Source of the DNA: Oricola cellulosilytica
GTDB lineage: Bacteria; Pseudomonadota; Alphaproteobacteria; Rhizobiales; Rhizobiaceae
Direction of reading: 5' to 3'
Assembly: GCF_019966575.1 (NCBI RefSeq)
Contig: NZ_JAINFK010000005.1
Coordinates: 257,431 to 321,430, forward strand
DNA: 64,000 nucleotides
Shown: positions 1 to 64,000 of the stretch, piece after piece
Numbering within the stretch: the first letter of the stretch is position 1
How the letters are laid out: each line of letters begins with the position of its first letter
Position numbers and translations under genes: made by a program
The notes under the pieces: generated by a model
What the model saw: only the letters and a program-made list of their open reading frames with translations
Told to the model about the DNA's origin: nothing
The model's database searches: none

Positions 1-48
1 CTGTCCGGATCTTTCGGCGAGCATACTCCCGGGGTGTAAAGATCGCGT

Positions 49-64
49 CGGCAAACGCGGTTAA
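49..64 (-). promoter_or_regulatory. Tad-flanking motif, downstream copy
   Basis: On the minus strand this reads TTAACCGCGTTTGCCG. It lies just 3' of tadC and differs at one position from a motif 115 bases upstream of cpaB (7594-7609). If another tad gene follows outside the window on the same strand, this would sit in its upstream region. The role is inferred only from the repetition and location. Confidence 0.3.
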
Positions 65-83
65 GAATGCCCGAAGGAACCGG

Positions 84-1019
84 TTACATGTTGAACCGAA
101 CGATGATCGGGATGATCGCGATCATCACGACCACCGGCAGAATGCAGACCGTAACCGGGATCGACATCTTCGCAGGCAGCGCGTGGGCCTTTTCCTCGGC
201 CGCCGACATGCGCTTGTGACGCATCTCCTCACTGAACACCTTCAGGGCGGTGGAAAGGCTCGTTCCCAGTTCTTTCGACTGCTGCAGCAGCGTCGCGAAG
301 GCCCGCACCTCCTCGACGCCCAGCCGCTCGGCCAGCGCCTTCAGGGTCTCGTTGATGCTGCGGCCGGCGCGCAATTCGAGCGACACCAGCACCAGATTCT
401 GGCTGAGCGCGGGATAGGTCATCGCGATTTCGCGCGAAACGCGCTCGATCGATGCCTCGAGGCTCATCCCGGCATCCGCGCACACGATCATTAGGTCCAT
501 GAAGTCCGGGAAGCCGTTTCTGTATTCCAGCATCCTTTTGTTGACCTGCTGTTTCAGCATGAACGCGGGAAGAAAGTAACCGGCGAGCGACAGGCCACCC
601 AGCGCCAGGATGCCGCGTTGCGAAAACGGCGTGATATTGATGAAGAAGATCAAACCGAGGGCCAGCGCCACACCGCCGCCCATCGACATGAAGCGGACCA
701 GGAAGAACCTGCCGAGCGCGTCGGGATCGAGATGTCCGGCCCGCATGAGCGTCTGGCGCAGCCGCACGACGTTCTCCGGATCCGCGGAAGCATAGAATGC
801 GGCCGCCCTTTTTGCCGCCTTTTCGGCAAGTTCAGCCTCGACGGCCTTCTTTTCCTCGACCTTCGCCACAACCTCGTCGGGATCGTCCAGCCGCACTTGC
901 AGCCGGCTGATCACGCGTTCGCGCCGGGTCTGCTCCTGCCGGTAAGCCAGGAACAGCGCAAGGGCGCCTAGGGCGACGACAACTGCGCCTGCGGGAAGAA
1001 TGAGGAGTGAATAGTCCAT
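84..1019 (-). CDS. tadC: TadC, inner-membrane platform protein of the Tad pilus
   Basis: A 311-residue integral membrane protein of the type II secretion F (GspF) family. TadC pairs with TadB to form the inner-membrane platform on which the CpaF ATPase drives Flp pilus assembly. An N-terminal membrane segment (about residues 6-26) is followed by a charged region, two membrane helices near 110-155, a conserved T2SSF domain (about 165-290, with FPDFMDLMIVCADAGMSLE) and a C-terminal helix. The length is normal for TadC. It is the last visible gene of the minus-strand Tad operon and is separated from tadB by 181 bases, an unusually wide gap in this tight operon. The ATG at 1019 is the only start that keeps the first helix. 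The identification rests on the family motif and on operon position behind tadB. Confidence 0.92.
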   Translation of the reverse strand: MDYSLLILPAGAVVVALGALALFLAYRQEQTRRERVISRLQVRLDDPDEVVAKVEEKKAVEAELAEKAAKRAAAFYASADPENVVRLRQTLMRAGHLDPDALGRFFLVRFMSMGGGVALALGLIFFINITPFSQRGILALGGLSLAGYFLPAFMLKQQVNKRMLEYRNGFPDFMDLMIVCADAGMSLEASIERVSREIAMTYPALSQNLVLVSLELRAGRSINETLKALAERLGVEEVRAFATLLQQSKELGTSLSTALKVFSEEMRHKRMSAAEEKAHALPAKMSIPVTVCILPVVVMIAIIPIIVRFNM

Positions 1020-1200
1020 CGGGCCGGTCCGCTAGAGCTGTTCATTCTCGAGTGGAATCGTCTGAACACCGGTATTTCGCGGTCCGGCAAGCAGAGTGAG
1101 GCGACGCGGTGCGGGCACCGTTCGTCTCGCGCAATGGCCATATCGGGCTGCGCTTTTCTTCTCGCCGGAACAAAATATCCATTCCATCAATTTGCTTCCC

Positions 1201-2166
1201 CTAGAACTTGAAGCTCGCCATCTTGAACATGATGGCGTTGCCCAGAAGTAGCCACATGACCGAGCCGCCGACCAGCATCCACGTTAGGCTGATGTCCGCC
1301 ACGTCGGCATAGTAGCTCGGCATCAGCACCAGCACCGCGAGCACAAGCAGCACCGGAACCGCTGTCAGGATGTAGGCCGACAACCGTCCCTCGACCGAGA
1401 TTGCCTTGATCTTTCTGCGAAGTTTGCCGCGCTCGCGGATGACTTCTGAAAGTCCTTCCAGGATCTCGCGCAGATTGCCTCCGGTGGTCGATTGAATGGA
1501 CACTGCGGTGACGAAAAGCGGCAGATCCTCGTGCCCTACGCGCTCATAAAGGTTGCGCAGTCCCGTCACCATGTCCGAGCCGTATGTTACCTCGTCGGAA
1601 ACAATTCCGAATTCGGTGCCGATCGGGTCCGGCATTTCCCGCGACACCATCGACACCGCAACCGGCACCGGATGCCCCGCCTTCAGGCCCCGCGTGATCA
1701 GATCGAGCGCTTCGGGCAACTGGACGCCGAAACGCTTGTGGCGTCTCTTGCGCAGAAACCGCAGGACGAGGATTGGAAGCAATGGAACGAGCGCAACTGC
1801 AACCAGGGCGCCGATATGCAGCCGGTTGAGATAGAACCCGCCCGTAATCCCGATGAGCAGGGCCACTGCGCTGGTAATTGTGAGGAACGTCGAGAGCGGC
1901 ATCGTCATTCCCGATTGGGTGCGGAGCAGCGTCAGGGTCGCCATCAGCGAAAAGCGGCTGGCCCCGTCCAGTCCGCGCTCCTTGCGCAACTGGACAAGCA
2001 CCTCCTTCTGGTTGACTGTGCGTTCCTGCAGGCGGATCCGGCGGTTTACTGCGCGGCGCTGTTCCTGCCCTGTGGCCAGCAGCATGTACGCCGCTTCGGC
2101 CAGCATGATCCCGGCAATGGCGGCAAATGCATAGACCGCATAGATTGTGGCGTCGCTGAACTCCAT
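1201..2166 (-). CDS. tadB: TadB, inner-membrane platform protein of the Tad pilus
   Basis: A 321-residue T2SSF-family membrane protein, paralogous to TadC. It has an N-terminal helix (about 8-30), a cytoplasmic basic linker, a helix pair near 90-135, the conserved cytoplasmic domain with LPEALDLITRGLKAGHPVPV (about 170-190), and two C-terminal helices near 265-315. In Tad systems TadB and TadC together anchor the assembly ATPase. The start lies one base downstream of the cpaF stop codon, which suggests coupled translation. Nothing in the sequence looks degenerate. Confidence 0.92.
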   Translation of the reverse strand: MEFSDATIYAVYAFAAIAGIMLAEAAYMLLATGQEQRRAVNRRIRLQERTVNQKEVLVQLRKERGLDGASRFSLMATLTLLRTQSGMTMPLSTFLTITSAVALLIGITGGFYLNRLHIGALVAVALVPLLPILVLRFLRKRRHKRFGVQLPEALDLITRGLKAGHPVPVAVSMVSREMPDPIGTEFGIVSDEVTYGSDMVTGLRNLYERVGHEDLPLFVTAVSIQSTTGGNLREILEGLSEVIRERGKLRRKIKAISVEGRLSAYILTAVPVLLVLAVLVLMPSYYADVADISLTWMLVGGSVMWLLLGNAIMFKMASFKF

Positions 2167-2167
2167 G

Positions 2168-3583
2168 TCATTCCGGCTTCTTGTGCGACGGATCGAAATA
2201 GTCGCCGGGGAACTCGACTCCCATTGCGAGCAGATCGTCCAGGAATCGTGGGCGTATCCCGGTCGCCTCGAAATGCCCGACGATTCCGCCGTCGGCGGTC
2301 ATGCCGGTGCGGCGGAACGTGAATATCTCCTGCATCTGGATGATATCGCCTTCCATGCCGGTCACTTCCGCGACACTTGTCACCTTGCGCTTGCCGTCGG
2401 AAAGCCGGGTCAGCTGCACGATCAGCCCGATCGCGCTGGAAATCTGGCTTCGAATTGAGGCGACGGTCATCGGCATTCCGGTCATGCCGAGCATTTGTTC
2501 CAGCCTGGCAATCGCGTCGCGCGGCGTATTGGCGTGAATCGTTGCCATCGAGCCTTCGTGACCGGTATTCATTGCCTGCAGCATGTCAAAGGCTTCTTCC
2601 CCGCGGCACTCGCCCAGGATCACCCGGTCCGGACGCATCCTGAGCGCGTTCTTGACGAGATCGCGCTGCTTCAGTTCGCCGATACCCTCGGCATTTGCGG
2701 GCCGCGTCTCCATGCGCGCCACATGCGGCTGCTGAAGTTGAAGCTCGGCCGCGTCTTCGATTGTGATCAGCCGCTCGTCTTCGGGGATGAATGCCGAGAG
2801 TGCGTTGAGCATCGTCGTCTTGCCCGTGCCCGTGCCGCCCGAGATGATGGTCGTGATGCGCGCGAAAACCGCGGCTGCCAGCACTTCAGCCATCGGTTGG
2901 GTCAGGGCGTCGAACTCCACCAGCTTGTGCAGGCCCATCTTGTTCTTGGAGAACTTGCGTATCGACACAAGCGGGCCGTCGACGCCGACCGGCCGGATTG
3001 CCGCGTTGAAACGGGAACCGTCGAGCATGCGGGCGTCGCACATCGGCGAAGATTCATCGATGCGCCGGCCTACTGCGGCAACGATCTTGTTGACCACACG
3101 CAGCAGATGCGCCTCGTCCTTGAACGGAATGTTCTCTTTCACGAGCTTTCCGGCGCGCTCGACGAAACAGTTTTCATGTCCGTTGATCAGGATATCGCTG
3201 ACCGTCGGGTCCTTGAGCAGCGGCTCCAGCGGACCGAGGCCGACCATCTCGTCGACCAGATCGTCGATCAGCGACTCGACCTCCGCCCCGTTCAGCGCGA
3301 GACGTTCCTGCCGGACGTAATCATTGACGAACGTCTGCACTTCCAGCCGCATGCGGTCCGGGGGCAGCGCCTCGAGCGCCACGAGGTTGATCTCTTCGAG
3401 CAGCTTGCGATGAAGCTTGACGCGCGCATCGAGCGTCCGCTCCTGTGGTTTGGGCGCGGCGCGCACGGGTGCCGGCTTGGCCGCCCTGACATTCGGGATC
3501 ACGACGGGGCGTTCTTCGACGTTTGGCGCTGCGCTCCGCTGGGCCGGTTCGCGCGTCTTCAGCTGTGTGAAACGGTTCGCCAT
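2168..3583 (-). CDS. cpaF: CpaF/TadA, Tad pilus assembly ATPase
   Basis: A 471-residue secretion ATPase of the VirB11/GspE-like family that powers Flp pilus extension. A low-complexity Ala/Pro/Arg N-terminus (to about 60) precedes an N-terminal domain and the RecA-like core. The Walker A motif GGTGTGKTT is near residue 246, the [10 protein letters not shown] segment (Walker B region) near 324, and a His-containing [15 protein letters not shown] segment follows. The ATG at 3583 overlaps the cpaE stop codon by one base (TGATG), indicating translational coupling. Length and motif order are those of functional CpaF proteins. Confidence 0.95.
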
Positions 3584-4815
3584 CAGCCTGCCTTTCTGAA
3601 CAGGCCCTTGCCAAGGCCAAGGAGGCCCCGCGGGCGGCTCCCCTCGAGTGACATTTCCTCGGGCAGGATGATACGTTTCAAATCCTGTACAACATTGGCG
3701 TGGGGATCGACCTCGTTAAGCGGCACGCCGCGGTCAACCGCCTCGCGCACCAGCTTGTAGTTGTTTGCGATTCCCCCGGCGAACCGATCCCCGAGAACAT
3801 CCTCAACATCGCTGGAACGGACCCCGCCATCTGCCCCGCCCGGCGCATACCGGTTGATGATGACGCGCGGTTTGATGTCTTTGCCGACCTCGGTTTCGAT
3901 TGCGTGCAGGAGTCGCTGGGTATGACGCAGGCACGGCACTGTCATCTCGGCGGTGATGAAGACGTTGTTGGATCCGCGCAGCACAAGTTCGGTCCAGGGG
4001 AACCATGTGCGCGGCATGTCGATGACAACATTGTCGAAATAGGCCGACACGAGGTCGAGAACGCGGATAACGACATCCGCATCGAACGACCGCATCTCCG
4101 CCGGGCTGTTGGGCGCGGCGAGAACGGCAAGGCCGGAATCATGCTTCGATAACAGCGCGTCGAGAAGCTGTCGGTCGAGCCGGTCGACCTGATTTTCGAT
4201 CTCGGCGATGTTGAAGCGCGGTTCGAGATCGAGATACTCGGTACAGGATCCGTGCTGGAAATTGAGGTCGACCACACAGGTCGAGGCCGCTCTGGTCGCG
4301 GAGCGGTGCAGCAGAAATGCTGTCTGCAACGCGATGGTCGTGTTGCCCACACCGCCGCCGGCCGGCATGAATGTACTGATGTCGGCGTCGCCGGCATCGT
4401 GCTTGTCCATGCCCTTGAGCGCGCGGATACAGGACCGCACCAGGTCTGTTGTCGTCACCGGCTTGATCAGGAAGTCTGACACCCGCAACTGTACGATCAC
4501 CCTCACCATGGCAGCGTCGTGGCTGCCGGCGACGACGATGACCGGCACGCGATCGGTCAGCCGGCGCGTGATCCGCTGCAACGCCTCCAGGTTTTCAAGC
4601 GTGGACTCGCCGAGGTCGACAATCACAGCCCCGGCCTCAGCCTCTTGCGCCTCATTGTGCAGTTCTGCGACCGGTTTCTCGATCACCACCAGTTTGATCG
4701 CATCGGAGGCGGAAAACGCCGACTGCGTTGATGCGATGAACTGCTTGTCCGTCGACACCAGGACGATCCGGTTGTTGTCCTGCTTTGCGCTGGTTTTTTT
4801 CTGCTCTGAAGCCAC
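3583..4815 (-). CDS. cpaE: CpaE/TadZ, Tad pilus localization ATPase-like protein
   Basis: A 410-residue protein with an N-terminal receiver-like domain (about residues 17-130) and a C-terminal MinD/ParA-like domain (about 140-380). CpaE proteins place the Tad machinery in the cell. The deviant Walker A loop reads PAGGGVGNTT near residue 150. The signature Lys of MinD-type loops is Ala and the second Lys position is Asn, so ATP hydrolysis is doubtful. TadZ proteins of other species are also known to have atypical loops. It overlaps cpaF by one base and lies 27 bases after the small lipoprotein gene. The assignment is firm from domain order and operon context. Confidence 0.9.
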   Translation of the reverse strand: MASEQKKTSAKQDNNRIVLVSTDKQFIASTQSAFSASDAIKLVVIEKPVAELHNEAQEAEAGAVIVDLGESTLENLEALQRITRRLTDRVPVIVVAGSHDAAMVRVIVQLRVSDFLIKPVTTTDLVRSCIRALKGMDKHDAGDADISTFMPAGGGVGNTTIALQTAFLLHRSATRAASTCVVDLNFQHGSCTEYLDLEPRFNIAEIENQVDRLDRQLLDALLSKHDSGLAVLAAPNSPAEMRSFDADVVIRVLDLVSAYFDNVVIDMPRTWFPWTELVLRGSNNVFITAEMTVPCLRHTQRLLHAIETEVGKDIKPRVIINRYAPGGADGGVRSSDVEDVLGDRFAGGIANNYKLVREAVDRGVPLNEVDPHANVVQDLKRIILPEEMSLEGSRPRGLLGLGKGLFRKAG

Positions 4816-4842
4816 TGTCGTTGCCTGCCTTGACTCGCCGGT

Positions 4843-5133
4843 TCAGCTGCCATCGAGGGAGATCGGGGACGTCCCCAGATCGCCCGCCGGGTAAGCGTTG
4901 GCCGCCGGTCTGTCGGCGGGCACGATCAAATCGGTATCCTGAACGCCGGGCGGCCAGGGGTCTATTCGCTGCAGGACGTTGTTATGCGCGATTGCGTTGC
5001 CGCCGCTGAAGCTGATTCCCTCGATCCGCTCGTCCTCGGCGGTCGAGGAACATCCGGCAACGGCCGCGACCAGAGCAAAGATCGAAAACGCCTTGATTGC
5101 TGTTTGCCGCAAGATCCTATCCCTCGATTTCAA
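4843..5133 (-). CDS. small Tad-linked lipoprotein in the CpaD position
   Basis: A 96-residue protein with a basic N-terminus, a hydrophobic stretch and a lipobox VAGC with the lipidated Cys at residue 28. The mature part has only about 68 residues and contains GNAIAHNNVLQRIDPWPPGV and a short Pro-rich tail. It occupies the place where CpaD, an outer-membrane-associated Tad lipoprotein usually well over 200 residues long, is expected between cpaC and cpaE. It is either a reduced CpaD or an unrelated short pilotin-like lipoprotein; the sequence does not settle this. The start overlaps the end of cpaC by 17 bases, so the two are probably co-translated. Confidence 0.75.
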   Translation of the reverse strand: MKSRDRILRQTAIKAFSIFALVAAVAGCSSTAEDERIEGISFSGGNAIAHNNVLQRIDPWPPGVQDTDLIVPADRPAANAYPAGDLGTSPISLDGS

Positions 5134-6490
5134 GTGTCAGAATATGACCCGTCGTGCGCGCGGGAACTGTCTGCGCCGTTCCCACCTCTTCCACCTGAAG
5201 GGTCTGCGCCTCATGGACGGTCGCAGGACGCGAACCGTCCAGCGGCGTTGCCATCGGTGTGCTGGGTTCTATCGGCCGGACCAGATGCGGCGTCACGATC
5301 ATCACCAGATCGGTTTCGCGCCGCTGAAACTTCTTGCTCGAGAACAGGGCGCCCAGGATCGGCGTCTTTCCGACACCGGGAATGCGATCGTTGTTGACGC
5401 TGTTTTCGGCTTGGAACAGTCCTGCCATCATGAAGCTCTGCCCGCTTTTCAGGTCGACCGACGTGCGTGCGCGGCGAACGGAAAGCACGGGGAAGCTGGC
5501 GTCGAAGGTGCGATCGATCGCGGAGACTTCCGGTTCGATCTCAAGAGCGATCAGCCCGTCCTTGAGCACGGTGGGCGTGAATTCCAGACCGACGCCGAAC
5601 TTCTTGTACTCGACCCTCACACCGCCGTCATTGTCGTTCACAACGATGGGAAACTCGCCGCCTGCGAGAAAGCTTGCTGTCTCGCCCGAACGGGCGATGA
5701 GATTCGGTTCGGCGAGCCTGCGCGCTACGCCGCGGTCTTCCATCGCCTTGATCGCGATATCCACGTTCAATCCGCCGCTCACCAGACTCCCGAAGAAGTT
5801 CCCGCCCGGCGAATTGAAGCCGATGAGCCCGGCATCGCCGTCCCGCGTGGTCGAGTAGCTCAGATCCTTGATCTTGACGCCCAGTTCCTGTCCCGCGTCG
5901 CGGTTGATCTCGACGAAGCGGACGTTGAGCTGCACCTGCTGGGACGATGTGACGTTCACCGAATTGATAATGTCCTCATCGGCGAATTTCTCGGCGATTT
6001 TCTTGGCCCGGTCCGCCGAAACCTGGTCGGGCGCATCACCCGAAAGGACCACCTGTCCGTTGGTCGTCGTCACCTTGATGTCGGCATCGGGCACGTTTTC
6101 CTGGATGGCGCTGCGCAAGCGCGTCGTGTCGACGCTCACTTCGACATCGATCGAACCGATCAGTTCCTTGTTTTCGTTGAAAAGCGCTATGCCGGTCGTT
6201 CCTGCTGAAATCCCGAGCACGTAGAACGAACGGTTGGTGAGCGGTTGCACATTCGCGATCTCCGGATCGCCGACAACGATCTCGTAGAACGAGGCGTGGG
6301 TGCGCACCGTCTTCGGCTTGCCCCTTTCGACGGTGAGCAGCCTGTTGCTGTTCGTCGAGACGGTGAACACGTTGGCGTTGGCGCCGGCGCCGGTCGGACC
6401 ATCAGCAAGCGATGGCGGCAGAGCGCTGAGGCAAGCTGCTGCGGCTCCGGCTGCAACCGCCAGCCCGCGGATCATTCGTCCCTGCATCAT
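5117..6490 (-). CDS. cpaC: CpaC/RcpA, outer-membrane secretin of the Tad pilus
   Basis: A 457-residue secretin that forms the outer-membrane pore for Flp pili. It has a cleavable signal peptide (about 1-29), an N-terminal pilus/secretin domain (about 45-115, with VVGDPEIANVQPL), a BON-like segment (about 118-175) and a C-terminal secretin domain containing GGEFPIVVN and VPGVGKTPILGALFSS-like elements (IPGVGKTPILGALF here, near residue 375). It ends in a short extension after the last beta strand. The ATG at 6490 overlaps the cpaB stop by four bases (ATGA). The length is typical for alphaproteobacterial CpaC. Confidence 0.93.
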   Translation of the reverse strand: MMQGRMIRGLAVAAGAAAACLSALPPSLADGPTGAGANANVFTVSTNSNRLLTVERGKPKTVRTHASFYEIVVGDPEIANVQPLTNRSFYVLGISAGTTGIALFNENKELIGSIDVEVSVDTTRLRSAIQENVPDADIKVTTTNGQVVLSGDAPDQVSADRAKKIAEKFADEDIINSVNVTSSQQVQLNVRFVEINRDAGQELGVKIKDLSYSTTRDGDAGLIGFNSPGGNFFGSLVSGGLNVDIAIKAMEDRGVARRLAEPNLIARSGETASFLAGGEFPIVVNDNDGGVRVEYKKFGVGLEFTPTVLKDGLIALEIEPEVSAIDRTFDASFPVLSVRRARTSVDLKSGQSFMMAGLFQAENSVNNDRIPGVGKTPILGALFSSKKFQRRETDLVMIVTPHLVRPIEPSTPMATPLDGSRPATVHEAQTLQVEEVGTAQTVPARTTGHILTLEIEG

Positions 6491-7479
6491 CTCGCCCCCT
6501 CGTCCCGCACATCGTATGTCGCCGCATCGCTCTTGCGGCGAACCGTGACCTTGGCGAGGCCGGTCACGAAGCCCTCTGTGGGAGCGATCCGCTCAGGCGC
6601 AATCCGCTCCGGAGCGACACGTTCCTCGGAATAGGAAGCCGTCGGAATCTCATCGAGTCCCAGCGGCGGCAGCGGAGGCGGTGGAAATTCCGTCGCCTCG
6701 ACGTCCCCGGCGCCGCGCAGGTGCAGCGACAGGCTGCCAGCCGATTGCGCCGCGGAAATCGCCTTCGCGCCGATGGCGTCGACCTCGAGCGTCACCGCAC
6801 GCACCACCACCGGATCCGACTGCCGTTCGTCGGCAATCTGGTCGATCGACAGGATCTTGACGTTGCGCAGGACAATCGTCGTCGCAACGAAGCTGTCCGG
6901 ATCGCCGGTATAGGTGCGGTCGCCGGCCGGCGAAAGTTCGATCGGCGCGTAGTCCTCGCCGCCCGACTCGTCCTTCTTCTCGATCTTGAACGTCCTTGTC
7001 AGCGCGATGTCGACCCGGTCGCCCGGAACCACGAAGCCGGCAACGCCGCTGATGTCGTCGACGCGGATGGTGACGGCCCGCATGCCGTCCTCGATCCTGC
7101 GCGAAAGCGTCGCCTGGCTGCCCGGATCGGTGATCTTGGAGACGAGGATCGGCTCGTTCGGCTCGATCGCCGCCAGCGCCACCCGGTTGCCCTCGCCGAC
7201 CAGGTCCTGGATCGTCTGGAACGCCCCCGCCGGCAGATCCTGCTTCGGCCAGGGCAGTTCCTTGACCATGCCCGGATCGATCACCGCGCCGTAGCGCATC
7301 GGCTCGGCGGCGACGACGATGCTGGAAAATTCGACGACCGGGGTCTGCGCCTTGGTATCCATCTCCGCGGTTTCGATGGCGCTTTGGACATTGCTCTTCA
7401 GCCAGTAGTCTGCCGCGATGACGGACAGGCCGCCGAACACGATTGCAATACCACCCATGATCAGGAATTTCTTGTTCAC
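6487..7479 (-). CDS. cpaB: CpaB/RcpC, Tad pilus assembly protein
   Basis: A 330-residue periplasmic protein with one N-terminal membrane anchor (about residues 5-25), a SAF-type domain (about 48-115) and an RcpC/CpaB domain (about 125-250). The C-terminal tail carries three near-repeats of ERIAPE. CpaB proteins support the CpaC secretin. It is the first gene of the visible operon. Upstream lies parE on the other strand, so the flp pilin and cpaA genes that often precede cpaB must be elsewhere. This gene is more GC-rich than cpaC and cpaE. Confidence 0.9.
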   Translation of the reverse strand: MNKKFLIMGGIAIVFGGLSVIAADYWLKSNVQSAIETAEMDTKAQTPVVEFSSIVVAAEPMRYGAVIDPGMVKELPWPKQDLPAGAFQTIQDLVGEGNRVALAAIEPNEPILVSKITDPGSQATLSRRIEDGMRAVTIRVDDISGVAGFVVPGDRVDIALTRTFKIEKKDESGGEDYAPIELSPAGDRTYTGDPDSFVATTIVLRNVKILSIDQIADERQSDPVVVRAVTLEVDAIGAKAISAAQSAGSLSLHLRGAGDVEATEFPPPPLPPLGLDEIPTASYSEERVAPERIAPERIAPTEGFVTGLAKVTVRRKSDAATYDVRDEGAR

Positions 7480-7593
7480 GTCGCCCCAGCCTCAATCCGC
7501 CCGGCGGATTCCCGGATTCCCCTGCCTGTTTGCGGCAAGATTGACGTGGAACGATAAATATTGGGGTAACGCGTTGCCTAAAATCGCAGCAAT

Positions 7594-7609
7594 CGGCAAA
7601 CGAGGTTAA
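7594..7609 (-). promoter_or_regulatory. Tad-flanking motif, upstream copy
   Basis: On the minus strand this reads TTAACCTCGTTTGCCG, 115 bases upstream of the cpaB start in the cpaB/parE divergent intergenic region. Fifteen of sixteen bases match the copy at 49-64, and a nearby TTTA/GCGAT context is loosely shared. A regulator binding site or a shared promoter element is the natural guess. No known consensus is claimed. Confidence 0.3.
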
Positions 7610-7709
7610 AGCGTTGTAAATGCGGCGTGGGGCCCGCCCCCCGTTCGCCTTTCGCGCGGCGCCATGCCATATTTCCACTGATTCGACCGAGCCGGACAGA
7701 CACCCGCCC

Positions 7710-9773
7710 ATGACGATGGACAACAGCACCGATCTCTTCGGCGGCCAGCCGCAAGCCGACAAGCCGGCCGAGGCCGCGCCCCAGCCTGCCCGCGCGCGCA
7801 AGCCCGCAGCCAGCCCTGCAGCCAAGCCCGAAACCGACCCGAACGGCGGCTACGACGCCTCGGCGATCGAGATCCTCGAGGGGCTGGAGCCGGTGCGCCG
7901 CCGCCCCGGCATGTATATCGGCGGCACCGACGACAAGGCGCTGCATCACCTGTTCGCCGAGGTCATCGACAATTCGATGGACGAGGCGGTCGCCGGCCAC
8001 GCCACCTTCATCGAGGTCGCGCTCGACGCCGACGGCTACGTCTCGGTCGCCGACAACGGCCGCGGCATCCCGGTCGACCCGCACCCCAGGCACAGGGACA
8101 AGTCGGCGCTCGAGGTCATCATGACGACGCTGCACGCCGGCGGAAAGTTCGATTCCAAGGTCTACGAGACCTCCGGCGGCCTGCACGGCGTCGGCATCTC
8201 CGTCGTCAACGCCCTGTCCGACGATCTCCAGGTCGAGGTCGCCCGCAATCGCCGGCTCTACCGCCAGGCCTTCTCGCGCGGCCATCCCGTCTCCAGACTG
8301 GAGGACCTGGGCGACGTCCAGAACCGGCGCGGCACGAAGGTCCGTTTCCACCCCGACGCCGAGATCTTCGGCAAGTCGGCCCGCTTCGAGCCGGCCCGGC
8401 TCTACCGCATGGCGCGCTCCAAGGCCTATCTCTTCGGCGGCGTCGAGATCCGCTGGCAGTGCGCGCCCGAACTGATCGGCGAGAAGGACGAGACGCCGGC
8501 CAGGGCGGTGTTCCACTTCCCCGGCGGCCTGAAGGACTATCTGGAGGCCAGCCTCGGCGGCGAGCAGAAGGTCACGCCCGAGATCTTCGCCGGCAAGGGC
8601 GCGCGTCCCGGCGGCCACGGCTCGGTCGAATGGGCGATCACCTGGCACGGCGGCGACGGCTTCGTGAACAGCTACTGCAACACCATTCCGACCCATGAGG
8701 GCGGCACCCACGAGGCGGGCCTGCGCATCGCGCTCACCCGCGGCCTCAAGGCCTATGCGGAACTCACCGGCAACAAGCGCGCCGCGTCGATCACCACCGA
8801 CGACGTCATGATCTCGGCGGCCGCCATGCTCTCGGTGTTCGTCCGCGAGCCGGAATTCGTCGGCCAGACCAAGGACAAGCTCGCCACCACCGAGGCGCAG
8901 CGCATCGTCGACACCGCGCTGCGCGATGCGTTCGACCACTGGCTCGCCGATTCCCCGCAGCAGGCCAATGCCCTGCTCGACTGGGTGGTCGAGCGCGCCG
9001 ACGAGCGCCTGCGCCGCCGCCAGGAAAAGGAGGTCAACCGCAAGTCGGCCGTCCGCAAGCTGCGCCTGCCCGGCAAGCTCGCCGACTGCAGCCAGAATTC
9101 CGCCGCCGGCGCCGAGATCTTCATCGTCGAGGGCGATTCGGCCGGCGGCTCGGCCAAGCAGGCGCGCGACCGCCGCACCCAGGCGATCCTTCCGCTGCGC
9201 GGCAAGATCCTCAACGTGGCCAGCGCCGGGCGCGACAAGCTCTTGGCGAACCAGCAGATTTCCGATCTCATCCAGGCGCTCGGCTGCGGCACGCGCGGCA
9301 AGTACCGCGAGGCGGATCTGCGCTACGAGCGGGTCATCATCATGACCGACGCCGATGTCGACGGCGCGCATATCGCGTCATTGCTGATCACCTTCTTCTA
9401 TTCCGAGATGCCGGAGCTGATCCGCGAGGGCCATTTGTTCCTCGCCGTGCCCCCGCTCTTCAAGCTGACCCAGGGCGGCCGGACGCTCTATGCCCGCGAC
9501 GACGCCCACAAGGACGAATTGCTGGCCAGCGAATTCACCGGCCGCGGCAAGGTCGAGATCAGCCGCTTCAAGGGTCTGGGCGAGATGTCGGCGAACCAGT
9601 TGAAGGAAACGACGATGGACCCGGCCGTGCGCACGCTTCTGCGCGTGGAGATATTGGAGGGGCAGGACGACGCGACGAAAACGGCGGTCGACGATCTGAT
9701 GGGCACCAAGCCGGAATCGCGCTTCCGGTTTATCCAGGAAAACGCCGCCTTCGCCCGCGACCTCGATATTTAG
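7710..9773 (+). CDS. parE: DNA topoisomerase IV subunit B
   Basis: ParE supplies the ATPase of topoisomerase IV, which decatenates daughter chromosomes with ParC. The 687-residue protein has a variable Ala/Pro-rich start (1-45), a GHKL ATPase domain with RRRPGMYIGG near residue 65 and DNGRGIP near 116, the transducer domain, and a Toprim domain with EGDSAGGSAKQ near 473 and MTDADVDGAH near 545. The reading frame is open further upstream to 7620, but the ATG at 7710 gives the normal ParE N-terminus. Third codon positions are almost all G or C, much more so than in the metal genes that follow. A long minus-strand reading frame over the gene is only a shadow. Confidence 0.96.
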   Translation: MTMDNSTDLFGGQPQADKPAEAAPQPARARKPAASPAAKPETDPNGGYDASAIEILEGLEPVRRRPGMYIGGTDDKALHHLFAEVIDNSMDEAVAGHATFIEVALDADGYVSVADNGRGIPVDPHPRHRDKSALEVIMTTLHAGGKFDSKVYETSGGLHGVGISVVNALSDDLQVEVARNRRLYRQAFSRGHPVSRLEDLGDVQNRRGTKVRFHPDAEIFGKSARFEPARLYRMARSKAYLFGGVEIRWQCAPELIGEKDETPARAVFHFPGGLKDYLEASLGGEQKVTPEIFAGKGARPGGHGSVEWAITWHGGDGFVNSYCNTIPTHEGGTHEAGLRIALTRGLKAYAELTGNKRAASITTDDVMISAAAMLSVFVREPEFVGQTKDKLATTEAQRIVDTALRDAFDHWLADSPQQANALLDWVVERADERLRRRQEKEVNRKSAVRKLRLPGKLADCSQNSAAGAEIFIVEGDSAGGSAKQARDRRTQAILPLRGKILNVASAGRDKLLANQQISDLIQALGCGTRGKYREADLRYERVIIMTDADVDGAHIASLLITFFYSEMPELIREGHLFLAVPPLFKLTQGGRTLYARDDAHKDELLASEFTGRGKVEISRFKGLGEMSANQLKETTMDPAVRTLLRVEILEGQDDATKTAVDDLMGTKPESRFRFIQENAAFARDLDI

Positions 9774-9788
9774 GCATTTCTCGGCTCG

Positions 9789-9814
9789 CCGCCTTGGGTC
9801 TTGACCCTAGGCGG
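9789..9814. terminator. hairpin between convergent parE and anchor gene
   Basis: CCGCCT and AGGCGG enclose GGGTC/GACCC with a two-base loop and one mismatch. The hairpin lies after parE and overlaps the last codons of the convergent gene. No clear U-run follows on either strand, so a bidirectional terminator role is inferred from location. Confidence 0.35.
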
Positions 9815-10625
9815 TCCGCTTTAGTTCCCGGTATTCCCCGCGGGTGCGCAAGGTCAGCGTTACCGGTGCATCGGTCCGGTTACGCCAGAACCAGCCGTGA
9901 TTGCCTTGGAACGCTGCTCGCAGCACGCCCTCGTCCTCCGCGATGCCGCGACCCTTCTCGTAACTGACCGACTGGCCGCCACCATCGCCATGTGTATCAA
10001 AGTTCAGCACCGCGCCATTTGCAGTCCAGTGGAACTCCGCCTCGGCATCTGCCTCCATTACGAGCTTCAATTCGGCACCTTCCCCCGGGGCCAGCACAAT
10101 TGAAACCTCATCAGCCCATTCATTGGCTGGTGGATCTGCGGGAACGGGCACACCGGGCGTCTCGTCGAGGACCGTGGCCACATCCTGCGCGTCCCGCTGA
10201 TCGGCTTGAGTCGGGGCATCGCTGTTCGAGAGCGAATCCGGCGTTCCGCCACCCTGCGACTGCTGTTGGCGGACAAGCAGGGCGACGATTGCGTCAAGAC
10301 GCTGGTCGATCGCGGACAGCCGACCTTCAACCGCCGCACTTGCTGCCTGCGGCACCGGCGCTCCGGGATTCGACAGTGTCTGCTGGACGGCCTGTTCGGT
10401 CGCCCTGCGATCCGCCTCGGCCTCTTGGGCGAGCTGCGTCTTGATCTCGCCCATCTCGGTGACGCCCAGCATCCTGCCGATGCGGGTCGGGTCGATGCCG
10501 TATTCGGCGGGCAGCACCACCGTGACGAGCAGCGCCGCCGCCACGATCGCCGCGATGATGGTGGAACGTTTCAATCTCGCCGAGGAGGGAAGTTCGGCGC
10601 GTGTGGGCAAATCGGTGTTGTACAT
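9807..10625 (-). CDS. single-pass membrane anchor protein of the metal cluster
   Basis: A 272-residue protein with a short cytoplasmic start, one membrane helix (about residues 22-42), a Gln/Ala-rich probable coiled coil (about 60-130), a Pro/Asp-rich linker, and a C-terminal beta-rich domain (about 165-272) with EFHWTANGAVLNFDTHGD and NHGWFWRNRT. The His and Trp residues of that last domain are striking. Proteins of this kind are usually annotated only as a transmembrane anchor protein and lie next to HupE/UreJ-family genes, as here (10 bases apart). The function is unknown; metal handling is inferred from the neighbours. Confidence 0.7.
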   Translation of the reverse strand: MYNTDLPTRAELPSSARLKRSTIIAAIVAAALLVTVVLPAEYGIDPTRIGRMLGVTEMGEIKTQLAQEAEADRRATEQAVQQTLSNPGAPVPQAASAAVEGRLSAIDQRLDAIVALLVRQQQSQGGGTPDSLSNSDAPTQADQRDAQDVATVLDETPGVPVPADPPANEWADEVSIVLAPGEGAELKLVMEADAEAEFHWTANGAVLNFDTHGDGGGQSVSYEKGRGIAEDEGVLRAAFQGNHGWFWRNRTDAPVTLTLRTRGEYRELKRTA

Positions 10626-10635
10626 TGTTCAAACC

Positions 10636-11370
10636 TCAGGAATTTACAAACAGGCCGGTCAGCTGGTAGCCGATCAGGACGAATCCGGCCGCCATCATGG
10701 CGACGTTGGCCGTGTAGGCGTGACGCCAGAAGCTCTCGGTCTTCCGCCAGAACCCCATGACGATCAGGATTGCCGACAGGGCGAGCAACTGGCCGATCTC
10801 AACGCCGACATTGAAGGCGAGCAGGTTCGGAACCAACCCGTCGGAAGAGATCTCGTATTCGATAATCTTCGTCGACAGTCCGAAGCCGTGGAAGAAGCCG
10901 AAGATCAGCGTGGCGGCCTTGGTGTTCGGCTGGAAGCCGAACCACCGCTGGTAGGCGCCCATATTGTCGAGTGCCTTGTAGACAACCGACAGGCCGATGA
11001 TCGCATCGATGATGTAGGAGTTTATGCCGACGTTGAAATAGACGCCGAGCAGCATCGTCGTGGAGTGGCCGATCGCGAACAGCGACACATAGAGGCCGAT
11101 ATCCTTCATCCGGTAGAGGAAGAAGATTACGCCAAGCAGGAACAGGATGTGATCGTATCCCGTGACCATGTGCTTCGCGCCGAGATAGATGAACGGCAGG
11201 AAGTGTATGCCGCTGATTTCCTGGATATAGCCCTTGTCGCCCTCGGCGACCGCGTGGGCGAGCGCGTCCGAGCCGCCAAGGAACGGCAGGCTCAGAAGCG
11301 CTAGGCAAACTGGTATTACAGGCCGCCAGCGCGCGTGGCATGGCTGCCTTGAAGAAAAGGATCCTTGCAT
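10636..11370 (-). CDS. HupE/UreJ_2-family membrane protein, probable metal permease
   Basis: A 244-residue polytopic protein with a cleavable or uncleaved N-terminal signal (about 16-38) and six or so membrane helices. The family motif GAKHMVTGYDHILFLLGV lies near residue 63, with further His residues in membrane helices (AIGHSTT, FGFFHGFG). HupE and UreJ proteins are linked to nickel or cobalt uptake in hydrogenase and urease operons; this second subfamily is less well studied. It lies between the His-rich exported protein gene (47 bases) and the anchor gene (10 bases), pointing to one minus-strand operon. The transport direction and metal are inferred. Confidence 0.8.
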   Translation of the reverse strand: MQGSFSSRQPCHARWRPVIPVCLALLSLPFLGGSDALAHAVAEGDKGYIQEISGIHFLPFIYLGAKHMVTGYDHILFLLGVIFFLYRMKDIGLYVSLFAIGHSTTMLLGVYFNVGINSYIIDAIIGLSVVYKALDNMGAYQRWFGFQPNTKAATLIFGFFHGFGLSTKIIEYEISSDGLVPNLLAFNVGVEIGQLLALSAILIVMGFWRKTESFWRHAYTANVAMMAAGFVLIGYQLTGLFVNS

Positions 11371-11417
11371 GGAAAGTCCAATTGTCGTCGTTAAAGATGG
11401 CCACGGAGCGGCCGCGA

Positions 11418-11780
11418 TCAGGTGACGAAGATCGGTCTTGGGGGACGGTCCAGGCGGGAGCCGGCTTCAAAATATGGGAAGCCGTGCGCCAGCGGATGCC
11501 AGTCGCACCCGTCGGGCGGCATGACTGAAACCGCACCAGCATAAGGGCTCGGTGTTTCATGTGAATGATCGGCCGGATGATGGCCTTGGCCGGGCGCGTG
11601 CTCGCCTTCGCCCGCGTCGTCGTGAACATGGCCATGTTCGGCGAATTCCGCCTGCATCTCTGCGTGATGCTGTGCTTCTGCGAACGCGGTCGGAAAGGCG
11701 TTGGCAGGCGACAACAGGCTGAGCGTCATCGCCAGTGCAATAGCGAGGCGCAGAACTGTGCTGTGAGGCCGAAACGACAT
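11418..11780 (-). CDS. His-rich exported protein
   Basis: A 120-residue protein with a signal peptide (about residues 1-28, ending near ANA) and a short mature part holding about a dozen His residues between positions 37 and 75 (for example QHHAEMQ, HGHVHDD, GHHPADHSHE). That composition suggests metal chelation in the periplasm. It is the first gene of the minus-strand arm and starts 103 bases from the divergent metal sensor gene, sharing its control region. No enzyme domain is visible. It could act as a metal buffer or delivery protein for the HupE-like permease. Confidence 0.7.
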   Translation of the reverse strand: MSFRPHSTVLRLAIALAMTLSLLSPANAFPTAFAEAQHHAEMQAEFAEHGHVHDDAGEGEHAPGQGHHPADHSHETPSPYAGAVSVMPPDGCDWHPLAHGFPYFEAGSRLDRPPRPIFVT

Positions 11781-11854
11781 GCTTAACGAATACTCACCAC
11801 GGCCTTAACAATCTGTTGCTTCGCCAGCTTCAAGGCGATTCTCTCTCCTTGCTA

Positions 11855-11873
11855 TATCCCCTCCAGGGGGATA
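11855..11873. promoter_or_regulatory. candidate operator of the CsoR/RcnR-family sensor
   Basis: A perfect inverted repeat, TATCCCC and GGGGATA, is separated by five bases and ends 10 bases before the ATG of the sensor gene. CsoR/RcnR-family repressors typically bind AT-flanked G/C tracts of this layout. The site lies between the two divergent arms, so it could control both. Confidence 0.5.
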
Positions 11874-11883
11874 GGTTCAAGGC

Positions 11884-12162
11884 ATGGACCAGCCTCATCG
11901 CCATACAAGTCATCCCGCCCTCGTGAACCGCCTGAAGCGGGCCGAGGGCCATCTGCGCAAGGTCACCGGAATGATCGAATCAGGACAGCCCTGTTTAAAG
12001 ATCGCCCAGCAGATGCAGGCGGTCGAAAATGCCATCGCCAGCGCCAAGAAGACCCTGATCGAGGATCATCTCAATCACTGCCTCGATGAAGTTGTCGGCC
12101 CGCTCGACGCGAGACAGCGCGAGGAAATTGACGACTTCAAGGCCATTGCCCGGTATTTGTAG
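11884..12162 (+). CDS. CsoR/RcnR-family metal-sensing repressor
   Basis: A 92-residue all-helical repressor. Cys37, His62 and Cys66 have the spacing of the Cys-His-Cys metal site of copper sensor CsoR and nickel sensor InrS, rather than the Cys-His-His set of RcnR. The N-terminus adds His5, His7 and His10, and His23 and His65 are further candidate ligands. The downstream pumps (MFS with His tail, NicO type) argue for nickel or cobalt rather than copper. The probable operator lies directly upstream, so autoregulation is likely. The start has an AAGG box seven bases away. Confidence 0.85.
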   Translation: MDQPHRHTSHPALVNRLKRAEGHLRKVTGMIESGQPCLKIAQQMQAVENAIASAKKTLIEDHLNHCLDEVVGPLDARQREEIDDFKAIARYL

Positions 12163-12239
12163 CCGGGACCTCGGAGTCGGCCGCCATTCTGGGTATCCTC
12201 TCAAACACAGCTTACCGGAACCTCTTCTCGGCGCAGGTC

Positions 12240-13517
12240 GTGGCCCTTCTTGGTACCGGTCTGTTGACGGTTGCGCTGAGCCTTCTGGCCTATGATCTCG
12301 CCGGTGAGCGCGCCGGGGCTGTCCTGGGAACGGCGCTGGCGATCAAGATGATCGCCTATGTGGGCTTGGCCCCCGTAGCCGGCGCGATCGCGGAAAATCT
12401 GCCGCGCAAGGCAGTGCTGATCGGTGCCGACCTCGTCCGGGCGTCGGTCTCCCTGTTCCTGCCCTTCATCGACGCGGTCTGGCAGATTTACCTGCTGATC
12501 TTCATCCTGCAGGCAGCATCTGCGACCTTCACTCCAACCTTTCAGGCAGTCATTCCGGATATCCTTCCGGACGAGAAGGACTATACGAAGGCCCTTTCGC
12601 TATCCCGGTTGGCCTATGATCTTGAAAATCTGGTTAGCCCGGCGCTCGCCGGCATTCTCCTCTCGATAATGAGTTATCATTGGCTGTTCGGCGGCACTGT
12701 CGTCGGTTTTCTGGGGTCAGCCGCCCTGGTCGCGGCGACCCTTGTTCCGGCCCTGCCGCAAACAGCCAAGGCACGCCCCTTTTTCGCGCGCCTGACGCGC
12801 GGAACGCGCATCTACCTGGCGACGCCACGCCTGCGCGGTTTGCTGGCGCTCAATATGGCCGCGGCCGCCGCAGGAGCTTTTGTCATCGTCAACACGGTCG
12901 TTCTTGTCCGGTCCGGCTACGGCGCGGGCGAAACCCAGGTAGCGCAAGCGCTTGCCGCATTCGGCGGCGGCTCCATGCTTGCGGCGCTTTCCCTGCCGCG
13001 CCTGCTCGACAGGCTCCCGGACCGGCTGGTCATGGTCGCCGCCGCCTTTCTCCTCGGCGCGCTCACGCTCGGCCATGCGGTGTACATGTTTGCAGAGGGG
13101 TTGCCTGGATGGACCGGATTTCTGCTCGCCTGGGCGGCGAGCGGGACACTTTATTCTGCGGTCCTGACACCATCCGGACGTCTGCTGCGGCGCTCTGCCC
13201 ATGCGGAGGACAGGCCGGCCGTCTTCGCCGCTCAATTCGCCCTGTCCCATGCCTGCTGGCTCATCACCTATCCGCTTGCCGGATGGACCGGCGAAACCTT
13301 CGGCTGGTCCGCTGCGATGGCAATTCTCGGCGCATTGGCGCTCGCCGCCTCGGCGCTGGCGCTTGCACTCTGGCCGGCAGGTGATCCCTCCGAGCTTGTC
13401 CACGATCATCCCGACCTTCCGGCGGGCCACCCGCATCTCGCTGGCGCCCCGGGGAAGCGCCACCGGCACCTCTTCCTGATCGACGACGAGCACCGCGCCT
13501 GGCCGACCCATGGCTGA
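12240..13517 (+). CDS. MFS exporter with His-rich tail, NreB/NrsD-like
   Basis: A major facilitator of about 425 residues with twelve predicted membrane helices. The C-terminal tail after about residue 385 is rich in His (DHPDLPAGHPH, GKRHRH, DEHRAWPTHG), as in the nickel exporters NreB and NrsD. The GTG at 12240 is the first conventional start, but it falls inside the first helix. The frame stays open upstream, and residues encoded at 12192-12239 (GILSNTAYRNLFSAQV) look like the expected N-terminus, so initiation at ATT 12186 or CTG 12189 is possible. It lies between the sensor gene and the NicO-type exporter. Confidence 0.8.
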   Translation: MALLGTGLLTVALSLLAYDLAGERAGAVLGTALAIKMIAYVGLAPVAGAIAENLPRKAVLIGADLVRASVSLFLPFIDAVWQIYLLIFILQAASATFTPTFQAVIPDILPDEKDYTKALSLSRLAYDLENLVSPALAGILLSIMSYHWLFGGTVVGFLGSAALVAATLVPALPQTAKARPFFARLTRGTRIYLATPRLRGLLALNMAAAAAGAFVIVNTVVLVRSGYGAGETQVAQALAAFGGGSMLAALSLPRLLDRLPDRLVMVAAAFLLGALTLGHAVYMFAEGLPGWTGFLLAWAASGTLYSAVLTPSGRLLRRSAHAEDRPAVFAAQFALSHACWLITYPLAGWTGETFGWSAAMAILGALALAASALALALWPAGDPSELVHDHPDLPAGHPHLAGAPGKRHRHLFLIDDEHRAWPTHG

Positions 13518-13544
13518 GGCGGCGAGGACCCGAAGGCGGGAACC

Positions 13545-14288
13545 GTGAACTGGCTCCTCGGCCTGTATGCGGACGCGGTCTCCGCTCAGCGGGACATCTA
13601 TCTCGCATTTGCCGACCGGATTCGCGAGTTTTCGGAAACCGGCGACTGGACCCAATTGGCGGTCTTTCTGCCCGTGGGAGTCGTGTTCGGGGCCATCCAT
13701 GCGGCAACACCCGGGCACAGCAAGACGATTCTCGCCAGCTACCTGGCCGGTTCGCGCCTGGCCGCCTCGCGGGCGCTCGCCGTCTCTTTTGTCCTGTCGA
13801 TGACCCACGTTTCGATGTCGGTCCTCATCGCCCTGCTTTCTCTTCCGCTCGTCTCCATCGCCTTTGGCGAGGTCGGCCGCGCCCCCGCGCTCGAGAACCT
13901 CAGCCGAGGCTTGATCGGCATGATCGGGTTGTGGATGGTGTGGCAGGCCCTGCGCCCGCCAGGAAGGCACGATCACGCCGCCGGGCAGGGTCTGGCCCTC
14001 GGTTTGACGGCTGGGCTGATACCCTGCCCGCTCACGCTCTTTGTCATGACGTTCGCAATTTCCAAGGGCGCGACCGAGGCCGGCATCGCCTTCGCAGGCG
14101 TGATGATGCTGGGTGTCGCGCTAACGCTGGCGTTGGTGGCAGTGACGGCCGTTCTGTGCCGGGACACGCTTTTGCGGCTGATGGAACGCCGTCCCGCAAC
14201 GCTGTTGTTCACGGCGCGGCTGCTCCACGGGATCGTCGGAGTCATGTTGGTTATTATAGCTTTGAACGAGGTCTTCCCGCGCGGCTGA
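13545..14288 (+). CDS. NicO/RcnA-type nickel/cobalt exporter
   Basis: A 247-residue membrane protein with about six helices. The motif HAATPGHSKTILASYLAG near residue 50 is the hallmark of the NicO/RcnA family, whose members export nickel and cobalt. A second motif, GLTAGLIPCPLTL, lies near residue 155. The His-rich cytoplasmic loop of RcnA is reduced here to RHDHAAG. It starts with GTG behind a purine-rich box, 27 bases after the MFS gene, and ends the plus-strand arm. The function is firm at family level; metal preference is inferred. Confidence 0.82.
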   Translation: MNWLLGLYADAVSAQRDIYLAFADRIREFSETGDWTQLAVFLPVGVVFGAIHAATPGHSKTILASYLAGSRLAASRALAVSFVLSMTHVSMSVLIALLSLPLVSIAFGEVGRAPALENLSRGLIGMIGLWMVWQALRPPGRHDHAAGQGLALGLTAGLIPCPLTLFVMTFAISKGATEAGIAFAGVMMLGVALTLALVAVTAVLCRDTLLRLMERRPATLLFTARLLHGIVGVMLVIIALNEVFPRG

Positions 14289-14404
14289 TGACCCGCCGCA
14301 TCGTTAAAATGATTTAGGTCGGGACCCGCTCCATGTGGCGATGACAGAAAGAGCGGTACTCGACCTCCAATAGGGACCATTCGGTCAAGGCGTGATCCTT
14401 CCCC

Positions 14405-15544
14405 CTAAGCCGCAGCTAGATCCAGCGCGTGGCGGCGGGCGTTCTGGCGGATCATGTCGAGATGGATGTTGCGCAACAGCGCGGCGATGTCGTCATTGTC
14501 GTGATCTCTTGCCGACGCGTTATCGGCGTCGAACGCCTCGATGATCATCCGCGTCACCTCCTGCGCCCCGGCGTTCAGCCTTCCGTTGGCGACGTCGCGC
14601 CAGATCCCGATCGCCGTCAGGAACAGCGGATGGACGCTGCGCGCCAGCCCCGCCGCGTCGAGCAGCGCGCGAAGCTGGTTCTCCCGCTCGTCGACGAGGA
14701 TCGCCGTGATCCGCGCGTAGCCCTGCCCCGAGAGATCGGAGAGGATGCGCGCGATGAAGTCGATCTTGCCCGCGCACACGGCCCGGATCAGCAGCTTGGT
14801 CGTCAGCGCGCCGCTGTCGCGCAGCGCCGCGATCAGGTCGCACACGCCCTCGTCCATCCGGCCGGAGGCGAGCAGCACCAGCGCATTGGAGACCGCTTCC
14901 CCCGGCACGCGCTTGGCCCCGCCGCGCCCGAGCGCGTGGCCGACGAGGTTCGAGCCCGCCAGCGCCTCCCCGCAGGCCTTCAGCACGCTGAGGCGCAGCA
15001 CCGGCGAGAGGTCCGGATCGTCGAGCAGCGCGCCGCGCGTCGCGGCGTCTTCCATGTGCCGTCCGGCGATGGTCGCCCGGCAGGCGTCGCAGACATCGGC
15101 ATTGGCATTGCGCAGCAGCGCCACCGCCGCCGCCTCCTGGCCGAATTCGCTGATCGCGCGCGCCAGCCGGTTGGAGATTTCCGGCCGGTTGGCGATCAGG
15201 GTCTGGATGCGCGGCTCGGCGATCTCGACGCGCGCCGCCAGATCGGAATCGCGCAGGATCGGCGAGCGGGCGATGACGAGGCTTGCCACCTCGTACTGGT
15301 CGCCGGCAAGCGCGGTGACGATGTGCGGCGGCGCGGCCCGGCTCGAGGCCAGCGCCTCGGCCAGCGCGTAGCGCACCTTCGGCGAAGGGTCGTCGAGCAG
15401 ATAGGTCATCGCCGCATCGGCCGCGCAGCGCTCCTCCACCTCCATCTCCGAGAGGAGATAGGCGCGCGCCAGCGCCGACGCCGCGGCCGTCCGCCGCGCC
15501 ACGTCTGCCGACCTGCTCCATTTCAAAAACTGCTGAACGATCAT
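14405..15544 (-). CDS. DUF2336 protein, HEAT-like repeats
   Basis: A 379-residue soluble helical protein of the DUF2336 family, common in alphaproteobacteria and without a settled function. Short helical repeats resembling HEAT units run through the first half (for example LLDDPSPKVRYALAEALA near residue 52 and VIARSPILRDSDL near 90). No catalytic motif is visible. The frame opens at 15586, but the ATG at 15544 has a GAGG box and gives the usual MIVQQFLKW start. The gene is about 75 percent GC by hand count of single lines, like its upstream neighbours and unlike the metal cluster next to it. Confidence 0.85.
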   Translation of the reverse strand: MIVQQFLKWSRSADVARRTAAASALARAYLLSEMEVEERCAADAAMTYLLDDPSPKVRYALAEALASSRAAPPHIVTALAGDQYEVASLVIARSPILRDSDLAARVEIAEPRIQTLIANRPEISNRLARAISEFGQEAAAVALLRNANADVCDACRATIAGRHMEDAATRGALLDDPDLSPVLRLSVLKACGEALAGSNLVGHALGRGGAKRVPGEAVSNALVLLASGRMDEGVCDLIAALRDSGALTTKLLIRAVCAGKIDFIARILSDLSGQGYARITAILVDERENQLRALLDAAGLARSVHPLFLTAIGIWRDVANGRLNAGAQEVTRMIIEAFDADNASARDHDNDDIAALLRNIHLDMIRQNARRHALDLAAA

Positions 15545-15655
15545 CAACGCGCCTCGAACCCGTACCCGAGAGGTCAGGCTAGGCAAAAATGGTTTACGCT
15601 TGGTTCACCATGTTTTCGGGGAGCGCGCGGATTTCCGGGCCGCGCGGGTACGGAT

Positions 15656-16276
15656 CTACGCCTTGCGCGGGCCGTTCGGGCGGGCAATCGCGGTGATGGT
15701 AAACCCGCTGCCGTAATCGAGATAGCCGAGCCGGGCGACCGGCTTGGCCTTGGCGAGGTCGAAATAGCCGTCGGTCAGCGCGGCCTCCGAGAGGTGGACG
15801 CCCACCACCTCGCCGAACACCAGCCAGTTGTCGGTATCCGCGCCGCCCCGGTCCTTCACCGGCATGATCACCGTGACCGCGCATTCCAGCGCGGCCGGCG
15901 CGCCCGCCACGCGCGGCGGCTTGACGATCCGGCATTGCGCTTCCTCGAGCCCCGCATCGGAGAATTCCGAGACCCCGCGCGGATAGGCGAACGACGACTG
16001 GTGCATCGCGTCGCGCTGCGCCTCGCCGACGTAATTGCACACGAACTCGCCGGTTTCCTCCGCGAAGGTGACGCTGTCCTTGCGCCCGGTCGAGGAAAAC
16101 ATCACCACCGGCGGATTGTCGGCGACCGCGTTGAAGAACGAATAGGGCGCAAGGTTGATCGCGCCGGACGCCGAGCGCGTCGAGATCCAGCCGATCGGGC
16201 GCGGCGCGACGATCGCCTTGAACGGGTTGTGCGGCAGGCCGTGGCCCTTTGCCGGCTCGTAGAAGCGTTCGCTCAT
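15656..16276 (-). CDS. flavin reductase-like FMN-binding protein
   Basis: A 206-residue protein of the flavin reductase/DIM6-NTAB family with a split-barrel FMN-binding fold. Family features are FKAIVAPRPIGWISTRS near residue 19, NLAPYSFFNAVADNPP near 42 and FVCNYVG near 77. Such proteins reduce or hold FMN for partner oxygenases. Its ATG overlaps the stop codon of the nitroreductase gene by four bases, so the two flavoproteins are probably made together. The substrate is unknown. Confidence 0.85.
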   Translation of the reverse strand: MSERFYEPAKGHGLPHNPFKAIVAPRPIGWISTRSASGAINLAPYSFFNAVADNPPVVMFSSTGRKDSVTFAEETGEFVCNYVGEAQRDAMHQSSFAYPRGVSEFSDAGLEEAQCRIVKPPRVAGAPAALECAVTVIMPVKDRGGADTDNWLVFGEVVGVHLSEAALTDGYFDLAKAKPVARLGYLDYGSGFTITAIARPNGPRKA

Positions 16277-16863
16277 CCGCGATATTCCCCGCTATAATCC
16301 GAGATCAGCGCGTCGACGTCCGGGCGCGGGCGCTCGGCGATCTCCCGGTCGCAGGAGCCTATATGGACGATGCCCGCCATCCGCTCGTGCGGCGCAAGGC
16401 CGAGGATCGCGCGGCCGCGCGGGTGGTCGCAGAACCAGCCGGTCACCCAGTTGGCGGCAAAGCCGCTGGCATTCACCGCGTGAACGAGGTTCATCGCCAC
16501 CGCCCCCGCCGACAGGAACTGCTCCCACTCGGGGATCTTCTCGTGCGGCGCCGCCGTCGACACCACCCCGACCGCAACCGGGGCGCGGCGCAGCCGGTTG
16601 CGCTCGCGCTCGCGCTGGTCGTCGGCCAGCGGCCCGTTGACCTCCTCGGCGAGTTTCTCGACTTTATCGGCAATTTCACCGGCGTTTTCGGCGCGGTACA
16701 CAACAAACCTCCAAGGGACCAGGCGACCGTGGTCGGGCGAGCGCGCCGCCATTGCCAATATATCTCGCAGTTGCGCCGGATCCGGTCCCGGCCCGGTTAT
16801 CATGCTCAGGGGCACGGACTTGCGCGTCTTGAGATAAGACGCGACTGCATCGTCAGGTGTCAC
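16273..16863 (-). CDS. nitroreductase family protein, YdjA-like
   Basis: A 196-residue FMN-dependent nitroreductase. The pattern of AARSPDHGRLVPWRFVV (about residues 39-55), FLSAGAVAMNLVHAV near 116 and GFAANWVTGWF near 133 fits the short YdjA branch. Such enzymes use NAD(P)H to reduce nitro or other electrophilic compounds. It lies first in a two-gene minus-strand operon with the flavin reductase-like gene and is divergent from the exported protein gene, 107 bases away. Confidence 0.85.
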   Translation of the reverse strand: MTPDDAVASYLKTRKSVPLSMITGPGPDPAQLRDILAMAARSPDHGRLVPWRFVVYRAENAGEIADKVEKLAEEVNGPLADDQRERERNRLRRAPVAVGVVSTAAPHEKIPEWEQFLSAGAVAMNLVHAVNASGFAANWVTGWFCDHPRGRAILGLAPHERMAGIVHIGSCDREIAERPRPDVDALISDYSGEYRG

Positions 16864-16970
16864 GAAAAAGCTCGAATCTTGTTTACCGTTGCGCCCTGAT
16901 ATGGCGCAGCGTTCGCGAAAATGCCAGCGTCCGAGGGGTTTACCGACATACCGTGCAGAAATTCACCGAC

Positions 16971-17969
16971 ATGCTTCGTCCGCTCTCCCCCTCGCCCGCT
17001 ACGCCTCACCTGCTTGCCGCCTCACCCGCCATGCCTCGCGCGCTTCGCGCATTGGTCTTCGTCTTCTTCTGTTTCTTGTCTGTCCGCGCGGCCACCGCCC
17101 AAGAGGCGCAGTTTTCGGCCGAAGTGGAACTCCCGGGCATCACCAACTACGCGCCTCCATCCAGCCAAGCCAGCCCAGCCTCCACAACAGGGGTCGACCT
17201 TTTGCTGGACGCCCGGCTATCAGCCGAAGCCAAGACCATAAGCGAGGGAATGGTCTGGCGCGTGTTCGGTTCAGAACCGGAGCAAGGAGGGAAGTTGCCG
17301 CTGCTAGCGATCGCTGAAGGCGGTCCAACCCGTATAACGCTCAATCCGGGGGAGTATCTGGTTCACGCCGCGTTCGGACGGGCGGGTGCGACCACGCGTA
17401 TTACGCTCGGCAACGAAGCTCGCCACGAAACGATGATACTGGACGCTGGTGGCTTGCGCCTCGAAGGAGTGTTGCCGGACAAGATACCGATGCGCAATGA
17501 TCGCCTTCGCTTCGACATCTACCATGCTGAAGAGGACGAAAATGGCGAACGGCGTTTGATCTTACCGGACGTTCGCCCAGGACGCACGGTCCGCCTGAAT
17601 GCCGGAACTTACCATATCGTTTCGAATTATGGCGATGTAAACGCCACGATACGGGCGGATATCCGGGTCGAGGCGGGCAAAACCACTACGGCCCAAGTCG
17701 AACATAGGGCGGCACAGGTTACCCTCAATCTGGTGCGGGGGGATGCCGGTGTCCCATTGGCGGATACGGCTTGGTCTGTGGTTGGGCCCTCCGGGGAGGT
17801 CCTTGCCGAGAACGTCGGGGCTTTCCCCTCTATGATCTTGGCAGCGGGTAACTACACGGTGATCGCGAAGAACAAAAACCGTGTTTTTCAACGCGAGATC
17901 GAAATCCGCGCAGGTCGCGATACCGTCGTCAAGCTGGACGCCGAATCCGCAGAGCAGCTAGATCAGTAA
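16971..17969 (+). CDS. exported protein with three beta-rich repeats
   Basis: A protein of 332 residues if it starts at ATG 16971, or 312 from ATG 17031, which would begin directly with a good signal peptide (MPRALRALVFVFFCFLSV). The mature part shows three units about 80 residues apart that share the pattern LxxGxY followed by beta strands: LNPGEYLV near residue 126, LNAGTYHI near 212 and LAAGNYTV near 290. No catalytic residues stand out, so a binding or structural role in the periplasm is inferred. Base composition is near 50 percent GC in parts, well below the genes to its left. Its 3' end overlaps the convergent acyltransferase gene by seven bases. Confidence 0.7.
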   Translation: MLRPLSPSPATPHLLAASPAMPRALRALVFVFFCFLSVRAATAQEAQFSAEVELPGITNYAPPSSQASPASTTGVDLLLDARLSAEAKTISEGMVWRVFGSEPEQGGKLPLLAIAEGGPTRITLNPGEYLVHAAFGRAGATTRITLGNEARHETMILDAGGLRLEGVLPDKIPMRNDRLRFDIYHAEEDENGERRLILPDVRPGRTVRLNAGTYHIVSNYGDVNATIRADIRVEAGKTTTAQVEHRAAQVTLNLVRGDAGVPLADTAWSVVGPSGEVLAENVGAFPSMILAAGNYTVIAKNKNRVFQREIEIRAGRDTVVKLDAESAEQLDQ

Positions 17970-18841
17970 CCCTCAGCAATCTTTGCCACCTCACGGCCCT
18001 TACGCGGGCGTGGCTCGAGTGAAAACACTGCATCGTGAAGTTTCTCCAGCAAGACTTTGCGGTCCTGAATATCCGCCAATTCCTCCCACGGGATGGTCTT
18101 GCCGATCCACGCCTTGATCTGCTTTCCGTATAGACGCCGGAATTCGCGAATGAGCAGCGAAGTGCGCAAGGTCAGCGAAAACTGGCTAACGAACTGGAAT
18201 ACGCGTCCATTCTGACCTTCGAAATAAATCGGTATCACCGATGCGTTGGCGGACTGAATCATTCTTGCCGTAAACATTTTCCATGGCAGATCGTGGGCCC
18301 TCCCCAGCCCCTTGTGGGCCGTCGCGACGCCACCCGCCGGAAAGATCACGATCGTCACCCCTTCCTTCAGCAAACTCACCGCCTCTTTTCTAGTCTGCAG
18401 GTTTAGTGCGACAGCATCTTTCGACTCCTCGAATGAGATCGGCAGCGAGTACGGACGGATTTCGGGAACCTTCAAGAGGTCGTTGTTGATGACGACGCGA
18501 AACGGCCGGCCCAATTTTTCGGCGAGCGAAAGAAAGGCAATACCGTCACCGATCCCGTAGGGGTGATTAGCGACCATGACAATCGGTGTGTCTGGGATAT
18601 TGGTAGGAGGCCACAGGCCGTCGGCGCTAAACTCCACCTCGATAAGATTCAACATCTCGGTAAAAACGCTCTCGCTCTTCCCGAATATCTCGTTTCGCCA
18701 GTACTCGTAGAGATCGGCCAGCCGGTCGCGCCCCGACAGGCTTTCGATCATCCGGATAAGCCATCGCTTAAGCGGCGGGTCGTCCGGACGGGCGTAGGAC
18801 AGTTCAGCGAATCGTACGGTTCTGTTCATCTCTGGGCGCAC
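17963..18841 (-). CDS. lysophospholipid acyltransferase-like protein
   Basis: A 292-residue protein with the acyltransferase signature VANHPYGIGDG near residue 90 (His and Asp of the catalytic dyad) and IVIFPAGGVAT near 163, which matches the substrate-binding block of glycerolipid acyltransferases. The members closest in motif form a branch annotated as hemolysin-like acyltransferases, some acting on ornithine lipid or phospholipid precursors. It follows thrS on the minus strand by 48 bases and may be read from the thrS promoter. The substrate is not predictable from the sequence. Confidence 0.8.
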   Translation of the reverse strand: MRPEMNRTVRFAELSYARPDDPPLKRWLIRMIESLSGRDRLADLYEYWRNEIFGKSESVFTEMLNLIEVEFSADGLWPPTNIPDTPIVMVANHPYGIGDGIAFLSLAEKLGRPFRVVINNDLLKVPEIRPYSLPISFEESKDAVALNLQTRKEAVSLLKEGVTIVIFPAGGVATAHKGLGRAHDLPWKMFTARMIQSANASVIPIYFEGQNGRVFQFVSQFSLTLRTSLLIREFRRLYGKQIKAWIGKTIPWEELADIQDRKVLLEKLHDAVFSLEPRPRKGREVAKIAEGY

Positions 18842-18889
18842 GTCCCCAATATTTTCGTCCTTAAAGACGTGTGGTACGCACGTCGAGTT

Positions 18890-20884
18890 TCAAGCGAATC
18901 GCGGCATGTTCTCCAGATACGCTCGTTTGCGAGCGATATCCGGCGGCGTGGCCTCGACCGCCAGCGCTGCCGTGATATCCTCTAGCGTCCGTGATTCCTG
19001 ATCCCGGGAGCCCAGCCTGCGGACATTCACGGTCCCCTCTTCCGCCTCCCGACGTCCACACACGAGAATGACCGGCACCTTGGCGTGCGAATGCTCGCGA
19101 ACCTTGTAGTTAATCTTTTCGTTGCGGAAGTCGGTGGCCACTTGAAGCCCCGCGTCACGTAGTCTCTGCGCGACCTGCTCGCCATATTCGTCCGCATCCT
19201 GCGTGATCGTCGCAACGACCACCTGCAAGGGCGCGAACCAGAGCGGAAAATGGCCGGCATGGCTCTCGATCAAGATGCCGAGAAAACGCTCCAACGAACC
19301 GACGATGGCGCGGTGAATCATGACTGGCTGCTTCTTCTCCGAATCCCGGTCGATATAAAACGCGCCGAAACGCTCGGGCAGATTGAAATCAACTTGCGTC
19401 GTACCGCACTGCCATTCTCGTCCGATGGCATCTTTCAGCGTGTACTCGAATTTCGGCCCGTAAAAGGTGCCCTCGCCTTCATTGATACCGGCCTTGATCC
19501 GCCCTCCGGATTCAGCCTCCATCCTGGACAGTGCTCTCCTCAGGATATCCTCGGCATGATCCCACATGGCATCGGTGCCGACCCGCTTTTCCGGGCGTGT
19601 CGCCAGTTTGACTAGCACCTCGTCGAAACCAAAATCAGCGTACACCGACATCATCAGATCGTTGATCTTAAGAATCTCTGCTTCCAGCTGATCCTCCGTG
19701 CAGAAAACGTGCGCATCGTCCTGCGTGAACCCGCGCACACGCATCAAGCCATGCAACGCACCAGACGGCTCGTAACGGTGGACGTTTCCGAATTCGGCCA
19801 GCCGTATCGGAAGATCGCGGTAGGATTTAAGTCCGTGCTTGAAAATCTGGACGTGGCCGGGACAGTTCATGGGCTTTAGCGCGAAGACACGTTTGTCCTC
19901 TGCGTCCTCGTCCGCACAGGCGACTGCAAACATGTTCTCGCGATACCAGCCCCAATGACCGGATGTTTGCCACAGCGAGTTGTCAAGCACCTGCGGTGCA
20001 TTGACCTCGTCGTATTCGCCTTCGAGCCTGCGTCGCATATAGGCAAGCAGCGCCTGGAACATCCGCCAACCCTTGGCGTGCCAGAAAACAACCCCGGGAC
20101 CTTCCTCCTGAAAATGAAAGAGATCCATTTCGCGGCCCAGGCGCCGGTGATCGCGCTTCTCCGCCTCCTCCAGCATGTGCAGATAAGCGTCCAGTTCCTT
20201 CTGGTCGTGCCAAGCAGTGCCGTAAATGCGGGTGAGCATCTCATTGTCGGAATCACCACGCCAATACGCGCCGGCGACCTTCATTAGCTTGAAGGCATTG
20301 CCGACTTGCCCCGTTGAGGCCATATGGGGTCCGCGGCAGAGGTCGAACCAGTCACCCTGCGCGTAAATCTTGACGTCTTGGTCTTCGGGAATCGCATCAA
20401 GAAGCTCGACCTTGTAGGTCTCCCCTTTCTCGGAGAATACGTCGCGGGCTTTGTCACGCGACCAGATCTCCTTGCTGAACGGCTTGTTGCGTTGGATGAT
20501 CTCGCGCATTTTCTTCTCGATCACCGGCAGATCGTCAGGCGTGAACGGCATTTCGCGCTTAAAGTCGTAATAGAAACCGTTTTCGATCACCGGGCCGATC
20601 GTCACCTGGGTCCCCGGGTAGAGTTCCTGCACAGCTTCGGCCATCACATGCGCCGCATCATGGCGGATCAGTTCGAGGGCGCGGGCATCATCTCGCGTTA
20701 CGATTTCAATCGCGCCATCCTGCACGGGATCGGAAAGGTCGCGCAACTCGCCATTCAGCGAGATCGCGACAGCTTTCTTGGCCAGCGATTTCGAAATTGA
20801 CTCCGCGACATCGCGACCGGTCATGCCGGCATCATATGCACGCACGGAACCATCGGGAAATGTCAGGGAAATGGCGTCAGCCAT
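18890..20884 (-). CDS. thrS: threonine-tRNA ligase
   Basis: ThrRS charges tRNA-Thr and edits Ser-tRNA-Thr. The 664-residue protein has a TGS domain (about 3-62), the editing domain with HDAAH near residue 73, the class II catalytic core (about 245-540) with MNCPGH near 336 and [12 protein letters not shown] near 380, and an anticodon-binding domain at the C-terminus. The frame is open 126 codons further upstream, but the ATG at 20884 follows a strong AAGGAG box and gives the usual start. A GC-rich hairpin lies directly upstream of that box. The gene diverges from otsB across a 208-base spacer. Confidence 0.96.
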
Positions 20885-20904
20885 CGGCGGTCTCCTTTTC
20901 CAGT

Positions 20905-20922
20905 CCCGCCAACGAACGCGGG
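20905..20922 (-). promoter_or_regulatory. hairpin in the thrS leader
   Basis: On the minus strand CCCGC and GCGGG enclose an eight-base loop GTTCGTTG, 20 bases upstream of the thrS start and next to the ribosome binding site. The loop contains CGT, the anticodon of one tRNA-Thr. In E. coli, ThrRS represses its own translation by binding tRNA-like hairpins in this position. Similarity is positional only. Confidence 0.25.
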
Positions 20923-21009
20923 TGGCCACACAATTGGGAGCGTATCTATGCAGTCTCTCAGGCGGCGTAAAGGCGTGAAGGGCACCGCCGCCGAAAAATT
21001 CCCAGCGGC

Positions 21010-21034
21010 GGAACCATGTTCTTTCGTTATCGTT
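21010..21034 (+). promoter_or_regulatory. EcfG-type general stress promoter of otsBA
   Basis: GGAAC is followed after exactly 16 bases by CGTT, 58 bases before the otsB ATG. This matches the alphaproteobacterial EcfG (general stress sigma) promoter consensus of GGAAC, 16-17 bases, CGTT. Trehalose synthesis genes are known members of this regulon in rhizobia. No other perfect match was found in intergenic parts of the window by eye. Confidence 0.7.
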
Positions 21035-21092
21035 CCGCCTGTGTCGACAGGTACAATTCCCAAAACGAGCGCCAACGCGCTTCCACCGGATA

Positions 21093-21869
21093 ATGATGAG
21101 CGAGATACCCCACCTGGACTGTGGCCAAGCCGCGTTTTTTTTCGACTTCGACGGAGTCTTGGCGCCTATCGTCGACGATCCGCTGGGCGTCAGTGTATCG
21201 CCGATTATTCGGCAAGGATTGCGGGACATCCATAACCGAGCGGGGGGCGCCGTAGCGATCATTTCCGGGCGGGAATTAGCCCAGATCGACCGTTTCCTTG
21301 CGCCTCTCGAACTTCCTGCTGCAGGAATTCACGGTGCCGAACGACGACGCCCCGACGGACGCTTCGAACACGATGAAATCGACGCCGCGATACTCAAACA
21401 CGCCGGGGAGCGCGTCATGGCGTTCACGTCACGTCATGAGGGGACTCTTGCAGAAACCAAGAACGCTTCGGTCGCAGTTCATTTTAGGAAACGCCCCGAC
21501 CTTGAGGCAGCGGCTCAGGAGTTTATGCGCGATTTGGTTGCCGAGTTGGGCCACGGAAAACTCGTTTCCGGGAAGATGGTGGTCGAGTTGAAGTTCTCGG
21601 ATCGAACGAAGGGTGACGCGATCCTGCACTTCATGGAAGCGGACCCGTTTTCCGGCCGGCGCCCGGTATTCTTCGGCGACGACATTACCGACGAAGACGG
21701 CTTTCAGATTGTAAACTCAATGGACGGAATTTCTGTTAAGGTTGGATCAGGTGAGACCCGGGCCCGCTACCGGCTGGACGACACGTCAGCGGTCGAATCC
21801 TGGTTCACAACGGTTTGCCGCCATCCAAGGGGCGAAGCATCGCACAATAATTTGGGGAGGGCGTCATGA
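21093..21869 (+). CDS. otsB: trehalose-6-phosphate phosphatase
   Basis: OtsB removes phosphate from trehalose 6-phosphate, the last step of trehalose synthesis. The 258-residue HAD-family protein has the nucleophile motif DFDGVLAPI near residue 17, [11 protein letters not shown] near 57, GKMVVELKF near 163 and the acidic [10 protein letters not shown] near 193. Two ATG codons (21093, 21096) are equally possible. Its stop overlaps the otsA start (ATGA), so the two steps are coupled. An EcfG-type promoter upstream suggests induction by osmotic, desiccation or starvation stress. Confidence 0.93.
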
Positions 21870-23257
21870 GGCTCGTGGTTGTGTCAAACCGCGTCGCTGA
21901 TCTGCGGAAAACCACTCAATCAGGCGGCTTAGCAGTCGCTCTCGCAGACGCGATGCGTGACCGCGGCGGTGTGTGGTTGGGTTGGGACGGTCAAAGTAAC
22001 GAAAAAGCAGAAAGCGAGCCGCAGGTGGAAGACGTGGGAAGCGTCCGGGTGATCTCGCTCCCGCTTCCAAAAGATGAGTATGAAAACTACTATGCAGGCT
22101 ACGCCAACAGCGTGCTTTGGCCGCTTTTCCACTATCGACTGGATTTGATTTCATACGATCCCGCGTACCTCCGCGACTACCACGCCATCAACCAGCGTTT
22201 CGCGGACGCGCTGATTCCTCACCTACAGGAAGACGATCTCGTCTGGATTCAGGATTACCATCTGATCCCGCTGGGGGGCTACCTGCGCCAGAGAGGATGC
22301 CGAAATCGGCTGGGCTTTTTCCTGCACATACCGTTTCCCCCACACGACCTGCTCGCCGCAGCGCCCGAGCATGCCGATTTAATCAAAACTCTGATGGCTT
22401 ACGATGTGGTTGGGATGCAGACCGAGACCGACGCGCTTCACTTGAAACACTATCTCGAAGCCGAAATGACAATCACTCCTGATGAAGAAGGCTACGTGAC
22501 CTCTCCTGGGGGCCGGCGTTGCTTCATCGGGAGGTTTCCTATCGGTATCGACGTTGAACAGTTTCGCCGCATGGCTGAAGACATGCCGGACGACGTTCAC
22601 TTCGATATGATGCGAAACCAGATCCTCGACCGAAAGCAGGTTATCGGCGTCGACCGGCTCGATTACTCGAAGGGTTTGCCCCAACGCGTTGACGCGGTCG
22701 ACCGTTTGCTCACACGTCACCCGGAAATGGAAGGCCGGTTCAGTCTTTTGCAGATCTCGCCCCCGACACGCGAAAATGTCGAGGCGTATGCGAATATTCG
22801 AGACAAGCTTGAGGCGATGACGGGGCGGGTCAACGGAAAATATTCAGATTTCAATTGGACGCCCGTAAGATACATTCACCGAAGCGTTTCCCGCGACAAA
22901 CTCGCCGGCCTTTACCGGGCAAGTGCAGTCGCATTCGTGACGCCACTGCGCGACGGAATGAATCTTGTGGCAAAGGAGTTCGTGGCGGCACAGGATCCCA
23001 ATGATCCAGGCGTACTTGTTCTTTCCCAATTCGCTGGCGCGGCAGAGGAAATGACTGAAGCTTTGATCGTCAATCCGATCGACGTCGACGACATGGCTGA
23101 AAAGCTTTACCAAGCTCTCACAATGCCGATCGAGGAACGAAGGCGCCGTCACGAATGGCTTTACGAGTGTATCCGTAAATCGGACACGAAAATCTGGCTC
23201 GAAGATTTTCTCGCGTGCCTTGCGCCCCCCATGGATGATGCTGCGGCGGCCGCGTAG
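21866..23257 (+). CDS. otsA: trehalose-6-phosphate synthase
   Basis: OtsA joins UDP-glucose and glucose 6-phosphate. The 463-residue GT20 glycosyltransferase has SNRVA at the N-terminus, GGLAVAL near 25, [15 protein letters not shown] near 129, [16 protein letters not shown] near 264 and a [12 protein letters not shown] block near 360, all expected for donor and acceptor binding. The length is normal. Order otsB before otsA with a four-base overlap suggests balanced production. The gene ends 40 bases before a convergent tRNA gene. Confidence 0.95.
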
Positions 23258-23297
23258 CTTGATCAGCAATTCCGGATCAGGCGAATGATCGAAGTAT

Positions 23298-23382
23298 TGG
23301 TGCGGTCGAGAAGACTCGAACTTCCACGGGTTGCCCCACAGCGACCTCAACGCTGCGCGTCTACCAATTCCGCCACGACCGC
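23298..23382 (-). tRNA. tRNA-Leu (GAG)
   Basis: The minus strand folds into a complete cloverleaf of 85 bases. The acceptor stem is GCGGTCG/CGACCGC with an encoded CCA. The anticodon stem CAGCG/CGCTG encloses the loop TTGAGGT with anticodon GAG, which reads CUC and CUU. A long variable arm, as in class II tRNAs, is present. No integrase or attachment-site duplication was seen beside it. Confidence 0.95.
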
Positions 23383-23527
23383 AAGCCAAGGACGAAGCCG
23401 GTGAACCCGGCTCGCGGCACTTAGCAAATCGGATTCACCCGCACAAGGGTTTGCCGGTGTTTTTTGGCGCGTCCCCCGAGCGGCGGGATCACTTGCATCC
23501 AAGCCTGCGATAGCCCATGTCACGCCA

Positions 23528-24289
23528 ATGCCATTGTCGTCCTCAGATACCGACAGACCCAACGTCCGCAATGCTCTTGCAGACGGCGGAACGTTCCTCC
23601 CGGCGAGCGGAACTCCCCCGGTTGAATGGCGCATCAGCGACGGTCTTGTCGAGTACGAAGACGCGGTCGCGGCGATGGAGGCCCGTGTCGACGCAATCCG
23701 GAACAACGGCGCGCCGGAACTGATCTGGCTGCTCGAACATCCGCCGCTATATACGGCCGGGACAAGCGCCAAATCAGACGATCTCCTTGTTTCCGACCGC
23801 TTCCCGGTATTCCGCAGCGGGCGGGGCGGCGAGTTCACCTATCATGGACCAGGCCAGCGCGTCGCCTATGTGATGCTTGATCTGAAGCGTCGTCGCGAGG
23901 ACATCCGCGCGTTCGTGGCAGCCCTTGAGGAATGGGTTATTGGCACGCTCCGCAGGTTTAACGTGAAGGGAGAAAGGCGCGAGAATCGTGTGGGCGTGTG
24001 GGTGGTAAGACCTGACAAAATACCGACCGTGCACGGAGCTTCCGCAGAAGATAAGATTGCCGCCATCGGCATCCGTCTGCGCAAATGGGTTTCTTTCCAC
24101 GGGATTGCCATAAATTGCGAGCCAGACCTCGATCACTACAACGGCATCATTCCTTGCGGGATAGCGGAACACGGGGTTACGAGTCTCGTAGATCTCGGTC
24201 TTCCCGTTACCATGAACGACGTCGATCTTGCATTGCGCGAGGCGTTTGAAGAAGTTTTCGGAGCGGTAGATTCGACCGGCCGGCGCTAG
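23528..24289 (+). CDS. lipB: lipoyl(octanoyl) transferase
   Basis: LipB moves octanoate from acyl carrier protein to lipoyl domains of 2-oxoacid dehydrogenases and glycine cleavage H protein. The 253-residue protein shows the family block [20 protein letters not shown] near residue 99, with the conserved HGPGQ, and the catalytic Cys and Lys region with [12 protein letters not shown] near 175 and GIIPCGI near 207. The N-terminus has about 30 extra residues without clear homology. It stands alone between a tRNA-Leu gene and the EamA transporter gene. Confidence 0.93.
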
Positions 24290-24420
24290 AGAAGTTGCTC
24301 TACAAAACGATTGGCCGTTCCAGCAAGCATACTCGCCGAACGATGCAGCGCTCCAGCGACGCGGACCCCGGAGCCGTGCAGAACACAGGTTCCGGTGAAC
24401 AGATAGATCGCGGCCAGCAT
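24286..24420 (-). CDS. possible 44-residue membrane peptide
   Basis: A short reading frame encodes [18 protein letters not shown] followed by an amphipathic C-terminus. It starts right after an in-frame stop, has a weak GGGA box, and its stop codon overlaps the end of lipB on the opposite strand. Third positions of its first half are mostly G or C, like real genes here. It lies downstream of the EamA transporter gene on the same strand. No homology is known to me, and chance remains the simpler reading. Confidence 0.25.
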
Positions 24421-24514
24421 AAATCATCCCGTTTTGAAGCTCAGGCTACTAGCACCTCCTCAGAGTTTGTAGGCAAAGCCAGAAAATATCAGCTTTTCGC
24501 CGGTGTCTCAGACG

Positions 24515-25447
24515 TCAGCTTCGGGCGGCCTTGTTTTCACGCCAGAAAACGTAAAGCCCGGCCCCAACAATCATCGCAATGCCTAACCACTTTGACGCGG
24601 TCGGGAAGTCGCCGAAAAGCAGCAAACCCGCACCCGCGGCACTGACGATTTCAAGATACTGAAACGGCGCGAGCAGCGAGGCGGGCGCAACGCGAAAACC
24701 GAGCAAGATCAAATGATGTCCGAACATGCCGATCGCGCCCGCGAGAAACAATAGGCCCCAGATCGAAGGGGGATAGTCGAGGCGTAGCGCAAGATTTTCA
24801 ACGCCCGCCATCGTCCCCGCGCCTGATGCCGCCAGAAGAACAAGCGACCCGCCCGCGCCGGCGGCGACCTGCATGGTCATCGCGCTGTCCTCGGTACCCC
24901 CGAGGCGATTCAAAATCAGGTAGGTGGCAAACAGCGTCGCCGTGCCCAGCGGCAGCAGGGAGACCGGTCCAAAAAGCTCGAAGCTCGGCTGGATGACGAT
25001 CAACGCGCCCGTGAACCCGACGAGAACCGCGGAAATCCGTCGCCAACCGACTTTCTCCCGCAGCACGACTACGGAAAGGACCGTCAAAATGAGGGGTTCG
25101 ACGAAAAACACGGCAATCGCGTCCGCGAGCGGCATATATTTGACCGCCAAGAAAAAAAGCAGGCTGGCGATCGCGAGGATCGCGCCGCGCATGACGTTGA
25201 ACATCGGCCGCTTCGGCCACAATCCGCCGATCCCTGCCGCCGCGATCACGAATGGAGCCGACAGCAACGCCTGAACCACGAACCGGGCGAGCGTGATCTG
25301 CCCGGGCGAAACACCTTCCACGACGGCCAGCCATTTGGCGACAGCGTCCATCAGCGGGATGATGAGCATACCGGCGGCACAGATCACCATCCCGCCCAGA
25401 TGTTCGTCAAGTTGCGGTTTTACCGCACTGGGTTCCGCCTTGCTCAT
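24515..25447 (-). CDS. EamA/DMT-family transporter
   Basis: A 310-residue inner-membrane protein with ten predicted helices in two EamA halves (about residues 20-150 and 165-300). Features such as MDAVAKWLA, FLAVKYMPLADAIAVFFVEP and FGDFPTASKWLG are typical of RhaT/S-adenosylmethionine-type permeases of this superfamily. The substrate cannot be read from the sequence; metabolite export is common. The frame begins with GTG at 25480, but the ATG at 25447 follows an AAGGA box at good spacing and was chosen. Confidence 0.85.
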   Translation of the reverse strand: MSKAEPSAVKPQLDEHLGGMVICAAGMLIIPLMDAVAKWLAVVEGVSPGQITLARFVVQALLSAPFVIAAAGIGGLWPKRPMFNVMRGAILAIASLLFFLAVKYMPLADAIAVFFVEPLILTVLSVVVLREKVGWRRISAVLVGFTGALIVIQPSFELFGPVSLLPLGTATLFATYLILNRLGGTEDSAMTMQVAAGAGGSLVLLAASGAGTMAGVENLALRLDYPPSIWGLLFLAGAIGMFGHHLILLGFRVAPASLLAPFQYLEIVSAAGAGLLLFGDFPTASKWLGIAMIVGAGLYVFWRENKAARS

Positions 25448-25563
25448 GGAGCCGGGTCCTTGAAAGCCCGAAAGCCGCACGCGCTGTCAGCGACGCCGCC
25501 CCTCCGGGTTGAAACCCCTCACAAATCCTGAAACTGTTTGCCGGTCAACCGGAGAGCATTGCA

Positions 25564-26673
25564 ATGAAGTCACGCGCCGCAGTCGCCTTCGAGGCCGGAA
25601 AGCCGTTGGAGATTGTTGAAGTCGATCTGGAAGGGCCACGGGAAGGCGAGGTTCTTGTTGAGATCAAGGCGACGGGTATCTGCCATACGGACGAGTTCAC
25701 GCGTTCCGGTGCCGATCCCGAGGGCATTTTTCCGGCAATTCTCGGCCACGAGGGCGCTGGCGTCGTTGCCGATGTGGGCACTGGTGTGAGAAGCCTTAAA
25801 AAGGGCGATCACGTCATTCCGCTCTATACGCCGGAGTGCCGCGAGTGCGAATACTGCCTCAATCCGAAAACCAACCTGTGTCAAGCCATTCGCTCCACAC
25901 AGGGGCAAGGCCTGATGCCGGACGGCTCGAGCCGTTTTTCCATCGATGGCAAGCCAGTATTCCATTACATGGGAACCTCGACCTTTTCCAACTTCACAGT
26001 ACTGCCCGAGATCGCCGTGGCAAAAATCCATCGGGACGCACCCTTCGACAAGGTGTGCTACATCGGCTGCGGGGTGACGACCGGCATCGGGGTTGTAATC
26101 AACACCGCAAAGGCCGAACCCGGCTGCCGCGGTGTCGTGTTCGGTTTGGGCGGTATCGGACTGAACGTTATCCAAGGCTTGCGCCTTATCGGCGCGTCGC
26201 AGATCGTCGGCGTTGATCTCAACAACGACAAGAAGGAGTGGGGCGAGCGCTTCGGCATGACGCATTTCGTAAACCCGTCAGAGGTCGATGGCGATCTTGT
26301 CGCACATCTCGTCGAACTGACCGGCGGCGGAGCGGACTACTCGTTCGAATGCATCGGCAACGTAAAGGTGATGCGCCAGGCGCTCGAATGCGCGCACAAG
26401 GGTTGGGGCCAGTCGATCATCATCGGGGTTGCCGGAGCGGGTCAGGAGATTTCCACCCGCCCATTCCAGCTGGTCACTGGGCGTTCCTGGCGCGGAACGG
26501 CGTTTGGCGGCGCCCGAGGACGGACCGACGTTCCGAAAATCGTCGACTGGTATATGGACGGCAAGATCGAAATCGACCCGATGATCACGCACAAGCTATC
26601 CCTGGACAGGATTAACGAAGGCTTTGATCTTATGCACGAGGGGAAATCGATCCGCGCCGTTGTGGAGTACTGA
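25564..26673 (+). CDS. adhC: S-(hydroxymethyl)glutathione dehydrogenase, class III ADH
   Basis: The enzyme oxidizes S-hydroxymethylglutathione, the spontaneous adduct of formaldehyde and glutathione, to S-formylglutathione with NAD. The 369-residue zinc ADH has [12 protein letters not shown] near residue 62 (catalytic zinc), the four-Cys structural zinc loop [15 protein letters not shown] near 93-107, and the Rossmann motif [12 protein letters not shown] near 195. It opens a formaldehyde detoxification cluster, with fghA following after a UPF0178 gene. A GGAGAG box precedes the ATG. Confidence 0.94.
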
Positions 26674-26829
26674 CCGGCGCCGATTGGTAAGGCGCTCAGC
26701 CGCCCAATGCTTGGCCGAAACCCGATGGTGGACCAAGTCACGGCTGGCCTGCAGCCACTCAAAATCGTCCTCACCGCGGCTCCCTGCGCGGACCACAAAA
26801 ATTACGGAATGAAGCCACGCGGTCTGTCG

Positions 26830-27318
26830 ATGTCAGAAACGAGAAGCTCCACCATCTACGTCGATGCCGATGCGTGCCCGGTCAAGGAAGAGATCCTGAA
26901 GGTGGCCGAGCGGCACGACTTGCCGGTAACGTTTGTCGCCAATGGCGGCCTTCGGCCGTCCCGCGATCCGATGATCCGCAACGTGATCGTGCCCAATTCC
27001 GCTGACGCGGCGGACGACTGGATCGCCGAACGCGCCGGACCGGGCGACGTGGTCGTGACACAGGACATCCCGCTTGCGGCCCGGTGCGTCGAAAATGGCG
27101 CTCACGTGCTTGGAAATACGGGTCGCGAGCACACGCGCGAGACAATCGGCATGGCCGTCGCCATGCGCGACCTGAAACAGCATCTGCGGGAAACGGGCGA
27201 GGACCGGGGGTTTAATCGGGCCTTCACCCGTGACGATCGATCGGTCTTCCTCCAGGCGCTTGATCGCGTATGCCGACGCGCAAAGCGGCAATCGGAAGAA
27301 GCGGACAGGAACATTTGA
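26830..27318 (+). CDS. UPF0178 family protein YaiI/YqxD
   Basis: A 162-residue protein of the UPF0178 (DUF188) family with the N-terminal signature IYVDADACPVKEEILKVA, a conserved acidic motif, and TQDIPLAARCVENGAHVLG near residue 78. The fold is PIN-like and several acidic residues are kept, so a nuclease-type activity is possible but unproven. The frame opens upstream at 26707, but the ATG at 26830 matches the family start. Its stop overlaps the fghA start by one base (TGATG), tying it to the formaldehyde operon. Confidence 0.85.
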   Translation: MSETRSSTIYVDADACPVKEEILKVAERHDLPVTFVANGGLRPSRDPMIRNVIVPNSADAADDWIAERAGPGDVVVTQDIPLAARCVENGAHVLGNTGREHTRETIGMAVAMRDLKQHLRETGEDRGFNRAFTRDDRSVFLQALDRVCRRAKRQSEEADRNI

Positions 27319-28163
27319 TGAAAACAATTTCTGAATCGAGGGCACATGGAGGCATCCAGGGAGTCTACAGCCACGGTGCGATGTCCACTTCATGTGAAAT
27401 GACGTTCGCGGTCTTCGTACCGCCGCAGGCGAACGATACCCCCTGCCCGCTCGTATGGTATCTGTCGGGGCTCACCTGCACCCATCAAAACGTTATGGAC
27501 AAGGGGGAATACCGGCGCATGGCGGCGGAACTCGGTCTCGTGATCGTGTGTCCCGATACCAGTCCGCGGGGCGATGATGTCGCCGACGATCCGGATGACT
27601 GGCAACTGGGCAAGGGCGCGGGCTTCTATGTCGACGCGACCCGTAAACCATGGTCCGGACACTACCGCATGTACACATACATCACCGAAGAACTGCCCGA
27701 GTTCATTGCCGGCCAATTCCCGGTCGACATGGACCGCCAGGCGATCTTCGGCCATTCGATGGGCGGGCACGGAGCGCTGACAATCGCGCTGCGCCATCCC
27801 GAACGTTTCCGCAGCTGTTCGGCCTTTGCCCCGATCGTCGCACCCTCGCGTGCCGAATGGGCTCGCAAGGCTTTCACCGCCTATCTCGGCGAAGACGAGG
27901 ACAGATGGGTCGAATATGACGCCACGCGTCTGGTCGAGAGCGGCAAGTCCTTCAGCGAATTTCTGATCGATCAGGGAGACGCCGACCCCTTCCTCGAAGA
28001 AGGTCTCAAGCCCGAGCTCTTTCAAGCCGCATGCCGCAAATCGGGCATCCCTCTGACGCTCCGCATGCAGTCCGGATACGATCATTCCTATAACTTCATC
28101 TCGACCTTCATGAACGATCACCTCCGCTGGCACGCCGAGCGGCTCACCGCACCGATAAGATGA
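27318..28163 (+). CDS. fghA: S-formylglutathione hydrolase
   Basis: FghA releases formate and glutathione from S-formylglutathione, the second step after AdhC. The 281-residue esterase has the alpha/beta hydrolase nucleophile motif GHSMGGHGAL near residue 150 and the C-terminal His in YDHSYNF near 255, with an acid residue near 228. LTCTHQNVMDKG near residue 55 is a family hallmark. The start codon overlaps the UPF0178 stop, and the stop overlaps the next regulator start, so all are likely translated together. Confidence 0.94.
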   Translation: MKTISESRAHGGIQGVYSHGAMSTSCEMTFAVFVPPQANDTPCPLVWYLSGLTCTHQNVMDKGEYRRMAAELGLVIVCPDTSPRGDDVADDPDDWQLGKGAGFYVDATRKPWSGHYRMYTYITEELPEFIAGQFPVDMDRQAIFGHSMGGHGALTIALRHPERFRSCSAFAPIVAPSRAEWARKAFTAYLGEDEDRWVEYDATRLVESGKSFSEFLIDQGDADPFLEEGLKPELFQAACRKSGIPLTLRMQSGYDHSYNFISTFMNDHLRWHAERLTAPIR

Positions 28164-28558
28164 TGGAACGCACGATGCCCAATGAGAACATGTTCAGCAG
28201 CCCGCCCGATGTCGATACGCTCGGAGGGCGCCTCTCCCGTGCGCGTGACGCCAGTGGCATGTCCGCCGCCCAGTTTGCGCGGCGGCTCGGTGTCAAGACG
28301 GCGACCGTTCAGGCTTGGGAGTCAGACCGGTCGGAGCCCCGGTCCAGCCGCTTGTCCATGATCGCCGGCATTCTCAATGTCAGCACGCCCTGGCTCCTGC
28401 ACGGCGTCGGCTCGGCCCCTGCGGACGATCCGCGCAATGATGCGATCGCTGTGCTTCGTGGTCAGGTCAACAAATTGCGGCAGGCGCATGATGAGGCCGG
28501 CGCGATCCTTCAGCGCGTTGAAAACGAGCTGGTCCGGCTCCAGCGCCAAGGCGATTGA
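28160..28558 (+). CDS. XRE-type helix-turn-helix regulator
   Basis: A 132-residue protein with an N-terminal HTH_3 domain (about residues 20-78; LSRARDASGMSAAQFARRLG and TVQAWESDRSEP) and a C-terminal amphipathic helix (about 95-130) that may form a coiled coil. Its ATG overlaps the fghA stop by four bases, so it belongs to the formaldehyde operon and may control it or the methyltransferase after it. The target is unknown. Start codons at 28163 and 28175 are also possible. Confidence 0.8.
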   Translation: MMERTMPNENMFSSPPDVDTLGGRLSRARDASGMSAAQFARRLGVKTATVQAWESDRSEPRSSRLSMIAGILNVSTPWLLHGVGSAPADDPRNDAIAVLRGQVNKLRQAHDEAGAILQRVENELVRLQRQGD

Positions 28559-28619
28559 TGCCCCGTATCCGCGGCACCTTTCGTTTCGCAAGCGCGTACG
28601 GATCGGTTACGCCGGTCCG

Positions 28620-29456
28620 ATGATCGCCGCGAAGAATTTGAAGCAACTCAGCAAAGTCTATGAGCGCGCCCTCGTTCTTGAAAAGGGAGGCGCGGGCGAC
28701 GAGGCCGCTGAACTCTACCGCAAATGTCTCGAACTCGATCCGGACGACCACTGCGGCGCCTCTGTCCGCCTGGCGTCGCTGGGCCTTGGCGACCCGCCCG
28801 ACAAGGCGCCGGACTCCTATGTCGCGATGCTCTTCGACCAGCATGCGGAGGCCTTTGACGATATCCTGACCGGCGATCTGGGCTATGCGGTGCCGATGCA
28901 GCTGGCCGAGGTTCTTGCGGCCGACGAAGGCTCGCATTTCAGCCGTATGCTCGATCTCGGCTGCGGAACGGGCCTTTCGGGCATGACACTCGGCCACCTT
29001 TGCGATCACGCCACGGGTGTGGATCTGTCGGAGAAGATGATCGATCTTGCCGACGAGCGGGCCTGCTACGACGAACTCTTCGTGAACGAAGCGGTGCATT
29101 TTCTCGAGGAGTGGAAGAAGTCCGCTGTTCCAGAGCACAGGCCTTTCGACTTGATTGTCGCGACCGATGTCCTTCCCTATGTCGGAGCATTGGAACCGCT
29201 CTTTGCGGGCGCTGCAGCCAATGCCAATCCCGGCGCATGCTTTGCCTTTTCATCCGAGACCCTGCCGGATGAAGCTTTTGCGGGTCATCCATGGCGCGTT
29301 ACGCCGAACCAGCGCTTTGCCCACCACAGAAATTACCTGAATAAACTTCTTCAGAATCATGGATTCACTCGCATTTCCTCCTTTGAGGCAATCACGGTCC
29401 GGATGGAACAGGGTACCCCGATCCCGGGCTGGCTGGTTGTCGCCTGGAGAGAGTGA
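28620..29456 (+). CDS. SAM-dependent methyltransferase with TPR-like start
   Basis: A 278-residue protein. Residues 1-60 resemble a short TPR unit (YERALVLEKGGAGDEAAELY and KCLELDPDDHCG). The class I methyltransferase fold follows, with the SAM-binding motif LDLGCGTGLSG near residue 105 and DLIVATDVLPYVG near 178. The substrate is unknown. It lies 61 bases after the HTH gene and is the last gene of the formaldehyde cluster. The frame opens upstream inside that gene, but the ATG at 28620 gives the family N-terminus. Confidence 0.82.
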   Translation: MIAAKNLKQLSKVYERALVLEKGGAGDEAAELYRKCLELDPDDHCGASVRLASLGLGDPPDKAPDSYVAMLFDQHAEAFDDILTGDLGYAVPMQLAEVLAADEGSHFSRMLDLGCGTGLSGMTLGHLCDHATGVDLSEKMIDLADERACYDELFVNEAVHFLEEWKKSAVPEHRPFDLIVATDVLPYVGALEPLFAGAAANANPGACFAFSSETLPDEAFAGHPWRVTPNQRFAHHRNYLNKLLQNHGFTRISSFEAITVRMEQGTPIPGWLVVAWRE

Positions 29457-30027
29457 GACACACTTCCTCATATCCAAGCCTCTCCGTTGCCACGCCGGTT
29501 CTTTGTCCCGCCCTTAAGCTCCTCATTTCATTCGTCGCTGGCGGGCCCCTTGGGCGCACCTCTCCATTGCCACGCCCTGTCTCCAGTCTGGCCATTGAAC
29601 ATTCATGGGAAGCGGGCGGTCGTCGTCACGCTTCTATGAATGGTTTGGTGCGATCGGATCGACCGCCCGCCGGCTGCTCACCCGCCTCCCGGCCACGGCT
29701 CGCGGTCCCGTAGGACCGGCCGAAAAGCTGAAGGCTAGGGCCCGGCCGTAAGCTCTTGCCAGGCGTGAACCGCACGCCCCAGCCGGCACCGCATCCCTCC
29801 GCCTGGCCATCCGGTCCATGAACCCGGCTTCCCGTGGAGGAACGTGCCACAAGTATGCGGGAGGTTTCGGAGGTGTTGATGGAAATCGGGCGGAAAAAAT
29901 AAAATATCGAGACGGGACAACGAGTTAGAGAAAACCGGGCAAAAAACTTATCAACGTCCCGGAATCCCTCACGCTGGGAGAATGGAATGATCGTCCTCCC
30001 TGCTTTCCCCTCGTGAACAGACGCAAT
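29457..30027. other. 571-base geneless, highly structured interval
   Basis: No convincing reading frame is present on either strand. The left third holds two near-identical 17-base words 80 bases apart (CTCTCC[G/A]TTGCCACGCC at 29480 and 29560). The middle is very GC-rich with several self-complementary blocks, including a pair of interleaved stems at 29600-29670 and a GGTCC/GGACC type hairpin near 29703. The right part (about 29885-29960) turns abruptly AT-rich. Matches to RNase P RNA, tmRNA, 6S or SRP RNA were looked for by eye and not found. Confidence 0.5.
29600..29670. ncRNA. possible pseudoknotted RNA element
   Basis: CATTCAT plus GAAG (29600-29612) can pair with CTTC plus ATGAATG (29631-29642). 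CGGGCGGTCG (29613-29622) can pair with CGACCGCCCG (29660-29669). The stems interleave, which is the topology of an H-type pseudoknot. Both strands have the same pairing potential, so the transcribed strand is unknown. Confidence 0.3.
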
Positions 30028-30726
30028 TCAAGCGGGCAGCCGGCCGCGGATCATCTCCCGCTTCCCGCCATGGCCGGGCTGCTTTTCAACCGCGAAGCCG
30101 GCCGCTCCCAGATTTCGGCGCACCCATCCGGCTGCGGTATAACTGGCGAAGGTGCCACCTGCCGCCGTCTTGTGCGCGACCGCTCTCATCAATTCCGCCG
30201 ACCACATGCCGGGGTTCCTTGAAGGAGCAAAGCCGTCGAGATACCAGGCGTTCGCCTTACCGTTCCATTTCATCACGCTCTCGAGAGCATCACCGACGAC
30301 AACGGTGAGCCGCGTGTGGTCGTCCAAGTCCCACTCTTGCGGCGCATCGGACAGGGACGACCAGCGCTCCAGAAGCCTCTCGGCCAGCGGCGCGAGGTCA
30401 GACCAAGACGAAAGCGCGCGCCGAATCGCGGCTTCTTCCAGCGGATAGGCTTCAAAGGAAACGAAATGGAGCCTCTGACCGGGCTTCCGGCTCTGCCACC
30501 ACGCGCGCCAGGTTTCGAGGAAATTCAAACCGGTGCCGAAGCCGAGTTCTCCAATCACGAAAACGGCCGAACCGGACCAACGCTCCGGAAGGCCATTGCC
30601 TGCCATGAAGACATGACGGCATTCGGCGCGACCATCCCTTCGAGAATAAAAATGGTCGCCAAAGGTCTCCGAAAACGGCATATCGCCGTCGAGCCACGAA
30701 AGCCTGTCTCTTTTCAGTTCAGCCAA
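30028..30726 (-). CDS. mnmD: MnmD-type tRNA methyltransferase
   Basis: A 232-residue SAM methyltransferase matching the N-terminal half of MnmC (DUF752), which methylates aminomethyl-uridine at tRNA position 34. The motifs VIGELGFGTGLNFLETWRAW near residue 56 and AWYLDGFAPSRNPGMWS near 158 are diagnostic. It starts with TTG at 30726, only five bases from the divergent ATG of the FAD oxidase gene; no in-frame ATG or GTG lies upstream before a stop. Together the two genes look like a split MnmC. Confidence 0.88.
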   Translation of the reverse strand: MAELKRDRLSWLDGDMPFSETFGDHFYSRRDGRAECRHVFMAGNGLPERWSGSAVFVIGELGFGTGLNFLETWRAWWQSRKPGQRLHFVSFEAYPLEEAAIRRALSSWSDLAPLAERLLERWSSLSDAPQEWDLDDHTRLTVVVGDALESVMKWNGKANAWYLDGFAPSRNPGMWSAELMRAVAHKTAAGGTFASYTAAGWVRRNLGAAGFAVEKQPGHGGKREMIRGRLPA

Positions 30727-30731
30727 AGCAC

Positions 30732-31880
30732 ATGCCGTCCGCAGTCAACCCGTCGAATTCACCCGACATCCTTGTGATCGGTAGCGGGATCGTCGGCCTA
30801 TGGACTGCATATTACGCCGCCCGGCAAGGCGCGTCCGTCAAGCTTCTCGATAAAACAGCGATCGGAGGCGGCGCGAGCGGAGGGCTGCTTGGTGCGCTGA
30901 TGCCGCACCAGCCGATCAATTGGAGCGACAAGAAGCAATTCCAGCTCGACGGACTGCTCTCGCTGGAAAGTGAAATCGCCGATATTGAGAATCGCACGGG
31001 GCTGGGGGCCGGATACCGGCGATGCGGGCGCCTGATGCCTATCCGCAATGCGGAAAAACGCAGGCAAAGCGTACAATGGGCTGATTCCGCCGGGACCGTC
31101 TGGCCCCAGCCGTATCGATGGTCCGTTATCGATGACTATTCATCAAAGGATTGGCTACCCGAAACCGAGATGCCGCATGGTGCAAACAGCGACACGCTTT
31201 CGGCGCGGGTCGACCCGCGGGCGTTGGTGTCGGCGCTTGCAGCGGCAGTGGCCAACATGCCGAGCGCCGAACTGGAAATCGGTCGCGAGGTTGCCGCCAT
31301 CGGCGCGGACGGAACCGTCTCGCTCAGTGACGGAACGGCCATGGACGCGGGCCACGCAATCCTCACAGCGGGTGCGTCGAGCTTCGATCTCCTCATGCCG
31401 TTCTCTACAGCGGTTGCCGGGCGCGGCGTCAAAGGCCAGGCCGCGTTGCTGAAACCCGCCCGTCCGGTCGACCCCGCCTTGCCGATCCTCTACGACAACG
31501 GCACCTATGTGGTGGCCCATGACAGCGGTCTCGTGGCGGTCGGTTCGACATCGGAGAACGATTTCGAGAGCGCCGGAATGACGGACGCCAAGCTCGATGA
31601 GGTTATCACGAAGGCACGGACGCTCTGCCCAGCCCTCGAAGGGGCAGAGGTCACCGAGCGGTGGGCCGGCTTGCGCCCCCGCGCTACCGGACGCGACCCG
31701 CTTGTGGGCCTCGTTCCCAGTGCGAAAAACCTTCTTGTGGCGACGGGCGGGTTCAAGATCAGCTTTGCGATCGCCCATTTGATGGCGAAAGCTGCCGTCG
31801 CTCTTGCGGACGATCGGGAGCCAGACTTTTTGCCCGACGCGTTTGCTCCGGAAAATCGGCTCACACCTCGTTCCGCCTGA
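30732..31880 (+). CDS. FAD-dependent oxidoreductase, MnmC2-like
   Basis: A 382-residue DAO-family flavoenzyme with the dinucleotide motif IGSGIVGLWTAYYAARQGA near residue 16 and a C-terminal GLRPRATGRDPLVG block near 318. Bifunctional MnmC carries such a domain for removing the carboxymethyl group of cmnm5U34; here it would be a separate protein next to MnmD. An amino acid oxidase role cannot be excluded. No good ribosome binding site precedes the ATG. Its 3' end overlaps the photolyase gene by 20 bases in convergent orientation. Confidence 0.75.
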   Translation: MPSAVNPSNSPDILVIGSGIVGLWTAYYAARQGASVKLLDKTAIGGGASGGLLGALMPHQPINWSDKKQFQLDGLLSLESEIADIENRTGLGAGYRRCGRLMPIRNAEKRRQSVQWADSAGTVWPQPYRWSVIDDYSSKDWLPETEMPHGANSDTLSARVDPRALVSALAAAVANMPSAELEIGREVAAIGADGTVSLSDGTAMDAGHAILTAGASSFDLLMPFSTAVAGRGVKGQAALLKPARPVDPALPILYDNGTYVVAHDSGLVAVGSTSENDFESAGMTDAKLDEVITKARTLCPALEGAEVTERWAGLRPRATGRDPLVGLVPSAKNLLVATGGFKISFAIAHLMAKAAVALADDREPDFLPDAFAPENRLTPRSA

Positions 31881-33402
31881 GCGCGCGAAAAAACCGCTCG
31901 CTGTCGTGCTTCACCGCGTCGATCTTCTCTCCAGTCATCTTGCCAAGCGTCCCATAGACCATGCCCATGCGATGATTGTCTTCCAGGCTCTCCCGGTTCT
32001 CGATCAAGAAGTTCCAGTAAAGATAATTGAACGGGCACGCCTTCTCGCCGTTCTTTTTCTTCACATTGTAGCGGCAGTTGCCACAGTAGTCCGACATCCG
32101 GTCGATATAGGCCCCCGACGCGGCGTATGGCTTCGACGCGACCACCCCTCCGTCGGCGTAGAGGATCATGCCCACCACGTTGGGCATCTCCACCCACTCA
32201 TAGGCGTCCTGATAGACAAGAAGATACCACTCTTGCACCTGCTTCGGGTCGAGCCCGGCAAGAAGTGCGAAATTGCCGATCACCATCAATCGCTGGATGT
32301 GGTGCGCGTAGGCGTTTTCCCTCGTCTCGGTGATGGACTGACGCAGACAGTTCATGTCCGTTTCTCCCGTCCAGAAGAAATCTGCCAGATCGCGCCGGGC
32401 ATTCAGTGCATTCTCGTCGCCATAGCCCGGCATCTTGAGCCAGTAGATACCCCTCATATATTCGCGCCAGCCAATGATCTGGCGGACGAACCCCTCAACA
32501 GCATTGAGCGGCGCACGGCCGTCGCGAAACGCCTTCTCGGCCTTCTCGCAACACTCCCGCGGATCGAGCAATCCGCAATTGATCAGCGCGGACAGATGCG
32601 AATGGAACATCAGCGCCTCCCCCTGTTTCATCGCGTCCTGCCAGGTGCCGAAACCGGGGAGCGCCTCATCGACGAACCAGTTGAGGTAGTAAAGCGCCTG
32701 GCGGCGCGTGACGGGATAATTGAATGGTTCGAGGTCCCCGAAATGATCGCCGAAGCGGGCGCCGACCAAGGTCAGCACGTCCTCGGTGACGTCATCGAGC
32801 GAAAAGTCCGGCCTGTCCGGGAAAGTCGCGTTCTCCGGCAGCGGTTCACGATTCTCCTTGTCGTAGTTCCACCGCCCTCCCTCCGGTTCACCGGCGGCGT
32901 CCATGAGGTAGCCGGTCTTCCTGCGCATCTCGCGGTAAAAGAGCTCCATGCGGAGTTCCTTGCGGTCCTTCGCCCACTCGGCAAACTCTTCCCTCGTGGC
33001 CATGAAACGGTCGTCGGGCAATATCTCTACGTCGACGCCGGTCTCGTGCGCCCAGCCCTGCTGCATCTTCAGGACCCGGTATTCCGACGCTTCGGTTGTG
33101 ACGACTCGCTCGGCGCCGTGACGCTTCACCGCCCGCTTCAAAGCCTGCGTGAAGGAGATCGCGGTTCCGTCGGCGTCCTCGAACCTGAGATAGTCGACTG
33201 TTTGCCCGTCCTCTTCGAGTTCGGCCGCGAAATGCCGCATGGCCGAGAACAGAAATGCGATCTTCTTCTTGTGATGACGCACATAGGTCGCCTCCTCGGC
33301 CACCTCGCACATCACGATGACATCGCTTTCGCAGAGATCGCGGAGGCTCGGCAAATCGCGTGAAAGCTGGTCGCCCAGCACAAACCGCAGGGTTTTGCCC
33401 AT
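31861..33402 (-). CDS. phrB: iron-sulfur photolyase, PhrB-like (6-4) type
   Basis: A 513-residue cryptochrome/photolyase of the FeS-BCP branch. Agrobacterium PhrB repairs (6-4) photoproducts and binds FAD, a lumazine and a 4Fe-4S cluster through Cys 350, 438, 441 and 454. Here Cys residues fall at about 351 (MNCLRQS), 438 and 441 (YCGNC) and 454 (KACPF), the same pattern. The C-terminal FAD domain shows VEGFVRQIIGWREYMRG. It lies nine bases after the SDR-like gene on the minus strand, forming a two-gene operon. Overlap with the FAD oxidase gene is 20 bases, tail to tail. Confidence 0.92.
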   Translation of the reverse strand: MGKTLRFVLGDQLSRDLPSLRDLCESDVIVMCEVAEEATYVRHHKKKIAFLFSAMRHFAAELEEDGQTVDYLRFEDADGTAISFTQALKRAVKRHGAERVVTTEASEYRVLKMQQGWAHETGVDVEILPDDRFMATREEFAEWAKDRKELRMELFYREMRRKTGYLMDAAGEPEGGRWNYDKENREPLPENATFPDRPDFSLDDVTEDVLTLVGARFGDHFGDLEPFNYPVTRRQALYYLNWFVDEALPGFGTWQDAMKQGEALMFHSHLSALINCGLLDPRECCEKAEKAFRDGRAPLNAVEGFVRQIIGWREYMRGIYWLKMPGYGDENALNARRDLADFFWTGETDMNCLRQSITETRENAYAHHIQRLMVIGNFALLAGLDPKQVQEWYLLVYQDAYEWVEMPNVVGMILYADGGVVASKPYAASGAYIDRMSDYCGNCRYNVKKKNGEKACPFNYLYWNFLIENRESLEDNHRMGMVYGTLGKMTGEKIDAVKHDSERFFRALRRNEV

Positions 33403-33411
33403 AGGCCTGGC

Positions 33412-34134
33412 TTACCCCTTTGGACGGAGCGTGGAGCGCCCGCCATCGACACCGATCACCTGACCTGTGATCCAGCCTCCGGCGGGGGTCAGCAACACCT
33501 CTGCGAGCGCCGCCAGATCCTCCGGCCGCCCAACGCGCGGGATCGCGTGCATGCCGGCGATCGCCTTTGCCATCTGCTCCGACGACGTCACCGCTTTGGA
33601 CAAGCCCGTGTCAACAAGGCTCGGGGCAATCGCATTCACGCGGACATGCGGCGCCAATTCCGTCCCAAGCGCCCGTACGAGGCCCTCCACGGCACCCTTC
33701 GCCATTGAAACGGATGCGTGCGCGGCAAACCCCTGGGAAACGGCAATCGTCGAAAAGAGCAGCACCGAGCCGCCCTCCCCGGCCTTGAGCGCGTCGAGTG
33801 ACGCCTGAATCGCATTTACGGCACCGAGGGCATTGATGCGGAAATCGTTCAGGAAGTCGTCATCGCTCAGGCGCTTGAGGGGCTTAAGGTTGATCGTGCC
33901 GGGCGCATAGACCAGTCCCGCGAGGTCCGCTCCCGCCTCATCCGCGATGCGTGAGATGTCGTCGGCGTTCAGGACATTACCAATGCTGTACGTCGCACCA
34001 AGCTCGGAAGCCAGAATGTCCAAGGCGTCCCCATTGCGGCCCGTCAGATGCAGTGCGGCGCCCGCGGATGCCAACCGGCGCGCGATCGCACTCCCGATCC
34101 CGCCATTTGCGCCATAGATCAGATACTTGCCCAT
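33412..34134 (-). CDS. SDR-fold protein lacking the catalytic tyrosine
   Basis: A 240-residue short-chain dehydrogenase-like protein. The cofactor loop GANGGIGSAIA is present near residue 7 and the C-terminal GWITGQVIGVDGG is typical. In the active-site helix the usual Tyr-x-x-x-Lys reads Val-Ser-Met-Ala-Lys (HASVSMAKGAVEG), so the Tyr is replaced by Val while the Lys stays. Classical oxidoreduction is therefore doubtful; a cofactor-binding or regulatory role is possible. It is cotranscribed with the PhrB-like photolyase. The ATG at 34134 gives the family start; upstream ATG 34155 is an alternative. Confidence 0.85.
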   Translation of the reverse strand: MGKYLIYGANGGIGSAIARRLASAGAALHLTGRNGDALDILASELGATYSIGNVLNADDISRIADEAGADLAGLVYAPGTINLKPLKRLSDDDFLNDFRINALGAVNAIQASLDALKAGEGGSVLLFSTIAVSQGFAAHASVSMAKGAVEGLVRALGTELAPHVRVNAIAPSLVDTGLSKAVTSSEQMAKAIAGMHAIPRVGRPEDLAALAEVLLTPAGGWITGQVIGVDGGRSTLRPKG

Positions 34135-34234
34135 TACCGCCTCTATCGAACCCATCCGCCTCCGGCCCCCCAATGTCCGCGGATCGTCTGAACGAGTAAC
34201 TAGGCCCCGATATGTGGCTTCAACCCTGAAACGC

Positions 34235-34268
34235 AAAAACCGGCCGCAGCTTCTGCTGTCGGGCGGTT
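34235..34268 (-). terminator. Rho-independent terminator of tig
   Basis: On the minus strand AACCG, CCG and CAGC pair with GCTG, CGG and CGGTT around an AGAA loop, followed directly by TTTTT. It lies 25 bases after the trigger factor stop codon and separates tig from the SDR-photolyase operon. Confidence 0.75.
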
Positions 34269-34293
34269 TGAACCGAGCACATGCAGTTTGGGC

Positions 34294-35727
34294 TTAGCTC
34301 TCTGCGTCGGCCTTTTTTTTCTTCGGCGCGGCTTTCTTCTTGGCAGCGGGCTTCTTCTTCGCCGGCGCAGCTTTCTTGGTTTCGGTCGCCTCCTCGTCAT
34401 CGGCCATCAGCTCTTCCTTGCTGACGGTCTTGTCGGTAACCGAAACCTGCTCGAGCAGGTGATCGACGGTCTTCTCTTCGAAAATCGGCGCGCGCAGGTT
34501 CGCGACGGCATCCGGGTTGCCCTTGAAGAATTCGAAGACTTCCTTCTCCTGACCCGGGTACTGACGCACCTGGTTCATCACGGCCTGCTGCAGTTCCTGC
34601 TCGCTGACCTCGATGCCCGCCTTCTCGCCGATCTCGGAGAGAACCAGCCCGAGGCGCACCCGGCGCTCGGCCAGACGCATATATTCCTCGCGCGCTTCCT
34701 CTTCGGTGGTGTCCTCGTCTTCGAAGGATTTCTTGGCCTGCTCCAGATCGTTGGTGATCTGGGCCCAGATATTGTTGAACTCCGCATCGACCAGTTTCGA
34801 CGGTGAGTCGATCTTGTACTGCTCGTCCAGAGCGTCGAGAAGCTGGCGCTTCACCTTCTGGCGGGTGACATTCCCGTACTGGCTTTCAATCTGCTCGCGA
34901 ACGACCTCGCGAAGGCGTTCCGCGCTTTCCAGACCGAGCTTCTTGGCAAGTTCGTCGTCGATGACGATCTCGCCGGCGCTTGCGACCTGCTTCACCTTGA
35001 CGTCGAAAACGGCGTCCTTGCCGGCGAGGTGCGCGGCACCGTAATCGTCCGGGAAGGTCACCTTGACCTGCTTTTCGTCGCCGGCCTTTGTCCCGACGAG
35101 CTGATCCTCGAAGCCGGGAATGAACTGGTTCGAGCCGAGCACCAGCTTGGCGTCCGTGTCGGTCCCGCCTTCGAATGCTTCGCCGTCGACCTTGCCGGCG
35201 TAGTCCATGGTGACCTGGTCGCCATTTTCCGCCTTGCCCTTCTTGGGCTCGTATTCGACGGCCGACTGGGCGATCCGCTTGACCTGCTCCTCGACTTCCT
35301 CATCCAGGATCTCGACGACTTCCCGCGTCACCTTGATCGAAGAGAAATCCTTGATCTCGATCGGCGGGATGACCTCGTATTTCAGCGAGAATTCGAAATC
35401 GGCGTCACCGGTAAGAACCTTCTCGGCTTCCTTCTCGTCCTCGGTCATGTCGACTTCGGGCTGCGTCGCGGATTTCTCGCCGCGGTCCGAAAGAACCGAG
35501 CGCGGCGTCTCGTTCAGGATTTCGTTGACGATCTCGGCCATGAACGACCGGCCGTACATCTTGCGCAGATGCGCGACAGGGACCTTTCCGGGCCGGAATC
35601 CGTTGAGACGGACCTTGCCCTTGGCATCCTCGAGGCGTTCGCCGAGCCTGGACTGGAGATCCGCCTTGGGAACGACGATCTTGATTTCCCGTTTCAGCCC
35701 TTCATTGAGGGTCTCGCTAACCTGCAT
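34294..35727 (-). CDS. tig: trigger factor, ribosome-bound chaperone
   Basis: Trigger factor binds nascent chains at the ribosome exit and has peptidyl-prolyl isomerase activity. The 477-residue protein has the ribosome-binding domain with GFRPGKVP near residue 43, an FKBP-type domain (about 155-245) and the helical chaperone domain. The last 30 residues are almost only Lys, Ala and Pro, a tail found in alphaproteobacterial homologues. It is followed by a clear terminator and preceded by tRNA-Leu(UAG) on the same strand. Confidence 0.95.
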
Positions 35728-35808
35728 TGTTCAACCTTCGTTTCTCTACCGCCCGTTTGGCGACATGCCGTCAAGCAAATCGCGCCGTTTGCCTTGCCGG
35801 CGGTGTGG

Positions 35809-35893
35809 TGGTGCGGATAGAGGGAGTCGAACCCCCACGCCTTGCGGCGCTGGAACCTAAATCCAGTGCGTCTACCAGTTCCGCCATATCCGC
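35809..35893 (-). tRNA. tRNA-Leu (UAG)
   Basis: The minus strand folds into an 85-base class II tRNA with acceptor stem GCGGATA/TATCCGC and encoded CCA. The anticodon stem CTGGA/TCCAG encloses TTTAGGT with anticodon TAG, reading CUA and, by wobble, other CUN codons. It lies 81 bases upstream of tig on the same strand. No sign of an integrated element is seen next to it. Confidence 0.95.
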
Positions 35894-36474
35894 AGTGTTC
35901 GTGGACATGACAGGGCATGCCGCTTGATCGGGCGTCTATATCACCGCTCGCGCACCGATCAATGAAAAAATCCGCGCATTCGCGGCGAAACAGGGCTGTC
36001 TCGATCAAAACAGGCGTTCAGTATAAAGCGTTTCGCCCTCCTGGCGAAGCCCCTTGCTGCGCCCGGCCGTTCCCGCCGAACGCAACGACGACTTCCGTGA
36101 TAGCGCCTTCGCGCATCCTATCCAGACCGCATCGGAGTTGGCCGGTAGTCCGGGCCGCCTTCGCACCATTCGAAGCGCCGCCACCTGCCCCTGCGTCACG
36201 GCGCAAGTTATCTGCCGTTGGCGGCATCGATAACGCCGCGTTTTTGCCAATCATCGACTTGACGCTCGATCAACGTTGCCAAACGGAAGCTCTCTCATTT
36301 CAACTGCTTAGCACATGGCCGAAGCATTTTGAGGTCCGCAGTTACGCCCGGCATTGTGCGATGCACAATTGCATGGGTGCTATGCGTTTTCACGTCTTAT
36401 CATATTCGACAGGGCGACTATCTTCCGGTCACAACAAAACAAAAAAATGACCAACCAAGAACGAGACTAAGAAG
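35894..36474. other. 581-base geneless interval before the DUF1127 module
   Basis: Several overlapping open frames occur here on both strands, but all are Arg/Pro/Ser-rich in the way of GC-rich shadow frames and none has a good start or a recognizable domain. On the minus strand a hairpin TTCGCC/GGCGAA with AGGAG in its loop lies near 36032-36050. The last 100 bases become AT-rich and must hold the promoter for the first DUF1127 gene; no textbook sigma-70 or EcfG site is obvious. Confidence 0.5.
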
Positions 36475-36621
36475 ATGAATATCGCACGCTCTTTCAACGA
36501 ATGGCGCCGTTACCGCGCGACGTATAACGAACTGACACGCCTTTCCAGCCGTGAACTGAACGACCTCGGCATCAACCGCGGCGACATCCCGTTCATCGCA
36601 CGCAAGGCATCGCGCGTCTGA
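36475..36621 (+). CDS. DUF1127 mini-protein, copy 1
   Basis: A 48-residue basic protein beginning MNIARSFNEWRRYRATYNEL and continuing with the family core LSSRELNDLGINRGDI (YjiS-like DUF1127). In Rhodobacter a relative (CcaF1) is cotranscribed with stress-induced CCUCCUCCC-motif RNAs and binds RNA. Here three such hairpins follow the stop codon within 140 bases. A second copy of the whole unit lies 463 bases downstream; the two proteins are about 70 percent identical. Confidence 0.9.
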   Translation: MNIARSFNEWRRYRATYNELTRLSSRELNDLGINRGDIPFIARKASRV

Positions 36622-36642
36622 AGCACCGACGAAATTCCGTCC

Positions 36643-36756
36643 GGACCGATCCTCCTCCCCGGTCCGCGCGGATTTAAGGGACGCGGCCCTATCCTCCTCC
36701 CGGGGTTCGCGTCACCGAAATGAGACACCCGCTGCTCCTCCCGCAGCGGGTGTTTT
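36643..36756 (+). ncRNA. CCUCC-loop hairpin array and terminator, copy 1
   Basis: Three hairpins follow DUF1127 copy 1. The first (36643-36665) has stem GGACCG/CGGTCC, the second (36680-36713) GACGCG/CGCGTC, and the third (36725-36753) the perfect 11-base stem ACACCCGCTGC/GCAGCGGGTGT with a U-run. Each loop shows TCCTCC, the first two with the full CCTCCTCCC. This is the layout of the alphaproteobacterial cuckoo/CcsR RNA family, whose loops mimic the anti-Shine-Dalgarno sequence. The third hairpin is also a Rho-independent terminator. Confidence 0.8.
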
Positions 36757-36862
36757 CGTATGCCCCGCAGGGGGTACCTCGAATATCGCGGCCAACATGA
36801 AACGTATGGCGCACTGCATCGTATGCATGGCAGCTTTGCTGAAACGGGCCTTATCAAATCGT

Positions 36863-36889
36863 TTGAAACCCTTATCTTGCAAGCATAAC
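36863..36889 (+). promoter_or_regulatory. possible promoter of DUF1127 copy 2
   Basis: TTGAAA (36863-36868) and CATAAC (36884-36889) are 15 bases apart, or ATAACG at 16, upstream of the second DUF1127 gene. The spacing is short for a housekeeping promoter, and TTGAAA also resembles the heat-shock sigma -35 element. It lies after the terminator of copy 1, so copy 2 needs its own promoter. Confidence 0.3.
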
Positions 36890-36937
36890 GAAAACGAAAA
36901 GACCACCGAAGCAGCCCAACCGAGAAAGGATCTGACT

Positions 36938-37084
36938 ATGAACCTCGCACGCTCCTTCAACGAATGGCGCCGCTACAACGCGACGCGCGCGCAGCTCAAC
37001 CGCCTCAGCAGCCGTGAACTTGAAGATATCGGCATGAACCGCGGCGATATCACGGAAGTTGCCCGCAAGGCGGCTCGCATCTGA
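36938..37084 (+). CDS. DUF1127 mini-protein, copy 2
   Basis: A 48-residue basic protein, MNLARSFNEWRRYNATRAQL then LSSRELEDIGMNRGDITEV, paralogous to copy 1 (same length, most differences in the middle and C-terminus). A strong GAGAAAGGA ribosome binding site lies eight bases upstream. It is followed by its own three-hairpin CCUCC array. Conservation of protein, RNA hairpins and terminator in both copies points to duplication of the entire unit. Confidence 0.9.
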   Translation: MNLARSFNEWRRYNATRAQLNRLSSRELEDIGMNRGDITEVARKAARI

Positions 37085-37101
37085 GAGCACTGAATTCCGG
37101 G

Positions 37102-37216
37102 TGAACCGTTCCTCCTCCCCGGTTCATCTGGCTGACGGGGCGCAGCCCGACCTCCCTCCCAAGGCCCGCGCCATCCGTAACAGACACCCGCTGCTCCTCC
37201 CGCAGCGGGTGTTTTC
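37102..37216 (+). ncRNA. CCUCC-loop hairpin array and terminator, copy 2
   Basis: Three hairpins follow DUF1127 copy 2. The first (37102-37126) is TGAACCG/CGGTTCA with loop CCTCCTCCC. The second (37135-37178) has stem ACGG plus GGCGC with GCGCC plus CCGT and a larger loop where the word has diverged to CCTCCCTCCC. The third (37184-37212) is identical to the terminator hairpin of copy 1 with a TTTT run. Relative to copy 1 the first two stems have changed sequence but kept pairing, which supports selection on RNA structure. Confidence 0.8.
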
Positions 37217-37257
37217 GTTTCTTGAAGCAGGCTGCCGAAAGCGGTATTTCCGGTCCC

Positions 37258-38676
37258 ATGTCTCATTCCCCGGTTCATATCATTGGCGGCGGGCTCGCCG
37301 GATCGGAAGCCGCGTGGCAGATCGCCGCCACGGGCGTTCCGGTCATCCTCCACGAAATGCGTGGCGTTCGCGGCACCGACGCTCACAAGACCGATGGGCT
37401 GGCGGAGCTTGTTTGTTCCAACTCGTTCCGCTCGGATGACTCCGAGCACAACGCGGTCGGGCTGATTCATGCCGAAATGCGCGCCTCCAACTCGCTCATC
37501 ATGCGCTGCGCGGATGCCAACCAGGTGCCCGCTGGTGGGGCGCTTGCCGTTGATCGGGATGGATTTTCCGATGCGGTGACGCAGGCCATCGCGTCGCATG
37601 ACCTGATCGACATCGTTCGCGAGGAAGTCACCGGACTCCCGCCCGCCGAATGGGATCAGGCGATCATCGCGACGGGCCCTCTGACGGCTCCCAGCCTTGC
37701 GGACGCGATCGCCAAGGCTACCGGCAGTGATGCGCTCGCCTTCTTCGACGCCATAGCGCCGATCGTCCATTTCGAGAGCATCGACATGCAGACCGCATGG
37801 TTTCAGTCGCGTTACGACAAGCCAGGACCGGGAGGAACGGGCAAGGATTACATCAACTGCCCGTTGAACGAGTCGCAATACAACGCGTTTGTCGACGCCC
37901 TTATCGCCGGCGATACGACCGAGTTCAAGGAGTGGGAAGGCACGCCCTATTTCGACGGGTGTCTGCCGATCGAGGTGATGGCCGAACGTGGCCGTGAGAC
38001 CCTTCGCCATGGCCCGATGAAGCCAATGGGCCTCACCAATCGTCACAATCCGCACGAAAAGCCCTACGCAGTTGTGCAATTGCGTCAGGACAACGCTCTC
38101 GGCACGCTATACAACATGGTCGGGTTCCAAACGAAGCTCCGCTACGGCGCGCAAGCGGAAATCTTCCGCATGATTCCGGGTCTTGCCAAAGCGGAATTCG
38201 CACGTCTGGGCGGCCTGCACCGCAACACCTATCTCAACTCGCCAGTTCTGCTTACACCGGATTTGCAGCTTAAGGGTCGCCCGGGGCTCCGGTTCGCGGG
38301 TCAGATCACTGGCTGCGAAGGCTACGTGGAATCCGCCGCGATCGGTCTTCTGGCGGGCCGCTTCGCCGCTTCAGACCGCCTCGGGAAACACAAGGCTTTG
38401 CCGCCAACGACCACCGCATTCGGCGCGCTCCTGAACCACATTACCGGCGGACACATCGTTAGCGACGACGAAAAGAAGCGTTCATTCCAGCCAATGAACG
38501 TCAATTTCGGACTTTTTCCGCCGCTGGAGCCGGGCGCGCTGAAGAAACCTGAGGGCCATGTGGGCCGCTGGCGCGGAAAGGAAAAGGCGGTCGCCAAGAA
38601 AAAGGCCATCACGGACCGGGCAAAACGCGATCTCCAAGAATGGATGTCTGGCGGTGCAGTAATGGCCGCTGAATAA
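37258..38676 (+). CDS. trmFO: TrmFO, folate-dependent tRNA m5U54 methyltransferase
   Basis: TrmFO makes 5-methyluridine at tRNA position 54 using methylenetetrahydrofolate and FADH2. The 472-residue protein has the FAD motif [15 protein letters not shown] near residue 6, [11 protein letters not shown] near 55, and [22 protein letters not shown] near 345, all family hallmarks. The frame could start at TTG 37222, but the ATG at 37258 gives the standard N-terminus. It begins 42 bases after the terminator of the second CCUCC array. Confidence 0.94.
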
Positions 38677-38756
38677 GCTCCGTACCGGGAACGTTCGGCA
38701 ATATCCCCTCCTCTTAACGCTTCGCCTTTTTTCGCGAATCGTCCCATATATTGGGA

Positions 38757-39254
38757 ATGGGCCGACGAAAGAACAAAGTATCTCTCCTCAGGCGGGCATC
38801 TCATGCTTTCAAGATGCCGGCGATACTGACCATGCCTCCGCGAGTCCAGTATGGCGCCCTACCCTGGCGCATGACGAACGGCACAATGGATGTCATGCTG
38901 GTTACCAGCCGAGGAACCGGTCGCTGGATAATTCCCAAGGGCTGGCCGATCGAAGGCTATTCTTCGGCCCGGACCGCCGCGCAGGAAGCGTACGAGGAAG
39001 CCGGTTTGGTCGGCGAGACAAGCGATCAACCGATCGGATCATATCGCTACATGAAAACCCGCGAGGAAGGCGCGTCCGTGGAGTGCGTGGTCCATGTTCA
39101 CGCCTTGCAGGTTACCGAACAACGCGATGATTGGCCCGAGAGCGCCGAACGCAACACGATCTGGTTTCCCCGCAATGACGCCGCCCAGCGCGTCGACGAG
39201 CCGGAGTTGAGCGAAATCATTTTGAGATTCGCGCCGCCCTCTCCCCTCGGCTGA
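38757..39254 (+). CDS. NUDIX hydrolase
   Basis: A protein of about 165 residues with a NUDIX box in the form GWPIEGYSSARTAAQEAYEE followed by AGL, near residue 63. The key EE pair is kept; the first Glu and Arg of the textbook box are Tyr and Gln. It resembles the diphosphoinositol/diadenosine polyphosphate branch seen in rhizobia, but the substrate is not predictable. A TTG at 38751 or ATG at 38814 are alternative starts. It stands alone downstream of trmFO. Confidence 0.82.
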   Translation: MGRRKNKVSLLRRASHAFKMPAILTMPPRVQYGALPWRMTNGTMDVMLVTSRGTGRWIIPKGWPIEGYSSARTAAQEAYEEAGLVGETSDQPIGSYRYMKTREEGASVECVVHVHALQVTEQRDDWPESAERNTIWFPRNDAAQRVDEPELSEIILRFAPPSPLG

Positions 39255-39368
39255 CCAGCGGAGCCAATCTTTTCTAGATATCCCGCGTTTTCGGCGCTGA
39301 TTCGGATTTTGCGTCTGTTCCTTGGCACGAGCCATTGCTAGAGACGGCGCAATCGCAGGGAACCTTTC

Positions 39369-40901
39369 ATGAAAATCTCTACCGACACGGCCAAGAAGCC
39401 AACTCTCGACAAGGACCTCGACAAGATCGTTCGCATCGAGGAAGCCGCCGGCTTTGTTTCGCGCGGCTTCGCTGGCCCCGGCCTCGCGCTTCTGTTTCTC
39501 GCCGCTGCCGCCATTTTCGCCGCTCTCTACATCGGCGCGGGGCAAAGTGGCCTTTTCATCGTAATCGCAGCCGTCCTTGGCGGCTATATGGCGCTCAACA
39601 TCGGCGCGAACGATGTTGCGAACAATGTCGGACCCGCTGTTGGCTCGCGCGCCTTGACGATGGTGGGAGCGTTGTTGATCGCTGCCGTATTCGAGAGCGC
39701 CGGTGCGCTCATTGCAGGCGGCGATGTGGTCGGAACCATTTCCAAGGGAATAATCGATCCTGCGAGCGTTGCGAGCCCTGACACCTTCATCTGGGCAATG
39801 ATGTCCGCGCTTATCGCCTCAGCGCTCTGGGTAAATCTTGCGACGATCATAGGCGCGCCGGTTTCCACCACGCACTCCGTCGTCGGAGGCGTGATGGGCG
39901 CCGGTATTGCCGCGGCGGGTTTCGGCGCCGTTAACTGGCCGATGATGGGAACCATCGCAGCGAGTTGGGTGATCTCGCCCGTGCTGGGCGGTGTCATCGG
40001 CGCGATGTTCCTCGCGTTCATCAAGGTCATGATCATCTATCGGGACGACAAGATTGCCGCTGCCAGGCGCTGGGTCCCCGTACTCCTGGCGATCATGGCC
40101 GCAGCGTTCGCCGGCTATCTGGCGATGAAGGGACTGAAAAAAGTCGTATCCCTGAGCGGATGGCAGATCCTTGCAATCGGGGCAGTCGCGGGATTGGCCA
40201 CATATTTCGGTACGAAACCGCTCATCTTCCGGCAATCCGAGGGTATGGAAAACCGCAATCAGTCCTTGCGAACACTCTTCCATATTCCGCTGATTTGCTC
40301 GGCAGCACTCCTTTCCTTCGCGCACGGGGCAAATGACGTCGCGAACGCCGTCGGTCCACTCGCTGCGATCGTCCACACAGCCGAGGCAGGCGAGGTTCTC
40401 GCCAAAGTCTCGATTCCGTTTTGGGTAATGCTGATCGGCGCGGCCGGAATATCGATCGGGCTTGTTCTATTTGGGCCACGCCTTATCCGGATGGTCGGAG
40501 AACAGATTACCCGGCTCAATCCCATGCGGGCTTATTGCGTCGCGCTTTCCGCGGCCATCACCGTCATTATCGCGTCATGGCTGGGGCTGCCGGTTTCCTC
40601 GACCCATATTGCCGTTGGGGCTGTGTTCGGCGTTGGCTTTTTCCGCGAGTGGTTCACGTCGCGCTCCAGCCACCGGCGCGAATACCTGGCTCGGAAATAT
40701 GAGCGTGGCCGAAAGGAAAACAACCAAGCCGAGGCCGGCGAGCAACCACGTCGCAATGGCATGGCGCCGGAAGAATCTCGCCGCCGCGTTCTCGTCCGGC
40801 GGGCGCATTTCACGACCATCGTAGCGGCGTGGGTCATTACGGTGCCAGCAGCTGCGCTTCTTTCAGCGGCAACGTTTCTCGTGCTCAACACACTCTTCTA
40901 A
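39369..40901 (+). CDS. pit: PiT-family inorganic phosphate transporter
   Basis: A 510-residue membrane protein with about eleven helices. The two inverted PHO-4 signatures are present, GANDVANNVGPAVGSRALT near residue 78 and HGANDVANAVGP near 320, which transport metal-phosphate with protons or sodium. A cytoplasmic loop near residues 435-480 is highly charged. No phoU-like regulator gene adjoins it. It is convergent with the fatty acid hydroxylase gene, with a short AGGCGG/CCGCCT inverted repeat in the 23-base gap. Confidence 0.92.
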   Translation: MKISTDTAKKPTLDKDLDKIVRIEEAAGFVSRGFAGPGLALLFLAAAAIFAALYIGAGQSGLFIVIAAVLGGYMALNIGANDVANNVGPAVGSRALTMVGALLIAAVFESAGALIAGGDVVGTISKGIIDPASVASPDTFIWAMMSALIASALWVNLATIIGAPVSTTHSVVGGVMGAGIAAAGFGAVNWPMMGTIAASWVISPVLGGVIGAMFLAFIKVMIIYRDDKIAAARRWVPVLLAIMAAAFAGYLAMKGLKKVVSLSGWQILAIGAVAGLATYFGTKPLIFRQSEGMENRNQSLRTLFHIPLICSAALLSFAHGANDVANAVGPLAAIVHTAEAGEVLAKVSIPFWVMLIGAAGISIGLVLFGPRLIRMVGEQITRLNPMRAYCVALSAAITVIIASWLGLPVSSTHIAVGAVFGVGFFREWFTSRSSHRREYLARKYERGRKENNQAEAGEQPRRNGMAPEESRRRVLVRRAHFTTIVAAWVITVPAAALLSAATFLVLNTLF

Positions 40902-40924
40902 AGGCGGCAATACCGGCGTCCGCC

Positions 40925-41917
40925 TCACTCGCCAGGCGCAAGCGCAGGGTTCGCCACCGTCGGTCTGCCGCTGCGGGGGAGCCCGGGCTTCCCGGCTTCA
41001 TCCGGATGCAAACGGACGTAATCCGCCTTCAATGCCTCGGAGCCCTTGCGGCTGCCGTCATGGCTCCAACCGGGTGGCATGAACAGATAGCCGAGCCGCT
41101 GGCGCAACGTCAGGCCGGACGAGAACGCGTCTTTGAACATGGCGACCCATTCGTGGAACGCCACCTTCACCGGATTGAAGGTGCCAATATTCCGAACGAT
41201 CCCGTAGCGCGGGACGTCTTCCTGGAGTTCCTCCACGAAAGAGCCGAACATCCGGTCCCAGATGATGAGCGTGCCTGCGTAATTCGCATCGAGATAACGC
41301 GGATTGGTTGCGTGGTGGACGCGATGATGGGACGGCGTGTTGAAGATCAGCTCGATCGGCTTCCACATTTTGCCGATCGCCTCGGTATGGATCCAGAATT
41401 GGTAGACAAGATTCAGTCCTCCGACAAAGGCGATCAAAACCGGATGAAAGCCGATCAGGACCAACGGAACACGCAAGATGAACATTCCGGTGAACGTGCC
41501 GGTCCAGCTTTGCCGCAATGCCGTTGAAAGATTGTAATGTTGGGAGGTGTGATGATTGACATGCTCTGCCCACACCCACCGCGAGCGATGCGCAATGCGA
41601 TGATACCAATAATAGCGTAAATCATCGAGCAGGAAACAAAGCAGCACCGCCCACCAGGAAAAGCCGAAATCGTAGATGCGGTACTGCCACGCCCACATCA
41701 GGACCGCAAAGGCGACGAAACCGACCAACAGGCCGGAAACCACGTTTCCGGTTCCCATCAATAACGAAGTCAGCGTATCGCGGGTCTCGAAACCCGCCTT
41801 CTTCTCTGCACGCGACAGCTTGAGGTAGAGAAGCTCGGCAAGGATCGCGATGATGAAGAACGGGATCGCGATCTGTGTCACGTCGGGATAGTCCGGGATA
41901 AGCTCGCTTAGGTTCAT
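40925..41917 (-). CDS. fatty acid hydroxylase/sterol desaturase family protein
   Basis: A 330-residue di-iron membrane enzyme with four or five helices and the histidine clusters expected for the family: HRIAHRSRWVWAEHVNHH near residue 106 and HHRVHHATN near 198. Such enzymes hydroxylate or desaturate lipids. In bacteria the substrates include fatty acids and hopanoid or sterol-like lipids; which applies here is unknown. Its start overlaps the stop of the 158-residue gene upstream by one base, so both are probably one operon. Confidence 0.86.
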   Translation of the reverse strand: MNLSELIPDYPDVTQIAIPFFIIAILAELLYLKLSRAEKKAGFETRDTLTSLLMGTGNVVSGLLVGFVAFAVLMWAWQYRIYDFGFSWWAVLLCFLLDDLRYYWYHRIAHRSRWVWAEHVNHHTSQHYNLSTALRQSWTGTFTGMFILRVPLVLIGFHPVLIAFVGGLNLVYQFWIHTEAIGKMWKPIELIFNTPSHHRVHHATNPRYLDANYAGTLIIWDRMFGSFVEELQEDVPRYGIVRNIGTFNPVKVAFHEWVAMFKDAFSSGLTLRQRLGYLFMPPGWSHDGSRKGSEALKADYVRLHPDEAGKPGLPRSGRPTVANPALAPGE

Positions 41918-42393
41918 CAGGCTGCCTTCTCTTGCGCATCAGCGAAAAGACCTGCCACGGTCCCGGCCGTCCTCGCATCTTCGAATGCCAGCCGCACGCG
42001 CGGCAATGTAAAGTCGCGGGTCATGAGTTCGACGATGCGCCCATCGGCCGTGGCCACCATCTCTCCGCAGGTAACCAGCCGGGTCAGTTGTTTGCTCCCC
42101 AACACATGCACGAGCCCGATGTGACCGTCGGCAAGTTCGAGAACCACGTCTCGCCCATCGCTTGAAACGTGGCCCTCATGAACCACCGCTTCGGGAAAAT
42201 CGATCTTGAACCGGGAGATCGCTTCCGCGGCGGTAGCAAACTTCACCGCAGCACTGCCGCCGCTCAAATGTACCGAAAGAACGATAACAGCTATGCCGAT
42301 AGCGACCACTGCAACAAGTACCGGCAGGCTCACGCGATCCTCCAGACGCTCCCATTCCCGAACAAATCCTAGCGTTTTTGACGTTGACGTCAA
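41917..42393 (-). CDS. single-pass membrane protein of unknown function
   Basis: A 158-residue protein with a cytoplasmic start, one membrane helix (about residues 23-44) and a soluble periplasmic domain of about 110 residues rich in beta-strand pattern (VVLELADGHIGLVHVLG). I do not recognize a family. It overlaps the fatty acid hydroxylase gene by one base and may act with it. No cysteine pair or catalytic signature stands out. Confidence 0.65.
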   Translation of the reverse strand: MTSTSKTLGFVREWERLEDRVSLPVLVAVVAIGIAVIVLSVHLSGGSAAVKFATAAEAISRFKIDFPEAVVHEGHVSSDGRDVVLELADGHIGLVHVLGSKQLTRLVTCGEMVATADGRIVELMTRDFTLPRVRLAFEDARTAGTVAGLFADAQEKAA

Positions 42394-42409
42394 AGTAATT
42401 TGTTGAGAT

Positions 42410-43258
42410 CTACGGCCCGATGGCGCGGCGCAATATCCGCCACTGTGCCGTCAATGGGGAGAGCCCCGCCGTTCCGGCGGAGACCCTACCCGGCCTCCTT
42501 TCGATCCTGGCCAATGTCGGCTTGACGATCGCGAGCGGAAGGAAGGCTGGCTTAACGAGCGGGTCGAGCTTCGCGAGCGCCATCTCGGCCCTGGTCAAAT
42601 GGTCACGGGCAAGCGCCGTCATCATGGCGACAACACGTCCGGCCGCCTCGGCGTCCTCGCCCTTCAACCAGGTTTCCTTATCGGTTCCCGCAGCAGCCAG
42701 AAACTCCTCGGGCACGAACACTTGCTGGTAACGGCGGTGAAACACCGTACGGCGAAGAATGCCGGTCAGCCCGAAAGTGACACCAGCATGGCCGGCGGCA
42801 TCGGAAGAGCCCGGGTCGCCGCCGTCCATCAGGATCTGCGCCGAGAGTTGAAACAGCACCGACACCGTTTCTCCCAGATACCCTTCAAGGCTCGTCTGGT
42901 CGGGCATCGGATCATTGTAGAGATCGAAAATGCGCGCCTCGAGAAGGTTCGCCAGCGCGCTTTGCGGCAGCCTGTAGCGCGTAATCGCCCGCTGCAGGGC
43001 CGCTCCCACCGGATGCTGCATCGCTTCGGCCGCTCGGTCGCCGGAAATCGCGTCGCGCCACCATTGAAGCCGGATCTCGCCCGGCATCGGTTCAGACACG
43101 ATCTCCCTGATGCGGCTCGTCTCGAGATTGAAGGCAAAGAGCGCCGCCAGCCCCGGCCGTCTGGATTCCGGTGAATAGAGCACCGTCAGATAGCGCTCCC
43201 GGTCACCCTCGCGGAGCAGACCCATGCAATATTCGAAGTTATCCGGCATATCTGACAA
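42410..43258 (-). CDS. squalene/phytoene synthase-fold protein, NDUFAF6-like
   Basis: A 282-residue protein with the squalene/phytoene synthase fold (FAFNLETSRIREIVSEPMPGEIRLQWWRDAI in two parts near residues 40-72, and GLTGILRRT near 160). Both Asp-rich motifs of true synthases are missing: the first helix lacks DxxxD, and after ILR the residues are TVFHR rather than DVxxD. That is the state of mitochondrial NDUFAF6, a complex I assembly factor. It lies 11 bases after the Mth938-like (NDUFAF3-like) gene, which supports this reading over a terpenoid enzyme. Confidence 0.8.
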   Translation of the reverse strand: MSDMPDNFEYCMGLLREGDRERYLTVLYSPESRRPGLAALFAFNLETSRIREIVSEPMPGEIRLQWWRDAISGDRAAEAMQHPVGAALQRAITRYRLPQSALANLLEARIFDLYNDPMPDQTSLEGYLGETVSVLFQLSAQILMDGGDPGSSDAAGHAGVTFGLTGILRRTVFHRRYQQVFVPEEFLAAAGTDKETWLKGEDAEAAGRVVAMMTALARDHLTRAEMALAKLDPLVKPAFLPLAIVKPTLARIERRPGRVSAGTAGLSPLTAQWRILRRAIGP

Positions 43259-43269
43259 GCTGAAGCCGT

Positions 43270-43665
43270 TCAGGCCGCGTCCACAGCGATCAGCGCCGCA
43301 GCAACCGCCCGGTCCTCCGCAAGCAGGACATTGTAGGTGCGCACGGCAGAGCCCGTGCTCATCGGCTCCGCCATGATCCCGCTCTCGCGCAACCGCGCCT
43401 GCAGGGCCGGATCAAGTCGGCGCAAGTCATGCCCGGTTCCAACCAGAAGAACTTCGATCTGCGAAGACTGATCGAACACGGATTGCAGGCTCGTGGCGGT
43501 GATGTCCGCAGCATCCGTCACATCCCAGCCGTGGACGCCGGACGGAAGGCAAAGGATCGAGCCGCGATGTGACATCTCCGCAAATCGAAAACCGCCCGAA
43601 CCATACGCATCGATCGGCGCACGGCCGGGGAAATGCGCCTCGCGAATTTCGATGCCCTTCGCCAA
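43270..43665 (-). CDS. Mth938-domain protein, NDUFAF3-like
   Basis: A 131-residue protein of the Mth938/DUF498 family with YGSGGFRFAEMSHRGSILCL near residue 21 and LLVGTGHDLRRLDPAL near 73. The mitochondrial relative NDUFAF3 helps assemble complex I, and its bacterial genes are known to cluster with secDF and yajC, as here (nine bases from secDF). A role in complex I or membrane protein assembly is inferred from family and synteny. Confidence 0.85.
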   Translation of the reverse strand: MAKGIEIREAHFPGRAPIDAYGSGGFRFAEMSHRGSILCLPSGVHGWDVTDAADITATSLQSVFDQSSQIEVLLVGTGHDLRRLDPALQARLRESGIMAEPMSTGSAVRTYNVLLAEDRAVAAALIAVDAA

Positions 43666-43674
43666 CCGACGCGC

Positions 43675-46242
43675 CTAGCCGGCGTCCAGATCGACGGCCT
43701 GGGTGCGCGCGGTCGCCGCCTTTTCGCTGTCGTCCCGGTCAAGGGCGCCGGGCCGGAGCTTGAACAGGATGAGCAACGGCGCGGCGATAAACACGGACGA
43801 GTAGGTCCCAACGACGACACCGAAGATCATGGCCGCCACGAACGACCGGAGCACTTCGCCTCCAAAGAAGAACAACGCCAGCAACGCCAGGAGCGTGGTC
43901 AGAGAGGTCAGGATGGTGCGCGGCAAGGTCTGGTTCATCGATAGGTCGAGCAGATCCGGCAGAGCCATCTTCTTGTAACGCCGGAGATTTTCACGCACCC
44001 GGTCGTATACGACCACCGTATCGTTCAGTGAATAGCCGACGATGGTCAGAATGGCCGCGATACTGGAGAGATTGAACTCGAGCCCCGTGACCACGAACAT
44101 TCCGATCGTCAACAGCACATCGTGCGTCGTTGCGACGATCGCGCCGATTGCAAACTGCCATTCGAACCGCAGCCAGATGTAAACAAGGATGGCGAGCAGA
44201 GCTGCCAGAACCGCTATCGTGCCCGCCTGAGCAAGTTCACCGGACACCGTCGGTCCGACGACTTCGACCCGCCTGAATTCGTAGTCGCTCTCCAGCTCGC
44301 CGCGCACCTTGGTGATTACGGTCTGTTCGGCGTTCTCGCCAGCGCCCTGCGATTCCACGCGGATCAGAACATCGCGGTCCGAGCCGAAGCCTTGCACCTG
44401 AACGTCGCCGAGATTTAGGCTGGACAGCCGCGAACGGATGTCGCCCGTGTCGGCGACGGCCTCTTTGGATTGTACCTCGATGAGTGACCCGCCCTTGAAA
44501 TCGATGCCGAGGTTCATGTTGACGGTCGCGAACAGAGCCATCGAAACAAGTACTACGAGCGCCGACGCGGTGAACGTCATCCTGCGCAGCCACATGAAGC
44601 GTATAGCCGTCCCGCTCGGCACCAGCGTTATTGGAGCTTTCGGCAGTTCTTTCGGCTTCTGGCGGCGTACCCAGAACGCGATCATCCAGCGGGTCAACAC
44701 GAATGCGGTGAAAACCGTGGTGACGATACCGATGGCCAACGTGACGGCGAAGCCGCGGATCGGGCCGGAACCCAGGTAGAACAGGATGACGGCCGCGATC
44801 AGTGTCGTCACGTTTGCGTCGATGATCGTCGTCAGCGCGCGCTGGAATCCGGTGTCGATGGCCTGAATGACCGAGCGCCCACCTGCCCTTTCCTCGCGTA
44901 TTCGCTCAAAGATAAGCACATTTGAATCGACCGCCATGCCCACTGTGAGCACGATACCGGCAATGCCGGGCAATGTGAGCGTGGCGCCCAGTCCGGAAAG
45001 AACTGCGATAACAAGAATGACGTTCACGATCAGGGCGATATTGGCGATGAACCCGAGAAAGCCGTAAGCGAGGAACATGAACGCGACGACGAGGATCGAA
45101 CCGATGATGCCGGCAATTTCGCCCGCGGCGATCGAATCCGCGCCAAGGCTCGGCCCGACGGTGCGTTCCTCGACGAAGGTCGGAGTGAGCGGCAATGCAC
45201 CTGCGCGCAAGAGGATCGCGAGGTCGTTGGCGCCCTCGACGGTGAAGTTCCCGCTGATCTGCCCGGAACCGCCCAGGATTGGCTCGCGGATCACCGGCGC
45301 CGAAATCACCTGATTGTCCAGCACGATGGCGAAGGGACGACCGACATTTTCCTGCGTCGCCCGGCCAAAACGTTGCGCACCGGTCCCGTCGAAACGGAAG
45401 CTGACGATCGGCTCGTTGGTGCGCTGGTCGAACGCCGCTTGCGCATCTTCGAGATTTTCGCCAGTCACGATCTCGCGTGTTTCGAGAAGATACGGCACCG
45501 GCGGGTCGTCCGTGGAGAACATCACTTCAGTTCCTGCTGGAGGACGCCCATTGAGTGCATCCTCCACCGGCGTCGAGACGTCTACCATCTGGAAGGTCAG
45601 CCGCGCCGTCGTGCCAATCAGCTCCTTCAACCGCTCAGGATCGTCAAGGCCGGGAACCTGAACCAGGACACGGTCCGTGCCCTGCCGCTGGATGACTGGT
45701 TCGGTCGTTCCGAGTTCATCGACGCGCCCGCGGATCACCTCGACGGTCTGCGCGACCGCCTGCGCCATGCGATAATCCAGCCCGTCATCCGTGATTTCCA
45801 CATGGAAAAGGCTCGGCTCCGGCTCGGTAATGACAATTTCCCGCACGATACCGCCACCCAGAAGGCCGGCGGCAACCGGCTCCGTCAACGGATCTAGAAT
45901 TTCTCGGGCCTGCGCGACATCGCCGGTATCGCGAATCCGAACCGTGACGTTTTGGCCGCGACCGCTAAGGCCGGTGTAGCCGATGCCTTCCGCCCTCAGC
46001 AGGCGCCGCACTTCGTCGCGCACCGACTCCAGTCGAGCCTCGACGAGTTCCTTCCGATCCAGCTTCAGCTGGAGATGAACGCCGCCCTGCAAGTCGAGGC
46101 CAAGCGCCAGCTTGCTCTGCGGCAGAAATGAAGGGAACGACTGGAGGGCCGTATTCGAAAACAGGTTCGGCAGCGCGAACAGGATGCCTGCCAGCACCGC
46201 AAGCCAGATCAAAACGGTCTTCCACGGAGAAAAATAAAGCAT
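43675..46242 (-). CDS. secDF: SecDF, fused protein translocase subunits
   Basis: SecD and SecF use the proton gradient to pull proteins through SecYEG. This 855-residue fusion has SecD (about residues 1-510, with LGLDLQGGVHLQL near 47 and a large periplasmic P1 domain) and SecF (about 545-830, with NLGIDFKGGSLIEV near 575 and GYSLNDTVVVYDRVREN near 735). Twelve helices are expected. The fused form is common in Hyphomicrobiales. It follows yajC on the minus strand with a 119-base gap. Confidence 0.95.
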   Translation of the reverse strand: MLYFSPWKTVLIWLAVLAGILFALPNLFSNTALQSFPSFLPQSKLALGLDLQGGVHLQLKLDRKELVEARLESVRDEVRRLLRAEGIGYTGLSGRGQNVTVRIRDTGDVAQAREILDPLTEPVAAGLLGGGIVREIVITEPEPSLFHVEITDDGLDYRMAQAVAQTVEVIRGRVDELGTTEPVIQRQGTDRVLVQVPGLDDPERLKELIGTTARLTFQMVDVSTPVEDALNGRPPAGTEVMFSTDDPPVPYLLETREIVTGENLEDAQAAFDQRTNEPIVSFRFDGTGAQRFGRATQENVGRPFAIVLDNQVISAPVIREPILGGSGQISGNFTVEGANDLAILLRAGALPLTPTFVEERTVGPSLGADSIAAGEIAGIIGSILVVAFMFLAYGFLGFIANIALIVNVILVIAVLSGLGATLTLPGIAGIVLTVGMAVDSNVLIFERIREERAGGRSVIQAIDTGFQRALTTIIDANVTTLIAAVILFYLGSGPIRGFAVTLAIGIVTTVFTAFVLTRWMIAFWVRRQKPKELPKAPITLVPSGTAIRFMWLRRMTFTASALVVLVSMALFATVNMNLGIDFKGGSLIEVQSKEAVADTGDIRSRLSSLNLGDVQVQGFGSDRDVLIRVESQGAGENAEQTVITKVRGELESDYEFRRVEVVGPTVSGELAQAGTIAVLAALLAILVYIWLRFEWQFAIGAIVATTHDVLLTIGMFVVTGLEFNLSSIAAILTIVGYSLNDTVVVYDRVRENLRRYKKMALPDLLDLSMNQTLPRTILTSLTTLLALLALFFFGGEVLRSFVAAMIFGVVVGTYSSVFIAAPLLILFKLRPGALDRDDSEKAATARTQAVDLDAG

Positions 46243-46361
46243 ATCGTTCCTGGTTTCGTCAGCTGATACGACGACACCGCTTATCAGCGGAAATCACGGC
46301 TTACATACGGCGCGGGCTCACGCCGCTGGCAGAAAATCGCGAGCAGCGGCTCCCTGGTGCG

Positions 46362-46712
46362 TTATTTCTTGCCTGCGTCGTTGGCTGCCACCGGCTCGCC
46401 CTTGACCCGGACTTCGGCGACCATCGCCCGCATCACACGGATCTTCGTGTTCTGGGCGATCTCCACCTCCAGCTCATGATCGTCGATGACTTTGGTCACC
46501 TTGCCGAGAATGCCGCCGCCGGTAACGACCGTGTCGTTCCGGCGGATCGCCTTGAGCATTTGATCGCGCTTTTTCATCTGCGTGCGCTGAGGCCGGATAA
46601 TGAGGAAATACATGATCACGAAAATCAGCAGAAACGGCAAAATGCTCATGATGATGTCGGCACCGCCGGCCGAACCACCGGCGGCCTGCGCATAAGCGGG
46701 GGTTACGAACAT
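46362..46712 (-). CDS. yajC: YajC, Sec translocon accessory subunit
   Basis: A 116-residue protein with one membrane helix (about residues 17-38), the motif IIRPQRTQMKKRDQML, and a small cytoplasmic domain with VVTGGGILGKVTKV near 60. YajC associates with SecDF. Three starts are possible; the ATG at 46712 is preceded by GGAG at six bases and gives the common MFVTPAYAQ start. An upstream ATG at 46736 would add eight residues. It diverges from the DUF815 gene. Confidence 0.9.
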   Translation of the reverse strand: MFVTPAYAQAAGGSAGGADIIMSILPFLLIFVIMYFLIIRPQRTQMKKRDQMLKAIRRNDTVVTGGGILGKVTKVIDDHELEVEIAQNTKIRVMRAMVAEVRVKGEPVAANDAGKK

Positions 46713-46847
46713 GAAAAACTCCGTGAATGCGTGCATACGCACGCCTTGAAAATTTGCCGCGAATATAGTCAGCAGAAGGGCCATTGCAACCAAAAGCGGA
46801 GCCCGTCTCCGGGGCACGCCGCACGCGCGCCCGACGAACAGCCAGCC

Positions 46848-47714
46848 ATGCCAGACCCACTCGAAATACTCAATGCCAAACTGGACCTGCTGATCGACAC
46901 TCTCGGTCGACTCGGGCCTGCAACGCGACCGGAATCCGACCTCTCGGCGGCCGAGTGCTTCGTCTGGAACGCGGAGGCTGGCTTTGCCCAGCCAGTGCGG
47001 GAGGTGAACCGGGTAGACATCGGCCTGATCAAGGGCGTGGATCAGGTTCGCGATATCCTTCTGAAGAATACGCAGCGCTTCGCCGACGCCCTTCCCGCCA
47101 ACAACGTTCTTCTCTGGGGCGCACGCGGCATGGGAAAATCGTCACTGGTGAAGGCGGTCCATGCCGAAATCTCAAAAACTACAAGTAACTCATTGAAACT
47201 TATAGAAATTCACCGGGAAGATATCCACGCCCTCCCCCAACTGATGCATGCTCTCCGAGCGTCCGAATTTCGCTTTATCGTATTTTGCGACGATCTCTCG
47301 TTCGACCACGACGACACGTCCTACAAATCCCTCAAGGCGGCGCTCGACGGAGGCGTCGAAGGCAGGCCGGAAAACGTTATCTTCTATGCCACTTCGAACC
47401 GCCGGCACCTGCTGCCACGTGACATGATTGAAAACGAGCGCTCGACGGCCATCAACCCATCTGAGGCGGTCGAGGAAAAGGTGTCATTGTCTGATCGTTT
47501 CGGGCTTTGGCTCGGATTCCACAAATGCAGCCAGGAGGAATATCTCGACATGGTGCGTGGATACGTCGCTTACTACGGCCTTGAAATCGGTGCCGACGAA
47601 CTCGCGCAAGACTGCCTGGAATGGGCGACGACACGCGGGAGCCGCTCCGGCCGCGTGGCATGGCAGTACATCAATGATCTAGCCGGCCGTCTCGGCCAGC
47701 CGCTGCAAGGATAG
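46848..47714 (+). CDS. DUF815 family ATPase
   Basis: A 288-residue AAA-like ATPase of the DUF815 family with Walker A GARGMGKSSLVKA near residue 88 and a Walker B-like FRFIVFCDDLSF near 143, then TSNRRHLLPRDM near 185. The role is unknown; the gene is conserved next to yajC in Hyphomicrobiales. The frame is open far upstream across yajC, but the ATG at 46848 starts the family domain. It is convergent with the LysM/M23 gene. Confidence 0.88.
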   Translation: MPDPLEILNAKLDLLIDTLGRLGPATRPESDLSAAECFVWNAEAGFAQPVREVNRVDIGLIKGVDQVRDILLKNTQRFADALPANNVLLWGARGMGKSSLVKAVHAEISKTTSNSLKLIEIHREDIHALPQLMHALRASEFRFIVFCDDLSFDHDDTSYKSLKAALDGGVEGRPENVIFYATSNRRHLLPRDMIENERSTAINPSEAVEEKVSLSDRFGLWLGFHKCSQEEYLDMVRGYVAYYGLEIGADELAQDCLEWATTRGSRSGRVAWQYINDLAGRLGQPLQG

Positions 47715-47771
47715 TTATAACCACACCGCTAAGCGCTTGAGGGGTCACCGCCGAGCTGCAAGAGTCACTGT

Positions 47772-49226
47772 TTATTGCAGATACTTGACTGGATTAACGG
47801 GGGCGGAATTTTTGCGCACCTCAAAATGAAGCTGCGGCTTCTTGGCCGAACCCGACATGCCCGACGATGCAATCTGCTGCCCCCGGCGCACTGTGTCTCC
47901 GCGTTTTACGGCGAGTTCCGACACATGACCGTAAACCGTCACATATCCGTCGCTATGGCGCACAAGAACCGTCTTTCCCAATTCCTTCAGGCCGTCGCCG
48001 GAATAAATCACGACACCGTTCTCGGCAGCCTTTACCGCCGTTCCCGTCGGAACGGAAATATCGATCCCGTCGTTTGGCTTGCCGCCCTCGTTTGAGCCAA
48101 AAGCGCTAACAATGCGACCCTGCACCGGCCAGCGCATCGTTTTCACGCCCGTCGCGTCCGGGGCCCTCGCAGTCTCCTGCGTTTCAATCTTTTCTATCGA
48201 GCCGCCTCCATCACTCGTCTTTGCGGAGGTCGGCGGAGTGTAAGCGGCAACCTGCTTTGTTTCCGATTGAGCCGCCGCGGATTTGCTCGTGACGATCGGA
48301 TCGAGGTTCTTGGCGGCAGCAACATTCATCGCTCCGCTATCGGACAGCCCCGGGATTGTCAGGCTCTGGCCGATACGCACGGTATCCGAGGAAAGTCCGT
48401 TGACGCGCTTGATTGCAGCCACGCTGGCGCCTGTCCGCCGCGAAATGGCCGAGAGGGTATCGCCGCCGACAACCGTGTACCGTCCGCCATCGGCTGAAAC
48501 CCGCGCCCGCTCGGGCGCCGCTGCTGCCGAGGGCCTTGCCGGGATGGAGCCGAGAGAAGCTACCTGTGTATTCTCTTCCGCAACCCGCGGAGCGCTCGGC
48601 TTGGCGTCGCCACCCGCACGCGCAAATGTCGGGATGAGCACAGCCTGGCCTGCAGAAACGGATCGGGCATCGGCAATGCCGTTCGCGTCCATTATTGCCT
48701 TCGACGGAACGCCGTAACGCTTGGAAAGGGAATAGATCGTTTCGCCCTGGCGCAACGTGACCTGCGTGGCGTTTGCGGACGACCACCCACCGGTTCCCGT
48801 AGAAGGAGCTGAGGTCTGCTGCCGGGCCGAAACCGACCCGCGCGGCGAGGCGTTTCCGGTAGAAGCGACAGTAGCGCCGGTCGGAGCTCGAGGCGCGGGC
48901 ATGGCGCCCTGCGCGGCGGTCAGGGGCGCGGCCGGTTGCGGTGCCGCTACTGCCGCACCGTCCGGACGGGGTAGAGCGGCCCTTTGCACGGGAGCTATAC
49001 TTCCCGTAATCGATTGATCCAAACCCGGCTGGTAGTTCGGCGTGCCGTAGTTTTCAGTTGCCGCACTCGCGGCAACGACGGCGCGCTTCGGAACGGCCCC
49101 CGTGTAAAAACCATCCGAAAACCGGATCACGTCGGAACTGCAACCCGCAGAGATACCGCCGACCGAAAGAACCGTCGCTGTTTTCAGGATCTGCATCAGT
49201 TTGGATTTGGTGAAATTTCTACGCAT
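47772..49226 (-). CDS. LysM/M23 cell-division activator, DipM/NlpD-like
   Basis: A lipoprotein-like protein of 484 residues with a signal and Cys near residue 29 (GISAGCSS), two LysM domains (about 155-200 and 250-295) that bind peptidoglycan, and a C-terminal LytM (M23) domain (about 365-484). The first zinc-binding His of M23 enzymes, in HxGxD, is Asn here (NDGID), while YGH and HFEV remain. Degenerate LytM proteins of this kind (NlpD, EnvC, DipM) activate amidases at the division site instead of cutting the wall. A GTG at 49238 is an alternative start. It follows pcm and surE on the same strand. Confidence 0.88.
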   Translation of the reverse strand: MRRNFTKSKLMQILKTATVLSVGGISAGCSSDVIRFSDGFYTGAVPKRAVVAASAATENYGTPNYQPGLDQSITGSIAPVQRAALPRPDGAAVAAPQPAAPLTAAQGAMPAPRAPTGATVASTGNASPRGSVSARQQTSAPSTGTGGWSSANATQVTLRQGETIYSLSKRYGVPSKAIMDANGIADARSVSAGQAVLIPTFARAGGDAKPSAPRVAEENTQVASLGSIPARPSAAAAPERARVSADGGRYTVVGGDTLSAISRRTGASVAAIKRVNGLSSDTVRIGQSLTIPGLSDSGAMNVAAAKNLDPIVTSKSAAAQSETKQVAAYTPPTSAKTSDGGGSIEKIETQETARAPDATGVKTMRWPVQGRIVSAFGSNEGGKPNDGIDISVPTGTAVKAAENGVVIYSGDGLKELGKTVLVRHSDGYVTVYGHVSELAVKRGDTVRRGQQIASSGMSGSAKKPQLHFEVRKNSAPVNPVKYLQ

Positions 49227-49326
49227 CACGCCACTCACATCCGTTCCGGATCATGAGTTGATTAAAGCGCGTTAATGTTACCGGGCAGTTAAGCGATTGT
49301 TATGATGAGTGAGTCCAGGGCCGGAT

Positions 49327-50004
49327 TCAAAGAAAGGCCGGCAGTCCGTGCTCGATCGGCTGAAAGCGCACTGCTCCGATATCCTCGCGCTCGAAGCGGC
49401 TGCCGACTTTCGTCATGCGGACGAGGTTCTGGGGCTGGTCGGCTGGCCCAAGCGGGCAGACCATCCTCCCTCCGGACACCAGTTGCTCGACGAAGGCGCG
49501 CGGCACGGTCTCGAATGCGGCCCAACACACGATTCGATCGAACGGTCCTTCGCTGCTTCCGGCGGCTCCATCGCAATGCTCGGAAACGATATTGCCGATT
49601 CCCAGATGACGCATCCGATGCATCGCCTCGCCGTGGAGGGTCTTGAACCGCTCGACGGTATAAACCCGCTTCACGAGTTTGGAGAGAACGCAGGCCGTGA
49701 ACCCCGTTCCCGTGCCGATCTCGAGCACGCGCTGACCTGCATCCAGATCCAGTTCGTGAAGAATGCGCGCCTGCAGATCCAGTCCCTCGAGCGTCTCGCC
49801 ACAGCCAATAGGGATCGTGCGTGAACCCATCGCTACATGATGAAACTGCGGTTCGACGAACTGACGCCGCGGAATGGCTTCGATCGAACTCATCAAGGAC
49901 TTGTTGTCGATGCCTGCCGTGCGCATCCGCAGGAGGAACGCGGCAAACCCTTCCCGGTCGGCGTCCGACACCACTTTCGGTCCGGACGCGGCTCGTTCAC
50001 TCAC
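49327..50004 (-). CDS. pcm: protein-L-isoaspartate O-methyltransferase
   Basis: Pcm methylates abnormal isoaspartyl residues in aged proteins so that they can revert. The 225-residue protein has the SAM motif [18 protein letters not shown] near residue 88, GCGETL near 69 and a DRIVCWAAF motif near 155. It overlaps surE by four bases, a pairing conserved in many bacteria. It is followed by the LysM/M23 gene 100 bases on. Confidence 0.93.
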
Positions 50005-50759
50005 GCAAGCGCCTCCCTTAATCGCGATACCGCCTCATGCGCGGTAAGATCCAGTTTCAGCGGAGTTACGGAAATCATATTCCGTCGCAGAGCAGCGATA
50101 TCGCTTGTATCAGGTGCCTCGACCGGGGAACGCCCGAAGCGTATCCAGAAATAAGGAAATCCGCGCCCGTCCGCACGCTCCTCCACCGAGAGGCCATGCA
50201 ACAGCTTGCCCTGATGGGTGACCACAGTCCCCGCCACATCGTCGATTGGGCAGTTCGGAAAATTGACATTCAGGAACGTACCCGGCTCGAGCTCGATGCC
50301 CAGCAGGCGCTTCAACAGATCCGGCGCGTGGGTTTCCGCCACTTCCCATGGAATGAGCCGACGCTGGTCCTGGAAGCTGTAGGCCTGTGAAACGGCAATC
50401 GAGCGGATGCCGAGCAGCGTGCCCTCCATCGCTCCGGCCACCGTACCCGAATAGGTGACATCATCGGCGATATTGGCACCGGAGTTGACGCCGGAAAGCA
50501 CCAGGTCCGGCTTGTCCCCCATTACGTGCGTCACGGCCATGATGACGCAGTCGGTGGGAGTGCCGCGCAGCGCGAAACGCTTCTCGGATATCTTGCGCAG
50601 GCGCAGCGGGTCGTTGATCGTCAGCGAATGCGCCAGTCCGCTCTGGTCGGTCTCCGGGGCAACCACCCAGACATCGTCCGAAAGCGTGGCCGCGATGCGC
50701 TCCAGTACCGCAAGTCCTTCCGCGTGAATGCCGTCATCATTGGTGATCAGTATTCGCAT
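50001..50759 (-). CDS. surE: SurE, 5'/3'-nucleotidase
   Basis: SurE removes phosphate from nucleoside monophosphates and helps stationary-phase survival. The 252-residue protein starts with [14 protein letters not shown], where the Asp pair binds metal, followed by [16 protein letters not shown] near 34 and [19 protein letters not shown] near 89. It lies ten bases after serS and overlaps pcm by four bases, so the three genes are probably one transcript. Confidence 0.95.
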
Positions 50760-50769
50760 GCGGTGTCCC

Positions 50770-52047
50770 TCATTCCCCGATAACGTCGATACCGCCCATA
50801 TACGGCTTCAGCGCATCGGGGACGCGGATCGTTCCGTCTGCGTTCTGGTAGTTCTCCATGACGGCAATCAGTGCGCGACCGAGTGCGACGCCGGAGCCGT
50901 TCAATGTGTGCACGAAGCGCGTATCCCTGTCGCTGTCCGGCCGATAGCGGGCATTCATGCGCCGCGACTGGAAATCCCCGCATACCGAGCAGGATGATAT
51001 CTCGCGATACGCATTCTGACCCGGCAGCCACACCTCGATGTCGTAGGTCTTGCGCGCGCCGAAGCCCATGTCGCCTGTACACAGCACCATGGTGCGGAAG
51101 TGCAGCCCGAGCTTTTCAAGCACTTTTTCGGCACATTCCGTCATTCGCTCGTGTTCATCGAGACTGGAATCCGCGTCGGTGATCGAAACGAGCTCGACCT
51201 TGTAGAACTGGTGTTGGCGCAAATAGCCGCGGGTGTCGCGTCCCGCTGAACCGGCTTCCGAGCGGAAGCACGCGGTCAGGGCGGTCATGCGTATCGGTAA
51301 TGCATCCTGGGCAAGAATATCGTCGGCGACCGTGTAGGTGAGCGGAACCTCCGCCGTCGGAATGAGCCAGCGTCCATCGGTAGTGCGGAACAGGTCATCG
51401 GCGAATTTCGGCAATTTGTCAGTCCCGTAGGCGGCCTCATCGCGCACCAGCAACGGCGGCTGGACTTCCGTGTAGCCGTGCTCGCCCGTGTGCAGATCGA
51501 GCATGAACTGGCCGAGCGCACGCTCCAGACGCGCGATCTGGCCGCGAAGCACGGTGAACCGCGAGCCGGATATTTTCGCCCCGGTCTCGAAATCCATACC
51601 GCCCAGCGCCTCGCCGAGCTCGAAATGCTCCTTCGGCTGGAAATCGAACGCAGGCTTCTCGCCGCCTCGGCGCACCTCGACATTGTCATTCTCATCAGCG
51701 CCGACCGGGACGTCGTCGAGAGGAATGTTAGGCAAGCGCGCCAAGGAGTCGTTCAGTTTTTCGCTCAGCTCTCGCTCGGTGGCTTCACCCGTCTGAATGA
51801 ACGACTTGATTTCCGCTACTTCCGCTTTCAGCGCTTCGGCCTTGGCGGGGTCGTTGGCAGCCATCGCGGCGCCGATTTCCTTGGACGCTGAATTGCGTCG
51901 CGTCTGGGCTTCCTGCAGCTTGGCGATATGAGTGCGGCGGGCTTCGTCGAGGGCGATCAGCCTGGCGCTTTCAGCCTCCGCCCCCCGCGACCGCAGCGCC
52001 TCGTCGAGTTTTTCCGGATTGTCTCGTATCCAGCGGATGTCGAGCAT
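50770..52047 (-). CDS. serS: serine-tRNA ligase
   Basis: SerRS charges tRNA-Ser. The 425-residue protein has the N-terminal antiparallel coiled coil (about 28-105) that grips the long variable arm, and the class II core with [20 protein letters not shown] near residue 255 (motif 2) and [16 protein letters not shown] near 382 (motif 3). Length and motif order are normal. It follows tatC after 93 bases; a CATCGCC/GGCGATG hairpin (52091-52112) lies in this gap. Confidence 0.96.
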
Positions 52048-52140
52048 GGCTCAAGTCCTGTCGAAAAAGAATTCTGGGAAATGGCAGGTGCATCGCCCGA
52101 AAGAAGGCGATGGTCAAGGGCGGCGCCTACTGCAACGTAC

Positions 52141-52965
52141 TCAGGATGATTCAGATACGGCAGCGGCCTCGGCTTCGCGCTCAAGTCGTTTTCGTTCGAC
52201 ATAGCGCGCCGCCAGGATCGAGAGTTCGTAGAGCAGGATCGTCGGAACGGCGAGACCGAGTTGGGTCAACGGGTCGGGAGGCGTCAGGATGGCCGCCGCA
52301 ATGAAGGCGATCACGATCGCGTATTTGCGCTTGTTCGCAAGCCCCTCGGTGGTGACAAGGCCTGCCCGCGCCAGGAGCGTGATCGCAACCGGCAACTGGA
52401 ATACGAGACCGAAAGCGAAGATCAGCGTCATGATCAGGCTGAGGTATTCCGAGACCTTAGGCAGGTGCTGAATCGACGCCATTCCCTCGCCGCCGGTCTG
52501 TTCCATCGACAGGAAGAACCACATCGCCATGGGGATAATGAGGAAGTATACCAGCGCGGAACCCAGCAGAAAAAGGATTGGGGTCGCAATCAGATACGGG
52601 AAAAAGGCACTGCGTTCGTTTCGATAGAGGCCCGGCGCCACGAACCGGTAGATCTGGGATGCGATCACCGGAAATGCGAGAACCAATCCACCGAACGCGG
52701 CAATCTTGATCTTGGTGAAGAAAAACTCCTGCGGTGCGGTGTAGATGAACCGCACCTGGTCGTTGGAAAGTTCTAGCCAGTCAACAGCCCACTGAAACGG
52801 CACCACCAGCAGATTGAATATCTCCGTCGCGAATGTGTAGGAGATCACGAAAGCGATAAAAAAAGCCCCGACGCACCACATCAGGCGGGTGCGCAACTCG
52901 ATCAGATGCGACATCAACGGCGCAGCCGTGGCCTCCATCTCGTCGTCTTCGGTCGCAGCGCTCAA
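52141..52965 (-). CDS. tatC: TatC, twin-arginine translocase core subunit
   Basis: TatC recognizes twin-arginine signal peptides of folded exported proteins. The 274-residue membrane protein has six helices, the N-terminal PLMSHLIELRTRLMW with the conserved Glu, and FSMEQTGG-like (LSMEQTGGEGM) and LTPPDPLTQ segments. The start overlaps the tatB stop by four bases. It lies in the order tatA-tatB-tatC-serS typical for the order. Confidence 0.95.
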   Translation of the reverse strand: MSAATEDDEMEATAAPLMSHLIELRTRLMWCVGAFFIAFVISYTFATEIFNLLVVPFQWAVDWLELSNDQVRFIYTAPQEFFFTKIKIAAFGGLVLAFPVIASQIYRFVAPGLYRNERSAFFPYLIATPILFLLGSALVYFLIIPMAMWFFLSMEQTGGEGMASIQHLPKVSEYLSLIMTLIFAFGLVFQLPVAITLLARAGLVTTEGLANKRKYAIVIAFIAAAILTPPDPLTQLGLAVPTILLYELSILAARYVERKRLEREAEAAAVSESS

Positions 52966-53672
52966 GTCTTTTCTCCGGTGTCCGCGCCCTTGGGCCTGGC
53001 AGCACCGCGCGCACTACCCGTGGCCTTGGCCGCCGTTTTGGACTTGGGAGAGGAACCCGTTCCGGTCGCCGGTTTCATCGACGATCTCACACTTGTTGCC
53101 TTGGTAGTGGCCGGTTTCGCCGCTCCATTACCCTTGGCTGGAGCCAAACTGCCGACTTTCTCTTTTGCGGATTTTGCCGGCGTCCGCGCTCTGGATCCGC
53201 TCGCCTTCCGCCCGCCTGCCCTGGACGCCGGCCTTTCGACCGGTTTTCCAGCCTGCTCCGACATTGTGGGTTTTTCCGGCTTTTTCTGCGCAGCACGCAT
53301 CTTGTCGCCCGAATTTGCCAGGGAGCGGTCAGCGGCGCTCGTCGGCTTGTCACTCTTGTCGAGATCCCTGGTCGCGCGTTTGAGGTCCTCGTTCAGGTCT
53401 TCACCGACCTTGCCGAGCGGATTGAGCGCGCTCTTGATCTCGTTGCGCGGATCCAGACCCTTCATGTCACGAGCAAGACTCCGGACGTCGTCCAGTTCCG
53501 CCTCTTTCAGCGCTTCGTCGAACTGCTTGCGGAAGTCTCCCGCCATGCGCCGCATGCTGCTCGTCGCCTTGCCGAAGGTGCGAAGCATTTTCGGCAGGTC
53601 TTTCGGGCCAACCACAACGATCAGCACGATGGCAATGACCAGTAGTTCACTCCAGCCAAAATCCGGCAGCAT
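52962..53672 (-). CDS. tatB: TatB, twin-arginine translocase subunit
   Basis: A 236-residue protein with one N-terminal helix (about residues 6-22; SELLVIAIVLIVVVGPKDLP), an amphipathic helix and a long Lys/Ala/Pro/Ser-rich tail (about residues 90-236) that is likely disordered. TatB forms the substrate receptor with TatC. The frame begins ten codons upstream, but ATG 53672 gives the standard MLPDFGWSELL start. The tail is longer than in enterobacteria, as is usual in this order. Confidence 0.92.
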   Translation of the reverse strand: MLPDFGWSELLVIAIVLIVVVGPKDLPKMLRTFGKATSSMRRMAGDFRKQFDEALKEAELDDVRSLARDMKGLDPRNEIKSALNPLGKVGEDLNEDLKRATRDLDKSDKPTSAADRSLANSGDKMRAAQKKPEKPTMSEQAGKPVERPASRAGGRKASGSRARTPAKSAKEKVGSLAPAKGNGAAKPATTKATSVRSSMKPATGTGSSPKSKTAAKATGSARGAARPKGADTGEKT

Positions 53673-53741
53673 ATCGGGTGTCCATAATTCCTGCGAGCGC
53701 ACAAGCCGTAAGGCCGGTGCGCGCAGGAAATCCTAGGCGTT

Positions 53742-53972
53742 TCAGCTCTTTTCGTTGGCGGCGGTTTTGGTGTCGACCGATTCCTCGGTTTTATGCTCAA
53801 CCGTCTTGGGCGAATCGTCCTTGGCCTCGGCGGACTCGTCGGACAAGCCCTTTCGGAAGTTCTTGATGCCCTTGGCGACGTCGCCCATCAGTTCCGGAAT
53901 TTTGCCGCGACCAAACAGCAGCAGCACGATGACCAGCACGATGACCCACTGCCACCAGCCTGTAATACCCAT
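53742..53972 (-). CDS. tatA: TatA, twin-arginine translocase pore subunit
   Basis: A 76-residue protein, [20 protein letters not shown], followed by [23 protein letters not shown], the short helix plus amphipathic helix of TatA, and an acidic tail. TatA polymerizes to let folded proteins through the membrane. It is first in tatABC, 69 bases before tatB. Confidence 0.93.
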
Positions 53973-54010
53973 CTAAGACGTCTCCTCAAGCAAGCGTTGT
54001 CACCGGACAC

Positions 54011-55123
54011 TTAGGCGCTTTCGTCGTCAGATTCAAACAGCATTATGTCCCGCTTCCGAACATTTATGACGACATCCTTTACACCCGGCGGAAGCTCGTC
54101 GGCGCGGATCCGTGCCCTCACCCGCTGGTCGGTTCCCGGTACCGCGAGAACCAGCGCTTCGGTCGACCCAAGGAACCGCCTGCTGACGATCCGGCCGGGG
54201 ATGTGGCCGCTTGGCAAAACGTCACCATTGGCGCGCACATTGAGACCGACGGTCCGGATGGCAACCTTCAAGGAACTTCCGTCCGGGTAGCCGCGACAAT
54301 CGAAAGCTCCGATCGGGGTTTCGGCCACGCCCTTGTGGCTGGTTGCGTCGAAAACGTTCAGCTCCGCGAAAAAACCGGCGACAAACAGGCTCTGCGGTCC
54401 GTGATATATTTCCTGGGCCGTCCCCGACTGGACAATTTCTCCGCGATTGAGCAGTGCGATGCGGTCTCCCATTCGCATCGCCTCCTCGGCGTCGTGGGTG
54501 ACGACGATCGCCGTCGCTCTGGTTTCGCGGAGAATTGCCAGCGTTTCGGCACGCACGCTGTCCTTGAGACGGGTATCGAGCCCCGAGAAAGGCTCGTCCA
54601 TCAGAATGACCGAGGGTCGGGGTGCGAGCGCGCGCGCCAAGGCAACGCGTTGCTGCTCACCGCCCGAAAGGACATGGGGAAAGCTTCGCGCATGGTGTTC
54701 CAGACCCACCCGGCGGATTGCCGCCATCGCTTCGCGGTGCGCGTCGGCCGGCTTCATGTCGTGCAGCCCGAAACGCACATTGTCCAGAATGGACATGTGC
54801 GGAAACAGCGCGAAATCCTGAAACATGAGTCCGACTGAGCGCTCCTCCGGGGGCAGGAACGTCGCCGGCCCGGCAATCAATTGACCGTTCATCGTAACCC
54901 GGCCGGAGGTCTGCGCCTCAAGGCCTGCGGCGAGCCGCAGCAACGAAGTCTTGCCGGATCCCGACGGACCGAGCAGACAAAGAATTTCGCCAGGGTTTGC
55001 GACCAGCGAAATCCCTTTCAGGGTGTGCACGGCCCCGTAATGGAGATGAATGTCCTCGAACGCCAGCTCGGCGGCAAAGGAAACACCGGTGCGCGGAAAA
55101 GAGGGGGTCTGGGCCTGAGCCAT
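54011..55123 (-). CDS. FbpC-like ABC transporter ATPase, orphan
   Basis: A 370-residue ABC ATPase with Walker A GPSGSGKTSLLRL near residue 52, signature LSGGEQQRVALARAL near 150, Walker B VILMDEPFSGLD near 170 and a C-terminal TOBE-like region (about 260-370). The sequence is closest in style to the ferric iron/polyamine importers (FbpC, PotA). No permease or binding-protein gene lies nearby, so its partners must be encoded elsewhere. The ATG at 55123 was chosen over an upstream frame opening at 55180 that overlaps scpB. Confidence 0.85.
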   Translation of the reverse strand: MAQAQTPSFPRTGVSFAAELAFEDIHLHYGAVHTLKGISLVANPGEILCLLGPSGSGKTSLLRLAAGLEAQTSGRVTMNGQLIAGPATFLPPEERSVGLMFQDFALFPHMSILDNVRFGLHDMKPADAHREAMAAIRRVGLEHHARSFPHVLSGGEQQRVALARALAPRPSVILMDEPFSGLDTRLKDSVRAETLAILRETRATAIVVTHDAEEAMRMGDRIALLNRGEIVQSGTAQEIYHGPQSLFVAGFFAELNVFDATSHKGVAETPIGAFDCRGYPDGSSLKVAIRTVGLNVRANGDVLPSGHIPGRIVSRRFLGSTEALVLAVPGTDQRVRARIRADELPPGVKDVVINVRKRDIMLFESDDESA

Positions 55124-55176
55124 CGAGATCGAACAAAAGAACCATGGACGCGCGCCCGGAATGGACGCGCATCGTG

Positions 55177-55959
55177 TCAATCATCGCCGCCCTTGGGTGT
55201 CAACAGACCGAGTTCCTCGAGATCGATGTCAGTCAGCTCGTCTTCTTCTTCCGTCAGTTCGTCTGAATTGACACCCGGCATCGGCATGGAAAAGTTTGCC
55301 GGCATCCGCGACGATAGCAACCCGGCACCCTTCAACTCCTCCATTCCAGGCAGATCGCGAACTTCGCTCAGGCCGAAATGATCAAGAAATGAAGGTGTCG
55401 TACCGTAGGTGACCGGACGACCGGGGGTCTTGCGCCGCCCCCGCATCTTGATCCAACCGGTCTCCATCAGCACGTCGAGGGTTCCTTTGGATGTCTCCAC
55501 GCCGCGAACCTCTTCCATCTCGGCGCGTGTAACCGGCTGGTGGTAAGCGATGATTGCCAGCACCTCCAGCGCCGCGCGAGACAATTTGCGCTGCTGGGTC
55601 TCCTCACGCTGCATCAGGAATCCGAGATCTCCGGCCGTTCGAAAAGCCCAGGAATTCTCGATACGGAAGAGGTTTACACCGCGCTTTTCGTAGAAAGACT
55701 GAAGCTCTATCATCAATTCATGCACGTCGACGCCGTCCGGCAACCGATCCGCAAGCGCCCTTTCAGTGACAGGCTCGGCAGAGGCGAAAACCAGCGCCTC
55801 GGCCATGCGCATCGCCTCTGCCTCCATAAGCTTCCGGGCCGGATTGTTGGCATCAATCGACACGACGTTTCCGTCATCGGCCATCGGCTCCGAAAAAATC
55901 CCGTCGTCTATCGCCTCGGTGCCCCGCCCGTCGCCCATGTCGTCCATGCTGTCGGTCAT
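55177..55959 (-). CDS. scpB: ScpB, chromosome segregation and condensation protein
   Basis: ScpB forms the SMC-ScpA-ScpB condensin. The 260-residue protein has an acidic N-terminal extension (1-40), two winged-helix domains (about 45-200; ALEVLAIIAYHQPVTRAEMEEV near 130, LLETGWIKMRGRRKTPGRP-like segment near 162) and an acidic tail rich in Glu and Asp. The start overlaps the scpA stop by four bases. SMC is not encoded in the window. Confidence 0.93.
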   Translation of the reverse strand: MTDSMDDMGDGRGTEAIDDGIFSEPMADDGNVVSIDANNPARKLMEAEAMRMAEALVFASAEPVTERALADRLPDGVDVHELMIELQSFYEKRGVNLFRIENSWAFRTAGDLGFLMQREETQQRKLSRAALEVLAIIAYHQPVTRAEMEEVRGVETSKGTLDVLMETGWIKMRGRRKTPGRPVTYGTTPSFLDHFGLSEVRDLPGMEELKGAGLLSSRMPANFSMPMPGVNSDELTEEEDELTDIDLEELGLLTPKGGDD

Positions 55960-56807
55960 TGTTCAGTCTCCGTGGGGGGAACGTCCCGCATGTACAGTGG
56001 GGCGAACGGCGCGTCCTGGCGCATTTCGACCACCCGCTCACGCACCAGTTCGAGACTGGCGGCGAAAGCGCTGGCCACCACAGTGCGTCGCATCTCGGGA
56101 CTAGCCACATACGCAATTATGTAGCTGTCCAGCGCAGTCCAGTCGCTCATCTCGCCGATCAAATTCCGCAGCATGTCCCGCGCTTCGGTCAGCGACCAGA
56201 CTGCGCGCCTCGCGATCTCGACATGGTTGTCCGCTCCCCGCTGCCGCTGCTGCGCGTAGGCAGTCAGCAAATCATAAAGGGACGCGCGGAACTCGTTCGT
56301 TTTCTCGACGATGACGGTTTCCGGCATTCCGCGGGCGAAAACATCCCGGCCAAGCCGGTTCCGGTTCACGAGCCGCGCCGCAGCGTCACGCATGGCCTCA
56401 AGCCGTTTCAAGCGAAACTGCAGCAACGCGGCCATTTCCTCGCCGGACTGCTCCCCCTCGATCTCGGGTTCGGGAACAAGCAGCTTGGACTTCAAAAATG
56501 CCAACCATGCCGCCATCACCAGATAGTCTGCGGCAAGTTCGAGCCTGAGCGCGCGGGCCTTCTCTATAAAGGTGAGATATTGCCGCGCCAGTTCGAGAAC
56601 CGATATCTGGGTTAGGTCGACCTTTTGGCTTCGCGCAAGGTGAAGCAGCAAATCGAGCGGACCTTCGAACCCCTCGACATCGACCACCAGCGCCGGCTCA
56701 ACCGTGGCACGTTCGGTGTTTTCCTCTTCCCAGACAGCATCCATGGGTACGGGAGAACCCTTTGCCCCCTGTGCACCCGCCCTGTTTGTCTGGTTCGATA
56801 TGACCAC
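55956..56807 (-). CDS. scpA: ScpA, kleisin subunit of bacterial condensin
   Basis: ScpA bridges the SMC heads. The 283-residue kleisin begins with a variable region, then VEGFEGPLDLLLHLARSQKVDL near residue 44, ADYLVMAAWLAFLKSKLLVPEP near 95, and a C-terminal winged helix. It lies 43 bases after nagZ and overlaps scpB by four bases, the usual nagZ-scpA-scpB order of the group. Confidence 0.94.
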   Translation of the reverse strand: MVISNQTNRAGAQGAKGSPVPMDAVWEEENTERATVEPALVVDVEGFEGPLDLLLHLARSQKVDLTQISVLELARQYLTFIEKARALRLELAADYLVMAAWLAFLKSKLLVPEPEIEGEQSGEEMAALLQFRLKRLEAMRDAAARLVNRNRLGRDVFARGMPETVIVEKTNEFRASLYDLLTAYAQQRQRGADNHVEIARRAVWSLTEARDMLRNLIGEMSDWTALDSYIIAYVASPEMRRTVVASAFAASLELVRERVVEMRQDAPFAPLYMRDVPPTETEQ

Positions 56808-56850
56808 CTAGGCCGCTCCTAAAGATCGATAGGCCGTTAAATGCCGAAAC

Positions 56851-57885
56851 TCACGCGGCCGCAGCCAAAAACCCGGCCAACTCGTTTCTCAGCTCCGCTA
56901 TATAAGCGGCGTCGCCCAGATGGCCATCACTTGACCCAAGATGTCGTAGCGCTCGGGCTGCTCGGTTGGCCGCCTCACCCTCCAGAACCGGTGTTTTCGA
57001 GGCAACCGCCAGCATCTCCTCCATCATGCCGTTGCAATGTAGGACAACATCGCAGCCAGCGCCAAAGATGCTTCCGGTCCTGGCTGCGAAATCCCCAGAA
57101 AGTGCTTTCATGGAGACATCATCGCTCATCAGCAGGCCGTCAAATCCGATTTCTTCGCGGATAATATCCCGGACAACTGTCGGCGATGTCGTTGCAGGCT
57201 GCTCCGGGTCAATCGCCGAGAAAACGACGTGTGCGGTCATGGCCATTGGAATATCCTTCAGTCCCCGAAAGGGAGGGAAGTCGTGGCTGCGCAGATCGTC
57301 GAGCGGCGTATCGACGACCGGGAGAGCTAAATGGCTGTCGGAAAATGCCCGTCCATGACCGGGTATATGCTTGATCACCGGCAATACTCCACCCGCCATG
57401 AGCCCGCGAGCCGCTTCGCCGCCTAGCGTCGCTACCGTCTCCGGTTCATATCCGTAGGCACGATCCCCGATAACGTCGTGCGCTCCTTTGACGGGAACGT
57501 CGAGCACCGGAAGACAATCGGCGTTTATTCCGAGCGGCAAGAGATCTGCTGCGTGAAGGCGCGACATCACCCATGCCGCACGCCGGCCTGTTTCGGGATC
57601 GCGCTTGTAGAGTGCGCCGATCGAGGCACCGGATGGATAGGGTGGCGCAATCGGTTCGCGAATCCGCTGAACCCGGCCGCCCTCCTGATCGATGAATACG
57701 GGTGCGTCCTCACGACCCGTCAGATCGCGGAAACGCGCCGTCAGTGCACTGATCTCTTCTGGCAACCCGACATTGCGTGCAAAAAGGATCAGGCCCCAAG
57801 GTTTTTCCTCGCTGATAAACGCGACTTCATCCACCGTAAAACGGACGCCGGCACAGCCGATTATCATTGCTTTTGATTCGCTCAT
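56851..57885 (-). CDS. nagZ: NagZ, beta-N-acetylhexosaminidase
   Basis: NagZ removes N-acetylglucosamine from muropeptides during cell-wall recycling. The 344-residue GH3 enzyme has KHIPGHGRAFSDSHLALP near residue 170 with the catalytic His and Asp of the family, and the nucleophile region LLMSDDVSM near 245. A GTG two codons upstream (57891) is an alternative start. A strong terminator upstream (57911-57940) separates it from the SPOR gene, so nagZ-scpA-scpB is probably a distinct transcript with its own promoter. Confidence 0.93.
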   Translation of the reverse strand: MSESKAMIIGCAGVRFTVDEVAFISEEKPWGLILFARNVGLPEEISALTARFRDLTGREDAPVFIDQEGGRVQRIREPIAPPYPSGASIGALYKRDPETGRRAAWVMSRLHAADLLPLGINADCLPVLDVPVKGAHDVIGDRAYGYEPETVATLGGEAARGLMAGGVLPVIKHIPGHGRAFSDSHLALPVVDTPLDDLRSHDFPPFRGLKDIPMAMTAHVVFSAIDPEQPATTSPTVVRDIIREEIGFDGLLMSDDVSMKALSGDFAARTGSIFGAGCDVVLHCNGMMEEMLAVASKTPVLEGEAANRAARALRHLGSSDGHLGDAAYIAELRNELAGFLAAAA

Positions 57886-57910
57886 GTTCACACCGTAGCC
57901 TGATTGCCCT

Positions 57911-57940
57911 CAAACCAAAAAGGGCGGCCCATGGCCGCCC
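57911..57940 (-). terminator. Rho-independent terminator of the SPOR-protein gene
   Basis: On the minus strand the perfect eight-base stem GGGCGGCC/GGCCGCCC with a three-base loop is followed by TTTTTGGTTTG. It lies 22 bases after the stop of the SPOR-domain gene and 26 bases before the nagZ start region. Confidence 0.85.
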
Positions 57941-57962
57941 CCCGAGTTCGGTGCCCCGGATC

Positions 57963-60407
57963 TTATCTGGCCACGAAGCAACTGCCGCCGGCTTGCTTGA
58001 ACCGCTCACAGAGTGCGACGGCGTCGCTACGGCTTGTCGCTGCGACGCGGACCCGGTGAAAAGTCCCACGACCCTCGATCTCAGCTTCCTGGATATTGAT
58101 CGACCGCCCACCCAGAACGGTCGAATACCTCTGTTTCAGATTCGCAGCAGTCGACTGCGCGAGAGCTGCGCTCGGAAGCGATGCGATCTGCACCGAATAC
58201 TCGCTGGCGTGCGACGCTGCAGCAGATTGCGCAAGCGGTGGGGGGGCCGCCTCAGGGCGTGTAGCAACCGCAACCTCCGTTGCGGGCTGGTTGACGATCG
58301 TGACGGGCTGCTCAGCAGGCCGCTCCGGAATCACTCGAGGAGCGTTGAACCGTCGCGGAGCTTGGGCCAGCGCTGGCTGCTCACCGAGCGGCTGTTCCTC
58401 GCCGGAGGCAATCAGCGCATCAGTTGAGGCGGCATCGCTCGTGACGGTCGGCGGTGTTTCCGCCAGCCCCGCCGGCGCGGTCGGCGTATTTTCGTCCGGG
58501 ACCGCGCCCGCAATCTCCGGTTCCGCCGGTTCGGGTTCAATTACCTCCGATACCGCGGTTGAAAGAGCCGCAGACGCATCCTGCGGAGGCGTTTCAACCG
58601 CTTCGGCCTCCGGGACATCACTTTCTTTTACAAATTCGGATGCCTCCCCGGCCTGCGTGAGCGTCGGCGACGCTCCCAAGCTTGGTGACGGAGCTGCGGA
58701 GTCGGGAGCCTTCGCGACCAGTGTGCCGTCCGGTTTCACGACGACGGTGCGAACGCGCCGCGGCGCAAGCGCACCGGAATTGTCGCGCGCCGTGATCGTC
58801 TGGCCGTCATCCGCTTCAGGTGCCAGCCTGTCTTCAACCTTCACACCTTCGCTGAGGCCGGAGGGCAGGATCGCTGAACCGCCGTCGCTCAGGTCAATCG
58901 GCTCCTCCGAAGTCGACACCAGGGTTTCCTGCATCGGAGCCTCCGGCGCATTTCCGTCGACCTCGCCATAAACTGCCCGGTCCTGGTTCGGCACCTTTGC
59001 CCCTCCCGGATCGTCGGGCACTACCTTCACCGGATCAGGGTCGGCCTTGACCAAAACCGGTTCGCCCTGGCCACCGGTTCCGCCGCCGGAAAGACCGAAC
59101 GCGCCGATCGTGCCAAGAATGGCGACGCCACCCACGATGGCGGCGATAACAAGCCCCCGCCGCGACCGCCCTTCGTCCCGAGAGCGTTCGCCCTCGCCTT
59201 GGCTTGCGGAAAATCCGGCATTTTCGTCCTTTTCCCCGGCTGCCAGGTCGTGCTGCGCGTACTCGAAATCGCGAGCGAGGTCATCCTCAAACGCGTTCAT
59301 GTCGATGTCGAGATGTTGTGCGGCAGTTGCCGCTCCGGCCGGCGCAGCGAACGCCGCGCGGCGAAATTCATCGTGCTCTGCCTCGCCACCATCGTAATTG
59401 TCGAACCCCGCCAGGGCCGCGTCGAGTTCGCTCTCTATATCCTCCGCCTCCGTGCGAATTTTTTCTACAGAAGGAAGTTCGGGAAGATCGAGCGGTGCCA
59501 TTGGTTCCACGCCGCCAATCGGCATCTCACTGGTCTCCAGTTTCGGAGCGTCATCGCGCCGATCAGGCGTGCCATCGAAACCGAAAGAGGCCGCTTCGGT
59601 TATTTCGGAATGTTGCGGATCAATTTCCGCAGCCGCCGTGTCGCCTTCGCTAATCGCCGCCTCATCTGACTCATCGAATGAAAGTTCCAGATCGCTCATC
59701 AGCGCGGTCTCGAACTCATCGAAAATCGCGAAATCATCCGCATCGGCTTCAACGTCATCATCATGGCCGCCATCGACAAGGTCGCGCTCCCAATTCGAAG
59801 CGTCGTATGAGGCAGGCTGCGGATCCTCGGGCTCGTCAAGTGAACGCCATTCGCCAGCGGCCCCTTCCGGGTCGGACACGGATTGCGGGATGTCGCTCGA
59901 CACGTTGCCGGTCTCGCCCTCGACTTCGGCAGGTTCGCTCGTCCAGGCCTGCGCCACCGGCGTTTTTTCCCCGATACCGCCGAGCAGTGCGAGAAGTTCA
60001 TCCTCAAGGACATCGGCAGAACCATCGGCACGTGATTGCGCTGAATCAGGATTACGCACTTCCAAGCCGTCACGCGAAAACGTCTCTGCCGAATGAACTG
60101 GCGCATCAGCTTCCGAGGCCACATCCCGGGCTTCCGCCTTACCGTCATCGGGCTCGTGGGGCTCGGCCGGTGCAAACGCGGAAATCTCCGCCCCACTGTC
60201 TAGATCGGAGCCGTCCCCTTCAAGCTCGCGGAGCAGAGCATCTTCCAGATCGATCTGAGCATCGCCAGCTTCGTGATCCGCAACTTGCTCGTCACTCTCC
60301 TCCGAAAAACCGATTATCTGGGAAAGCTCAAATAGAGGATCATCCCGGCGAATGTCCCCTGTATCGATATCGTCGACGTCCAATTTGCGATTGGTAGCGT
60401 CCGTCAT
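57963..60407 (-). CDS. SPOR-domain protein with long acidic cytoplasmic region
   Basis: An 814-residue bitopic protein. The first 410 residues are strongly acidic (many Asp, Glu, Ser and Ala) and probably disordered in the cytoplasm. One membrane helix follows (about 416-437), then a Pro/Ala/Thr-rich periplasmic linker of some 300 residues, and a C-terminal SPOR domain (about 735-814, EYSVQIASLPS) that binds denuded glycan at the division septum. It lies 88 bases after argS. The domain plan resembles FtsN-like division proteins but the cytoplasmic part is much longer. Confidence 0.88.
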   Translation of the reverse strand: MTDATNRKLDVDDIDTGDIRRDDPLFELSQIIGFSEESDEQVADHEAGDAQIDLEDALLRELEGDGSDLDSGAEISAFAPAEPHEPDDGKAEARDVASEADAPVHSAETFSRDGLEVRNPDSAQSRADGSADVLEDELLALLGGIGEKTPVAQAWTSEPAEVEGETGNVSSDIPQSVSDPEGAAGEWRSLDEPEDPQPASYDASNWERDLVDGGHDDDVEADADDFAIFDEFETALMSDLELSFDESDEAAISEGDTAAAEIDPQHSEITEAASFGFDGTPDRRDDAPKLETSEMPIGGVEPMAPLDLPELPSVEKIRTEAEDIESELDAALAGFDNYDGGEAEHDEFRRAAFAAPAGAATAAQHLDIDMNAFEDDLARDFEYAQHDLAAGEKDENAGFSASQGEGERSRDEGRSRRGLVIAAIVGGVAILGTIGAFGLSGGGTGGQGEPVLVKADPDPVKVVPDDPGGAKVPNQDRAVYGEVDGNAPEAPMQETLVSTSEEPIDLSDGGSAILPSGLSEGVKVEDRLAPEADDGQTITARDNSGALAPRRVRTVVVKPDGTLVAKAPDSAAPSPSLGASPTLTQAGEASEFVKESDVPEAEAVETPPQDASAALSTAVSEVIEPEPAEPEIAGAVPDENTPTAPAGLAETPPTVTSDAASTDALIASGEEQPLGEQPALAQAPRRFNAPRVIPERPAEQPVTIVNQPATEVAVATRPEAAPPPLAQSAAASHASEYSVQIASLPSAALAQSTAANLKQRYSTVLGGRSINIQEAEIEGRGTFHRVRVAATSRSDAVALCERFKQAGGSCFVAR

Positions 60408-60495
60408 GTCTGTACCCCGTACGCTTTACCCCCAGGGACCTCGGCCCCCAACGTGGCTCCATGCCAGCGTATTGTGGGTAAATGGTGACAGGGTA

Positions 60496-62244
60496 CTACC
60501 GCATTTCAGCAGGAGAATCAGCCCCAACGATCGCAAGTCCGGACCGCAGCACGTTGAGAACACCCTGCACCAGACACAATCTGGCACGGGTCAAGTCTGT
60601 ATCGTTAACCTTAACAAAGCGTAAGTCGGGATTGTCGGTCCCCTTGTTCCAATGAGCGTGAAACACGCTCGCGACATCGTAGAGATAAAACGCGATCCGA
60701 TGCGGCTCATGCGACTGCGCTGCCGCCTCGACGACACGAGGATACTCCGCCAGTTTCCGAATGAGCGCGATTTCCGTCTCGTCTGTTAGCAGATGTATCT
60801 TTTCAGGGTCCGCTGACATCTCCTTGCCGAACTGCTCCGCCGCCTGGCGGAATATCGAATGACAGCGCGCGCTGGCATATTGGACGTAGAATACGGGGTT
60901 ATCCTTAGACTGCTCCGTTACCTTGGCGAAATCGAAATCGAGCGGCTCGCTATTTTTGCGGTAGAGCATCATGAAGCGCACCGGGTCGCGCCCGACTTCA
61001 TCAACGACATCACGCAAGGTTATGAACTGCCCCGACCGTTTGGACATCCTCACCGGTTCGCCGGCACGAAAAAGCTTTACCAACTGGCAGAGCAGCACCG
61101 CCAGCGTCACCCGCCCGCCGGAAACCGCGCGGGCCAGTGCTTCAAGCCGCTTGACGTAACCGCCATGATCCGCGCCAAGCACGTAGATCATCTCGTTGTA
61201 GCCGCGTTTGTACTTGTCGATGAAATACGCAACGTCCGCCGCGAAATAGGTATACGTACCGTCCGACTTGACAAGCGGACGATCGATATCATCTCCCACC
61301 GCCGTCGAACGGAAGAGCGTCTGCTCGCGATCTTCCCAGTCTTCCGGCAATTGCCCCTTCGGTGGCGGCAGAGTGCCCTTGTAGACATGTCCGTTGAGCG
61401 TCAGTTCGTTTATCGCCGTCCGAATCCGCCGCGCACCGTCTTCATGCAGCGAGCGCTCAGAGAAGAAGACATCATGATGAACGTTCAGCGCAGTGAGGTC
61501 TTCGCGGATCAGCGACATCATCGCTTCGATTGACCGGTCTCGCACGATGGCAAGCGCCTCGTCTTGCGGCATCTCGGAAAGCTCGGAGCCGAACTCCCTG
61601 GCAAGCGCCTCGCCGACCGGCACGAGGTATTCGCCAGGATAGAGCCCCTCGGGAATTGCGCCGATATCCTCCCCCAGTGCTTCGCGGTAGCGCAGCATCA
61701 CCGATCGGGCAAGCACATCGATCTGAGCGCCCGCGTCGTTGATGTAATATTCCTTCACCACCTCATAGCCCGCGAAGGCAAGCAGATTGGCCAGGGCGTC
61801 GCCAACGACTGCGCCGCGGCAGTGGCCGACATGCATCGGACCCGTCGGATTGGCGGACACATATTCCACGTTGACGCTCTTCCCGTCACCCATCGCCGAA
61901 CGGCCGAAATCGGCTCCAGCAGCCAGCATCCGAACCAGCAATTTGAACCAGAACCCGTCGGCGAGCCGCAGGTTGACGAATCCGGGCCCAGCCAGTTCGG
62001 CGGTTGAGACATCGTCGTCTTTGGCGAGGACGGCGGCTAGCCGTTCACCGAGTTCGCGCGGCGCGATACCAGTCTGCTTGGACAACACGAGCGCAGCATT
62101 GGTGGCAATATCGCCATGGGCTGGATCGCGGGGCGGTTCGATGCCAAGTTTGGAAAAATCGAGTTCACCGCCGTCCCGGGAACGTATCTCAAGCGCGTTG
62201 ACGGCCTTGATGACCCGATGTCGGAACTCGGTGAAGATATTCAT
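60496..62244 (-). CDS. argS: arginine-tRNA ligase
   Basis: ArgRS charges tRNA-Arg. The 582-residue class I enzyme has the HIGH signature as HVGH in [19 protein letters not shown] near residue 130, [19 protein letters not shown] near 395 in place of KMSKS, and the C-terminal DALR anticodon-binding domain. Length and motifs are normal. It lies between dgt and the SPOR gene, the typical order for the group. Confidence 0.96.
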
Positions 62245-62294
62245 TGTGACTTTCCTGGATGGACGACAAACCGCTGCGGGTTCGGAGGCGGTGG

Positions 62295-63497
62295 CTACCG
62301 CAATTCCGGGGTGCGGTCAAACAAGCGCCGGTGCTCCGAGAGCGCGAATGTGTCCGTCATGCCCGCCAGATAGTCGGCTACATGGCGTTCAATCGACTCC
62401 ACACGATGGCGCCGCAACTCTTCGCTCCAGACACCGCCCATTCGCTTGGGGTCTGCGCGAAAGACCTGGAACAAATCGCGCACTACCTGCTCCGCATCCG
62501 CACGCAGCCGCATAACCGAAGGATGACGGTACATGTTGGCGAACATGAACGCCTTCAACTCCCTTTCCAGCGCAGCCATATCAGGGGAAAAACTTCCAAG
62601 GGTCTCCCCAGCCGCATAGATGTCGATCACCGATTCTGGTCGAACGCGGTCAATGTTCTTCTGCGTTTGCCTGATCACGTCTTCCACCATCCGGGTCATC
62701 AGCCTGCGCGTCGTTTCGTGACCGCGTCGCGCGTCGTCCAGTTCCGGATAACGCCCGTCCACCTCATCGAGAATGTCGCGCGTGAGACGGACGTCGCGAA
62801 GCATTTCAAAGCTCAGCAAGCCGGCCCGCAGGCCGTCATCGATGTCGTGTGTATTGTAGGCAATATCATCGGAAATCGCAGCAAGCTGTGCCTCCAGGCC
62901 CGCGCGGCAAGCAATCTCCAGATCCTGCACTTCACAATAGCGCAAGACAGTATCTGGTACCGGTTCAGCAGGCGGTCCGTTGTGCTTGACCAGTCCCTCC
63001 AGCGTTTCCCATGTCAGATTGAGACCGTCGAAATCGGCGTAGCGGCGCTCTAGTTGTGTAACGACCCGCAGCGCCTGGGCATTGTGATCGAAGCCTCCAT
63101 GCTCAGCCATGCAGGCGTCGAGCACATCCTCACCTGTGTGACCGAACGGCGTGTGACCGAAATCGTGGACCAGTGCAACCGCTTCCGCGAGGTCCTCGTC
63201 AAGCCGGAACGCGCGGGCAAGCGCGCGGGCAATCTGCGCAACTTCAATCGTGTGGGTGAGCCGGGTGCGGTAGTGATCCCCCTCGTGGCTGAAGAACACC
63301 TGTGTCTTGTGCTTCAGGCGTCGAAAGGCGGTTGAATGGACGATCCGGTCGCGGTCGCGCTGGAAATCAGTCCGCGTTCGGCTTGCAGGCTCGTCGACCA
63401 CACGCCCCCTGCTTCGCGTTGGGAAGCTTGCAAAAATCGCACGCTGTCCGCCACCAAAACCGATATCCTCGAATCCCTCAATCGCCTCCGGGGTCAT
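62295..63497 (-). CDS. dgt: deoxyguanosinetriphosphate triphosphohydrolase-like protein
   Basis: A 400-residue HD-domain protein of the type 2 dGTPase-like family, which hydrolyses dNTPs to deoxynucleosides and triphosphate. The metal motifs are [15 protein letters not shown] near residue 78 and [18 protein letters not shown] near 108, with [15 protein letters not shown] near 208. Length agrees with the family. It diverges from erpA across a 112-base spacer and precedes argS on the minus strand by 50 bases. Confidence 0.92.
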
Positions 63498-63609
63498 GAC
63501 CGCTCCATATTGTTCTCGTTCCTCGACGATGTTGACGACGGGACCACCACTTCATACCTATTGCGCAGTAGTCTTCCATACCCTTGGAGACAAACAGATC
63601 GGAAACCCC

Positions 63610-63963
63610 ATGACCGCCCACGCAACCGATATCGCCCCAAGGAACGTGACCGTCACCGACGCGTGCGCAGCGCGGGTGGCGAAGATCGTTGAAGGCGAGA
63701 GCGAGAACACCGTGCTTAGAATTTCCGTCGAAGGTGGTGGCTGTTCTGGTTTTTCCTACAAGTTCGATCTCGTTCCCGCTGCGGAAGACGATGATGTCGT
63801 ACTTGAAAAAAACGGCGCAACCCTAGTCATTGACCCTATTTCGATGGTTTATCTCGCCGGATCCGAAATCGACTTTGTCGACGATCTTATCGGTCAGTCG
63901 TTCCAGATCAGAAACCCCAACGCCGTCGCGAGTTGCGGCTGCGGAACCAGTTTTTCAGTCTGA
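63610..63963 (+). CDS. erpA: ErpA/IscA-type iron-sulfur cluster insertion protein
   Basis: A 117-residue A-type carrier that delivers iron-sulfur clusters to target proteins. The three conserved Cys are in GGGCSGFSYKF near residue 43 and SCGCG near 108. The length matches ErpA. The frame opens far upstream, but ATG 63610 gives the standard protein. A TTGACG element near 63532 could be part of its promoter, without a convincing -10. Only 37 bases of sequence follow it in the window. Confidence 0.9.
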   Translation: MTAHATDIAPRNVTVTDACAARVAKIVEGESENTVLRISVEGGGCSGFSYKFDLVPAAEDDDVVLEKNGATLVIDPISMVYLAGSEIDFVDDLIGQSFQIRNPNAVASCGCGTSFSV

Positions 63964-64000
63964 AAACTGAGGGTCGGGCAGCGCACCCCGCGCAAATTGG

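Follow-up and report, generated by a model that had tools for sequence, protein, structure and literature searches.

A Probable Tandem Duplication of a CIN1-Type Unit in Oricola, Pairing DUF1127 Genes with Anti-Shine-Dalgarno RNAs in Copies That May Be Partly Specialised

Introduction

The question raised by this locus is what a bacterium gains from two adjacent copies of a unit made of a very short DUF1127 gene and an array of RNA hairpins with CCUCC loops, and whether the two copies are held for the same purpose. Short DUF1127 genes linked to CcsR-like RNAs are described in the literature as the CIN1 locus (PMC10253847, with reference to the cuckoo RNA paper), so the kind of locus is known. 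An earlier note on the window, by which we mean the whole 64,000-nucleotide stretch of DNA that was analysed, described the tandem arrangement, assigned the RNAs to the cuckoo/CcsR family, and suggested that the two units may allow graded or stress-specific control. We examined the parts of the locus, their conservation in six Oricola genomes, and the occurrence of similar designs elsewhere.

Results

Two units of one design

The two-unit locus is bordered on one side by the trigger factor gene (tig) and a tRNA-Leu, and on the other side by a GidA-family gene (PF01134), which from its length and start we take to be trmFO. The same design, a DUF1127 gene followed by two hairpins and then by a third hairpin that is also the terminator, is found twice, and all three hairpins are predicted in each RNA. 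The features are as follows.

36475..36621, + strand: unit 1 DUF1127 gene, 48 aa (PF06568, 56.7 bits; cut-off 23.3)
36631-36758, + strand: unit 1 RNA array (Rfam ar14, 75.4 bits)
36636..36672, + strand: unit 1 hairpin 1, with CCUCCUCCC in the loop
36678..36716, + strand: unit 1 hairpin 2, with CCUCCUCCC in the loop
36722..36756, + strand: unit 1 hairpin 3, the terminator, with CUCCUCCC at the loop
36938..37084, + strand: unit 2 DUF1127 gene, 48 aa (PF06568, 52.7 bits; cut-off 23.3)
37091-37217, + strand: unit 2 RNA array (Rfam ar14, 60.6 bits)
37097..37131, + strand: unit 2 hairpin 1, with CCUCCUCCC in the loop
37135..37178, + strand: unit 2 hairpin 2, with a weaker stem and a loop with CCUCCCUCCC
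37182..37214, + strand: unit 2 hairpin 3, the terminator, with CUCCUCCC at the loop

Both tandem 48-residue proteins exceed the PF06568 cut-off, and they share 34 of 48 residues, their genes 109 of 147 bases; the gene content and repeated design were thus correctly described in the earlier note. A third DUF1127 match above the Pfam cut-off is present in the window's genome (G000:C12:44966-45064, minus strand), this being weaker (33.4 bits) and part of a longer open frame. Downstream of the locus, a putative promoter of trmFO's own (CTTGAA-N18-TATTTC, window 37221-37260) follows directly after the unit 2 terminator. Seven nucleotides separate its -10-like element from the ATG, and the layout looks conserved when the six Oricola genomes are aligned, an arrangement that points to a leaderless mRNA. 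At window 39369-40901, approximately 2.2 kb from unit 2, lies a frame resembling a PiT-type phosphate transporter (named by eye).

The RNA arrays match the ar14/NfeR1 family

Both arrays pass the gathering score of 58.8 bits for the Rfam ar14 (RF02344)/NfeR1 covariance model, a family for which no match was found in any of 14 control genomes. With the CcsR1 model (RF02791) the arrays score 28.4 and 26.1 bits against a cut-off of 65.3, and CcsR was accordingly ruled out as the precise family. The assignment to cuckoo/CcsR RNAs therefore stands for the kind of locus, a DUF1127 gene plus a CCUCC-loop RNA as in CIN1, and gives way to ar14/NfeR1 for the Rfam family. The predicted folds are considerably more stable than those of shuffled sequences, with a minimum free energy of -65.3 kcal/mol for the unit 1 RNA (z -6.0) and -58.5 kcal/mol for the unit 2 RNA (z -4.9), none of 200 shuffles being as stable in either case.

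Loops 1 to 3 keep 9, 9, and 8 nt of the CCUCCUCCC motif in unit 1, and 9, 6, and 8 nt in unit 2. The weakened loop is that of unit 2 hairpin 2, in which CCUCCCUCCC retains six contiguous nucleotides of the motif on an apical stem of three pairs. The proposal that loops and terminator are kept between the copies consequently applies to the terminator and to most of the loops, this one excepted. The AGACACCCGCTGCTCCTCCCGCAGCGGGTGTTTTCGT of the terminator hairpin is identical in the two copies; gene conversion was considered from the alignment as the cause of this identity, and the stem sequence is also present in relatives.

Both promoters have the same architecture

The upstream regions of the two units contain the following elements, with matches to published LsrB and VtlR sites.

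36354..36368, + strand: unit 1 LysR-type palindrome TTGTGCGATGCACAA (T-N11-A), overlapping TGCA-N5-GCAT
36371..36383, + strand: unit 1 GCAT-N3-TG-N3-T, the LsrB/VtlR consensus (PMC8844928), 0 mismatches
36396..36423, + strand: unit 1 sigma70-like core CTTATC-N16-CTATCT, CTTATC starting 25 nt after the GCAT start
36815..36828, + strand: unit 2 box TGCA-N6-GCAT, the LsrB motif of NfeR1 (PMC10746234)
36825..36837, + strand: unit 2 GCAT-N3-TG-N3-T, 1 mismatch
36850..36877, + strand: unit 2 sigma70-like core CTTATC-N16-TTATCT, CTTATC starting 25 nt after the GCAT start

In all 12 Oricola unit promoters GCAT lies exactly 25 nt before CTT(A/C), which is followed by a TAT-like -10 element. TGCA-N6-GCAT is present in 11 of the 12, the exception being the N5 form of the window's unit 1, and the published LsrB consensus is exact at its position in 7 of the 12, among them the window's unit 1. 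Against the 15-nt VtlR motif of Brucella the unit 1 promoter has three mismatches and that of unit 2 two; three or fewer also occur in 4 of 319 plain tiles of 200 bases from the window, tiles that may include the unit promoters themselves. Outside Oricola, 36 of 89 DUF1127 genes at trmFO loci have TGCA-N6-GCAT in the 230 nt before them, and none of the 89 has the reversed motif there.

The pattern used to search for this geometry was derived from the unit promoters themselves and was widened by one base after the unit 1 promoters had been viewed; the narrower form gave 7 matches, and the widened form 12 when both strands of approximately 155 kb, for the most part DNA from around the units, were searched. 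Because the pattern was read off these promoters, its presence there is no test, and the test is its rarity elsewhere. In the six whole Oricola genomes GCAT-N21-CTTM-N18..20-TATNT is found at 18 sites, 12 of them the unit promoters and 6 elsewhere, the reversed pattern being found at 10. A scan of 36200-37400 for E. coli-type sigma70 promoters gave 0 sites against 0.6 expected. RpoH-like promoters were absent from the 12 Oricola upstream regions when searched with two simple patterns, a weak test. The sequence TGTGCNNTGCACA occurs at three places in the window's genome. One of these, at C8:20072, precedes a phasin gene and was set aside as unrelated; the TGTGCAGTGCACA palindrome in the promoter region of that gene (PF09361; G000:C8:20072-20084, L161 around 1501) is possibly a site for a different regulator.

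Both units therefore share one promoter architecture, an LsrB/VtlR-like box upstream of a sigma70-like core as is characteristic of NfeR1, and judged from sequence both promoters look to be of the LsrB/VtlR class. The candidate activator is encoded in the same genome: a LysR protein encoded beside a trxB-like gene matches the LsrB structure from A. tumefaciens (9HH1) with a phmmer E-value of 4.7e-139 and is, on this homology, the LsrB orthologue. LsrB activates NfeR1 in S. meliloti (PMC10746234), VtlR is a positive regulator of DUF1127 genes in Brucella (PMC12595884), and the A. tumefaciens gene atu1667, which encodes a small protein, is likewise activated by VtlR (PMC7486931).

Unit 1 tends to keep its protein and unit 2 its seed loops

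Both units are present in all six Oricola genomes, a comparison of copy number that the earlier note had called for; with the unit 1 protein as query each genome gives two matches and no more, both of them at the two-unit locus. Orthology of unit 1 between species is assigned by position and promoter; the DUF1127 tree (48 columns) does not resolve it. All 12 unit RNAs are predicted to form three hairpins, and two of them have an extra small loop (GCATAC in unit 1 of G005, TACGG in unit 2 of G003) that is left out of the 36 loops analysed here. Covariation is apparent in the stems: among the 6 unit 1 sequences 9 of 33 predicted pairs show a compensatory change, and among the 6 unit 2 sequences 14 of 37 do, which confirms that the stems change while their pairing is kept. 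The five genus mates likewise retain the three-hairpin fold, single pairs being broken in some sequences.

The seed loops differ between the two copies. Across the six genomes, loops with at least 8 contiguous nucleotides of CCUCCUCCC number 8 of 18 in unit 1 and 17 of 18 in unit 2; without the window's species the counts are 5 of 15 and 15 of 15. The description of the loops as kept is thus accurate for the window's own unit 1 and does not extend to unit 1 across the genus. Seed-bearing loops are fewer in unit 1 than in unit 2 in each of the five other species, and in four of these five the fold of unit 1 stays with at most one of its three loops having 8 nt of seed. Seven of the ten diverged unit 1 loops retain 5–7 nt, a length that might still pair. 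A Fisher test on the loop counts gives p 2e-4, a value that treats the loops as independent, though they are not. The low ar14 scores of the relatives' unit 1 partly restate this loop loss, the loop counts themselves being independent of Rfam. Identity over the whole RNA also is lower for unit 1 (0.62) than for unit 2 (0.70).

The proteins show the opposite tendency. Mean identity over 46 codons in the six genomes is 0.794 for unit 1 compared to 0.658 for unit 2, with pN of 0.13 and 0.21, respectively, and similar pS (0.56 and 0.53). Identity is higher for unit 1 in 14 of 15 species pairs, which are not independent of each other; a sign-flip test on alignment columns gives p = 0.005, and leaving out each genome in turn gives values of 0.003-0.042. 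In this sample of six Oricola genomes, unit 1 therefore looks to be kept more for its protein and unit 2 more for its RNA.

The window's species is the exception: its unit 1 seed loops are intact and a single loop of its unit 2 is weakened, so that it does not show the RNA side of a division of labour. A TrmFO tree places the other five species as its sister group with moderate support (91/93, short of the tool's star); its position was not resolved in a Tig tree. A history consistent with these data is that the duplication preceded the split of the six genomes, that both RNAs were originally armed, and that unit 1 then lost seeds in the other lineage.

Similar designs outside Oricola

For trmFO loci from other genomes we examined the best 80 of at least 591. 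A DUF1127 match lies upstream of trmFO in 67 of these best 80, and among them the order of the CCUCC RNAs varies: single units are also seen, in the Mesorhizobium loci two or three RNAs come after a pair of proteins, and in the Sinorhizobium loci two RNAs come before the protein. Two-unit designs are also found in Roseibium/Labrenzia (3 loci) and in another genus of the family (G031), which rules out tandem DUF1127-RNA units as a feature of Oricola only. A weakly resolved tree was calculated from 48 columns of 91 short proteins, among them a selection of the DUF1127 matches from trmFO loci. In it the two G031 proteins join at 100/95 and the six Roseibium/Labrenzia proteins at 97/88; that each set joins its own group suggests separate duplications. 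The G031 pair (L048 1702-2554) has the same doubled design of DUF1127 gene and ar14 RNA, with neither tig nor trmFO nearby in the 16-kb stretch examined.

Other ar14-like RNAs in the genome

A third ar14 match in the window's genome (G000:C1:15056-15184, minus strand; L035 1557-1685) scores 51.9 bits, under the cut-off. It lies downstream of the trxB-like gene and lsrB, and its promoter, with TGTGCATTGCACA, has a layout like that of the units. Its identification as an NfeR1 gene was rejected and that as an AbcR-like RNA preferred, on account of the score and of the adjoining trxB-like gene and lsrB; AbcR1/2 of S. meliloti sit at the same place (PMC8844928). The Rfam search gives no AbcR family name for this RNA. 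Similar AbcR-like RNAs with a similar promoter are present in G001, G002, G003, and G005, and a search of G004 at E 0.001 gave none. A second geometry pattern gave 8 matches; it had been modelled on the same AbcR-like promoters that it recovers. G003 has four tandem AbcR-like copies approximately 256 nt apart (C1; L158 4500-5560), each with a LysR-type box. A weak ar14 match of 36.6 bits with the C-rich loops CCUUCCUCCCCCC and CCCCCCUCCCC was found at G000:C7:41552-41635 (L036 1540-1640), just upstream of an aldehyde dehydrogenase-like frame (named by eye).

Candidate targets

We searched the window's genome for GGGAGGAGG-N3..10-ATG and found 7 sites against 1 for the reversed control, an excess that ordinary Shine-Dalgarno sequences would give likewise. 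The sites precede an AMP-binding enzyme gene (Pfam), two genes named by eye, of which one is similar to it and the other glycerol kinase-like, and four other frames, one of 72 aa without a Pfam hit and three of at most 46 aa; no ABC transporter gene was recognised among the seven. The same search in the five relatives gave 49 sites against 8 in the controls, and 30 loci were inspected. Among these, GGGAGGAGGCTCATG, which can pair with CCUCCUCCC over its full length, lies before one putative ABC sugar-binding protein gene, the same in each case, in 4 of the 6 Oricola genomes, at the following positions.

G001, G003, G004, G005 (L182, L196, L199 near 1501; G004:C34:17981-17995): GGGAGGAGGCTCATG sites

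This protein has no Pfam hit and NCBIfam hits far under their cut-offs, and for G000 and G002 the best identity is 27%, too low for a close orthologue. We regard the site as a lead to a target in the relatives, based on complementarity.

Discussion

We consider it likely that this locus is a tandem duplication of a CIN1-type unit, each copy an LsrB-activated combination of protein and anti-Shine-Dalgarno RNA, and that the copies have become partly specialised. LsrB (VtlR) would activate both sigma70-like promoters. In each of the two transcripts a short DUF1127 coding sequence would come first, and a three-hairpin RNA of the ar14/NfeR1 type, with a terminator of its own, would form the end. 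Cleavage of the mRNA would release this 3'-terminal RNA by analogy with ccaF1-CcsR, a single transcript from which RNase E produces ccaF1 mRNA and CcsR RNAs (PMC10253847). The CCUCCUCCC loops would then pair with Shine-Dalgarno sequences and repress translation by analogy with NfeR1, which in S. meliloti blocks the start region of ntrB with its seeds (PMC10746234). What the proteins would do is suggested by their homologues: CcaF1, a DUF1127 protein, binds RNA and helps to mature the CcsR RNAs (PMC10253847), and small DUF1127 proteins of A. tumefaciens are tied to phosphate control and are reported to interact with PhoR, the choice between action on RNA and action on proteins such as PhoR having been called an "intriguing puzzle" (PMC12501420). 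With a duplication that predates the split of the six genomes, unit 1 would be held mainly for its protein, its RNA fold being kept and its seed loops often lost, and unit 2 mainly for its RNA, with seed loops kept and a protein freer to change.

A simpler explanation is that two units supply more of the same protein and RNA, a graded output in which the differences between copies represent drift. The promoters are indeed alike, both RNAs of the window pass the ar14 cut-off, and their terminators are identical, but dosage does not predict that the unit 1 protein should be the better conserved in the genus and the unit 2 seeds likewise, and drift alone would not spare the unit 1 stems. We find simple dosage unlikely as a full account, though a dosage effect may accompany the two units. 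The other half of the earlier proposal, stress-specific control through two different promoters, has precedents in the RpoHI/RpoHII promoters of ccaF1-CcsR in R. sphaeroides (PMC10253847) and the RpoH1-driven AbcR2 of S. meliloti (PMC8844928). At this locus the LsrB-like geometry is common to both promoters and the two simple RpoH-like patterns are absent from 12 of 12 upstream regions; a shared architecture without an RpoH-like pattern leaves this half unsupported, and we regard it as very improbable.

The hairpins might alternatively act mainly as the 3' UTR and terminator that stabilise the DUF1127 mRNA, or provide a site for the DUF1127 protein as in the case of CcaF1, the CCUCC loops being of minor importance. 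The retention of the fold in the seed-poor unit 1 of four of five relatives is what would be expected from such a role, and the RNA binding by CcaF1 (PMC10253847) also speaks for it. The near-complete retention of seeds in unit 2 (17/18 loops) argues against the loops being minor, as does target silencing by the homologous NfeR1 seeds in S. meliloti (PMC10746234), and we view this explanation as rather improbable.

An extension of the duplication model, which we put forward tentatively and would not yet bet on, is that the protein and RNA functions of the CIN1 locus have parted in Oricola: unit 1 would carry a fold-keeping 3' UTR that is losing its seeds, unit 2 would be an anti-Shine-Dalgarno RNA gene with a relaxed protein, and the window's species would be armed in both RNAs. 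If this is true, Oricola represents a natural separation of the protein and RNA activities, the DUF1127 protein acts independently of linked seeds, and the hairpin fold has a role besides targeting. The conservation of protein and seed loops in different copies provides a natural test of DUF1127 protein versus RNA phenotypes.

Comparison with known systems

Already known are RNAs of the ar14/NfeR1 family, the CIN1 locus, and the control by VtlR of DUF1127 genes (PMC12595884) and of atu1667 (PMC7486931). New here are the reciprocal conservation and the apparent split of protein and RNA between the copies. The literature searched gave no description of a duplicated whole unit or of such reciprocal conservation; the primary papers on cuckoo RNAs, CcaF1, and CcsR may mention tandem units.

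The RNAs are close to ar14/NfeR1 (RF02344; founder from S. meliloti), which similarly has three hairpins, diverging stems, and an LsrB-type box, and whose CCUCCUCCC loops the window's arrays match in part. NfeR1 is described as a transcript of 123 nt (115 nt in another paper) from its own promoter (PMC10746234, PMC8844928), whereas the Oricola unit is duplicated and the only promoter-like site noted precedes the DUF1127 gene, so that the Oricola RNA would be derived from a 3' UTR. AbcR1 and AbcR2 share the anti-Shine-Dalgarno seeds, and AbcR1 also has an LsrB-activated promoter (PMC8844928), but the Oricola RNAs fit ar14 and lie between tig and trmFO after DUF1127 genes. The VtlR-regulated DUF1127 genes of Brucella and atu1667 of A. 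tumefaciens are comparable as short protein genes under VtlR; Oricola, where control by LsrB is predicted, differs from them in the tandem protein-plus-RNA arrangement.

With CIN1/cuckoo loci and ccaF1-CcsR1-4 of R. sphaeroides the units share the short DUF1127 gene, the CCUCC-type RNAs, and the terminator (PMC10253847), and by the definition given there, a short DUF1127 gene with CcsR-like RNAs, each Oricola unit is of the CIN1 kind. The differences are that the Oricola arrays fall under the CcsR1 cut-off, that neither of the two patterns located an RpoH-like promoter, and that Oricola has two protein-plus-RNA units where R. sphaeroides has one protein with four RNAs. The Oricola locus is otherwise a real, conserved, and ordinary member of a known regulatory kind, in a variant arrangement.
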